Below, piece by piece: positions 1-41,743 of a stretch of DNA of 41,743 bases (the first letter of the stretch is position 1; each line of letters begins with the position of its first letter). The notes under the pieces are model-generated. The model was given only the letters and a program-made list of their open reading frames with translations, did no database searches and had not been told where the DNA came from. The stretch is from positions 1 to 41,743 of the forward strand of contig CASFCG010000008.1 of NCBI GenBank assembly GCA_949293295.1. Reading direction: 5' to 3'. A program made the position numbers and the translations under genes. The DNA is from an uncultured Cetobacterium sp. GTDB lineage: Bacteria > Fusobacteriota > Fusobacteriia > Fusobacteriales > Fusobacteriaceae.

Positions 1-3000
1 CCTACTCCTATTGTCGCTCTATTTATCTGTTTTCTATCCACAGAGCCAAATCCAAATTCTGCGCTTCCCTGCATATCAGTTTCACTCTCCTCTTTTCTGC
101 TTCCTGAGATATTTGTATTTAATGATAGATTTACTCCTCTCTCATAATCCTCAATATCCCTATAGTGCAATGTTTGAGTTGTCAACGTTGTATCTTTTCC
201 ACCTAACACAGCACCAATAAGATTAGTTTTTTCTTTAACAGTAATATCATTTTTTTCTTTCCCTATGATTGAACTTTGTTCTGTTACCCATTTTTTATCA
301 ACTCTATTTCTATTTGCCCCTATTCCACTCGAAGCATTATTATCAAAATTCGAAGCTATATTTAAGTTGATACCCTTATCTAAACTATATGAACTATCTT
401 GTAAACTTTCCAAATGAAGATTTGAAACATTAACTTTTACAGTTTCTCCAACTATATTTCCACCTTTTACGATAAAATCTTTTCCAGAGATATCTATATT
501 TTTTCCGGCATAAAATTTAGAATTTTCATTAGTTTCACTATTATTTCTTCCTTTTCCTGTGGCTATTGTGCCTGAAATTTGTGCAGTTACTACGTTTATT
601 TGTCCACTTAATGAGTCAGAAGAATAGTTACTTTTTGCATTATTTTTTCCAGCAGTTATAGATATATCCTTTCCAGAGTTAATATTTAGGTTATTTTCAG
701 CCAAAATCTCCGCTCCAGTAAAGTTGATATCTCCTTTATTAGTCTTCAAATTTAAATTATTTTTAGAAGTTATATTGGTTTTAATAGTTGTTGTAGCTTC
801 ACTATTGGATTTATCTTGTGAAAGTGAGAATCCAGCATGAATTCCAGCATTAACACCGCCATCAGCCGGACCATTAAGTAGTGTATCGATTGCATTTAAT
901 GATTTCTCATTTCCTTCAAGTGCTGCTTCTAAACTTTTTCCCTCAATTATTTTTTGAGGAATAATAAGAGCTTTTGGAAGATGCTTAATGGACTCCAACA
1001 TTTTTACGACAGAGGATAGGGTATCTTTGACACCGTTGAGATTTATAGCTACAGAGAGTTTTGCCTCTCCTTTTTCATTTTTACTAGTAGTTTTATGAAG
1101 TTCATCACGACTAGAAATATTTAATTCATTTTCAGCACCAATATCTGTATTTTGAGCGTTAATAGTGCTCGCTTCAATATTTACATTCTTTCCAGATGAA
1201 ATATTGATATTATTTTGGGCAGTAATCTCACTTTCTACAACTTTTGTATCGGATGAACTATTTTCACTCTTCGATGTTTTTAGTTTTATTCCAGCTTCGA
1301 AATTAAAGTCATTACTATTAAAAAATAGAGTGGCTTTACTTTTAGCACGTATTTTTTCCTCTTTAGTGATATCATCTCCAGCTAAAATATTTACGTTTTC
1401 TTTTGCTGAAATGGCAATCTCATTCCCAGAATCAATCTTAGAAGCTATCAACGCAATATTTTTATTGGCATTAAGATTAACTTTTTCTTCAGCGCTAACT
1501 AAAGAAGCGATATTTTTAGAATTAGATAATCTATCTCCGTTAAATTTTCCAGATAAACCGCCAAATCTACTTTTTTTAGTTTGATGGGCTGTGTTACTTT
1601 CTTCAAGAATTGAAGATATAAGTAGATTTTCGCCAACATCAAGGTCAATAATTTTTTCACTGATAACATTACTTCCCACAATATTCATGTTTTTTCCAGT
1701 TTCTATTTTTAAGTTATCCCCTGATATAAAATTGCTTGAATTTACGCTTTCTTCATATTTTGTATTCTTACTTTTTTTACTTTTATACCATTTACGTGAA
1801 CTATTATTCTGTTCAAAACTTCTACTATCAACAGAGGCTACTATATTAACGTTTTCTCCTGCTTTAGCTTTTAACTCTTTCTCTGCTATCACGTTGGAAC
1901 CAATAACAGATATATTTTTCCCAGTCTCAAGAGAGATATTCTCTCCTAATAGCACTCCACCTATATTTTCAATAGTCTCAGTAACGCTATAGTTATTAAA
2001 TCCACCCTCTCTGTTTCTAGTAACTCTCTTTATAGTTTGAAGTGATATATCATTTTCAGCTTCAACTTTCAAATCTTTAGTTGCAATTAACTTTGCACCA
2101 CTGTTAATAAAGCTATCTCCAGCAGAGATACTCACATTTTCTCCGCTCAGATTTCCAACACCTAAAATCTCTGTGCCTATATTTTGGTAGTTATTTCTAT
2201 TTACATAAACCTTTGTTTCATTCAAAATACTACCTTTTTCACTATCCAAGTGAAGAGTTTTATCAGCGCTAATATTTCCACCTCTGTTTAATATACCATT
2301 CTTGGAAGAGATTTTAATATTCTCTCCAGTTATAGTGGCTAAACCATTATCTCGTATAGTTTCATTTAATAGAGCATCAACAGTTAAAGTTAAATCTTTT
2401 CTACCCAAGATATTTCCGGTGTTATTGACAGTGATTGCGTTAATATTTAGCGTATTTCCAGAGAGTTGATTATTATCTATTTTGTTTAATGAAGCGAGAG
2501 TTTCTTTTGAGAGATAAACTTTTGGAACAAGTGTTTTTATACCGTTTATCTCCTCTTCAACATACCAAATAATATCGCTTTTTAGGTTATCAATCTGTTC
2601 TTTTGTAAGTGCGATACCAACTGATAGATTCAAATCTTTCATTGCCTCCACTGAGTTATTAAAAAGTGTTTCCATCTGTTGTTTCTCAGTTGTTGTATTA
2701 TTTAGATATCTTTTTCCTGTGGCTTCAAATATCGCTTTATTAACAACCATGTTTTCATAGAAAGAATCTCCTAAAACTCGAACATCTGTTTCAGGATTAA
2801 AATTTATTCTATTAAAAAAGTATTCTGAACCAAGATAATGCCCTTTATCAATAAAGTTGATATTTGTTTCTATGAGATAACCAAATTTTGGATTCTTTTT
2901 TCTTACTATTTGAGACAGATTTTGCTTTTCAATAGTGTTTATCTCTTCATTTATCTTGAAAAGTCCCTTATCCCCTTTTGGAAGCTCGATATACTCTTCA

Positions 3001-6000
3001 ATCTTGATAACTCCATCTTTTTTAAGGTCATTTTTGTTGTTGAATATGATATTGTTAGTTATACCCTCTCTTTTATTGATAGCAACAGTTCCAGTTGTAT
3101 ATACACCATTCCCCACTTTAGAAGCCTCTATATTTAGATTTTCTCCAGCTGTAATATTGGTAGTCTTGTCAGAAAATAATCTCTGTTTTGCTGTTGCCGT
3201 TGTACTTACCTTTGAATATCTTGCAGCCCCCCATCTTGTTCTATGCCTGTAGTTTCGTGCGAAAGTCAATGTAACATCTATATCTTTAAAAGCTCTATCA
3301 TTTTCTAAACTATTTGCTTTAATATTGATATCTTTGTTAGCGATAATGTTCCCCTCCCTATTCAGGATATTTATAGCCTCAAGATTGATATTCCCAGCTG
3401 ATTTTATATTTGCCATATTCGCTGTAAGATTGCTCATTCCCTCCTCAGCGGTCGCGAGATATCTTTCACCTCGCCATCGTTTTCTATGGTCGTTTGACGC
3501 GCTGAAAAGTCTTTGTAATTCTCTATCTATAGCTGGAAGATTAAGTTTTGAAATATCCACACTACTTTGGGAACCTGGAACAACCTTTTTAGTGTAGTCT
3601 CCTTGTAACTCTCCAATATTTTGAATATTGTTTGCTTTTATAGAGATATCATTCAAGGCTTCAATTGTTCCAGCGATATTTTTAACGTTTTTTCCAACTT
3701 GTAGAATCATATTTTTTCCCGAATAAATCTCAGCTTTGTTGTTTAAAATATCCTTTTTAGATATTAATCTCATATCTCCGCCAGAGAAGATTAAAGCTCC
3801 CTCATTATTTCTAATATTGGTATCGGATTCAACTTTTAAATCTTTTGCAACAGCTAGTTGTCCACTGTTTTCTAGATTTTTTGAAGCAATATCTAAACTA
3901 TCATTTGAGATTAAAAAACCTTGATTTTGTATTTTATTTGCAGTTAAATTACTTTTCCCGCTACCAAAAATCATCTCGCCTAGATTCTTCAAAAAACCTT
4001 TAAGAGAGATATTAGTAATTCCTACACTACCTATAGTTCCGTGAGTTTCAAGATTTGTTGCGCTGACAGAGAGATTTCCTCTAGAGACAAAACGATTTTT
4101 ATTAGAAAAATCTCCTGTCAACTCTATATTTATATCTCCAGTATTCTCGAAATCGTTTTCGGAATTTAGATTCAGTGCTCTAATATTAAATGCTCTATTT
4201 CCGAAATATTTTCCCTCATCAAGGTTCAAATCACTGTTGATAGAAAGATTGAAAACTCCTTGCGTTCCCAATTCACCATCAGTATTTTTAATACTATCAG
4301 CATTGATTTTCAAAGCTAAACCATTATTGAAAGCTTTTATAGTTCCAAAACTATTGTTTAACTCCCCTTTATTTAAAATTTCAATCTTCTCTCCGTGAAT
4401 AACTCCACTGTTTTTATTTAAGTTCTCGAAAAATAAACTTCCGTCAGCTAATATTTTGCCAGTTGTTTCAACATTATTTAATCTCATATCCCCTTTAGCT
4501 AACAACTCTCCACTATTTTTTAGAGATTTTTCGATTGAGATATCTCCTAGCGCGGATATATTCTTGTTATTTATGACATTTTGAGCGTTAATATCTGTTT
4601 TAGATAGCAAAGTTCCAAAATTCTCAACATCTTTTAATTTTAAACTACCACCTTGTATGAGCGCTTCATTTGTTATGAAATCAACTTCAAAAACTATGTT
4701 TTTCTCAGAAAGTATACTCCCTCTATTTAAAAATTTTGGTGAAAAAATCAAAAGATTTTTACTAGAAAGTAGTTCCCCTTGATTTAAGATATCGCTGGAA
4801 TTTATGCTCATTTCTCCTAAACTTTGTAACAGTTTACTATTCTTAAAACCATTAATAGCGTTGAAATTGGCTCTGTTTTGTGCATATATCTCGCCCTTAT
4901 TTTCAAAGTTCAAACCACTAAAATTAAAGGATTCACTTGCTATATCGCCACTATTTAGAAAGTTTGTTCCTTTTATCTCTATTAAACCTGAAGAAAGAGT
5001 TTTTTTATTGATTATATCTTTTCCCTCTAAAAAAAGTGTTAGTCCAGATGCGAAAATACTATTGTTTAGCAATTCGCCTTTTATGCTAAGATTTGAGAGT
5101 GCTGAAATTTTACCAGTATTTTCTACTTTTCCAATCAAATTAATTTTATTTGCATAGATATCCCCTCTATTGTATAAATTTCCCTTTAAAAAGAGTTTTT
5201 CTTGTGATTTTATAGCACCACTATTGTCTAAATTTGAAACAATCGTTAAAGAGGTTTCACCATAGATATTACCAGTATTAACGGTATTATCATTCTTTAT
5301 GTCAGTCAGAGTTCCAAGCAAACCTCCTGTATTTTCTAACTCTTTTGAATTAAGAGATAAGGAGTTATCTCCTTGTATTTTTCCGCTATTTTTTATTTTA
5401 TCAGAGTTTATAGAGAGTTTTTTAGAAGCGATTGTCTTTTGATTATCCAATGTTGTGGATGAAATCTGTATGTTGTTATTAGAAAGAATCTCCTCTTGAT
5501 TCTTAAGTTTTTTAGTTTTGAAATTAATATTATTTTCAGCACTAATCCCTTTTTTTATAGTGAGATTTTTAGAATTGACATTGATATTTTGTTTAGCTTG
5601 AGCAGTTTTTAAAACAATATCACCATCAACATCTAATTCTAAATCTGAAATATCAGCAAGAAACTCCCCTTGACTGTTAACACCAACCCCTTTTTCAGTA
5701 CTTTGTAAAAAAATCCTACCTGCATAAATGGAACCAAGATTTTTCCCATCCAGTGCCAGTGTAGGTTTTTTAGTATCAGTATTCTTTTTTTCTACATCCT
5801 TAGTAAAATAGTTGTATCTATTTTGTCCTAAAATTAGATTAACATCATTTCCAACATAAATAGCGCCTGACAACTCAGCCGTTCTAGAGATAATGTCAAA
5901 CATAGAAACTGTTCTTGCGTCAACCCCTAATTCACCAATAACTATATTTCCATTATCCACGTCAAAACCAGAAAACTTTCCAAACTCATTAAAAAAGGGT

Positions 6001-6467
6001 TTTCCAGTAGTTAAAGTAGCACGTTCAACATTGATAAAGCCAGCTCCATTGAGATAAATACCGTTAGGATTGGAAAGAATAAAATCAGCTTTTTTCCCAG
6101 TTATCTCAAGATACCCTAAAAGTTTACTTCCATTCAAGCCGGTAACCTCATTTAAAATTAAATTAGCTTCCTTACCATTAAATTGAAAATTAGGATTACC
6201 GTAGATTAATCCTCCGAGCTTAGAAGTAGAAAAATCTTTGGAGTTATTGAGAATAAGCCCATTTTTATCAATGTTAAATTCAGAAAAAAGATTGTGAGAA
6301 ACCCCATTTTTATTGGGAGAGTTTATATTGATAAAGTCAACTTTGGAGTTGGGAGCTCGGTCAATATTGAGTTGTTGTTTTTTACTATTATCAATAGAAA
6401 CTCCACGAGCAAGAAGAAAATTAGAGTAAAGAAAAAAGAAAGAAAAGAAAAAAAGATAAAAAAACAT
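1..6467 (-). CDS. CdiA/FhaB-like filamentous haemagglutinin exoprotein (TpsA), 5' part only
   Basis: A single open frame of 2155 codons begins at an ATG at 6467 (minus) and is still open at base 1, so only the N-terminal part is present. The start is preceded by an AGGGGGTGG Shine-Dalgarno and followed by a hydrophobic signal peptide of about 20 residues ending in LLA. Residues about 21-210 are a two-partner-secretion domain: GVSHNLFSEFNID, LNEVTGLNGSKLLGYLEITG and the NPNGIYLNG motif are visible. Then follow hundreds of residues of short beta-helix repeats of the type GKNINI/AENELNI. Near residues 1230-1320 are the CdiA/FhaB-type blocks LGDSFYENMVVNKAIFEATG and LTKEQIDNLKSDIIWYVEEE. The family is exported by Sec and a TpsB outer-membrane transporter and acts at the cell surface as an adhesin or contact-dependent inhibition stick. 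No TpsB/CdiB gene lies upstream here. The toxin or maturation end lies outside the window, so adhesin versus CDI toxin cannot be decided. Confidence 0.93.
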   Translation of the reverse strand, partial: MFFYLFFFSFFFLYSNFLLARGVSIDNSKKQQLNIDRAPNSKVDFININSPNKNGVSHNLFSEFNIDKNGLILNNSKDFSTSKLGGLIYGNPNFQFNGKEANLILNEVTGLNGSKLLGYLEITGKKADFILSNPNGIYLNGAGFINVERATLTTGKPFFNEFGKFSGFDVDNGNIVIGELGVDARTVSMFDIISRTAELSGAIYVGNDVNLILGQNRYNYFTKDVEKKNTDTKKPTLALDGKNLGSIYAGRIFLQSTEKGVGVNSQGEFLADISDLELDVDGDIVLKTAQAKQNINVNSKNLTIKKGISAENNINFKTKKLKNQEEILSNNNIQISSTTLDNQKTIASKKLSINSDKIKNSGKIQGDNSLSLNSKELENTGGLLGTLTDIKNDNTVNTGNIYGETSLTIVSNLDNSGAIKSQEKLFLKGNLYNRGDIYANKINLIGKVENTGKISALSNLSIKGELLNNSIFASGLTLFLEGKDIINKKTLSSGLIEIKGTNFLNSGDIASESFNFSGLNFENKGEIYAQNRANFNAINGFKNSKLLQSLGEMSINSSDILNQGELLSSKNLLIFSPKFLNRGSILSEKNIVFEVDFITNEALIQGGSLKLKDVENFGTLLSKTDINAQNVINNKNISALGDISIEKSLKNSGELLAKGDMRLNNVETTGKILADGSLFFENLNKNSGVIHGEKIEILNKGELNNSFGTIKAFNNGLALKINADSIKNTDGELGTQGVFNLSINSDLNLDEGKYFGNRAFNIRALNLNSENDFENTGDINIELTGDFSNKNRFVSRGNLSVSATNLETHGTIGSVGITNISLKGFLKNLGEMIFGSGKSNLTANKIQNQGFLISNDSLDIASKNLENSGQLAVAKDLKVESDTNIRNNEGALIFSGGDMRLISKKDILNNKAEIYSGKNMILQVGKNVKNIAGTIEALNDISIKANNIQNIGELQGDYTKKVVPGSQSSVDISKLNLPAIDRELQRLFSASNDHRKRWRGERYLATAEEGMSNLTANMANIKSAGNINLEAINILNREGNIIANKDINIKANSLENDRAFKDIDVTLTFARNYRHRTRWGAARYSKVSTTATAKQRLFSDKTTNITAGENLNIEASKVGNGVYTTGTVAINKREGITNNIIFNNKNDLKKDGVIKIEEYIELPKGDKGLFKINEEINTIEKQNLSQIVRKKNPKFGYLIETNINFIDKGHYLGSEYFFNRINFNPETDVRVLGDSFYENMVVNKAIFEATGKRYLNNTTTEKQQMETLFNNSVEAMKDLNLSVGIALTKEQIDNLKSDIIWYVEEEINGIKTLVPKVYLSKETLASLNKIDNNQLSGNTLNINAITVNNTGNILGRKDLTLTVDALLNETIRDNGLATITGENIKISSKNGILNRGGNISADKTLHLDSEKGSILNETKVYVNRNNYQNIGTEILGVGNLSGENVSISAGDSFINSGAKLIATKDLKVEAENDISLQTIKRVTRNREGGFNNYSVTETIENIGGVLLGENISLETGKNISVIGSNVIAEKELKAKAGENVNIVASVDSRSFEQNNSSRKWYKSKKSKNTKYEESVNSSNFISGDNLKIETGKNMNIVGSNVISEKIIDLDVGENLLISSILEESNTAHQTKKSRFGGLSGKFNGDRLSNSKNIASLVSAEEKVNLNANKNIALIASKIDSGNEIAISAKENVNILAGDDITKEEKIRAKSKATLFFNSNDFNFEAGIKLKTSKSENSSSDTKVVESEITAQNNINISSGKNVNIEASTINAQNTDIGAENELNISSRDELHKTTSKNEKGEAKLSVAINLNGVKDTLSSVVKMLESIKHLPKALIIPQKIIEGKSLEAALEGNEKSLNAIDTLLNGPADGGVNAGIHAGFSLSQDKSNSEATTTIKTNITSKNNLNLKTNKGDINFTGAEILAENNLNINSGKDISITAGKNNAKSNYSSDSLSGQINVVTAQISGTIATGKGRNNSETNENSKFYAGKNIDISGKDFIVKGGNIVGETVKVNVSNLHLESLQDSSYSLDKGINLNIASNFDNNASSGIGANRNRVDKKWVTEQSSIIGKEKNDITVKEKTNLIGAVLGGKDTTLTTQTLHYRDIEDYERGVNLSLNTNISGSRKEESETDMQGSAEFGFGSVDRKQINRATIGV

Positions 6468-6540
6468 AAACCACCCCCTAAAAAACGAAAAAAGTGTATT
6501 AAAAAAGTACTTAAAATACAAAATAAATAGACGATATTTA

Positions 6541-6570
6541 ATTATATTATTAGATTGTAGTAGAAGTCAA
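6541..6570 (-). promoter_or_regulatory. Promoter of the exoprotein gene
   Basis: On the minus strand a TTGACT -35 box (6570-6565) is followed after 18 bases by a perfect TATAAT -10 box (6546-6541). The predicted start of transcription is about 65-70 bases before the exoprotein ATG. The rest of the 6468-6906 gap is AT-rich and holds this promoter, the divergent one at 6676-6704, and no recognisable gene. Confidence 0.65.
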
Positions 6571-6675
6571 TATATTTTTTTATTTTTCTTATAAAATTTT
6601 ATTTTTCGACTCGATAATTGAACAGGAGAAAACTGAAAATTGAAGTAAAAAACTAAAAATATGAGTGAAAATGTT

Positions 6676-6704
6676 TTGTAAAAAGAGATATAATTTGATA
6701 TAAT
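6676..6704 (+). promoter_or_regulatory. Promoter of the LPS-core/recA operon
   Basis: TTGTAA (6676-6681), a 17-base spacer and TATAAT (6699-6704) with an extended TGA just upstream of the -10. A second TATAAT lies ten bases earlier (6689-6694) but has a poorer -35. The predicted leader to the first gene is about 195 bases long, unusually long, and contains a weak inverted pair AAGAGT...ACTCTT at 6713-6742. Confidence 0.55.
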
Positions 6705-6906
6705 TGATGAAAAAGAGTAATATTATTTGAGAGGAAACTCTTACTTGAAATAGAGAGATTTAAACTTAATATTTGAGAGAAAAAATCATAAAATAAAGAG
6801 TATTTAAATATTAATTTTTTACTTAAGGAGATGCTATTTTATTAATGAGTTATGAAGGCAAGCATACTCATAGAAAATGTAAGAAGGAGTTCAGGAGAAA
6901 GAAAAG

Positions 6907-7941
6907 ATGGTGGATGAGATAAAGAAAATTATTATATCAAGAACAGATAAGATTGGGGATTTAGTTCTTTCAATACCCAGTTTTTTTATGGCAAAAAGGA
7001 TGTATCCAGCAGCTGAATTGATAATTTTAGTCAGAGATTACAATTATGATATAGTAAAAAATCTTCCTTATGTGGATAGAATAATAAAGATAGATGAATA
7101 TAATGAGAAGGAGCTTTTAGAAGAGATTGAGGATATAGAAGCGGATGTTTTTGTAGCACTTTATGTTGATAATCTTATACTAAAATTAGTAAAAAAGAGC
7201 AAAGCAAAAATAAAGATAGGTCCGTTATCGAAGTTAAAATCATTTTTTGTATTTAATAGAGGTGTTTATCAAAGAAGGTCAAAATCATTGAAGAATGAAG
7301 CGGAATATAATCTAGAATTAATACGAAAAATTGACAAAGAGTGTTTTGAGAAGAATTATAAGATTGAGAGCAGGATATATTTAGAAAAAATTAATAAGGA
7401 TGAAGCCCAATTTTTTATAGATAAAAGTGGAATAAAAGGGGATTATATTGTGATAAATCCATTTATGGGCGGGTCTGCTAAAAATATAACAGATGAGCAA
7501 TATATAGATTTAGTAAAAGAGATTTTGAAAAGGGATACAAAGATAAGAATAATAATTACAGCTCATATATCAGATAAAACAAGAGGAGAAAATTTGGTGA
7601 AATCTATTGAAGATAAGAGAGTTTATCTTTATTTAAACGATAAATCAATACTCAATACAGCAGCTATTATAGAGAGGGCAAAGGTGTATTTTGGAGGCTC
7701 CACAGGTCCAACACATATGGCAGGAGTTTTAGGAAGAAAGATAGTTGCAATCTATCCTCATAAAGCAACTCAAAATCCAAAAAGATGGGGAGTGTATCCA
7801 GATAGGAGAGATGTGGAGTATATTATTCCTGATGAGGATAAAAAAGAGAGTTATACACATAAAAGATTTGATTCGTATTCAAATGGGATTAGAGATAGAA
7901 TAGTGGATGAAATAATAAAAAAATGGAGAGAAAAACAATGA
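6907..7941 (+). CDS. Glycosyltransferase family 9 protein (LPS heptosyltransferase-like)
   Basis: A 344-residue member of the WaaC/WaaF heptosyltransferase superfamily (GT-B fold, GT9), expected to add a heptose or related sugar to the LPS core on the cytosolic face of the inner membrane. The N-terminal ISRTDKIGDLVLSIPS stretch is the usual acceptor-domain motif, and GGSTGPTHMAGVLG near the C-terminal third matches the sugar-nucleotide-binding G-x-S-G-P-x-H-x-A motif with a T inserted in place of the usual order. Unlike the two paralogues downstream it lacks the C-terminal cysteine cluster; the region instead reads NPKRWGVYPDRRDVEYI. A Shine-Dalgarno AGGAG lies upstream of the ATG. It is the first gene of the operon, and its TGA overlaps the ATG of the next gene. 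Exact donor and acceptor are not determinable from the sequence. Confidence 0.85.
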   Translation: MVDEIKKIIISRTDKIGDLVLSIPSFFMAKRMYPAAELIILVRDYNYDIVKNLPYVDRIIKIDEYNEKELLEEIEDIEADVFVALYVDNLILKLVKKSKAKIKIGPLSKLKSFFVFNRGVYQRRSKSLKNEAEYNLELIRKIDKECFEKNYKIESRIYLEKINKDEAQFFIDKSGIKGDYIVINPFMGGSAKNITDEQYIDLVKEILKRDTKIRIIITAHISDKTRGENLVKSIEDKRVYLYLNDKSILNTAAIIERAKVYFGGSTGPTHMAGVLGRKIVAIYPHKATQNPKRWGVYPDRRDVEYIIPDEDKKESYTHKRFDSYSNGIRDRIVDEIIKKWREKQ

Positions 7942-8948
7942 AAATTTTAATAATACATACAGCATTCATAGGAGATGTGGTTTTATCAATTCCGTTATTA
8001 AAAAGAATAAAAGAGTGTTATCATGGCTCCAAGATAACTTATCTTACGACACCAGTGGGAGCTTCTATTTTGAGAAATAATCCAAACATAAGTGAGATAA
8101 TAGAGTATGATAAGAGAGGACTACATAAAGGGATAAAAGGTATTTGGCAACTGGGGAAACGTCTTAGATATGAAAATTTTAATATGGTATTGACTTTGCA
8201 TAGATATTTTAGAAGCTCTATACTTTCATGGCTAAGTAGAGCAAAAGTAAGAAAAGGCTATAATGTGGCGACAGGAGCGTTTTTATTCACTGAAAAAATA
8301 AAGTATGATAGAGCTAAGCATGAAGTGGAAAAAGTTTTATCATTTTTGGGAGAGATAGAGGGAGATTTAAAAGAAAAATATCCGATAGAGCTTTATCCGG
8401 ATAAGAGAGTTATAGAGAGTATTGATAGAGTTTGGAATCAATATGGTCTTTGGAATGAAAAAACAGTTGCCATAGCTCCTGGGAGCAAATGGTTTACCAA
8501 GAGATGGCCCATAGAATACTTTGATCAGTTGATTGACAAACTTTTGAATGAGAAAATAAAATTAATTATCATAGGAGGGGAAGAGGAAAAGAAACTTAAT
8601 ATAAGTAGAGTCAGTGAAACCATAGATTTACGTGGAAATACTACCTTGTTGGAGGTGGCGGAGATTCTAAAGCGTTCTAGTTGTGTCGTTACAAATGATT
8701 CTTCTCCTTTGCATATTGCTTCAGCTTTTAAAGATACAGCTATAGTAGCAATTTTTGGTCCAACAGTGGAAAGGTTTGGTTTTTTTCCTTGGAGCAAAAA
8801 CAGTGAAGTTCTACAAGTTGATGGATTAAAATGTAGACCTTGTGCTATTCATGGAGGAGATAGGTGTCCTAAAAGGAATTTTAAATGCATGAAAGATATA
8901 AAGCCAGATTTTTTATTTGATAAAGTTATGCAAAAAATAGGAGATTAG
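7938..8948 (+). CDS. Glycosyltransferase family 9 protein, heptosyltransferase II (WaaF)-like
   Basis: A 336-residue GT9 protein beginning MKILIIHTAFIGDVVLSIPLL. I chose the ATG at 7938, which forms an ATGA overlap with the upstream stop and has GGAGAG in front, over the in-frame ATG at 7923. VAIAPGSKWFTKRWP and NDSSPLHIASAF are the two C-terminal-domain signatures that hold the ADP-sugar. Near the end there is a cysteine cluster (C-R-P-C, then D-R-C-P and F-K-C-M) shared with the third GT9 gene of this operon and common in this family. It most resembles WaaF, which adds the second inner-core heptose, but a different hexosyl or heptosyl specificity is possible. The next gene starts four bases after its stop. 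Confidence 0.85.
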   Translation: MKILIIHTAFIGDVVLSIPLLKRIKECYHGSKITYLTTPVGASILRNNPNISEIIEYDKRGLHKGIKGIWQLGKRLRYENFNMVLTLHRYFRSSILSWLSRAKVRKGYNVATGAFLFTEKIKYDRAKHEVEKVLSFLGEIEGDLKEKYPIELYPDKRVIESIDRVWNQYGLWNEKTVAIAPGSKWFTKRWPIEYFDQLIDKLLNEKIKLIIIGGEEEKKLNISRVSETIDLRGNTTLLEVAEILKRSSCVVTNDSSPLHIASAFKDTAIVAIFGPTVERFGFFPWSKNSEVLQVDGLKCRPCAIHGGDRCPKRNFKCMKDIKPDFLFDKVMQKIGD

Positions 8949-8952
8949 ATTT

Positions 8953-9600
8953 ATGAAAGGATTTAATCAAAATTTGATAGATAGGATATTGAATAAGGAT
9001 TATTTAATAAAGAAAGTTCTAAAGAATAATCAAAGAAGTGGTGTTTTTCTAATTGAGATAGACAAAAAAGAGTATATTTACAAGATACCATATGAGAAAA
9101 ACAGACGTATCTGGCAAAGGTTTTTGTCAATCTTTAGGGGAAGCGAGAGCAGGAGAGAGTATTACAGTTGTCTGAGAGTTATAGAAAATGGATTCAAAGG
9201 AGCAGAACCATTTTTATTTTATGAAAAAAGAGTTTTAGGAATATGCTTGGATTCTTTCATTGTAATGAGTTATATAAAGGGGAGAGAATGCAGCGTAGGT
9301 GATATATCTCTTGTATCTAAAGAGCTAGAGAAGATTCATGAGAAAGGTTTTTTACATGGAGATTCACAAATAAGTAATTTTATGATTTCAAATGGTGAGA
9401 TTTATTTAATAGATGCAAAGCTTATGAAAAATACCTACGGAAAATTTGGAGAAAGATATGAATATATATATCTTGAAAATAGTTGTTATCAGGATATAGA
9501 ATATAGAAAAGATGATTTTTACTACAAAGTAACCAAAGCCTTTGATAATTATAAGCATTGGAAGATAGGAATAAAAAACAGATGGAGAGGAAAAGGATAA
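8953..9600 (+). CDS. LPS core kinase, WaaY/RfaY-like
   Basis: A 215-residue protein-kinase-like fold protein. The catalytic-loop motif is H135-G-D137-S-Q-I-S-N142, and the metal-binding Asp is in YLIDAK (D154). An upstream VIEIDKKEYIYKIPYEK stretch fits the nucleotide-binding lobe with a conserved Lys. Proteins of this kind (WaaY/RfaY, PF06176, and related Kdo/heptose kinases) phosphorylate sugars of the LPS inner core using ATP, which strengthens divalent-cation cross-links in the outer membrane. Its place between three heptosyltransferase-like genes supports that role. It starts at the ATG at 8953, four bases after the preceding gene, with GGAG in the end of that gene as a ribosome site. 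The specific sugar cannot be read from sequence. Confidence 0.8.
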   Translation: MKGFNQNLIDRILNKDYLIKKVLKNNQRSGVFLIEIDKKEYIYKIPYEKNRRIWQRFLSIFRGSESRREYYSCLRVIENGFKGAEPFLFYEKRVLGICLDSFIVMSYIKGRECSVGDISLVSKELEKIHEKGFLHGDSQISNFMISNGEIYLIDAKLMKNTYGKFGERYEYIYLENSCYQDIEYRKDDFYYKVTKAFDNYKHWKIGIKNRWRGKG

Positions 9601-9602
9601 AA

Positions 9603-10604
9603 GTGAGAGTTTTGATTATAAGATTGAGCTCAATGGGGGATATAGTCTTAACAACGCCGATATTACGAGATTTAAAAGAGAAGTATCCAGAAATAGTAAT
9701 AGATTATCTCGTGATGGATGCTTTTAAAGAGGCTATATCTGGTAATCCACATATTGATAATTTAATTTTGTTCGATAAGAGAAAAAATGATGGATTGATA
9801 GATTTAATAAGATTTGGATTGGAATTAAGAAAAAATAATTATACATATGTATTTGATTTGCACTCAAAGCTTCGTTCAAGAATACTAAGTTTTTTGATAG
9901 GTGCAAAACTTTTCAGATATAAAAAAAGAAAGTTTATAAAAACATTACTGGTAAAGCTTAGATTGATGAGATACAAAGTTGACGATACAATAGTCAGAAA
10001 TTATTATAAACCATTTAAAGATTTAGGTCTATTTTATTCTGGAGAGAAATTGGAGTTTTATTTTGATAAAGCGAGTGAAGAGAGAATTGAAAATTTAGAA
10101 ATAGATTTTAAAAATACAGTTGCTATAGCTCCTGGAGCATCAAAAGAGACGAAAAAGTGGAGGAAAGATGGATTTTCTGAGTTGATAAGGCTGATTGTAA
10201 AAAAATATGAAAAAAGTGTCGTGCTCATTGGAGCTGAGAGTGAGAGAAAGATGTGTGAAGAAATAATAGAGCAGAGTGGGGTGGTAGCAGAGAATTTGGC
10301 AGGAAGATTAACTTTAAAAGAGAGTGGAGCACTTTTATCAAAGGTTAGATTTCTTGTAACAAATGATTCTGGACCCTTTCATGTAGCAAGGGGGGTAAAA
10401 ACACCTACATACGTCATATTTGGTCCAACAAGTCCAGATATGTTTGAATATGATAATAAAAACATATTAATATATGCAAAAGTTGATTGTTCTCCATGCA
10501 GTTTACATGGAGATAAGAGATGTCCAAAAGGTCATTTTAAGTGTATGAATGAGGTTAAAGCAACAGATATTTTAGAAATTATTGAGAATAGTGGGAGGTT
10601 GTAA
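9603..10604 (+). CDS. Glycosyltransferase family 9 protein (LPS heptosyltransferase-like), third copy
   Basis: A GT9 protein of 333 residues from the GTG at 9603 ([21 protein letters not shown]). In-frame ATGs at 9582 and 9558 would overlap the kinase gene and add charged residues absent from relatives; the purine-rich GAGAGGAAAAGG before 9603 favours the [17 protein letters not shown] and [11 protein letters not shown] mark the C-terminal donor-binding domain, followed by the cysteine cluster C-S-P-C...R-C-P...F-K-C-M seen in the second GT9 gene. [13 protein letters not shown] is the most typical WaaC/WaaF-type N-terminus of the three. It ends two bases before the recA start, so recA must be cotranscribed with it. 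Confidence 0.85.
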
Positions 10605-10606
10605 AA

Positions 10607-11686
10607 GTGGCGAAAAAAGAGAAAGTAGAAACAAACGATAAGGCAAAGGCATTAGAAACAGCTTTAAAGCAAATAAGAAAAGATTTTGGTGATGGTTCTA
10701 TAATGAAATTGGGAGATAATCAAGGAATGAATATAGAGGTTATCTCGACAGGAAGTTTAAATTTAGATTTGGCGTTGGGGCTTGGAGGAGTTCCAAGAGG
10801 AAGAATTATAGAGATATATGGAGCTGAGAGTTCTGGAAAAACAACAATCACACTACATATTATAGCGGAAGCACAAAAAAAAGGAGGAGTAGCAGCTTTT
10901 ATAGATGCTGAACATGCGTTAGATCCAGTTTATGCAAAGGCTTTGGGTGTTGATATAGATGAGTTATTAATATCGCAACCGGATTTTGGAGAACAGGCAT
11001 TAGAAATAGCTGATATGCTTGTGAGGTCTGGGGCTTTAGATGTAGTTGTTGTGGATTCTGTGGCAGCTCTTGTTCCAAAAGCTGAAATTGATGGAGAGAT
11101 GTCTGACCAACAGATGGGATTACAGGCAAGATTGATGTCAAAAGCTTTGAGAAAATTAACCGCTTCAATAAATAAATCTAAAACAACAATGATTTTTATA
11201 AACCAGGTAAGGGATAAAATAGGTGGATTTGGATTTGGGCCTCAAACTACAACCACAGGGGGAAAAGCTTTAAAGTTCTATTCCTCAGTTAGAATGGAAG
11301 TGAAAAGAGTTGGAAGTGTTAAGCAAGGTGAGGAAGCTATAGGAAATGAAACAACTGTAAAAGTTACTAAAAACAAAGTGGCTCCACCATTCAAAGAGGC
11401 TAAATTCCAGATAATGTACGGGAAAGGAATCTCAAGGATAGGAGAGATTTTAGAGTTGGCTTTAAGTAATGATATTGTTTCAAAGTCTGGGTCATGGTTT
11501 AGTTTTGGAGATGTTAGACTAGGACAAGGAAAGGAAAATGTTAAGGCAAGATTAGAAAATGAGCCGGAGTTATATTCGGCGATAGAAGAGAGAGTAAAAA
11601 AATTATTGGAAGAGAAAACAGTTATTTTAACTTCTTCAGATGATACAGGAGAAGAGAATGAAAATAGTGAAAATACAGAGGAATAG
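10607..11686 (+). CDS. recA: Recombinase RecA
   Basis: RecA (359 residues) forms ATP-dependent filaments on single-stranded DNA for homologous recombination and repair. The Walker A motif is G72-A-E-S-S-G-K-T-T80, with Ala where most RecAs have Pro. The substrate loop [11 protein letters not shown] and [19 protein letters not shown] are intact, and the tail is acidic as usual. The start is a GTG at 10607 with GGGAGG eight bases upstream, giving [14 protein letters not shown]. It sits two bases behind an LPS glycosyltransferase gene and shows no separate promoter or LexA-type box that I can recognise. It therefore appears to depend on the LPS operon promoter unless one is hidden inside the upstream coding sequence. 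Its end overlaps recX. Confidence 0.98.
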
Positions 11687-12188
11687 ATATAAGCTTGAGA
11701 GTGGCATAATTATTACATTAGGAAAAGAAATAGTCTTAAAGTATGGCTTGAATAAAAGAGAAGAGTTAACAGATAAAGAGTATTATGAGATGTTGGAATT
11801 AGTAGTAATTTCTGCGTCATATTATTATTTAGCAAAGAGGGATTATTCGAAAAAAGAGTTGTATAATAAGTTGTGTGAAAGATATAGAGAAAAAGAGATT
11901 GTAAAAAAGGTTTTAACTCAATTAGAAGAAAAAAATTTTATAAATGATTATGAATTTGCTCTTAATTATGTGAAAGTTAGGAAAGGAAGCAAAAAAAAGA
12001 TAGAATACGAATTGGGATTAAAAGGAATAATAAAAAATATCATAGATGAAGTGATGTCAGATTTTGATGAGAGTGAAGAGTTAGAAAAGGCTTGGAAAAA
12101 ACTAGGGAATAGAGATGTAAACAAAAAAGTAGCTTCTTTAATGAGGAAGGGATTTTCATACGAAAAAATAAAAAAATTATTAAAATAG
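11658..12188 (+). CDS. recX: Regulatory protein RecX
   Basis: A 176-residue Lys/Glu-rich helical protein with RecX repeats: [20 protein letters not shown]...[30 protein letters not shown] is the hallmark R-x-x-S-x-x-E-L...L...G/F-I-x-D-x-x-F-A pattern. RecX binds RecA filaments and modulates their growth. I chose the ATG at 11658, which has AGGAGAAGAG just upstream, over the ATG at 11640. The gene overlaps recA by 29 bases in another frame, which argues for translational coupling. An N-terminal stretch of about 40 residues ([22 protein letters not shown]) precedes the repeats, as in longer RecX forms. Confidence 0.88.
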
Positions 12189-12196
12189 GTTGGGTG

Positions 12197-12937
12197 ATGG
12201 GGATGTTTACTTTAATAAAACTTAGTGTTATTATAGTAATTGATTTTGTCTATTTATCACTGTTTAAAATAGCAAAAATAAAAAAACTTCCCGAAAGAGA
12301 AAGAGTGATTAAAGCCAGAGAGATAATAAAACAGTTATCTGAAAAAGCTATAAAATTAGCAAAGGTGGATTTACAAGTAAGATATTTGGATTATGAGGCT
12401 TATAAGAGTTTGGATTTTGAGAGAGGAGTTGTAGTTGTTTCAAATCATGAGAGTAATTTTGATATCCCTGTTATATTAGCTGGTTTGGATATACCCGTTG
12501 GTTTTGTTGCTAAAAAAGAGATGGAAAAATGGCCCTTTTATTCAGAATGGATGAGATTAAGTAAGTGTGTTTTTTTGAATAGAACTAATCCACGGGAAGG
12601 AATAAAAAATATCAAAGAGGCAATGGAAAACATAAAACAAGGGTATAATATGGTTATTTTTCCAGAAGGCGAAAGAAGCTTAGATGGGAATGTAGGAAGA
12701 TTTAAAAAAGGAAGTTTTAAAATGGTTACAGAGGGAAAAAATGTGATACTTCCTCTAACTGTTGATGGAACTTTTTTCATACAGAGAAAGGGAGAAAAAA
12801 CAGTACATTCAAATAAAAAGGTAGTGTTAACTGTAGGTAAACCTTTAGAGATAGATGGATTATCAATGGAAGAGACAGCCGAGTTGAGTATCAAGATATA
12901 TAATTTGATAAAAGAACAAAAAAATATCAAAAAATAA
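12197..12937 (+). CDS. plsC: 1-acyl-sn-glycerol-3-phosphate acyltransferase (PlsC family)
   Basis: A 246-residue acyltransferase that transfers a fatty acyl chain to the 2-position of lysophosphatidic acid at the inner membrane, giving phosphatidic acid. The catalytic H84-x4-D89 motif reads NHESNFD, and the glycerophosphate-binding motif is FPEGERS (about 155-161), close to the family FPEGTRS. A hydrophobic N-terminal segment (about residues 5-24) would anchor it in the membrane. Start: ATG at 12197 with a weak AGG upstream; a GTG at 12194 and an ATG at 12203 are alternatives. It is the last gene of the LPS/recA operon; no clear terminator hairpin follows before the pfl promoter. Confidence 0.9.
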   Translation: MGMFTLIKLSVIIVIDFVYLSLFKIAKIKKLPERERVIKAREIIKQLSEKAIKLAKVDLQVRYLDYEAYKSLDFERGVVVVSNHESNFDIPVILAGLDIPVGFVAKKEMEKWPFYSEWMRLSKCVFLNRTNPREGIKNIKEAMENIKQGYNMVIFPEGERSLDGNVGRFKKGSFKMVTEGKNVILPLTVDGTFFIQRKGEKTVHSNKKVVLTVGKPLEIDGLSMEETAELSIKIYNLIKEQKNIKK

Positions 12938-12983
12938 CCACTAAAATAGTAGAAATTATTCTTAATAAAATTATTGAAAATAT

Positions 12984-13012
12984 TTGACAATAGTTAATAT
13001 TTGTGCTAAACT
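12984..13012 (+). promoter_or_regulatory. pflB promoter
   Basis: A consensus TTGACA -35 (12984-12989), 17-base spacer and TAAACT -10 (13007-13012) with an extended TGC. The leader before pflB is about 105 bases. Confidence 0.7.
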
Positions 13013-13023
13013 TAGCATATAAA

Positions 13024-13067
13024 GTTAAGTGTCATTTAACAAAACTATACTAAAAAAATATAGTTTT
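13024..13067 (+). promoter_or_regulatory. Palindrome and hairpin in the pflB leader
   Basis: GTTAAGTGTCATTTAAC (13024-13040) is an imperfect palindrome in which 7 of 8 positions pair about the central T. It lies just downstream of the predicted transcription start, a position suited to a repressor. Right after it AAAACTATA and TATAGTTTT (13041-13049 and 13059-13067) form a 9-pair hairpin with a 9-base loop. The half-site GTTAA/TTAAC recalls Rex redox-repressor sites, but the length is 17 rather than 18, so this is only a suggestion. Confidence 0.4.
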
Positions 13068-13123
13068 AAGAAGTTATATAATTATTTTATCTGTCATTGA
13101 AGATATATTTAGGAGGAAAAGTT

Positions 13124-15364
13124 ATGGAAAACTTAAAATCGTATTGGTCAGATTTTAAAGGAACAATTTGGCAAAAGGAGATAAATGTAAGAGATTTCAT
13201 CCAAAACAACTACACACCATATACAGGAGATGAAAGCTTTTTAGTTGGAGCAACAGAAAATACTAAAGCTGTTTGGCAAAAATTGACAGAGATGTTTAAA
13301 GAGGAGATTGCTAAAGGGGTTTATGATGCAGAAACTAGATATCCTCAAGCGATTGATACATATGGACCAGGATATATTATTAAAGAGAAAGAAAGTATTG
13401 TAGGATTACAAACAGATGCACCTTTAAAAAGAGGAATTTTCCCTAAGGGTGGATTGAGAATGGTTGAAAACTCTCTTAACGCTTATGGTTATGAGATTGA
13501 CCCAATAACTAAGGAAATCTTCACAAGATATAGAAAAACTCATAATGAGGGAGTATTCTCAGCTTATACAGAAGAGATGAGAGCTGTTAGAAAATCAGGA
13601 ATTGTAACAGGGTTACCAGATGCTTACGGAAGAGGAAGAATAATCGGAGATTATAGAAGAGTAGCACTTTATGGAGTAGATAGATTAATCGAAGAAAGAA
13701 GATTCGAGTTAAAGAAAGCTGAAGCAGCTGAATTAACAGAGGAGATAATCAGAAAAAGAGAAGAGATATCAGAACAAATAAACGCACTAAAAACATTTGT
13801 AAAAATGTGTGCATCTTATGGATTTGACGTTACAAAACCTGCAACAAATGCAAAAGAAGCTGTACAATGGGTATACTTTGCTTATTTGGCGGCTACAAAA
13901 GACCAAGATGGGGCGGCAATGTCAATCGGTAGAACAGCTACATTCTTGGATATCTATATTGAAAGAGATATTGCAAAAGGTATCTTAACAGAAACTGAAG
14001 CACAAGACTTGATAGACCAATTTATCATAAAATTAAGAATTATTAGATTCTTAAGAACTCCAGAGTATAATGAGTTGTTCTCAGGAGACCCAACTTGGGT
14101 AACTGAATCTATTGGGGGAGAAGGAGTAGATGGAAGAACTCTTGTTACAAAAACATCTTTCAGATATTTAAATACTTTATATAATTTAGGACCAGCTCCA
14201 GAACCTAACTTAACAGTTTTATGGTCAAGAAAATCACCTGAAAACTGGAAAAAATTCTGTGCTAAAGTATCTATAGATACATCAGCTATTCAATATGAAA
14301 ATGATGATTTAATGAGACCAGATTTAGGGGATGACTATGGTATCGCGTGTTGTGTTTCTCCAATGGTAATTGGAAAACAAATGCAGTTCTTTGGAGCGAG
14401 AGTAAATCTTCCAAAAGCATTGTTATACACAATCAATGGAGGAAGAGATGAGAAATCAGGAGCTCAAGTAGCACCTAAATTTGAAGGAATTACGTCAGAG
14501 TACCTAGATTTTAACGAAGTTATGGAAAAATATGATGTAATGTTAAAATGGTTAGCAGGAGTATATATTAATGCTTTAAAAGTAATTCACTATATGCATG
14601 ATAAATATTCATATGAGGCTTTTGAAATGGCATTACACGATGTAGATGTGTTAAGAACACAAGCATCAGGTATAGCTGGTCTTTCAATAGTAGCGGATTC
14701 ATTGGCAGCTATCAGAGATACAAAAGTAAAAGTAATCAGAGATGAAAGAGGAATTGCGGTAGATTTTGAAAGAGAAGGAGAATATGTTCCATTTGGAAAT
14801 AATAATGATGAAACTGATAAATTAGCAGTTGAAATTACAGAAAAATTCATGAACTATATCAGAAGTCATGAAACTTATAGAAATTCAAAACCTACACAAT
14901 CAATTCTAACTATAACTTCAAATGTAGTTTATGGAAAGAAAACAGGAACTACTCCTTGTGGAAGAAGAGCAGGAACTCCATTCTCTCCAGGAGCAAATCC
15001 AATGAACGGAAGAGATACAAGAGGAGCTGTTGCAGCACTTGCATCAGTAGCTAAACTTCCATTCCACCATGCTGAGGATGGTATCTCTTATACATTTGCA
15101 ATTACTCCAAATGCTTTAGGAAAAACAAGAGAGGAGAGAGTGGATAATCTTGTTGGGTTAATGGATGGATATTTTACAACAGATGGAGGTCAACATTTGA
15201 ATGTAAATGTGTTTGATAGAGCTTTACTTGAAGATGCAATGAACAATCCAGAGAAATACCCTCAATTAACAATCAGAGTTTCAGGATATGCTGTAAACTT
15301 TGTAAGATTGACAAGAGAACAACAATTAGATGTTATATCGAGAACAATAAACGCTGGAATGTAG
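13124..15364 (+). CDS. pflB: Formate C-acetyltransferase (pyruvate formate-lyase)
   Basis: A glycyl-radical enzyme of 746 residues that converts pyruvate and CoA to acetyl-CoA and formate in anaerobic fermentation. The catalytic pair C409-C410 sits in IACCVSPM, and the radical-bearing Gly721 is in RVSGYAVNF near the C-terminus. The substrate-region motif [17 protein letters not shown] is at the N-terminus as in the family. Start: ATG at 13124, seven bases after a perfect AGGAGG; an in-frame ATG at 13097 would add nine unlikely residues and lacks a ribosome site. Codon use is strongly A-ended, consistent with high expression. The activating enzyme gene follows after 33 bases, making a classic pflBA pair. 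Confidence 0.98.
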
Positions 15365-15397
15365 GATTATAAAATTCTAAAGGAAGTGCTAGAAGTC

Positions 15398-16120
15398 ATG
15401 AAAAGAGGATGCATTCACTCACATGAGAGTTTTGGAACAGTTGATGGACCAGGCATAAGATATGTTGTATTTACTCAAGGGTGTCCGCTGAGATGTAAGT
15501 ATTGTCATAATGCTGATACATGGAGAAAAGAGGACGCTAAGACAAAAGAAACTCCAGAGGAAACTTTTGCTGAAATCTGCAAATATAAAAATTACATAGA
15601 AAAAGGAGGGGTAACCATCACAGGTGGAGACCCCATGACACAGCCTGAATATGTTGAGCAGCTATTGAGATTGTGTAAAAATGATGGTATTCACACAGCA
15701 ATAGATACATCTGGTTATCTCTTTAATGATAAAGTGAAGAGATGTCTAGAATACGTGGATTTAGTTCTACTTGATATAAAATCAATAGACCCGGTACAAT
15801 ACAAAGAGTTAACAGGTGTAGAATTAGAGCCAACATTGAAATTTGCAGAATATCTAAAAGAGATAAAAAAACCAATGTGGATAAGACATGTAGTTGTTCC
15901 AGGAATAACTGATAGTGATGAACTTCTCAATAAATTAGCAGATTATTTAATGAAATTTGATAATTTAGAAAAGGTAGAGATTTTACCGTATCATACTTTG
16001 GGAGAGTATAAATGGAAAAACCTTGGTTTGGAGTATCCATTAAAAGGTGTTCCGGCACTTTCAGCTAAGAGATTGGAAGAGGTTAAGGAAATCTTTAGAA
16101 AAAGAGGATTAAAGGTTTGA
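15398..16120 (+). CDS. pflA: Pyruvate formate-lyase activating enzyme
   Basis: A 240-residue radical-SAM enzyme that abstracts hydrogen from the PFL glycine using S-adenosylmethionine. C29-x3-C33-x2-C36 (GCPLRCKYCHN) binds the 4Fe-4S cluster; TITGGDP follows as the SAM-binding GGE-like motif with D in place of E. The N-terminal HSHESFGTVDGPGIR is diagnostic of PflA. I chose the ATG at 15398 (MKRGCIHS) because relatives begin there; a GTG at 15386 overlaps the AGGAAG ribosome site. The gene ends just before a strong terminator. Confidence 0.96.
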   Translation: MKRGCIHSHESFGTVDGPGIRYVVFTQGCPLRCKYCHNADTWRKEDAKTKETPEETFAEICKYKNYIEKGGVTITGGDPMTQPEYVEQLLRLCKNDGIHTAIDTSGYLFNDKVKRCLEYVDLVLLDIKSIDPVQYKELTGVELEPTLKFAEYLKEIKKPMWIRHVVVPGITDSDELLNKLADYLMKFDNLEKVEILPYHTLGEYKWKNLGLEYPLKGVPALSAKRLEEVKEIFRKRGLKV

Positions 16121-16126
16121 TAAAAG

Positions 16127-16160
16127 ATAACTCTAGTTTTTATACTAGAGTTATTTTTTA
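16127..16160 (+). terminator. Terminator of pflBA
   Basis: ATAACTCTAGT (16127-16137) pairs with ACTAGAGTTAT (16144-16154), a perfect 11-pair stem with a 6-base loop, followed by a run of T. Confidence 0.88.
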
Positions 16161-16204
16161 TATGAAGAAAAAACTTTGGTTTACGAGTAATATTGATGTA
16201 TTAA

Positions 16205-16236
16205 GATTAAAAAACCACCACTTGAAGTGGTGGTTT
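16205..16236 (-). terminator. Terminator of the lipoprotein gene
   Basis: AAACCACCAC and GTGGTGGTTT (16212-16236) form a tight GC-rich hairpin with a short TTGAA loop. Read on the minus strand it is followed by six T. It lies directly after the minus-strand lipoprotein gene, so the two converging units each have their own terminator. Confidence 0.82.
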
Positions 16237-16248
16237 ATGATTATAATA

Positions 16249-16797
16249 TTATTTATTTTTCGCACTTTCTTTAATATTAAATATAAATACTGGTAAGATA
16301 CAAGGTTGATATATAATTACTTCTGGTTTTCCAACAGGTTTTATAGTAAATTTAAACAGATATTTGTGAAAAGCTTCTGAATCATAAATAACATTTGATA
16401 CATTTGAAGCTACTCCGTACCATGCATAAAGATTTTTTTCTTTTATAATTTTTGTAGTAACTTTTATGTTAGGATTTGAATGTTTATTTTTTTGAGTTTC
16501 ATCAATAAAAGTAAGAACATCATTTGGAACCACACTCTGAACTTTTACATATTCTAGTTTTATATCCTTATTCTTTATTTTAAACATAAATTCAAAGTCT
16601 GGTTTATCTGGTTTTATTATAATTCCACATATCTTTATAGTAAAATCCTCTGTACTCTTAGGTCTAAAATGGTTGGTAGGTATTTTCTCACCAAACTCAT
16701 TCAATAGAGGAGCTTTAAAAAATGTAGTCTGTTTTAAAGATGTACAAGAACTTATAAGTAAAACTAAAAAAAATAAAAATAGAGATTTTTTCTTCAT
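16249..16797 (-). CDS. Uncharacterised lipoprotein
   Basis: A 182-residue protein with a classic lipoprotein signal: MKKK, a hydrophobic core, and a lipobox ending LISSC18-T-S, so it should be exported by Sec and lipid-anchored. The mature part has alternating polar and hydrophobic residues and is probably beta-rich (for example KICGIIIKPDKPDFEFMFKI); a hydrophobic QPCILPVFIFNI stretch lies near the end. I recognise no domain. The ATG has AAGGAGG eight bases upstream. It is a single-gene unit followed by its own terminator, not clearly linked to the cassette upstream. Function unknown. Confidence 0.8.
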   Translation of the reverse strand: MKKKSLFLFFLVLLISSCTSLKQTTFFKAPLLNEFGEKIPTNHFRPKSTEDFTIKICGIIIKPDKPDFEFMFKIKNKDIKLEYVKVQSVVPNDVLTFIDETQKNKHSNPNIKVTTKIIKEKNLYAWYGVASNVSNVIYDSEAFHKYLFKFTIKPVGKPEVIIYQPCILPVFIFNIKESAKNK

Positions 16798-16944
16798 AAA
16801 ATTATTACCTCCTTAATTTTTTAGTTTTTATATTATCAGTATAACATATTTATATAAATTATTATAGATACAAACTAGAGAGAATTGTTATAAGTTGAAA
16901 AAATAATTTTGAAATTGATAGATATTAGGTTTATAGTAAATTAA

Positions 16945-16975
16945 ATAAAAAAGGTCGCTTATTAAATACGACCTT
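16945..16975 (-). terminator. Terminator of the DUF1858/GTPase/ABC cassette
   Basis: AAGGTCG (16951-16957) pairs with CGACCTT (16969-16975) across an 11-base loop. On the minus strand TTTTTTATTT follows. It lies about 20 bases after the stop of the ABC ATPase gene. Confidence 0.65.
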
Positions 16976-16997
16976 ATAAAACTATAAAGATGAACTA

Positions 16998-17795
16998 CTA
17001 CTCTAAAATCTTCCCAACTCTTAATTTTTCTCTCATACTATAGAGAGTTCTATCAAGTTCATTTAACTTATCTAAGACTTTTTTCTCTTCATTAGTTGTT
17101 TCAATAATTTTATCAATTCCCCCGTTCTTTATGACTATTCTTTTATCTGCCATAAGTGCAAGTATAGGGTCATGAGTGGCGATTAAAACAATTTTGTCAT
17201 TACCAATCAAAAGGTCTAGAGCTTTTTTTCTATCAACACCGGCATTTTCAATCTCATCAATTAAAACGATAGGAGAACTACTTAGTAAAGCTGTATCAGC
17301 AATCATAAGAGATCGAGATTGTCCACCACTCAAACTTGTAATAGGAGTTGTTTTAAGAAATCTTTCCCCAGCTAATTCATTAGCTTGAAGAAAAATTTTC
17401 TCAACTATTTCATCTCTGTTTTCGGTTAATCTACTTTCTGCATGAAGTTTTAAAAACTCTTCAACTGTCAAATCCATCACAAAATTCATGTTTTGAGATA
17501 GTTGAGCTACTAATTTTGTACTTGGTGAGAATCTCTTTTCCAAATCAACTGGCTTATCATTAACTAAAATAGTTCTTTTAGTCGGAGTATCCTGCTGTGC
17601 TCCCCACTCAATATCTCCTAATAATCTACTTTTTCCTGAACCAGTTGCCCCGACTATAGCAATTATCTCTCCAGTTTTTATAGTGAATTTTTCAAAACTC
17701 TCCTTATTTCCAAATTTATCAACTCCTGCAAGAATTGAAACAGTTTGAACTTTTTCATCATCCAATCCTAATATATTCATTAAATCCAAATCCAT
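16998..17795 (-). CDS. Stand-alone ABC ATPase of a three-gene cassette
   Basis: A 265-residue ABC-type ATPase with every catalytic motif: Walker A G49-A-T-G-S-G-K-S56, Q-loop Q98, signature LSGGQ (155-159), Walker B IVLIDE (D180-E181) and switch His208 (ATHDP). The last 35 residues are charged and likely helical (EEKKVLDKLNELDRTLYSMREK). There are no membrane segments and no permease gene is next to it, so it may power a soluble process rather than transport. Start: the ATG at 17795 shares a base with the GTPase stop (TGATG) and has AGGTGA upstream; a GTG at 17798 is the alternative. It is the third gene of the cassette after the DUF1858/binding protein and the GTPase, all overlapping, implying a shared complex. 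Substrate unknown. Confidence 0.85.
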   Translation of the reverse strand: MDLDLMNILGLDDEKVQTVSILAGVDKFGNKESFEKFTIKTGEIIAIVGATGSGKSRLLGDIEWGAQQDTPTKRTILVNDKPVDLEKRFSPSTKLVAQLSQNMNFVMDLTVEEFLKLHAESRLTENRDEIVEKIFLQANELAGERFLKTTPITSLSGGQSRSLMIADTALLSSSPIVLIDEIENAGVDRKKALDLLIGNDKIVLIATHDPILALMADKRIVIKNGGIDKIIETTNEEKKVLDKLNELDRTLYSMREKLRVGKILE

Positions 17796-18490
17796 CACTT
17801 ATCACCTATCTCTATTTTTCTGATGTTTCCCAACTGATATGAACTTCCGATTCTAGTTTCTCCTAAACAGTATGAACATACAGCGGATGGAACAGAGAAA
17901 CGCAGTTTTTTTTCAACAACAGTTGTAATATCTTGATTATCTTTTGTTATTAGGTTAGAAAATTCATATGTTCCTTGTCCAGTTAATCCATTAATGTGCA
18001 TTATTAAAGCTCTTGGATTTACCATTTGTACTCTTGAAGCAAAAACCTCTCTTTCCGCTTGGGATACGATATCTCCCTTTGTTATAACAACAATATCAGC
18101 AGTTTTCAACATAGGACCTATTTTTTTTGGGGTGTTGATTCCGCTTAGATTATCAATGACACAGATAGCTTTTATATCTTGAATATATGGAGAACATCTG
18201 TTACAAAGTCCGGCACTTTCGCTGATTAAAATGTCTAAATTTTTAGAGATTCCCCATTGTACAACCTCTTCAATATTGCTTACAAAAAAGTGGTCTGGGC
18301 AAACAGAGGAGGACAATCCTTTTAAAACTGGTATTCCAGCTTTTTCATAGAGAATATCATCATCGGTATATAAACAATCAAATTTCACAACGCCAATTTT
18401 AAAATTTCGTAGTTTTAAGCTTTCAATAGTTTTTAAAATTAATGATGTTTTTCCAGATGATGGAGGTCCAGAAACAGTAATTAATTTCAT
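17795..18490 (-). CDS. HypB/UreG-like SIMIBI GTPase with Cys motifs
   Basis: A 231-residue GTPase of the G3E/SIMIBI class that includes the nickel and cobalamin metallochaperones HypB, UreG and CobW. The P-loop is G8-P-P-S-S-G-K-T-S16; the switch-like motif ESAGLCNRCSP (91-101) parallels the E-N-V-G-N-L-x-C-P stretch of HypB and supplies C96 and C99; TKGD (137-140) is the guanine-specificity motif. A second pair C205-x2-C208 (CSYCLGETRIG) sits near the C-terminus, and C39 and C64 add further possible ligands. The gene has ATGA overlaps with both neighbours. I infer a role in delivering or inserting a metal or metallocofactor together with the adjacent ABC ATPase and binding protein. The target is unknown, and the gene could instead serve a transporter with a permease encoded elsewhere. 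Confidence 0.82.
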   Translation of the reverse strand: MKLITVSGPPSSGKTSLILKTIESLKLRNFKIGVVKFDCLYTDDDILYEKAGIPVLKGLSSSVCPDHFFVSNIEEVVQWGISKNLDILISESAGLCNRCSPYIQDIKAICVIDNLSGINTPKKIGPMLKTADIVVITKGDIVSQAEREVFASRVQMVNPRALIMHINGLTGQGTYEFSNLITKDNQDITTVVEKKLRFSVPSAVCSYCLGETRIGSSYQLGNIRKIEIGDK

Positions 18491-19659
18491 TGATTATCAA
18501 CCCCTTCTTTAAATAACTTCTCACAGTGTTTAATTGTTTTCCCCATATCTATGGAATAGATATGATCCCAGCCTATCCACATCATAGGTTTTTCATCTGA
18601 TATATTACTGACCTCTGGATTTGTACTTGGAAAGAGTCCTTGATGAGAAAGAATCTCTCCTATCTCCTTTCCGCTCATAAATTCAGCTATTTTTTTCAGT
18701 TTATCAGCCTTATCAGCCTTTGTTAACATAAATATAGGAGAGATAATTGCTCCATCTTCAGGCCAGATTGGCATCATAGGAGAGTTTTCCCTTATCATTT
18801 TTGAGAAAAAGAAAGGCATAACTGTGATGGTTGGACCATTGGAACCAACCATTTCAGCTGGGTGCATATTAGACATTAGATTTCTTCCTAGAGCTTTGAC
18901 ACCGTTCTCTCCATAAAGTTTATAAATATTGACAAGTATAGCATTAAAAAGGTCAAAATCAGCTACAGGTAAAGATATCGAGGCTTTAAATTCTGGTTTT
19001 AGAATATCTGCCCAGCTTTTAGGGGAGATTCTATCTCCTAAAAGGTTTTTATTAACCATGAAAATAGCAGGAACAGCACCGATTATTGAGTATTCGCCAT
19101 AGGGGTCTTTTAAAGATTGTAATGCTGAGTTATAATTTTCTACTCCAGAAATATCTTTAAAAACTTTCCTTTCTTTAAATTTGCCCATTAAATCTTTTTC
19201 AAAAAATAGGTCAAAACCAGCAGAAATAAAGATATCAGCTAAATTTTCAATTTTATCTGTTTTTATTACATTCTCTTTTATCCAGCCAAGTCCAGCAGAC
19301 GCCGCTTTAAGTTGATATGAAAGATTTAAGTCAGGATTATTGTTTAAAAACTCTTCAAATTTTTTAAGAAGCGGAATCCTAACAGGACAAGGTAACAGCC
19401 CCATCAGAGATAGTTCGCCATTTGATTTTGATATTTCACTGTTTTTCATCTTTGAGTTGATACTTTCTGTTAAAAGAGCGATAAAAGAGTTTAAATCCAT
19501 TTTTTTCAGTCTCATAGCCTCTTCCAATGTGATAGTTGATAGTTTTTCTAGTACTTCAGCTTTTTCAACTCCTTTAAAACCATTGTTTCGAAAAATTTCT
19601 ATTGTTTCGGGATATTTTACTAAGATATCTTTTATATTCATAGTACCATTAATTTTCAT
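18487..19659 (-). CDS. DUF1858 / solute-binding-like fusion protein, no signal peptide
   Basis: A 390-residue protein in two parts. Residues 1-60 (MNIKDILVKYPETIEIFRNNGF) match the DUF1858 type of small helical domain often found in anaerobe redox proteins. Residues about 83-390 resemble a periplasmic ABC solute-binding protein: LLPCPVRIPLLKKFEEF, AVPAIFMVNKNLLG, SWADILKPEFKASISLP and a hinge-like two-lobe layout. There is no signal peptide or lipobox, even with the in-frame ATG at 19734, so the protein should stay in the cytosol, which is odd for this fold. C91 and W-rich MMWIGWDHIY near the end stand out. Start: ATG at 19659, five bases after AGGAGG. First gene of the cassette; its TGA overlaps the GTPase ATG. 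Likely binds a metal or cofactor fragment inside the cell; this is inference. Confidence 0.78.
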   Translation of the reverse strand: MKINGTMNIKDILVKYPETIEIFRNNGFKGVEKAEVLEKLSTITLEEAMRLKKMDLNSFIALLTESINSKMKNSEISKSNGELSLMGLLPCPVRIPLLKKFEEFLNNNPDLNLSYQLKAASAGLGWIKENVIKTDKIENLADIFISAGFDLFFEKDLMGKFKERKVFKDISGVENYNSALQSLKDPYGEYSIIGAVPAIFMVNKNLLGDRISPKSWADILKPEFKASISLPVADFDLFNAILVNIYKLYGENGVKALGRNLMSNMHPAEMVGSNGPTITVMPFFFSKMIRENSPMMPIWPEDGAIISPIFMLTKADKADKLKKIAEFMSGKEIGEILSHQGLFPSTNPEVSNISDEKPMMWIGWDHIYSIDMGKTIKHCEKLFKEGVDNQ

Positions 19660-19698
19660 ATTTTCCTCCTTAACTTTCATCTTTATTCTTTCAATGTA

Positions 19699-19740
19699 AT
19701 TATACTCTATTTTTTTGAAAAAAAAAGTAACCAATGTTAC
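19699..19740 (-). promoter_or_regulatory. Promoter and palindromic operator of the DUF1858/GTPase/ABC cassette
   Basis: On the minus strand a perfect TATAAT -10 lies at 19704-19699. No good -35 exists at 16-18 bases; that position is covered by a T-tract and a perfect palindrome GTAAC-CAAT-GTTAC (19727-19740). A weak -35 with an overlapping palindrome suggests control by a dimeric regulator. The regulator is not identified. Confidence 0.5.
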
Positions 19741-19794
19741 AAAAAAATAAATGCTAATTAAAATTTAATCTGGTGTGTAAGAACTTCCTGTGCC

Positions 19795-20186
19795 TTGTGA
19801 TGTATAATTTATAATTTTATGATAAACTAGTGAATATGTTCCCTATAAATATTTGCAGTACAGTAAAGTATGAAGTAAAAATTATATAAGGCATTGGAGG
19901 GATACTAGTAAATTAATTGTTTCTTAAAAAGTTCTAACGTTAAGTAGTTAATATTCTATTTCAGATTATTTTTTAGAAAAACATAGTATTTATTTTAAAA
20001 CATTGATTAAGAAGAAAAAAATTTTTTATTTTAAAACTTTTTTTATATATAATGCGTCAAATAGATTGAAGTTGAGTAGAAAGTTATAAATTATTTTTGA
20101 TAAGTCTTAGAAATAATTCATGAAATTTTATTTAATCCCCCCCTATAATTTTAGTTCCCTCTTTTCACAAAGAGGGAATTTTTTTA
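19795..20186 (+). ncRNA. Possible small RNA(s) in a gene-free region
   Basis: The 19741-20199 stretch carries no convincing coding frame yet ends in a perfect plus-strand terminator with no upstream plus-strand gene. Two possible promoters precede it: TTGTGA-17-TATGAT (19795-19823), giving an RNA of about 355 bases, and a TATAAT at 20048-20053 with a poor -35, giving about 125 bases. Just before the terminator hairpin is a seven-C tract (20137-20143), striking in such AT-rich DNA and typical of an unpaired seed that targets G-rich ribosome sites. No tmRNA, RNase P, SRP or 6S signature is seen. This is a hypothesis from the layout, not a recognised family. Confidence 0.35.
20155..20185 (+). 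terminator. Strong orphan terminator on the plus strand
   Basis: TTCCCTCTTT (20155-20164) pairs perfectly with AAAGAGGGAA (20169-20178) around a TCAC loop and is followed by seven T. The minus strand has no T-run after the stem, so it does not serve the minus-strand gene at 20200. Confidence 0.85.
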
Positions 20187-20199
20187 TGAGATAATCTAA

Positions 20200-20610
20200 C
20201 TAAAAGAAGAAAGTTTTTGGGGGATTTCCTGAAAAATCAAATATACTAGCTTCTATATTTTCAAGATAAAATATTTCAAAATTAGGATTAAAAGCTGTTT
20301 GATAGATTGATTTCACTAGAGAGTTACCCTCTATAATTGCTGTTTTGATTTCTAAATTATCATCAAAAACAACTTTACCTTTAATCCGAATCCAAGTTGA
20401 AAACTCTTTATTACAAGAGCATAGCTCAACATACGGATTGTTTGTTAACTCTCCATAAACCTCCTTTTGATTTGAAGTACAAAAGAATAGTTTTCCATTT
20501 TTCTCTAACATAAATTGAAATGGACGAACTTTGGGTTTATTATCCATTCCGATGGTAGCGAAAAATTGTACAGGATTTTCAGTCAAAAAATTTAAAATCT
20601 CTTTACTCAT
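20200..20610 (-). CDS. Pyridoxamine 5'-phosphate oxidase family (FMN-binding split-barrel) protein
   Basis: A 136-residue small flavin-binding split barrel. FLTENPVQFFATIGMDNKPKVRPFQFM, GKLFFCTSNQKEVYGELTNNPYVELC and WIRIKGKVVF are the three conserved strands that hold FMN in this family. Members bind FMN, haem or F420 and act as reductases or sensors; the true pyridoxamine oxidase is longer, so pyridoxal synthesis is unlikely. The ATG has AGGAGG seven bases upstream. The gene is divergent from an HxlR regulator, a common pairing that suggests it is induced by a reactive compound sensed by that regulator. Confidence 0.86.
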   Translation of the reverse strand: MSKEILNFLTENPVQFFATIGMDNKPKVRPFQFMLEKNGKLFFCTSNQKEVYGELTNNPYVELCSCNKEFSTWIRIKGKVVFDDNLEIKTAIIEGNSLVKSIYQTAFNPNFEIFYLENIEASIFDFSGNPPKTFFF

Positions 20611-20699
20611 AAAATACCTCCTGAAACTTGTAATTTTATCTTAGTGATTATATAATATTGCAATGGAAGTTATTTGTAAAGTAAGCACTTTATAGATAC

Positions 20700-20721
20700 A
20701 TAGTTACCTAAAAGATACTAT
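20700..20721 (+). promoter_or_regulatory. Candidate HxlR operator in the divergent promoter region
   Basis: ATAGT...ACTAT (20700-20704 and 20717-20721) is an inverted pair 22 bases long, with AGATAC repeated at 20694-20699 and 20713-20718. It lies 17 bases before the regulator start and about 90 bases from the divergent gene. A TATAAT on each strand is present near 20647-20656. Autoregulation is inferred from family habit. Confidence 0.35.
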
Positions 20722-20737
20722 TAAAAAGGGAGAGGGA

Positions 20738-21082
20738 ATGGAGAAAAGAGAATTGGCAGATTGTCCTGTCGAGATAACCTTAAAACTTATTGGAAATAAA
20801 TGGAAAATACTGATTTTAAGAGAGTTAATGGATGGAACGAAAAGATTTGGTGAATTAAAAAAATCAATTGGGAAGATTACACAAAAAATTCTAACTCAAA
20901 ATTTAAGAGAGATGGAACATGACCTTTTGTTGGAGAGAAAAGTTTTTGCAGAGATTCCACCGAGGGTAGAATATACTCTTACAGAGACTGGGTATAGTTT
21001 AGAGTTAGTTCTAAACTCACTATTTTTGTGGGGAGAGGAGTATAGAGAAAGAATAAAATTTGAGAAAGATAAAGGAGAATAA
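20738..21082 (+). CDS. HxlR-family transcriptional regulator
   Basis: A 114-residue winged-helix regulator. CPVEITLKLIGNKWKILILRELMDGTKRFGELKKSIGKITQKILTQ is the hallmark HxlR helix-turn-helix, preceded by the conserved Cys9 (ADCPVE) that in several members senses reactive electrophiles, oxidants or disulfide stress. The wing is RVEYTLTETGYSL. The start ATG at 20738 follows a GGGAGAGGG ribosome site. It probably controls the divergent flavin-binding protein gene, and perhaps itself. The chemical signal cannot be read from the sequence. Confidence 0.92.
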   Translation: MEKRELADCPVEITLKLIGNKWKILILRELMDGTKRFGELKKSIGKITQKILTQNLREMEHDLLLERKVFAEIPPRVEYTLTETGYSLELVLNSLFLWGEEYRERIKFEKDKGE

Positions 21083-21101
21083 GTTTGATAGAGAGATAGT
21101 A

Positions 21102-21130
21102 TTGTTTTTTAAACGATAAAATGATATAAT
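21102..21130 (+). promoter_or_regulatory. Promoter of the cob/DNA-repair operon
   Basis: TTGTTT (21102-21107), a 17-base spacer and a perfect TATAAT (21125-21130) with extended TGA. The leader to cobU is about 90 bases, too short for a cobalamin riboswitch, and shows no B12-box. Confidence 0.65.
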
Positions 21131-21225
21131 CTAGGACAAGGCTTATAATAATTATTTTATATCTATATTAGATAGAGTATAAGTGGTGAGGGAGTAAAAG
21201 AGGTTAGGCGGAAAAGGTGAAGACT

Positions 21226-21786
21226 ATGGGAAAAGTCATATATATAACTGGTGGAGCTGGAAGTGGAAAAAGTGAGTTTGCTGAGAGATTATTGTCTGAT
21301 TCAAAGAAAAAAATATATATCGCTACTTCGGTTATATTTGATGATGAGATAAGAGAAAAGGTTTCAGAACACCAAAAGAGAAGAGATGGCGAGTGGATAT
21401 TGATTGAGAGATATAAAGATATAGTTTTGGAACTTGAAAAATATAAGAGACAGGGATTTAAGATTTTATTGGAGTGTTTGACAAATTTAGTGAGCAACTA
21501 TATGCTTTTTGAGAGTAGCTTTGATTGGGAAAAAAAAGTATCTAAGACGGAATTAAAAAGCTTGGAGAGTACTATAATTTATCAGATTGAGGGATTAATT
21601 CAATTTGTGAGGGAAAATGGTTTTGAGTTGGTTATTGTATCTAATGAGATTGGAATGGGATTAGTTCCTACATATCCATTAGGAAGATATTTTAGAGATA
21701 TATCTGGAAAAATAAATCAGTATATTGCTTCTAGAGCAGATGAGGCATATTTGATAGTTTCTGGATTAGATTTAAGATTAAAATAA
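21226..21786 (+). CDS. cobU: Adenosylcobinamide kinase / adenosylcobinamide-phosphate guanylyltransferase
   Basis: A 186-residue bifunctional enzyme that phosphorylates adenosylcobinamide and then attaches GMP, making adenosylcobinamide-GDP for the cobalamin nucleotide loop. The P-loop is G9-G-A-G-S-G-K-S16. H49 (SEHQKRRDGEW) matches the guanylylated histidine position. LECLTNLVSNY and VSNEIGMGLVPTYPLGRYFRD are diagnostic of CobU. Start: ATG at 21226 with AGGTGA upstream; a GTG at 21217 overlaps that ribosome site. First gene of the cob operon, followed by cobS after 24 bases. Confidence 0.96.
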   Translation: MGKVIYITGGAGSGKSEFAERLLSDSKKKIYIATSVIFDDEIREKVSEHQKRRDGEWILIERYKDIVLELEKYKRQGFKILLECLTNLVSNYMLFESSFDWEKKVSKTELKSLESTIIYQIEGLIQFVRENGFELVIVSNEIGMGLVPTYPLGRYFRDISGKINQYIASRADEAYLIVSGLDLRLK

Positions 21787-21810
21787 TGAGATGTTAAAGA
21801 GGAGAGAGTT

Positions 21811-22590
21811 ATGAAGGAGTTAAAAAGCCTTTATTTATTATTAGGATTTATGACGAGATTACCGCTACCGAAATTAAAACAGTTTGATTCAAATCTTTTA
21901 GGAAGAGGGATGAAGTGGTTCCCAGTTGTTGGAGCTACAATAGGTGTAATAAATTATGTAGTACTTAAGTGTTTGGAGATGTTAAAATTTTCAACATTGA
22001 TGTTAGCTATATCTGCTGTGATTCTAAATGTAATTTTGACTGGAGCTTTGCATTTGGATGGATTAGCAGATACTTTTGATGGAATTTTTAGTTATAGAAG
22101 TAAACAAAAGATGTTAGAAATAATGAAAGATTCGAGAGTCGGAACTAATGGAGCGATAGCTTTGATACTTTATTTTATTATAAAAATAGCTCTTATAAGT
22201 GAAATATCCATCAAATATAAGATGGATATATCAGATTTAATGCTTGTTCTTCCAATTATTGAAAGAGTGAGTGGGGTGTTTAATTGTTTTCTAGAGCCAT
22301 ATGCAAGACCGGTGGGATTAGGAAAAACTTTTGTTGACAATACAAAATGGAAATCTTTTGTATTTTCGTATATTATTTCGATAATACTATTGTTCTTCAT
22401 TTCACGGTTGCGTATAGTTGGTTTTAGGTCTATTTTCTTCATAGAAAATATGGTGGTTTTCTTTGGAGCATATTTTGGAAAGTTAGTTACAAAGAAGATA
22501 GGAGGAATAACAGGAGATACTTTGGGAGCAGTCTTAGAGCTTTCATCTGTTTTTGCTCTGTTTTTGATATATGTTTTATATAGCATGTAG
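21811..22590 (+). CDS. cobS: Adenosylcobinamide-GDP ribazoletransferase (cobalamin synthase)
   Basis: A 259-residue polytopic membrane enzyme that joins adenosylcobinamide-GDP to alpha-ribazole (phosphate), the last joining step of cobalamin synthesis. LLGFMTRLPLPKLKQFDSNLLGRGMKWFPVVGATIG and the metal-binding LHLDGLADTFDGIFS are conserved, as is MKDSRVGTNGAIALIL. Several hydrophobic helices follow to the C-terminus, with GGITGDTLGA. The ATG is preceded by AGGAGAG. It acts after CobU and CobT, both in this operon. Confidence 0.96.
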   Translation: MKELKSLYLLLGFMTRLPLPKLKQFDSNLLGRGMKWFPVVGATIGVINYVVLKCLEMLKFSTLMLAISAVILNVILTGALHLDGLADTFDGIFSYRSKQKMLEIMKDSRVGTNGAIALILYFIIKIALISEISIKYKMDISDLMLVLPIIERVSGVFNCFLEPYARPVGLGKTFVDNTKWKSFVFSYIISIILLFFISRLRIVGFRSIFFIENMVVFFGAYFGKLVTKKIGGITGDTLGAVLELSSVFALFLIYVLYSM

Positions 22591-22611
22591 TTATAAAGAC
22601 GGAGATTTTTT

Positions 22612-22882
22612 GTGAGATATGGAGAGTTTGAGCTGAATAATATAATAAGGAAGTTTATTTTTGAAGATTAGACTCAGATTTAATCGAAGTGGGAATAATA
22701 TGAGCAGAAAAGAGTCATAGAGTTTGTCGAAAGAATAAAACAAGTGTATATGGTGGTTACTCATCGGGGAGTGATAGGTGCGATATTAAGTTTTTATCTT
22801 TCAGGCATTTAAACTCTTATTGAGAATTTAATGTAAAAACGGTGGAATAGTGATGATTGAATTTATAAATTCCCAATATTGA
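22612..22882 (+). pseudogene. cobC: Decayed cobC (alpha-ribazole phosphatase, histidine phosphatase family)
   Basis: Between cobS and cobT three stretches match a histidine phosphatase but no intact frame exists. FVRYGEFELN (from 22612) corresponds to the N-terminal LVRHGETELN, with the catalytic His turned to Tyr. KRVIEFVERIKQVYMVVTHRGVIGAILSFYLSG (22699-22809) carries the second catalytic His region THGGVIRAIL. NGGIVMIEF (22838-22864) is the usual C-terminal strand, in another frame. In-frame stops lie at 22669, 22681 and 22696, with another at 22810, and the middle third is missing (about 270 bases remain of about 600). The position in a cob operon supports cobC. Without it, dephosphorylation of cobalamin-phosphate or alpha-ribazole-phosphate would need another phosphatase. 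Confidence 0.8.
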
Positions 22883-22909
22883 AAGGATTAAACATAGGAG
22901 AGTAACCTT

Positions 22910-23959
22910 ATGAAGAGATTAGAGGAGATTCTAAGAGATATAGAAGCTGTTGATGAAGTAGCCAAGAGACAATGCGAAGAGATATTGAATTCTAAAATGA
23001 AGCCAAAAGGGAGTTTAGGTGTTTTAGAAAAATTGGCAATCAAAGTTGCAGGAATAAAGAGAATGCCATTAAATGAATTGAAAGATGGTTTACATATAGT
23101 TGTTGCTGGTGATAATGGAGTGGTAGAAGAGGAAATCTCTCCGTGTCCGATGGAGTATACAAGAATAGTATCAGAGGAGATATTGAGTTCGCTGGCTGGT
23201 ATAGGTGTTCTTTGTAAGAGCTTAAATATCCCCTTGAAGCTTATAGATGTTGGAATAGATGGAGATATAAAAAGAGAGTATGAAAATTTGGAGCGAAAAA
23301 AGATTGCCTATGGAACAAAAAATTTTTTGAAAGAACCAGCTTTGACAGAAGAGCAAGTTTTAAAAGCGATTATGTTGGGAATTGATGTAGTTTTAGAGAA
23401 TGATAGATTTGACTTCTTTTCAATTGGAGAGATGGGAATTGGAAATACAACGACGAGCTCGGCGATTTTGTATGCTTTGACAAGGAAAAGTATAGATTTA
23501 GTTGTAGGTTACGGAAGTGGCATCAATGATGAGGGATTAAAAAGAAAAAAACAAGTTGTAAAAGAGGTTTGCGAGAAATATAATCTTTTTGACAAAAAGC
23601 CGATTGAAGTTTTAAGAGTTATAGGTGGGTTTGATATTGCTACTATGGTCGGAATTTGTATAGGAGCATCATTGTGTAAAAAAATAGTTTTGTTGGATGG
23701 ATTCATATCGGTGGTTGCGGCATTGGTAGCGGTGAGAATAGAACCTAAGATAAAGGATTATCTGATTGCCACTCATATGAGTGAGGAGAAAGGAATGAGA
23801 GTAGCACTAGATGAGTTGGGATATGAACCATTTCTGAATTTAAAGATGAGATTGGGAGAAGGAACAGGAGCAGTGCTAGCCTATCCAATATTGAAATCAG
23901 CTGTTGAGATACCTAAAGCCATGAAAACTAAAGAGGAGATATACGCTCTATTCAAGTAA
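22910..23959 (+). CDS. cobT: Nicotinate-nucleotide--dimethylbenzimidazole phosphoribosyltransferase
   Basis: A 349-residue enzyme that activates the lower-ligand base (such as dimethylbenzimidazole) with nicotinate mononucleotide to alpha-ribazole phosphate. KMKPKGSLGVLEKLA, VAGDNGVVEEEISPCP, GEMGIGNTTTSSAI and the catalytic glutamate E317 in GEGTGA are present. The usual GDHGV reads GDNGV here. The ATG follows AGGAGAGTAACC. It follows the cobC relic in the operon and is directly followed by radC, whose start lies 16 bases after its stop. Confidence 0.96.
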   Translation: MKRLEEILRDIEAVDEVAKRQCEEILNSKMKPKGSLGVLEKLAIKVAGIKRMPLNELKDGLHIVVAGDNGVVEEEISPCPMEYTRIVSEEILSSLAGIGVLCKSLNIPLKLIDVGIDGDIKREYENLERKKIAYGTKNFLKEPALTEEQVLKAIMLGIDVVLENDRFDFFSIGEMGIGNTTTSSAILYALTRKSIDLVVGYGSGINDEGLKRKKQVVKEVCEKYNLFDKKPIEVLRVIGGFDIATMVGICIGASLCKKIVLLDGFISVVAALVAVRIEPKIKDYLIATHMSEEKGMRVALDELGYEPFLNLKMRLGEGTGAVLAYPILKSAVEIPKAMKTKEEIYALFK

Positions 23960-23975
23960 CATGGGAGGTGTGAAA

Positions 23976-24662
23976 TTGGATAAAAAACAGATGCAGGGGC
24001 ATAGGAAGAGATTACGAGAAAGATACTTAAAAGTAGGATATAAAGGTTTTGAAGATTATGAAATATTAGAGCTTTTGTTGACCTATTCGATAAAAGTAAA
24101 AGATTGTAAAAAGATAGCAAAAGATATTTTACAGAGATTTAAAAAGTTGGAGAAAGTCTTTACAATTCCAACCACTCAACTTATAGAAATAGAGGGAGTT
24201 GGGATTGAGACAGCGCTCTATTTAAAATTGATAGGGGATATATTAAAAAATATATCCTTTAAAAATTTAAAAGATGTAGATGTTACCACTTTGAAAGGAA
24301 AATCGGATTTAATAGAATATCTAAAAAATGATATGGGAGAATTAAAGAGCGAAGAGTTTAAAGTTATATATTTGAACAGTAATAATAATATCGTTGCGGA
24401 GGAGATTTTATTTAAAGGGACGATAGACAGGAGTGTTATTTATCCGAGAAAGATAATTGAAAGAGCTATTGAGAATAGAGCGAGAGCATTGGTTTTTGTA
24501 CATAATCATCCGAGTGGAAATTTAAAGCCCTCTCGGAAAGATATAGAGATAACTATTGAGATGCAAGATATCTTGAAGAAAATGGATATAGAGCTAATTG
24601 ACCATATTATTGTGAGTGAATTTGATTATTATAGTTTTTATGAAAACGAAATAATAGAATAA
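23976..24662 (+). CDS. radC: RadC family JAB/MPN metalloprotein
   Basis: A 228-residue protein with an N-terminal helix-hairpin-helix-like part (GHRKRLRERY, FEDYEILELLLTYSI, IEGVGIETALYLKLIGDI) and a C-terminal JAB1/MPN domain. VFVHNHPSGNLKPSRKDIEIT holds the metal-binding H-x-H...D signature, and HIIVSEFDYYSFYENEII ends it. RadC was long annotated as DNA repair; its molecular activity is still unsettled in the literature I know. Start: I prefer the TTG at 23976, seven bases after GGAGG; an ATG at 23961 and a GTG at 23970 overlap the ribosome site itself. It is cotranscribed with cob genes and uvrA. Confidence 0.93.
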   Translation: MDKKQMQGHRKRLRERYLKVGYKGFEDYEILELLLTYSIKVKDCKKIAKDILQRFKKLEKVFTIPTTQLIEIEGVGIETALYLKLIGDILKNISFKNLKDVDVTTLKGKSDLIEYLKNDMGELKSEEFKVIYLNSNNNIVAEEILFKGTIDRSVIYPRKIIERAIENRARALVFVHNHPSGNLKPSRKDIEITIEMQDILKKMDIELIDHIIVSEFDYYSFYENEIIE

Positions 24663-24672
24663 GAGGTAAGAA

Positions 24673-27522
24673 ATGAAAAATAAGATTGTAATAAGAGGAG
24701 CAAGAGAAAATAATCTGAAAAATATAGATGTAGATATTCCAAAGGGAAAGTTTGTTGTTATAACTGGGATGAGTGGAAGTGGTAAATCATCTTTAGCGTT
24801 TGATATTATCTATTCTGAGGGGCAAAGAAGATATGTTGAAAGCTTATCTACATATGCAAGACAGTTTATAGGACAAACAAAAAAACCAGATGTAGATAGA
24901 ATTGAAGGATTATCCCCTTCTGTTTCAATAGAGCAGAAAACAACAAATAAAAATCCAAGGTCTACAGTTGGAACAATGACAGAGATATATGATTATATGA
25001 GATTACTTTATTCTCATATTGGAAAAGCTCACTGTCCTATATGTGGTCGAGTAGTACAAAAACAATCAATAGATGAGATAATGGAAAATATCTATGAAAG
25101 ATTTGAAGATGGAGATAAATTGACTATCTTGAGTCCGATTTTGAGAAATAAAAAGGGAGCACACAAGAGTTTGTTTAAAAGTCTCTTAGGAAGAGGATAT
25201 GTAAGAGCCAGAGTTAATGGAAAAACATATTATTTAGATGAAGAGATACAACTAAATAAAAATAGAGCTCACACTGTAGATATTGTTATTGATAGAGTCG
25301 TGATGAATAAGGATAGTAAAGATTTTAAAACGAGATTGACTCAAAGTATAGAGCAGAGTATACTTCTTTCGAGTGGAAAAGTTATAGTGATGCATAATGA
25401 TGATGAGATAATGTATAGTGAGAATCTTTCATGTCCTATTCATGATGAGGTAGTTATACCAGAGATAACTCCAAGATTATTCTCTTTCAATGCTCCTTTT
25501 GGAGCTTGTCCAGAATGCAATGGAATAGGAAAAAAATTAAGAGTTGATGAGGATAAAATTATTGTTGATAAAGAGAAGAGTATCTTGGAAGGTGGACTTT
25601 TGATTCCGGGAGCTTCAACAATAAAGGGATATGCTTGGACAGTTTTTGAAGCAGCAGCTAAAAGTTATGGGATTAGCCTGATAGCACCTGTTAAAAGTTT
25701 GACTAAAGAGGAAATGAACATAATATTTTATGGTGGAGATGGAAGAAAAATAAGGGTTGATTACGATTCTAGAGAGTTTAGTTTTCATGGTTTTAAAGAG
25801 TTTGAAGGAATTATAACTAATTTGGAGAGAAGATATAGAGAAGCTGCTTCTGATTCCTTTAGAGAAGAGTTAGAACATAAATATATGTCTGCTAAGTTTT
25901 GTCAAGCTTGTAACGGAAAGAAATTAAAACCAGAGGTGCTGGCAATAAAAGTAAATGGGATGGATATATCAGAGGTTACAAATCTTCCGTTGGAAGGATG
26001 TTTAAACTTTTTTGAAAGTTTAAAACTAACGGAAAAAGAGAAGAAAGTCACACATGACCTTTTGGAGGAAATAAAGAAAAGGATTAAGTTTTTAATAGAT
26101 GTAGGATTGGGTTATTTAAATTTATCGAGGGAGACAAAAACTTTATCAGGAGGAGAAACGCAGAGGATAAGGCTTGCAAGTCAAATTGGTTCTGGACTCA
26201 CTGGTGTAATATATGTGTTGGATGAACCGAGTATAGGGCTTCATCAGCGAGATAATGATAGATTGATTTCGACCTTAAGAGAGCTAAAGGAGTTGGAAAA
26301 TACGCTTATTGTTGTGGAACATGATGAAGATACAATTATGCAGGCGGATTACGTAATAGATATGGGACCAGAAGCTGGAATGAATGGTGGAGAGATTATA
26401 GCTCAAGGAACTCCGAAAATGATAATGAATAATAAAAAATCGATAACTGGAAAGTATCTAAAGGGAATAGAGAAAATAGAGATTCCTAAGAAAAGAAGAC
26501 GTGCGGATAAGCATTTAATGTTACGTGGTGCAACAGGGAATAATTTAAAAGATGTTAAAGTGGATATTCCCTTAGGAATTTTTACGGTAATTACTGGTGT
26601 GAGCGGAAGTGGTAAATCAACGCTGATAAATCAAACTTTATCCCCTATTTTAGCTAATAAATTGAATGGAGCACGAGAATATGCGCTACCTTATTTGGAG
26701 ATAGCAGGAGTTGAAAATTTAGATAGAGTTGTAGAAGTGGACCAAACGCCACTTGGAAAAACACCGCGTTCAACACCAGCGACCTATACAAAGGTTTTAG
26801 ATGATATAAGAGAGATTTTTGCTCAGACAAGTGATGCCTGTTATAGGGGATTTAGCCGAGGTCGTTTCTCTTTTAATATAAAAGGGGGAAGATGTGAAGT
26901 TTGTCAAGGTGCGGGGCTAACAAAAATAGAGATGATGTTTTTACCGGATATCTACGTAGAATGTGAGATTTGTAAGGGGAAAAGATATAACAAAGAGACC
27001 TTAGAGGTATACTATAAAGGGAAGAATATTGCAGATGTTCTGGATATGAGTGTAGAAGAGGCATATGATTTTTTTGAAAATTATTCAAATGTCAGAAGTA
27101 AGTTGCAGATTTTAATGGATGTTGGATTGGGCTACATAAAATTAGGACAACCAGCAAATACACTATCAGGTGGAGAAGCTCAAAGAGTCAAGTTAGCAGC
27201 AGAGTTGGCTAGACCAGCCAGAGGTAAAACTATTTATATTTTTGATGAACCGACAACGGGATTGCATTTTGAGGATATTAAAAAATTGCTAAATTCTCTA
27301 GAAAGACTAATTGAAAAGGGAAATACTGTTGTAGTAATAGAACATAATTTAGACGTTATAAAATCAGCTGATTATGTAATAGATATGGGACCAGATGGAG
27401 GATTGGACGGTGGTTGTATCGTTGTTGAGGGAACTCCAGAAGAAGTGGCAGAGTCCAATTTAGGTTATACTTCTAAATATATAAAGGCAGCTTTAGAAAG
27501 AGATAGGAGAAGAGATGTTTGA
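24673..27522 (+). CDS. uvrA: Excinuclease ABC subunit UvrA
   Basis: UvrA (949 residues) is the damage-sensing ATPase dimer of nucleotide-excision repair. It has two ABC ATPase modules: Walker A G32-M-S-G-S-G-K-S39 and G642-V-S-G-S-G-K-S, with signatures LSGGETQRIRLA and LSGGEAQRVKLA. Zinc modules are visible at CPICGR (C121), CPECNGIG, CQACNGK and, in the second half, CEVCQGAG...CEICKGKRY. The usual tail after the second ABC module is short. The ATG at 24673 has AGAGGTAAG upstream, ten bases after radC. It overlaps ruvA by 8 bases. Confidence 0.99.
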   Translation: MKNKIVIRGARENNLKNIDVDIPKGKFVVITGMSGSGKSSLAFDIIYSEGQRRYVESLSTYARQFIGQTKKPDVDRIEGLSPSVSIEQKTTNKNPRSTVGTMTEIYDYMRLLYSHIGKAHCPICGRVVQKQSIDEIMENIYERFEDGDKLTILSPILRNKKGAHKSLFKSLLGRGYVRARVNGKTYYLDEEIQLNKNRAHTVDIVIDRVVMNKDSKDFKTRLTQSIEQSILLSSGKVIVMHNDDEIMYSENLSCPIHDEVVIPEITPRLFSFNAPFGACPECNGIGKKLRVDEDKIIVDKEKSILEGGLLIPGASTIKGYAWTVFEAAAKSYGISLIAPVKSLTKEEMNIIFYGGDGRKIRVDYDSREFSFHGFKEFEGIITNLERRYREAASDSFREELEHKYMSAKFCQACNGKKLKPEVLAIKVNGMDISEVTNLPLEGCLNFFESLKLTEKEKKVTHDLLEEIKKRIKFLIDVGLGYLNLSRETKTLSGGETQRIRLASQIGSGLTGVIYVLDEPSIGLHQRDNDRLISTLRELKELENTLIVVEHDEDTIMQADYVIDMGPEAGMNGGEIIAQGTPKMIMNNKKSITGKYLKGIEKIEIPKKRRRADKHLMLRGATGNNLKDVKVDIPLGIFTVITGVSGSGKSTLINQTLSPILANKLNGAREYALPYLEIAGVENLDRVVEVDQTPLGKTPRSTPATYTKVLDDIREIFAQTSDACYRGFSRGRFSFNIKGGRCEVCQGAGLTKIEMMFLPDIYVECEICKGKRYNKETLEVYYKGKNIADVLDMSVEEAYDFFENYSNVRSKLQILMDVGLGYIKLGQPANTLSGGEAQRVKLAAELARPARGKTIYIFDEPTTGLHFEDIKKLLNSLERLIEKGNTVVVIEHNLDVIKSADYVIDMGPDGGLDGGCIVVEGTPEEVAESNLGYTSKYIKAALERDRRRDV

Positions 27523-28120
27523 GTATTTAAATGGTGTAATAAGATACAAGAAAGCTGAATATGTTGCAATTGATGTTAATGGTGTTGGATATAAAGTATA
27601 TATTACGTTAAAGACCTATGATAAATTGAAAGTTGGTGAAAAAGTAGAAATTTATATACATAACGTAATAAAAGAGGATTGCTTTAAGTTGGTTGGATTT
27701 TTACAAGAGAGGGAACGAACTTTGTTTGAAATGTTGATAAATATTAGTGGGATAGGGGTTTCACTCGCACTGGCAATACTATCTACATTTTCCGTGGATA
27801 ATATAAGAGAGATTGTTTTGACAGAGGATTTTAAAACATTAAAAAGGGTTCCAAAACTAGGAGAAAAAAAATCAAAACAAGTGATAATAGATTTGAATAA
27901 TAGGATGAAAACTTTAAATTTGCTATCGATGGAGGAGCCGACAGGAGATTTGTCGGTATTGGCAGTGGAAGAGGAGTTGTATATGGCTTTGGAATCACTG
28001 GGATATTCTAAAAAAGAGATTGAATCTATTGTAAAAAAAGATGAGATAAAACAGTTAAAAACAGTAGAGGAAGCGATAAAAGCAGTCCTAAAAAGAATAA
28101 AAATTAAAAGTGAAAAGTAA
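27515..28120 (+). CDS. ruvA: Holliday junction branch-migration protein RuvA
   Basis: A 201-residue protein that binds four-way DNA junctions and loads the RuvB helicase. MFEYLNGVIRYKKAEYVAIDVNGVGYKVYITLKTY is the N-terminal OB fold; LINISGIGVSLALAILST and LKRVPKLGEKKSKQVIIDLNNRM are the two helix-hairpin-helix motifs; ALESLGYSKKEIESIV is domain III, which touches RuvB. Start ATG overlaps the end of uvrA by 8 bases, with AGGAGAAGAG in uvrA. No ruvB or ruvC lies in this window. Confidence 0.96.
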   Translation: MFEYLNGVIRYKKAEYVAIDVNGVGYKVYITLKTYDKLKVGEKVEIYIHNVIKEDCFKLVGFLQERERTLFEMLINISGIGVSLALAILSTFSVDNIREIVLTEDFKTLKRVPKLGEKKSKQVIIDLNNRMKTLNLLSMEEPTGDLSVLAVEEELYMALESLGYSKKEIESIVKKDEIKQLKTVEEAIKAVLKRIKIKSEK

Positions 28121-28156
28121 AACAAAGAAGAAAATGTAAAAAAGTGGAGGGAGAAA

Positions 28157-28384
28157 ATGTTAGAGACAATATTTACAATTTTGTTATTTATATCAGCGTT
28201 AGTTTTAATAGTTTTGGTTTTAATTCAGCCAGACAGAAGTCATGGAATGTCTGGAAGTATGGGAATGGGAGCTTCAAACACGGTGTTTGGAGTATCTAAA
28301 GATGGAGGACCATTAGCAAGAGCAACTGAGTTTGTAGCATTTATATTTATTGTGTCAGCACTTTTATTGTATTTAGTAAAATAA
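28157..28384 (+). CDS. secG: Preprotein translocase subunit SecG
   Basis: A 75-residue protein with two membrane helices (about residues 3-23 and 52-73) flanking the conserved VLIQPDRSHGMSGSMGMGASNTVFG region. SecG stabilises the SecYEG channel and helps SecA-driven export across the inner membrane. The ATG follows GTGGAGGGAGAAA. It is the last gene before a terminator and sits 185 bases before secA, its functional partner. Confidence 0.97.
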   Translation: MLETIFTILLFISALVLIVLVLIQPDRSHGMSGSMGMGASNTVFGVSKDGGPLARATEFVAFIFIVSALLLYLVK

Positions 28385-28393
28385 AAAGGTTTT

Positions 28394-28420
28394 GGGCGTT
28401 GAATCGCCCTTTTATTTTAT
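28394..28420 (+). terminator. Terminator after secG
   Basis: GGGCG (28394-28398) and CGCCC (28405-28409) pair around a TTGAAT loop, followed by TTTTATTTTAT. It ends the cob-to-secG operon. Confidence 0.75.
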
Positions 28421-28497
28421 ATAAAACAAAAGGGAAGATATTTAACTGTATTTATAAAATTTTGTTGATATGACATATTATAATGAGGTGTGAAAAT

Positions 28498-28525
28498 TGA
28501 CTATTGATTGTAATTATGATACTAT
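28498..28525 (+). promoter_or_regulatory. Candidate secA promoter
   Basis: TTGACT (28498-28503), a 16-base spacer and TACTAT (28520-28525) preceded by an extended TGA. A second TATAAT at 28479-28484 lacks a good -35. Confidence 0.45.
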
Positions 28526-28568
28526 ATATATCTAATGTAGTTTAAATGTAAAGAGAGAGGGAGTAGTT

Positions 28569-31187
28569 ATGTTAGGTAAATTGTTAAAGAAGATATTTGG
28601 AACTAGAAACGAACGTGAAGTAAAAAGAATAAAAAAAATAGTAGCAAAAATAAATAGACTTGAGCCGGAGATTTCAGCTCTTACAGATGAGGAGTTAAAA
28701 GCGAAAACTACGGAGTTTAAAAAGAGATTATCAAACGGTGAAACTTTAAATGATATATTAGTTGAGGCTTTTGCTGTTGTAAGAGAGGTATCAAAAAGAG
28801 TACAAGGGATGAGGCATTACGATGTTCAGTTGATAGGTGGAATTGTTTTACATGAAGGAAAAATCACAGAGATGAAAACTGGAGAGGGGAAAACACTTGT
28901 GGCAACAGCTCCGGTATATCTTAATGCACTAGAGGGAAAAGGGGTTCATGTAATAACAGTAAATGACTATTTGGCTCAAAGAGATAGAGATATAATGAGT
29001 AAAGTCTATGATTTTTTAGGGCTGTCATCAGCAGTTTTAGTTAATGGAATGGAGGGAGAAGCGAGAAGAAAGGCGTATAACGCAGATATTACGTATGGAA
29101 CTAATTCAGAATTTGGATTTGATTATTTGAGAGATAATATGGTTTCTTCCTTGGAGGAAAAGGTACAGAGAGAATTAAATTTTTGTGTTATAGATGAGGT
29201 TGATTCGATTTTAATAGATGAAGCAAGAACACCTTTGATTATTTCAGGGGCTTCATCTGAGGCTACAAAGTGGTATCCTGTTTTTTGTCAAATTGCTTTT
29301 AGACTAGATAGGAGTGTAAAAACAGAAGGAATAAAGGATATTAGGGTTAAAAAAGAGATGAATATTCCGGATGAGGACTGGGGAGATTATGAAGTAGATG
29401 AAAAAAGTAGAAATATTGTTTTAACTGAAAAAGGAATTAAAAAGGTAGAGCAGTTATTAAAAATAGATAATCTATATTCTCCAGAACATGTAGAGTTGAC
29501 TCACTACTTGAACCAAGCTTTGAAAGCTAAGGAGTTGTTTATAAAAGATAGAGATTACCTTGTAAGAGATAATGAAGTTATAATTATAGATGAGTTTACA
29601 GGAAGAGCGATGGAGGGAAGAAGATATTCTGATGGGTTGCACCAAGCTATTGAGGCTAAAGAGGGAGTAAATGTAGCTGGGGAGAATCAGACATTAGCTT
29701 CTATAACTCTTCAAAACTATTTTAGAATGTACAAAAAACTTGCGGGAATGACTGGAACAGCCGAAACAGAAGCAACAGAGTTTATGCATACATATGGACT
29801 TGAGGTTATAGTTATCCCAACAAATAAACCTATTCAGAGAAAAGATTTAGCTGATTTGGTATATAAAACAAAAAGAGAGAAAACAAATGCAATTGTTCAA
29901 AGAATAAAACAACTATATGAAAAAGGGCAGCCAGTTCTTGTTGGGACAGTATCAATAAAGAGTTCTGAGGAGTTATCGGAGTTGTTAAACAAGGAGAATA
30001 TACCACACAATGTATTAAATGCTAAACTTCACGCAAAAGAAGCGGAGATAGTTGCTCAGGCGGGAAGATACAAAGCTGTTACAATTGCTACAAATATGGC
30101 AGGAAGAGGAACCGATATAATGCTGGGAGGAAATCCAGAGTTTTTAGCTTTAGATGAGATAAAGGATTCGACTGATGTTAATTTTGAAAAAGTGTTGGAG
30201 AAGTATAAAAAAGAGTGTGAACTAGAGAAAGAGAAAGTTTTAGAATTAGGTGGATTATTTATTCTTGGAACAGAAAGACATGAGTCAAGAAGGATAGATA
30301 ATCAGTTGAGAGGAAGAGCTGGAAGACAAGGAGACCCAGGGGAGTCAGAGTTTTATTTATCTTTAGAGGATGATTTGATGAGATTATTTGGTTCTGATAG
30401 AATGAAAGCAGTGATGGATAGATTGGGACTAGAAGAGGGAGAGGTCATCCAACATAGAATGATAACAAAAGCTATTGAGAATGCTCAGAAAAAAGTTGAG
30501 TCAAGAAACTTTGGAATTAGAAAGAATCTTCTTGAATATGATGATGTTATGAATAAGCAGAGGGAAGCAATCTATGAAAGCAGAAATCAAGCTTTAGAAA
30601 AAGAGAACTTAAAAGACACTATCTTGTCAATGTTGAAATCAACAGTTTCAGATGCTGTATTTGAAAGGTTTGTTGGAGAGTATAAAGAGGAATGGGATAT
30701 AACAGGGCTTAGAGATGAGTTGTTAGAAAAGTATAACTATGAGATAGTAGATTTGAATGAATATAAATCTATGGATATTAGTGAATATGCAGAAAAATTA
30801 TATGGAAAATTGGCTGAAAAATATGAGGAGAAAGAGAAAGAATTAACACCAGAAGTGATGAGACAGATAGAAAAATATGTTCTTTTTGAGGTTGTTGACT
30901 CTAGATGGAGAGAGCATTTAAGAGGATTGGATGCATTGAGAGAAGGGATATATTTGAGGTCATATGGACAGAAAAATCCATTGGTTGAATATAAGTTAAT
31001 ATCTGGAGAGATGTATGCTAAAATGTTATCTGTAATAAAATCTGAAGCAACATCATATATTTTTAAAGTTGTAGTGAAGTCGGAGGACGAGGTACAAGTT
31101 GTTGAACATAATGAAACAGCTGGAATAGATGGACTATGTAACTGTGGAAGTGGAAAAGAATATAGTAAATGTTGTGGGAGAGTTTAA
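28569..31187 (+). CDS. secA: Preprotein translocase ATPase SecA
   Basis: SecA (872 residues) is the motor that drives unfolded preproteins through SecYEG. M102-K-T-G-E-G-K-T is Walker A; D209-E-V-D of [21 protein letters not shown] is Walker [29 protein letters not shown] and SRWREHL are further helicase and scaffold motifs. The C-terminus ends [16 protein letters not shown], the zinc-binding SEC-C motif that contacts SecB or ribosomes. The ATG at 28569 is preceded by AGAGAGGGAG. It is full length for the family. Confidence 0.99.
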
Positions 31188-31261
31188 TGTTGTTTGAATG
31201 TTGATATTCACAAAATATGGATATAGAAGCCATATAGTTTATTGTAAAAATGGGAGGTAAA

Positions 31262-31993
31262 ATGAGAAGAGCGTTGATTCTGTTAGTGATGATTTCAGCA
31301 GTAAGTTGTACAAGTATAAAGAGAGACTATAGTATCAAAGAAAAGTATAAAATAGATGATACAGCCATGAAAAATTGGGAAAAGACTTTTTCAACTGTTA
31401 TAAAAGGTGAATCAGAATTGGAAGATTGGTATGGAGCAGATGAACCTATTAAATACTTAGCTCAATATCAAAAATTAGATAGAAAGCAAGCTATGTTTCT
31501 GGATTCTTTGAAGAGAAAAGAGATAATAGATAAAGAGGATGCAGAAGAATTTGATGGTATATTGAATAGAGTAGTTGATAAACTTCCGAGGAAATATTAT
31601 CTGAAAGATGAGAATATAAAGGATGTAACTGGACTTGTAAAATATATGGTGAGTCAATCTATGTTAAAAGTTCAAAATCCATCTAATTATATAGCAACTA
31701 ATGTCGCTACACCAGAAGAATGGCAAGAGATAGTAGTCTTATCTAAAAAAGATGATTTAACAGAAAAAGAAAGAAAAAAAGTTAGAAAGTTGCTGAATAA
31801 ATTTATAAAAAGAGAGCAGTTTTATCAGCCAAAATCGTGGTATTTTGTAGAGATATCACCAAGAACAGTAGAGATAAATAATATTTATAATAAAAAAGAG
31901 AAGACAAAATTGGAAATCAACAATGTTAATGCAAAAGCGTTGTATATAGCTTATCGAGAATATCTTTCGAAACTTGAAAAATGGGATGATTAA
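31262..31993 (+). CDS. Uncharacterised lipoprotein
   Basis: A 243-residue protein with a lipoprotein signal MRRALILLVMISAVSC16-T-S. The mature part is highly charged and helical (EKYKIDDTAMKNWEKTF, LDSLKRKEIIDKEDAEEFDGILNRVV, EKERKKVRKLLNKFIK) with a distinct PKSWYFVEISPRTVEINN stretch near the end. I recognise no domain. Start: ATG at 31262, four bases after GGGAGG; an ATG at 31250 overlaps that ribosome site. It follows secA by 74 bases with no terminator between, so it may be read from the secA promoter, and ends at a strong terminator. Function unknown; envelope location likely. Confidence 0.82.
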   Translation: MRRALILLVMISAVSCTSIKRDYSIKEKYKIDDTAMKNWEKTFSTVIKGESELEDWYGADEPIKYLAQYQKLDRKQAMFLDSLKRKEIIDKEDAEEFDGILNRVVDKLPRKYYLKDENIKDVTGLVKYMVSQSMLKVQNPSNYIATNVATPEEWQEIVVLSKKDDLTEKERKKVRKLLNKFIKREQFYQPKSWYFVEISPRTVEINNIYNKKEKTKLEINNVNAKALYIAYREYLSKLEKWDD

Positions 31994-31998
31994 AAATG

Positions 31999-32033
31999 AA
32001 ATGACTCATAAACCTATTATGAGTCATTTTTTA
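31999..32033 (+). terminator. Terminator after the lipoprotein gene
   Basis: AAATGACTCATAA (31999-32011) pairs with TTATGAGTCATTT (32017-32029) in a 13-pair stem with an ACCTA loop, followed by T residues. It stands only 22 bases before hldD, leaving no room for a separate promoter, so hldD depends on read-through or on a promoter inside the lipoprotein gene. Confidence 0.85.
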
Positions 32034-32054
32034 AAACCTTAGGAGGAGAGAATT

Positions 32055-33050
32055 ATGATTATAGTAACTGGAGCCGCAGGAATGATTGGAAGTGCGTATA
32101 TTTGGAAATTGAATGAGATGGGGATAACTGATATCCTTGCAGTTGATAAAATGAGAACAGAGGAAAAGTGGTTAAACTTAAGAAAAAGAGATTATGCAGA
32201 TTGGTGTGATAGAGATGAACTTTTTGATTGGTTGTCTGTTGAAGATAATGCTAAAAAGATAACAGCAGTTTTACATATGGGAGCAATCTCTGCAACTACA
32301 GAAAAAGATGGAGATTTGTTGATGAAAAATAATTACGAATACTCTAAAAAACTATGGAATTTTTGTACTGAAAGAGGGATTACATATGTATATGCTTCTT
32401 CTGCAGCGACGTATGGAGGAGGAGAACTTGGATATAGTGATGAAGTGAGTCCAGAAGAGTTGAAAAAGTTAAGACCATTAAATAAATATGGATATTCAAA
32501 GAAGTTTTTTGATGATTGGGCTTTTAAGCAGGAAAAATCACCTAAACAATGGATAGGAGCTAAATTTTTCAATGTGTATGGACCTCAAGAGTACCATAAA
32601 GGAAGAATGGCTTCAATGGTTTTTCATACATTTAATCAGTATAGAGATAATGGAGGGGTAAAACTATTTAAATCATACAAAGAAGGATTTAAAGATGGGG
32701 AGCAACTTAGAGATTTTATCTATATAAAAGATGTTGTAGACATGCTTTATTTTTTGATGTTTGAAAAGGTTAATTCTGGAATTTATAATATTGGGACTGG
32801 AATAGCTAGAAGTTTTCATGACTTATCAATGGAAACAATGAAAAATGCAAGTGGAAATTTTAATTTAAAAACTGAAGATGTGATAGAATTTATCCCTATG
32901 CCAGATGATTTAAAAGGGAAATATCAATATTTTACACAAGCAACAATGAAAAAAATTAGAGAAGCAGGTTATACGAAAGAGTTTTATACACTAGAAGAAG
33001 GTGTTGCAGATTATGTGAAATACTTAAAAGATAAGGATAGTTACTTGTGA
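32055..33050 (+). CDS. hldD: ADP-L-glycero-D-manno-heptose 6-epimerase
   Basis: A 331-residue short-chain dehydrogenase/epimerase that makes ADP-L-glycero-D-manno-heptose, the donor for inner-core heptosyltransferases. The NADP-binding G6-x-x-G9-x-x-G12 (MIIVTGAAGMIGS), the catalytic Y145-x3-K149, AAISATTEK-type substrate loop (HMGAISATTEKDG) and KFFNVYGPQEYHKGRMASMVFH are typical of HldD/RfaD. The ATG has AGGAGGAG upstream. It supplies the substrate for the GT9 enzymes encoded at 6907-10604. It is followed after 15 bases by uppP, another envelope gene. Confidence 0.94.
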   Translation: MIIVTGAAGMIGSAYIWKLNEMGITDILAVDKMRTEEKWLNLRKRDYADWCDRDELFDWLSVEDNAKKITAVLHMGAISATTEKDGDLLMKNNYEYSKKLWNFCTERGITYVYASSAATYGGGELGYSDEVSPEELKKLRPLNKYGYSKKFFDDWAFKQEKSPKQWIGAKFFNVYGPQEYHKGRMASMVFHTFNQYRDNGGVKLFKSYKEGFKDGEQLRDFIYIKDVVDMLYFLMFEKVNSGIYNIGTGIARSFHDLSMETMKNASGNFNLKTEDVIEFIPMPDDLKGKYQYFTQATMKKIREAGYTKEFYTLEEGVADYVKYLKDKDSYL

Positions 33051-33065
33051 GATTAGGGAGGAGAC

Positions 33066-33869
33066 ATGAATCCATTTTTAATAGTTATTATCTTAGGGAT
33101 TGTTGAAGGTTTGACTGAGTTTCTTCCGGTCAGTAGTACTGGACATATGATACTTGTAGAAAAATTTATAAATGTACAACAAATAAGTAAAAATTTTATG
33201 GATAATTTTTTAGTAATAATTCAATTTGGAGCTATTTTATCAGTTGTAACATATTTCTGGAAGGATTTATCTCCCTTTGTGAAAGATAAAGAAGAGCTTC
33301 AAGAAAAATTTAATTTGTGGAGTAAAATTGTAGTAGGGGTTTTGCCAGCTGGTGTAATAGGATTTTTACTTGATGATTACATTAGTGAATATTTTATGGA
33401 TAATTCTAAAATTGTTGCAATGATGTTAATAATCTATGGAATAATATTTATTTTTATAGAGAGATATAGTTGTAAAGCAAAGATTAATAGATTGGGAGAT
33501 TTAACGTATAAATTGGCGTTTACTATCGGTTTTTTTCAATGTTTAGCGATGATACCGGGGACATCGCGTTCAGGAGCTACAATTATAGGGGCTATGTTAC
33601 TTGGAGTTTCAAGAGCTGTTTCAGCAGAATACTCATTTTTCTTAGCTATTCCAACAATGGCAGGAGCGACACTTTTAAAACTTTTAAAAAATGGATTGAA
33701 TTTTACACAACTAGAATGGAAACTTTTATTTTTAGGCGTAGTTGTTTCCTATTTTGTTGCATATCTAGTGATTAGATGGTTTATGGGATATATTAGGAGT
33801 AGAACATTTAAACTATTCGGAATATACAGGGTAATTTTAGGAGTTTTAGTATTATTAATGTTGAGATAA
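33066..33869 (+). CDS. uppP: Undecaprenyl-diphosphatase
   Basis: A 267-residue integral membrane phosphatase (BacA/UppP) that recycles undecaprenyl pyrophosphate to the monophosphate carrier for peptidoglycan and LPS synthesis. E14-G-L-T-E18-F-L-P-V-S-S-T-G-H27 and P164-G-T-S-R-S-G are the two catalytic motifs; about eight hydrophobic helices are visible. The ATG is preceded by AGGGAGGAG. Overproduction of this family confers bacitracin resistance in known bacteria. It lies between hldD and hemZ. Confidence 0.97.
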   Translation: MNPFLIVIILGIVEGLTEFLPVSSTGHMILVEKFINVQQISKNFMDNFLVIIQFGAILSVVTYFWKDLSPFVKDKEELQEKFNLWSKIVVGVLPAGVIGFLLDDYISEYFMDNSKIVAMMLIIYGIIFIFIERYSCKAKINRLGDLTYKLAFTIGFFQCLAMIPGTSRSGATIIGAMLLGVSRAVSAEYSFFLAIPTMAGATLLKLLKNGLNFTQLEWKLLFLGVVVSYFVAYLVIRWFMGYIRSRTFKLFGIYRVILGVLVLLMLR

Positions 33870-33879
33870 TGGAGGCAGA

Positions 33880-35274
33880 ATGAAATTAGTTACTAATTTT
33901 CATCTAAATAAAAGAAGTGTAGAGGAGTTTGTGAGAGTTTTGCTTCCAGAAGCTATGGAAAAAGAGATATTTGGAGAATTGGAGTATGTTGAAGAGAATA
34001 AAATTTCAATAACCGTCAGGATAGAAGAAAAAAAAGCAACTATCATAGAAGAAAACCTATTAGATAAAATAGAGGACCAAACAGTTATAATGCTGAAAAC
34101 AGCTATTTTGAAAAGTTATAAGAAGAATTATCCTTGGGGAAGTTTAATAGGGGTAAGACCCACAAAGATGACAAGACGAATACTGCAGATGGGATATTCA
34201 AAGGAGAGGGTGAGAGAACTTTTGTCAAATATCTATCTTGCCGAAGATGATAAAATAGATTTATTGTTTGAGGTGATAGAGACAGAGGAAAGACTATTAA
34301 ATAAGGAGTTAAAAAATATCTATATAGGGATTCCATTTTGTCCCACAAAATGTAGATATTGTTCATTTGCTTCTTATGAGATAGGAAGTAATTTGGGAAG
34401 ATTTTATCCTGATTTTGTGAAAACTTTATTGAAAGAGATTGAGCTTATTGGCGAATTTTCAAAAAGAAATAATATGCGGTATGAATCCATTTATATCGGA
34501 GGAGGAACTCCAAGTGTTTTGACAGAAAGAGATATTGAACAGGTTTTAAAAATGATAACTTCATCTTATTTGAAGGAATTTATATTTGAAGCAGGGAGAG
34601 AGGATAGTATAACGAGGGAAAAACTTGAGATTTTGAAAAGATATGGTGTCAATAGAATTAGTTTAAATCCTCAAACTTTTAATGAAAAAACTTTAAAAGA
34701 TTTGAATAGAAATTTTAATAAGGAACATTTTGATGAGGTGTACAGAGATATAAAAGAGTTAGGTTTTATTCTAAATATGGATATAATTTTGGGGCTTCCA
34801 AATGAGAGTGTGGAGGATATGTTATATACTTTGAAAGAGATTGAAAATTATGATATGGAAAATTTAACTGTTCATTCATTAGCTAAGAAAAAAGGTTCAA
34901 AATTATATTTAGAAAACTATGAAGTTAGAAGATTTGAAAGAGAGAAAATTGAAAAAGCTATAAAGAGATTAATAAAAAAGAAGAAGATGCATCCATACTA
35001 TCTTTATAGACAGAAAAATAGTTTAGATTGGGGAGAAAATGTCGGGTATTCAATAAAGGGATGTGAAGGAAGATTCAATATTGAGATGATTGAGGAGAAT
35101 CAGGAAACAGTTGGAATAGGTGGGGGAGCAATCAGTAAAATTATAAAAAAGGAGAGCGAACTTATCGACCAAATAGAAAGATTTATAAATCCAAAGGACC
35201 CAGCTCTTTACATAGCGGAAATGAGGGAGCGACATGATAAAAAAATTAAACTTTTTGAGAGAAAAGGTGATTAA
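33880..35274 (+). CDS. hemZ: Oxygen-independent coproporphyrinogen III oxidase-like HemZ
   Basis: A 464-residue radical-SAM protein. The 4Fe-4S site is C154-x3-C158-x2-C161 (IPFCPTKCRYCSF), followed by YIGGGTPSVL and RISLNPQTFNEKTLKDLNR. An N-terminal domain of about 145 residues (ending SLIGVRPTKMTRRILQMGYS) precedes it, as in HemZ but not in HemN. HemZ-type proteins are assigned to decarboxylation of coproporphyrinogen III in haem synthesis, but members of the wider HemN/HemW group can act as haem chaperones or other enzymes, so the reaction is not certain. The ATG follows ATGGAGGC, ten bases after uppP. Confidence 0.85.
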   Translation: MKLVTNFHLNKRSVEEFVRVLLPEAMEKEIFGELEYVEENKISITVRIEEKKATIIEENLLDKIEDQTVIMLKTAILKSYKKNYPWGSLIGVRPTKMTRRILQMGYSKERVRELLSNIYLAEDDKIDLLFEVIETEERLLNKELKNIYIGIPFCPTKCRYCSFASYEIGSNLGRFYPDFVKTLLKEIELIGEFSKRNNMRYESIYIGGGTPSVLTERDIEQVLKMITSSYLKEFIFEAGREDSITREKLEILKRYGVNRISLNPQTFNEKTLKDLNRNFNKEHFDEVYRDIKELGFILNMDIILGLPNESVEDMLYTLKEIENYDMENLTVHSLAKKKGSKLYLENYEVRRFEREKIEKAIKRLIKKKKMHPYYLYRQKNSLDWGENVGYSIKGCEGRFNIEMIEENQETVGIGGGAISKIIKKESELIDQIERFINPKDPALYIAEMRERHDKKIKLFERKGD

Positions 35275-35769
35275 ATGAAAAGAATAGTTATAATAATATC
35301 TTTATTATTGACAGTATCACTGTATGCTGAGTTAAATACAGAATATAAGGTCATAAAAAGTGGGGAGGTTACATCTATATCTCATAAACTCGATATAAAT
35401 AGCTGCTCGTATGATGATATGATAAGTAGAGGAATTAGAAAGAGTGTTGCACAAAAGTTGATTGAGTACAGAGAGATAACAGGTGGTTTTAAACGATTAG
35501 CAGAGATGAAAAGGATTAACGGGATAGGAAAGGCAACTTATGAAAAAATAAAAGAGTTGTTTGAAATCTCTGCACCTTTAAAATTAAAAAGGTTCAATAT
35601 TAATAATGCAGATGATATGATTTTAAACTACTACGGTTTTACAAAAAAAGAGATAAAGAAAATTAGGGAGTTTCAAAATAAAAATGGTAAAATTAGAAAT
35701 AGTTTAGAGTTAAAAAAGATTGTTTCAAAACAAAAATATGAAAAGTTAGCTGATTTAATCGATTATTAG
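35275..35769 (+). CDS. Secreted ComEA-like helix-hairpin-helix protein
   Basis: A 164-residue protein with a signal peptide (MKRIVIIISLLLTVSLYA, cleavage after YA) and a helix-hairpin-helix part: LDINSCSYDDMISRGIRKSVAQKLIEYREITGGFKRLAEMKRINGIGKATYEKIK matches the ComEA-type DNA-binding domain that begins with IN-A-x-x-x-x-L. A second, more degenerate copy follows (FNINNADDMILNYYGFTKKEIKKIREFQNKNGKIRN). ComEA binds incoming DNA outside the inner membrane during transformation; here the protein would be periplasmic. The start codon directly follows the hemZ stop. No other competence gene is nearby, so a role in DNA uptake is inference. Confidence 0.8.
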   Translation: MKRIVIIISLLLTVSLYAELNTEYKVIKSGEVTSISHKLDINSCSYDDMISRGIRKSVAQKLIEYREITGGFKRLAEMKRINGIGKATYEKIKELFEISAPLKLKRFNINNADDMILNYYGFTKKEIKKIREFQNKNGKIRNSLELKKIVSKQKYEKLADLIDY

Positions 35770-35782
35770 GGGTGAGAAAAAT

Positions 35783-36670
35783 ATGGGAAGATTGATTCGT
35801 GGAGTGAGTAAAAATGCGAGATTTGTTTTAGTAGATACAAAGGATATTGTACAGAAAGCTCTTGAGATTCATGATTGTAGCCCTACTGTAATAGCTGCTT
35901 TTGGGCGTTTATTATCCGCTGCTGTAATAATGGGAGCAACTTTAAAAAATAAAGATGTTTTAACACTTAGAACCACTACGGATGGACCTCTCTCAACAAT
36001 GGTTGCGACGACAACGGAGAACAGTGTAAAAGGATATGTTTCAAATTCAAAAGTGGAACTGCCTCCAAGAGAGGACGGGCAACCTAATGTAAAAGGGATT
36101 GTTGGAAAAGGAACACTACATGTGATAAAAGATATGGGATTAAAAGAGCCATATGTTGGAGTTTCAACTATTAATAGTGGGGAGATAGCCTATGATATAG
36201 CTTATTATTATGTAACATCTGAGCAAACTCCAACTGTAATAGCTTTAGGAGTTGAACTTGCAGATGAAAGAACTATTAGATGTGCTGGTGGTTATATGAT
36301 TCAGCTTTTACCTGGAGCAGAAGAGGAGTTTATAACAAAATTGGAGCAAAAAATACAAGCTATCAGAAGTGTAACAGAACTTTTTAAAGGTGGAATGGAT
36401 TTAGAACGAATTTTACATCTTTTATATGAGGATATGGAGGATGAAAATCATGAGAGATTGGTCGAAAGTTATGAGATATTAGAAAGAAAAGAGATAGCTT
36501 ATGAATGTGATTGTAATAAGGAGAAATTCTATAAAGGGATTATCTCTCTCGGAAAAGATGAATTGAATAAGATTCTTGAGGAAAGTGGAGAGATTGAGAC
36601 ACAATGTCATTTTTGTGGTAAAATCTATAAATTTACTAGAGAGGATTTGAGAGAAATTCTAGAAAATTAA
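35783..36670 (+). CDS. hslO: Redox-regulated chaperone Hsp33
   Basis: A 295-residue holdase chaperone activated by oxidation. The zinc-binding cysteines are C242-x-C244 (ECDCNKEKF) and C275-x2-C278 (CHFCGK), the complete switch set. MGRLIRGVSKNARFVLVDTKDIVQKALEIHDCSPTV and the GGYMIQLLPGAEEEFI block are family hallmarks. It protects unfolding proteins in the cytosol during oxidative stress, fitting an anaerobe exposed to air. The ATG follows TTAGGGGTGAG; the gene closes the hldD operon. Confidence 0.97.
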   Translation: MGRLIRGVSKNARFVLVDTKDIVQKALEIHDCSPTVIAAFGRLLSAAVIMGATLKNKDVLTLRTTTDGPLSTMVATTTENSVKGYVSNSKVELPPREDGQPNVKGIVGKGTLHVIKDMGLKEPYVGVSTINSGEIAYDIAYYYVTSEQTPTVIALGVELADERTIRCAGGYMIQLLPGAEEEFITKLEQKIQAIRSVTELFKGGMDLERILHLLYEDMEDENHERLVESYEILERKEIAYECDCNKEKFYKGIISLGKDELNKILEESGEIETQCHFCGKIYKFTREDLREILEN

Positions 36671-36730
36671 TGATTTTTATGTGAATGAACAGATTAAGAT
36701 ATAGAAAAATTGTGTGATAAAAATTTAAAA

Positions 36731-36768
36731 TAAAAAAAGACTGAAAGCAGTTTGAGTACTTTCAGTCT
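36731..36768 (-). terminator. Terminator overlapping the stop of the small membrane protein gene
   Basis: AGACTGAAAG (36738-36747) pairs with CTTTCAGTCT (36759-36768), a 10-pair stem with an 11-base loop, followed on the minus strand by seven T. The stop codon of the minus-strand gene (36769-36767) is partly inside the stem. Confidence 0.8.
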
Positions 36769-37036
36769 AATAACCCTTTGAAATAGCAATGAATCCGAAG
36801 AATCCGAATGCAAAAATAAAAACTAACAACATAAATATTGCTGTCATGATTAAACTAGCTATTAAGAAATTTTTTAAGTTTAGGTTAGTTTTCTTTGAAA
36901 CCAGCCAGACAATCCACATCACTACATTTACAAAAGGAATTGCAAATATTACAAGAATTTTCAACCAATCTGTTACACTTAAAACTTTTTCTTGTTCATT
37001 CACGTTTATAGTATTCATATTATTGTGTTCTTTCAT
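36767..37036 (-). CDS. Small two-helix membrane protein
   Basis: An 89-residue protein with two hydrophobic segments, about residues 24-46 (WLKILVIFAIPFVNVVMWIVWLV) and 55-83, joined by a short basic loop (SKKTNLNLKN). The N-terminus is polar. I recognise no family beyond a general resemblance to short bacterial inner-membrane proteins of unknown function. GGAGG lies 14 bases before the ATG at 37036, rather far; an ATG at 37018 is an alternative. It is transcribed alone, opposite to both flanking operons, and has its own terminator, which supports it being a real gene. Confidence 0.65.
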   Translation of the reverse strand: MKEHNNMNTINVNEQEKVLSVTDWLKILVIFAIPFVNVVMWIVWLVSKKTNLNLKNFLIASLIMTAIFMLLVFIFAFGFFGFIAISKGY

Positions 37037-37409
37037 ATTTATAAACTCATCCTCCTTATACAGTTAGTTTTTCTGAAAGAAGTAAAACCAACTATTTTTG
37101 ATGTTTTAAATAATAATAACGTTATTGTAATATTTCACATGATTATATCATTCTTTATCTGATATTTCAATAGTGAAAATTTAATTCAACTTTTTTTGTT
37201 TTTAAGATTAGAAAGTAAATATATTTGTAAAGAGCCTTTAGGAGACATCAATCGGAGGTTCTTAATTCCAAAGTGATAAAGAATGAAAAGTTTGTAAATG
37301 GCGTTTTTTTAGGAATTGAACAAAGTTTGGAATTATATAATTTAACTATGACAAAGTAGAATTTTTTACTTAGAAACATTTTTTTAGATTTTGTCAGTTG
37401 TAATTTTTT
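37037..37409. other. Gene-free region between the small membrane protein and the str operon
   Basis: An AT-rich stretch without a convincing coding frame or RNA gene. It contains a perfect 12-base palindrome AATAACGTTATT (37115-37126) upstream of the minus-strand membrane gene, which could be an operator. It also contains a 10-base inverted repeat, TAATTCCAAA (37263-37272) with TTTGGAATTA (37326-37335), separated by 53 bases. No promoter consensus could be assigned to the minus-strand gene. Confidence 0.4.
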
Positions 37410-37438
37410 TTGACTTTTTGGAAAAAAGTTATTATAAT
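37410..37438 (+). promoter_or_regulatory. Promoter of the str operon
   Basis: TTGACT (37410-37415), exactly 17 bases, then TATAAT (37433-37438). Leader to rpsL is about 50 bases, with AAGGAGGG as the ribosome site. Confidence 0.8.
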
Positions 37439-37493
37439 AGTAAAGTTAGATATTAATAATAAATAACAGAAAAAAATAAGGAAGGAGGGTAAA

Positions 37494-37862
37494 ATGCCTA
37501 CTTTAAGTCAATTAGTGAAAAAAGGAAGACAAACTCTTGAAGAGAGTAGAAAATCACCAGCATTACAAGGAAACCCACAAAGAAGAGGAGTGTGTGTAAG
37601 AGTATATACTACAACACCTAAAAAACCAAACTCGGCTTTAAGAAAGGTTGCCAGAGTAAAGTTAACAAATGGAATTGAAGTAACTTCATATATCCCAGGA
37701 GAGGGACACAACTTACAAGAACACTCGATTGTTTTGGTAAGAGGAGGAAGAACAAAAGATTTACCAGGGGTTAGATATAAAGTTATCAGAGGAGCGTTGG
37801 ATACAGCAGGAGTTGCAAAAAGAAAACAATCAAGATCTAAGTATGGAGCTAAAAAAGCATAG
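37494..37862 (+). CDS. rpsL: 30S ribosomal protein S12
   Basis: S12 (122 residues) lies at the decoding centre of the small subunit. [43 protein letters not shown] and [13 protein letters not shown] are all present. Positions tied to streptomycin response in known bacteria carry the usual lysines (K43 and K88), so the sequence is of the sensitive type. First gene of the str operon, followed by rpsG after 27 bases. Confidence 0.99.
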
Positions 37863-37886
37863 TAGTATTAAGGAGGTGGACAATAA

Positions 37887-38360
<474 letters not shown>

Positions 38361-38395
38361 TTAGTCTTTAATTATTTAGTAGGAGGAATAACAAA

Positions 38396-40477
38396 ATGGC
38401 TAGAAGTGTTTCGCTAGAAATGACTAGAAACATTGGTATTATGGCTCACATCGATGCTGGGAAGACTACTACAACAGAAAGAATTTTATTCTATACTGGA
38501 GTAGCCCATAAGATTGGAGAGGTTCACGAGGGAGCTGCTACAATGGACTGGATGGAGCAAGAGCAAGAAAGAGGTATCACAATTACTTCAGCGGCTACAA
38601 CGTGTTTTTGGAAAAATCACAGAATAAATATAATAGACACACCAGGACACGTGGACTTTACAGTAGAGGTTGAAAGGTCTTTAAGAGTACTAGATGGAGC
38701 GGTTGCTGTATTCTCAGCAGTTGATGGAGTACAACCACAATCTGAAACAGTTTGGAGACAAGCTGATAAATATGGTGTACCGAGAATAGCATTTTTTAAT
38801 AAAATGGATAGAATAGGAGCTAACTTTGATATGTGTGTAAACGATATCAAAGAGAAACTAGGAGCAAATCCTGTACCTATTCAACTACCAATCGGAGCAG
38901 AGGATGCATTTGAAGGTGTTATTGACCTTTTAACGATGAAAGAGATTGTATGGCCGATGGATTCTGATAATGGTCAAAAATTTGAAATAAAAGATATAAG
39001 AGCGGATTTAGTTGAAAAAGCTGAAGAAGCTAGAAATTTTATGATAGAGTCTGTTGTTGAAACATCAGATGTGTTAATGGAAAAATTCTTCGGTGGAGAA
39101 GAGATTTCAGTAGAAGAGATTAATACAGCTTTAAGAGCTGCAACATTAGCAAATACAATTGTTCCTGTAACTTGTGGAACAGCTTTTAAAAATAAAGGTG
39201 TTCAAGCGTTATTGGATGCTATTGTTGCATATATGCCAGCTCCAACTGATAAAGGTGTTATCAGGGGAACAGATGTTAAGAATGAAGAGTTAGAAGTTAC
39301 GAGAGAGATTTCTGATGAGGCTCCATTTTCGGCGTTGGCGTTTAAAGTTATGACTGACCCATTTGTTGGAAGATTAACATTCTTCAGAGTTTATTCAGGA
39401 GTTCTAGAAAAAGGTTCTTATGTACTAAACTCAACTAAGCAAAAGAAAGAAAGAATGGGAAGAATTTTACAGATGCATGCAAACAAAAGAGAAGAGATTG
39501 AGATAGTATACTGTGGAGATATTGCTGCAGCGGTAGGATTGAAAGATACAACAACAGGAGATACTCTATGTGCTGAGAACGCTCCAATTGTGTTGGAGAA
39601 AATGGAGTTCCCAGAACCAGTAATCTCAGTAGCTGTTGAGCCGAAAACAAAGGCTGACCAAGAAAAAATGGGATTAGCTTTATCTAAACTAGCTGAGGAA
39701 GATCCTACATTTAGAGTCAAAACTGATGAAGAAACAGGACAAGTGATTATCTCAGGAATGGGAGAACTACATTTAGAAATTATTGTTGATAGAATGAAAA
39801 GAGAGTTTAAAGTTGAATCAACAGTTGGAAAACCTCAGGTTGCTTATAGAGAAACAATTACTATGGCACAAGACCAAGAGGTTAAATATGCGAAACAATC
39901 TGGAGGAAAAGGACAATACGGACATGTTAAGATTACACTTGAGCCTAATCCAGGAAAAGAGTTTGAATTTGTTAACAAAATTACAGGAGGAGTTATTCCA
40001 AGAGAGTATATTCCGGCTGTAGAAAAAGGATGTAGAGAAGCACTTGAAACTGGAGTTGTAGCAGGATATCCAATGGTAGATATGAAAGTTACACTTTATG
40101 ACGGTTCATACCATGAGGTAGACTCATCAGAGATGGCGTTTAAAATCGCTGGGTCTATGGCACTTAAACAAGCAGCTCAAAAAGCTAAACCAATTATTTT
40201 AGAACCAATCTTCAAAGTTGAAGTAACAACACCTGAGGAATATATGGGAGATATCATAGGAGATATTAACTCAAGAAGAGGTATGATTGGTGGAATGACA
40301 GATAGAAATGGAGCAAAAATAATTAATGCAAAAGTACCTTTATCAGAGATGTTTGGATATGCAACTGATTTAAGATCAAAATCACAAGGAAGAGCAACTT
40401 ACTCAATGGAGTTTGAGGAGTATGCACAAGTTCCGGCATCAATCCAAAAAGCTATTCAAGAGGAAAGAGGAAAATAA
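38396..40477 (+). CDS. fusA: Elongation factor G
   Basis: EF-G (693 residues) is the GTPase that drives translocation of tRNA and mRNA on the ribosome. G1 is [16 protein letters not shown]2/G3 are [11 protein letters not shown] and DTPGHVDF, G4 is FNKMDRIGA. Domain IV and V motifs ([39 protein letters not shown]) are intact. AGGAGGAATAACAA precedes the ATG. It is a standard translocase rather than the EF-G2 paralogue, judged from its place in the str operon. Confidence 0.99.
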
Positions 40478-40492
40478 AAAATTGTTAAATAT

Positions 40493-40516
40493 GTTATAGT
40501 TGGAAACTGCTATAAC
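40493..40516 (+). repeat. Inverted repeat between fusA and tuf
   Basis: GTTATAG (40493-40499) and CTATAAC (40510-40516) can form a 7-pair hairpin. No T-run follows, so it is more likely an RNA processing or stability element than a terminator. Confidence 0.4.
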
Positions 40517-40562
40517 CTTAAATAAAAAATATTAAAAATAAAATTATTAGGAGGCATTTCAA

Positions 40563-41743
40563 ATGGCAAAAGAAAAGTTTGAAAGAAGTAAACCGCACGT
40601 AAACATAGGAACAATAGGACACGTAGACCACGGGAAAACAACGACAACAGCAGCAATCTCAAAAGTATTATCAGATATGGGATTAGCGAAAAAAGTAGAT
40701 TTTGAAAATATTGACGCGGCACCAGAAGAAAGAGAAAGAGGAATAACAATAAATACAGCGCACATCGAGTAAGAAACCGAAAAAAGACACTATGCACACG
40801 TAGATTGTCCAGGACACGCGGACTATGTAAAAAACATGATAACAGGAGCAGCACAAATGGACGGAGCGATACTAGTAGTATCAGCAGCGGATGGACCAAT
40901 GCCACAAACAAGAGAACACATTATGTTATCAAGACAAGTAGGGGTACCATACATAGTTGTGTATTTAAATAAAGCGGATATGGTAGATGACGCAGAGTTA
41001 TTAGAGTTAGTAGAAATGGAAGTAAGAGAGTTATTAACAGAGTATGGATTCCCAGGGGATGAATTACCAGTAATAATGGGGTCATCACTAGGAGCGATGA
41101 ACGGAGAAGAGAAATGGGTAAACCAAATAAAAGCGTTAATGGATGCAGTAGATGAGTATATCCCAACACCAGCGAGAGCGGTAGACCAACCATTCTTGAT
41201 GCCGATAGAAGATGTATTTACAATAACAGGAAGAGGAACAGTAGTAACAGGAAGAGTAGAAAGAGGAATAATAAAAGTAGGAGAAGAAGTAGAGATAGTA
41301 GGAATAAAAGAAACATCAAAAACGACATGTACAGGGGTAGAGATGTTTAGAAAACTACTAGACCAAGGTGAAGCAGGAGATAATATAGGAGCGTTATTAA
41401 GAGGAGTAAAGAAAGAGGACGTAGAAAGAGGACAAGTATTATGTAAACCAGGGTCAATATTACCACATACAAACTTTAGGTCAGAAGTATATGTATTGAC
41501 AAAAGAAGAGGGAGGAAGACATACACCATTCTTCTCAGGATACAGACCACAATTCTACTTCAGAACAACAGATATAACAGGAGCAGTAACATTACCAGAG
41601 GGAGTAGAAATGGTAATGCCAGGGGATAACATAGAGATGAACGTAGAATTAATCCACCCAATCGCGATGGAACCAGGATTAAGATTTGCGATAAGAGAGG
41701 GAGGAAGAACGGTAGCATCAGGAGTAGTTGCTGAAATTACTAA
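40563..41743 (+). pseudogene. tuf: Elongation factor Tu, interrupted by an in-frame TAA; 3' end just beyond the window
   Basis: EF-Tu delivers aminoacyl-tRNA to the ribosome as a GTP complex. The frame starts at an ATG after AGGAGG, with G1 [11 protein letters not shown], then reaches TAA at 40770-40772 (codon 70) exactly where the family has a conserved Tyr ([20 protein letters not shown]). After the stop the same frame runs without a further stop or shift to the window edge, reading [21 protein letters not shown] and ...SGVVAEIT. One base (TAC or TAT to TAA) explains it. Other changes from what I expect of the family include [11 protein letters not shown], where RGSSLGALNGE is usual. Codons are very strongly A-ended. 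Either this is a sequencing error or one of two tuf copies is being lost; EF-Tu is essential, so a sole copy with this stop would not be viable. The last codon is cut off. Confidence 0.88.

Follow-up and report, generated by a model that had tools for sequence, protein, structure and literature searches.

The stretch of DNA analysed here (hereafter the window, 41,743 nucleotides) comes from contig C8 in the metagenome-assembled genome of an uncultured Cetobacterium sp. (G000; 1,175,016 bases in 26 contigs, completeness 82.76%, contamination 0.4%), whose 1.18 Mb compare with 1.7–3.1 Mb for the nearest genomes, all of one genus. Its plus strand carries cobU (positions 21217–21786; adenosylcobinamide kinase/guanylyltransferase; PF02283, E 1.6e-50; NF004469, 175.1 bits, cut-off 161), cobS (21811–22590; adenosylcobinamide-GDP ribazoletransferase; PF02654, E 1.2e-54; TIGR00317, 142.1 bits, cut-off 110) and cobT (22910–23959; DMB phosphoribosyltransferase; PF02277, E 1.7e-111; TIGR03160, 373.1 bits, cut-off 319.3), and these Pfam and NCBIfam matches bear out an earlier reading of the sequence alone, according to which all three genes are intact. 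The spacer between cobS and cobT measures 319 nt. Its longest open stretch comprises 39 codons, and it holds no open frame of about 190–200 amino acids with a start codon, the CobC proteins of congeners being 191–202 amino acids long. A scan of the spacer revealed no terminator-like site, and promoter-like sites were not more frequent in it than in shuffles. The motif AGGAG at 22896–22900 on the plus strand, within the old end of cobC, is the likely ribosome-binding site of cobT, as congeners carry a counterpart, ATAGGGGG, at the same place, and the tail of the former gene may still act in this role. At the beginning of the window (1–6470, minus strand), a repetitive reading frame of great length, which by eye appears filamentous adhesin-like, runs off the contig end.

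The spacer contains what is left of cobC, the gene of a histidine phosphatase of the alpha-ribazole/adenosylcobalamin-5'-phosphate phosphatase family. This remnant, recognised by profile alignment and synteny, spans positions 22609–22899 of the plus strand and is non-functional. Five blocks of it persist on this strand in the same order as in intact CobC, all of them recovered by profile alignment. Block 1 (22609–22635, FVRYGEFEL) is what persists of the catalytic RHGE motif, its His changed to Tyr, and block 2 (22647–22682, KEVYF*RLDSDL) follows in a shifted frame with a stop at 22662. After a deletion scar (22683–22705), where comparison with congeners leaves a few nucleotides here as opposed to about 276 nt between the matching points, block 3 (22705–22803, QKRVIEFVERIKQVYMVVTHRGVIGAILSFYLS) covers the region of the C-terminal catalytic His (VTHWG in relatives) before the frame breaks; block 4 (22838–22864, NGGIVMIEF) lies in another frame, and block 5 (22870–22899, FPILKGLNIG) is the old C terminus. 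The sequence-only reading had named FVRYGEFELN, VYMVVTHRGVIGAILSFYLS (at 22744) and NGGIVMIEF, the latter after a frameshift, and these fragments are indeed present where claimed; the blocks at 22647 and 22870 had escaped it.

When the spacer was aligned, with frame shifts allowed, to a profile built from 26 intact CobC sequences of relatives (L006 was left out of the profile, although it is intact at its locus), the score was 149.0 and the match covered profile positions 6–28 and 125–194. As controls, 60 dinucleotide shuffles gave a mean of 25.1 (sd 4.3, maximum 41.9) and 300 stretches of 319 nt, drawn at random from either strand of the window, a mean of 25.7 (sd 5.1, maximum 50.3). Searches by tblastn with single CobC proteins were weaker, with a best E of 1.2e-7 for the C-terminal part and E values of 0.09–0.7 for the N-terminal block. 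Alignment well above chance, together with synteny with intact cobC, hence establishes a pseudogene by descent and confirms the proposed relic between cobS and cobT.

With CobC (PF00300, TIGR03162), the relic shares the position between cobS and cobT, the blocks around RHGE and VTHWG, and the C-terminal tail. It differs, however, in that the start codon is gone (in the FVRYGE frame, a TAA at 22594 lies upstream with no start codon in between), the N-terminal catalytic His of the RHG motif is lost (RYGE for RHGE, as had been recognised), more than the middle third is deleted and the frame is broken near 22647, 22699, 22807, 22836 and 22865. The missing middle, likewise described before, amounts to about 275 nt, profile positions 29–124 being almost wholly absent (92 columns skipped), and the matching points that flank the deletion lie 276 nt apart in three congener loci (L003, L008 and L014). 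Since a CAGAAAAGA-like run is present at both edges of the deletion in congeners, slippage between short repeats is a plausible cause. Lost with the centre is the region of SDLKRA and NFGIFEG in congeners, which we take to be the carriers of the conserved central Arg and Glu of CobC. The second catalytic His is kept (VTHRG where relatives have VTHWG), which is insufficient without the rest of the enzyme. The three internal stops reported earlier depend on the frame that is chosen: two lie on the aligned path (22662 and 22821), and more are met in any single frame. With start, active-site His and centre all gone, a programmed frameshift or a split functional enzyme can be ruled out.

The relatives that were retrieved with CobS belong to Cetobacterium and Fusobacterium. 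Among 29 distinct loci with adjacent cobS and cobT, the window included, 27 have an intact cobC (191–202 residues) between the two genes, the exceptions being the window and L029. In this comparison, L012, L026, L030 and L031 were left out, one of the two genes being absent from the locus, and each genome was counted once (L033, L034, L035, L036, L038, L040 and L041 are genomes already represented by other loci). In L016, cobS is absent from its own locus, but the locus shares a contig with L035; here, tblastn splits cobT of Cetobacterium sp. UBA6069 in two, as it does with cobU of a Fusobacterium MAG (L039), and in both cases an assembly gap or a damaged gene is possible. L029 (G028), a distant family member from another genus, has a cobS–cobT spacer of 243 nt without cobC and without a recognisable open frame of more than 51 codons, possibly an independent loss. 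A conserved non-coding element is ruled out by the relatives, which carry the intact gene at the same place; neither this nor a read error that would restore one full-length frame, the two findings that would have spoken against a relic, was encountered.

All 11 congeners (the Cetobacterium genomes, 12 counting that of the window) have an intact cobC at the cob locus, which shows that the gene died on the lineage of the window after its split from all sampled congeners. Over the 70 codons of the relic that were aligned, the three codon positions are identical to those of eight congeners at rates of 0.73/0.83/0.46, a pattern that resembles those of cobT (0.70–0.73/0.83–0.84/0.45–0.53) and cobS (0.63–0.67/0.76–0.79/0.42–0.46) and thus argues that most of the divergence arose while cobC still worked, although the codons were chosen for matching, which biases the test towards a young relic. 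As the remaining blocks are still coding-like, the loss would be recent relative to the split from the congeners. A literature search on a cobC relic in Cetobacterium found no paper, as judged by the listings.

If CobC is dead, the question arises which enzyme removes the last phosphate. From the loss, the sequence-only reading had concluded that another phosphatase must finish the molecule or that cobalamin phosphate is made. The search for an intact histidine phosphatase elsewhere in the genome returned one further PF00300 gene, G000:C24:3464-4090 (191 bits, cut-off 21.7), so that a candidate for the former option exists. Each of the 11 congeners has one PF00300 gene above cut-off at the cob locus and a second one elsewhere (G010 alone has a third), whereas the genome of the window has only the second. 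This leaves a newly gained replacement unsupported. G000:C24:3464-4090 adjoins kdsB, and since the same arrangement is found in G010, the second phosphatase is ancestral in the genus. The gene scores best as phosphoserine phosphatase 1 (149.7 bits, below the cut-off of that family) and reaches 129.8 bits against the TIGR03162 model of cobC, with a cut-off of 162.9; a genuine congener CobC (L008) also stays below that value with 149.0 bits, which deprives the cut-off of its discriminating power in this case. CobC of E. coli is reported to be promiscuous and to dephosphorylate FMN (PMC13389410), which shows such enzymes to be promiscuous. Another report describes the absence of cobC from further predicted producers, for which cblZ or cblXY have been put forward as alternatives (PMC8620254). 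One of these cobC-less predicted cobamide producers, Ca. Chlorobium antarcticum, resembles the present case in a late pathway that is present, an absent cobC and a proposed alternative phosphatase, but differs in that the gene is caught here as a relic in place, beside intact cobS and cobT, while every sampled congener retains an intact copy. From our point of view, G000:C24:3464-4090 is the likeliest candidate for a CobC stand-in.

The rest of the pathway shows no comparable damage. The cbi operon (C3:23012-35714; L054 5012-17714) contains, for every one of the 13 genes in the operon of G010 (cbiP, cbiB, cobD and cbiA, C, D, E, T, L, F, G, H and J, of which cbiE, T, L, F and H are presumably named correctly by gene order and methylase family), a full-length open counterpart, with identities to G010 of 48–77%, compared with 70% for radC and 65% for uvrA (part) among nearby housekeeping genes. 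A gene for a DUF5710 protein (264 aa; L054 14428-15222, on G000:C3) lies inside the operon between the positions of cbiF and cbiG and is absent from that of G010. Adding an intact cbiK (C6:7501-8430) and cobU, cobS and cobT brings the number of pathway genes without frame damage to at least 17, and with all of them open and full length, a near-complete de novo pathway is present. The path all the way to adenosylcobalamin is less secure, as no adenosyltransferase was recognised: PF02572 was found in none of the 12 genomes, and PF01923, matched in 7 of the 11 congeners, was not found in that of the window. As a marker of completeness, these families are uninformative, since several congeners also lack matches to both. 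G001, G003, G010 and G011 combine B12-binding proteins and a B12 pathway with the lack of any match to PF02572 or PF01923, and the genus Cetobacterium may use another adenosyltransferase. In the accessible text of PMC13249080, Cetobacterium strains are described as complete B12 producers. They share the genus and the retained pathway with our case, strain SF1 being characterised there as streamlined with few genes, whereas here cobC is broken and riboswitches and B12-binding proteins were not found; that text makes no mention of pseudogenes.

What does seem to have gone is the sensing and use of B12. No cobalamin riboswitch (RF00174) was found in the genome of the window, as against 3–7 in each of the 11 congeners. 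In 10 of the 11, one is located ahead of cbiP, some 1.8 kb upstream of where cbiB starts, and another precedes cbiK in all three congener loci examined (G009, G010 and G001). Neither the cbiP leader nor the cbiK leader yielded one here among matches up to E 10, and decayed copies ahead of the cbi operon and of cbiK are thereby ruled out. The B12-binding domain PF02310 was likewise not found in this 82.8% complete genome vs 3–5 copies in each of the 11 congeners, a count that holds even for one that is only 67% complete. Two PF02310 genes common to all 11 lie 44–59 kb apart (in the eight genomes with both on one contig), so that one assembly gap could hide both. Glutamate mutase genes, glmS and glmL, adjoin rimP-nusA in G002 and G004, and the recovered rimP-nusA-infB region of the present genome (C24, L079 3638-7736) is preceded by different genes and lacks glmS and glmL. 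EutB, present in 8 of the 11 congeners, was not found here; across all 12 genomes, neither the QueG domain nor an NrdJ above cut-off was detected. With a congener radical-SAM protein as query, tblastn against the DNA of the window's genome used in the congener comparison (351,889 of 1,175,016 bases, from 17 sampled stretches, the window and further DNA of the same genome) returned only matches of 21–28%, which we took as other radical-SAM proteins. A below-cut-off TIGR02504 match, probably a class I ribonucleotide reductase, occurs in 10 of the 11 congeners and is absent here; the anaerobic ribonucleotide reductase may suffice in this reduced genome, or the class I gene may lie in the missing part.

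Taken together, the window carries a dead cobC in a genome-reduced, Cetobacterium-like bacterium in which the rest of the pathway is intact, and we consider it probable that a stand-in phosphatase finishes the molecule and that the loss was tolerable without sensing or use of B12. As the other genes are intact, the anaerobic pathway most likely remains active as far as adenosylcobalamin-5'-phosphate and would still be under selection, and the last phosphate would most likely be removed by G000:C24:3464-4090 or another unspecific phosphatase. The loss would have been tolerable because B12 synthesis is no longer tuned to the need of the cell itself, as suggested by riboswitches and B12-dependent enzymes that are gone or were not found. 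On the simplest account, cobC would have become dispensable through an unspecific phosphatase that can do the step and through a weaker demand on this last step where B12 sensing and any evident B12 use are absent. The description of the locus as a snapshot of pathway erosion is not supported as it stands, since the remaining pathway shows neither frame damage nor excess divergence and the losses concern B12 sensing and use.

One could nevertheless imagine that general decay is just starting, with B12 no longer made or needed and cobC the first pathway gene to fall. Without B12 use, selection on the pathway should decrease, and the lack of any detected B12-binding protein, EutB or riboswitch and of glmS/glmL at rimP-nusA fits this account. 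Damage would then, however, be expected to be scattered over the larger target, whereas 17 other pathway genes are open and diverge like their housekeeping neighbours and cobC alone carries at least six lesions; we thus regard incipient decay as unlikely, if worth serious thought. That a cobC copy sits in an unrecovered part of the genome is conceivable at 82.8% completeness, but the only other recurring PF00300 gene in all 11 congeners is the second phosphatase, which was recovered here, and a moved or replaced cobC is accordingly improbable.

Similarly poor are the prospects of cobalamin-5'-phosphate, or its adenosyl form, being the end product that is released and then dephosphorylated by the host or community. 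In what is regarded as established pathway knowledge, reportedly going back to Zayas and Escalante-Semerena in 2007, the product of CobS is the phosphate form, and cobC is gone; against this stand the second histidine phosphatase, the promiscuity of such enzymes and the fact that no exporter or receiver was identified. Lastly, the source is a metagenome assembly, in which a read or assembly error might mimic a broken gene. Yet a stretch of 290 nt combines a lost start and active-site His with about 92 missing codons and several disrupted frames, whereas no lesion is seen in about 17 further genes of the pathway. With that many codons and the start absent, correcting one misread position would not bring the frame back. 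With so many independent lesions in so short a stretch, an error is ruled out for all practical purposes.

Beyond the probable stand-in for a dead cobC, one may speculate, tentatively and with considerable doubt, that the lineage is a B12 producer that neither uses nor senses B12, having lost its own B12 enzymes, its riboswitches and the finishing phosphatase while keeping an intact corrin pathway, now free of riboswitches and so possibly constitutive, that would serve a host or community. According to Shelton et al., B12 producers without users do not exist, and our literature search on such producers found nothing beyond that study. Judged by its gene content, the genome would be a candidate exception to this view, not a proven one. 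A broken cobC alone is ordinary gene loss; it is the setting that is unusual, with one broken step in a roughly 20-gene pathway that otherwise seems to be maintained, while the sensing and use of B12 seem to have been dropped. As such, this one organism makes two questions testable, namely which enzyme removes the last phosphate without CobC and whether B12 may be made only for others.
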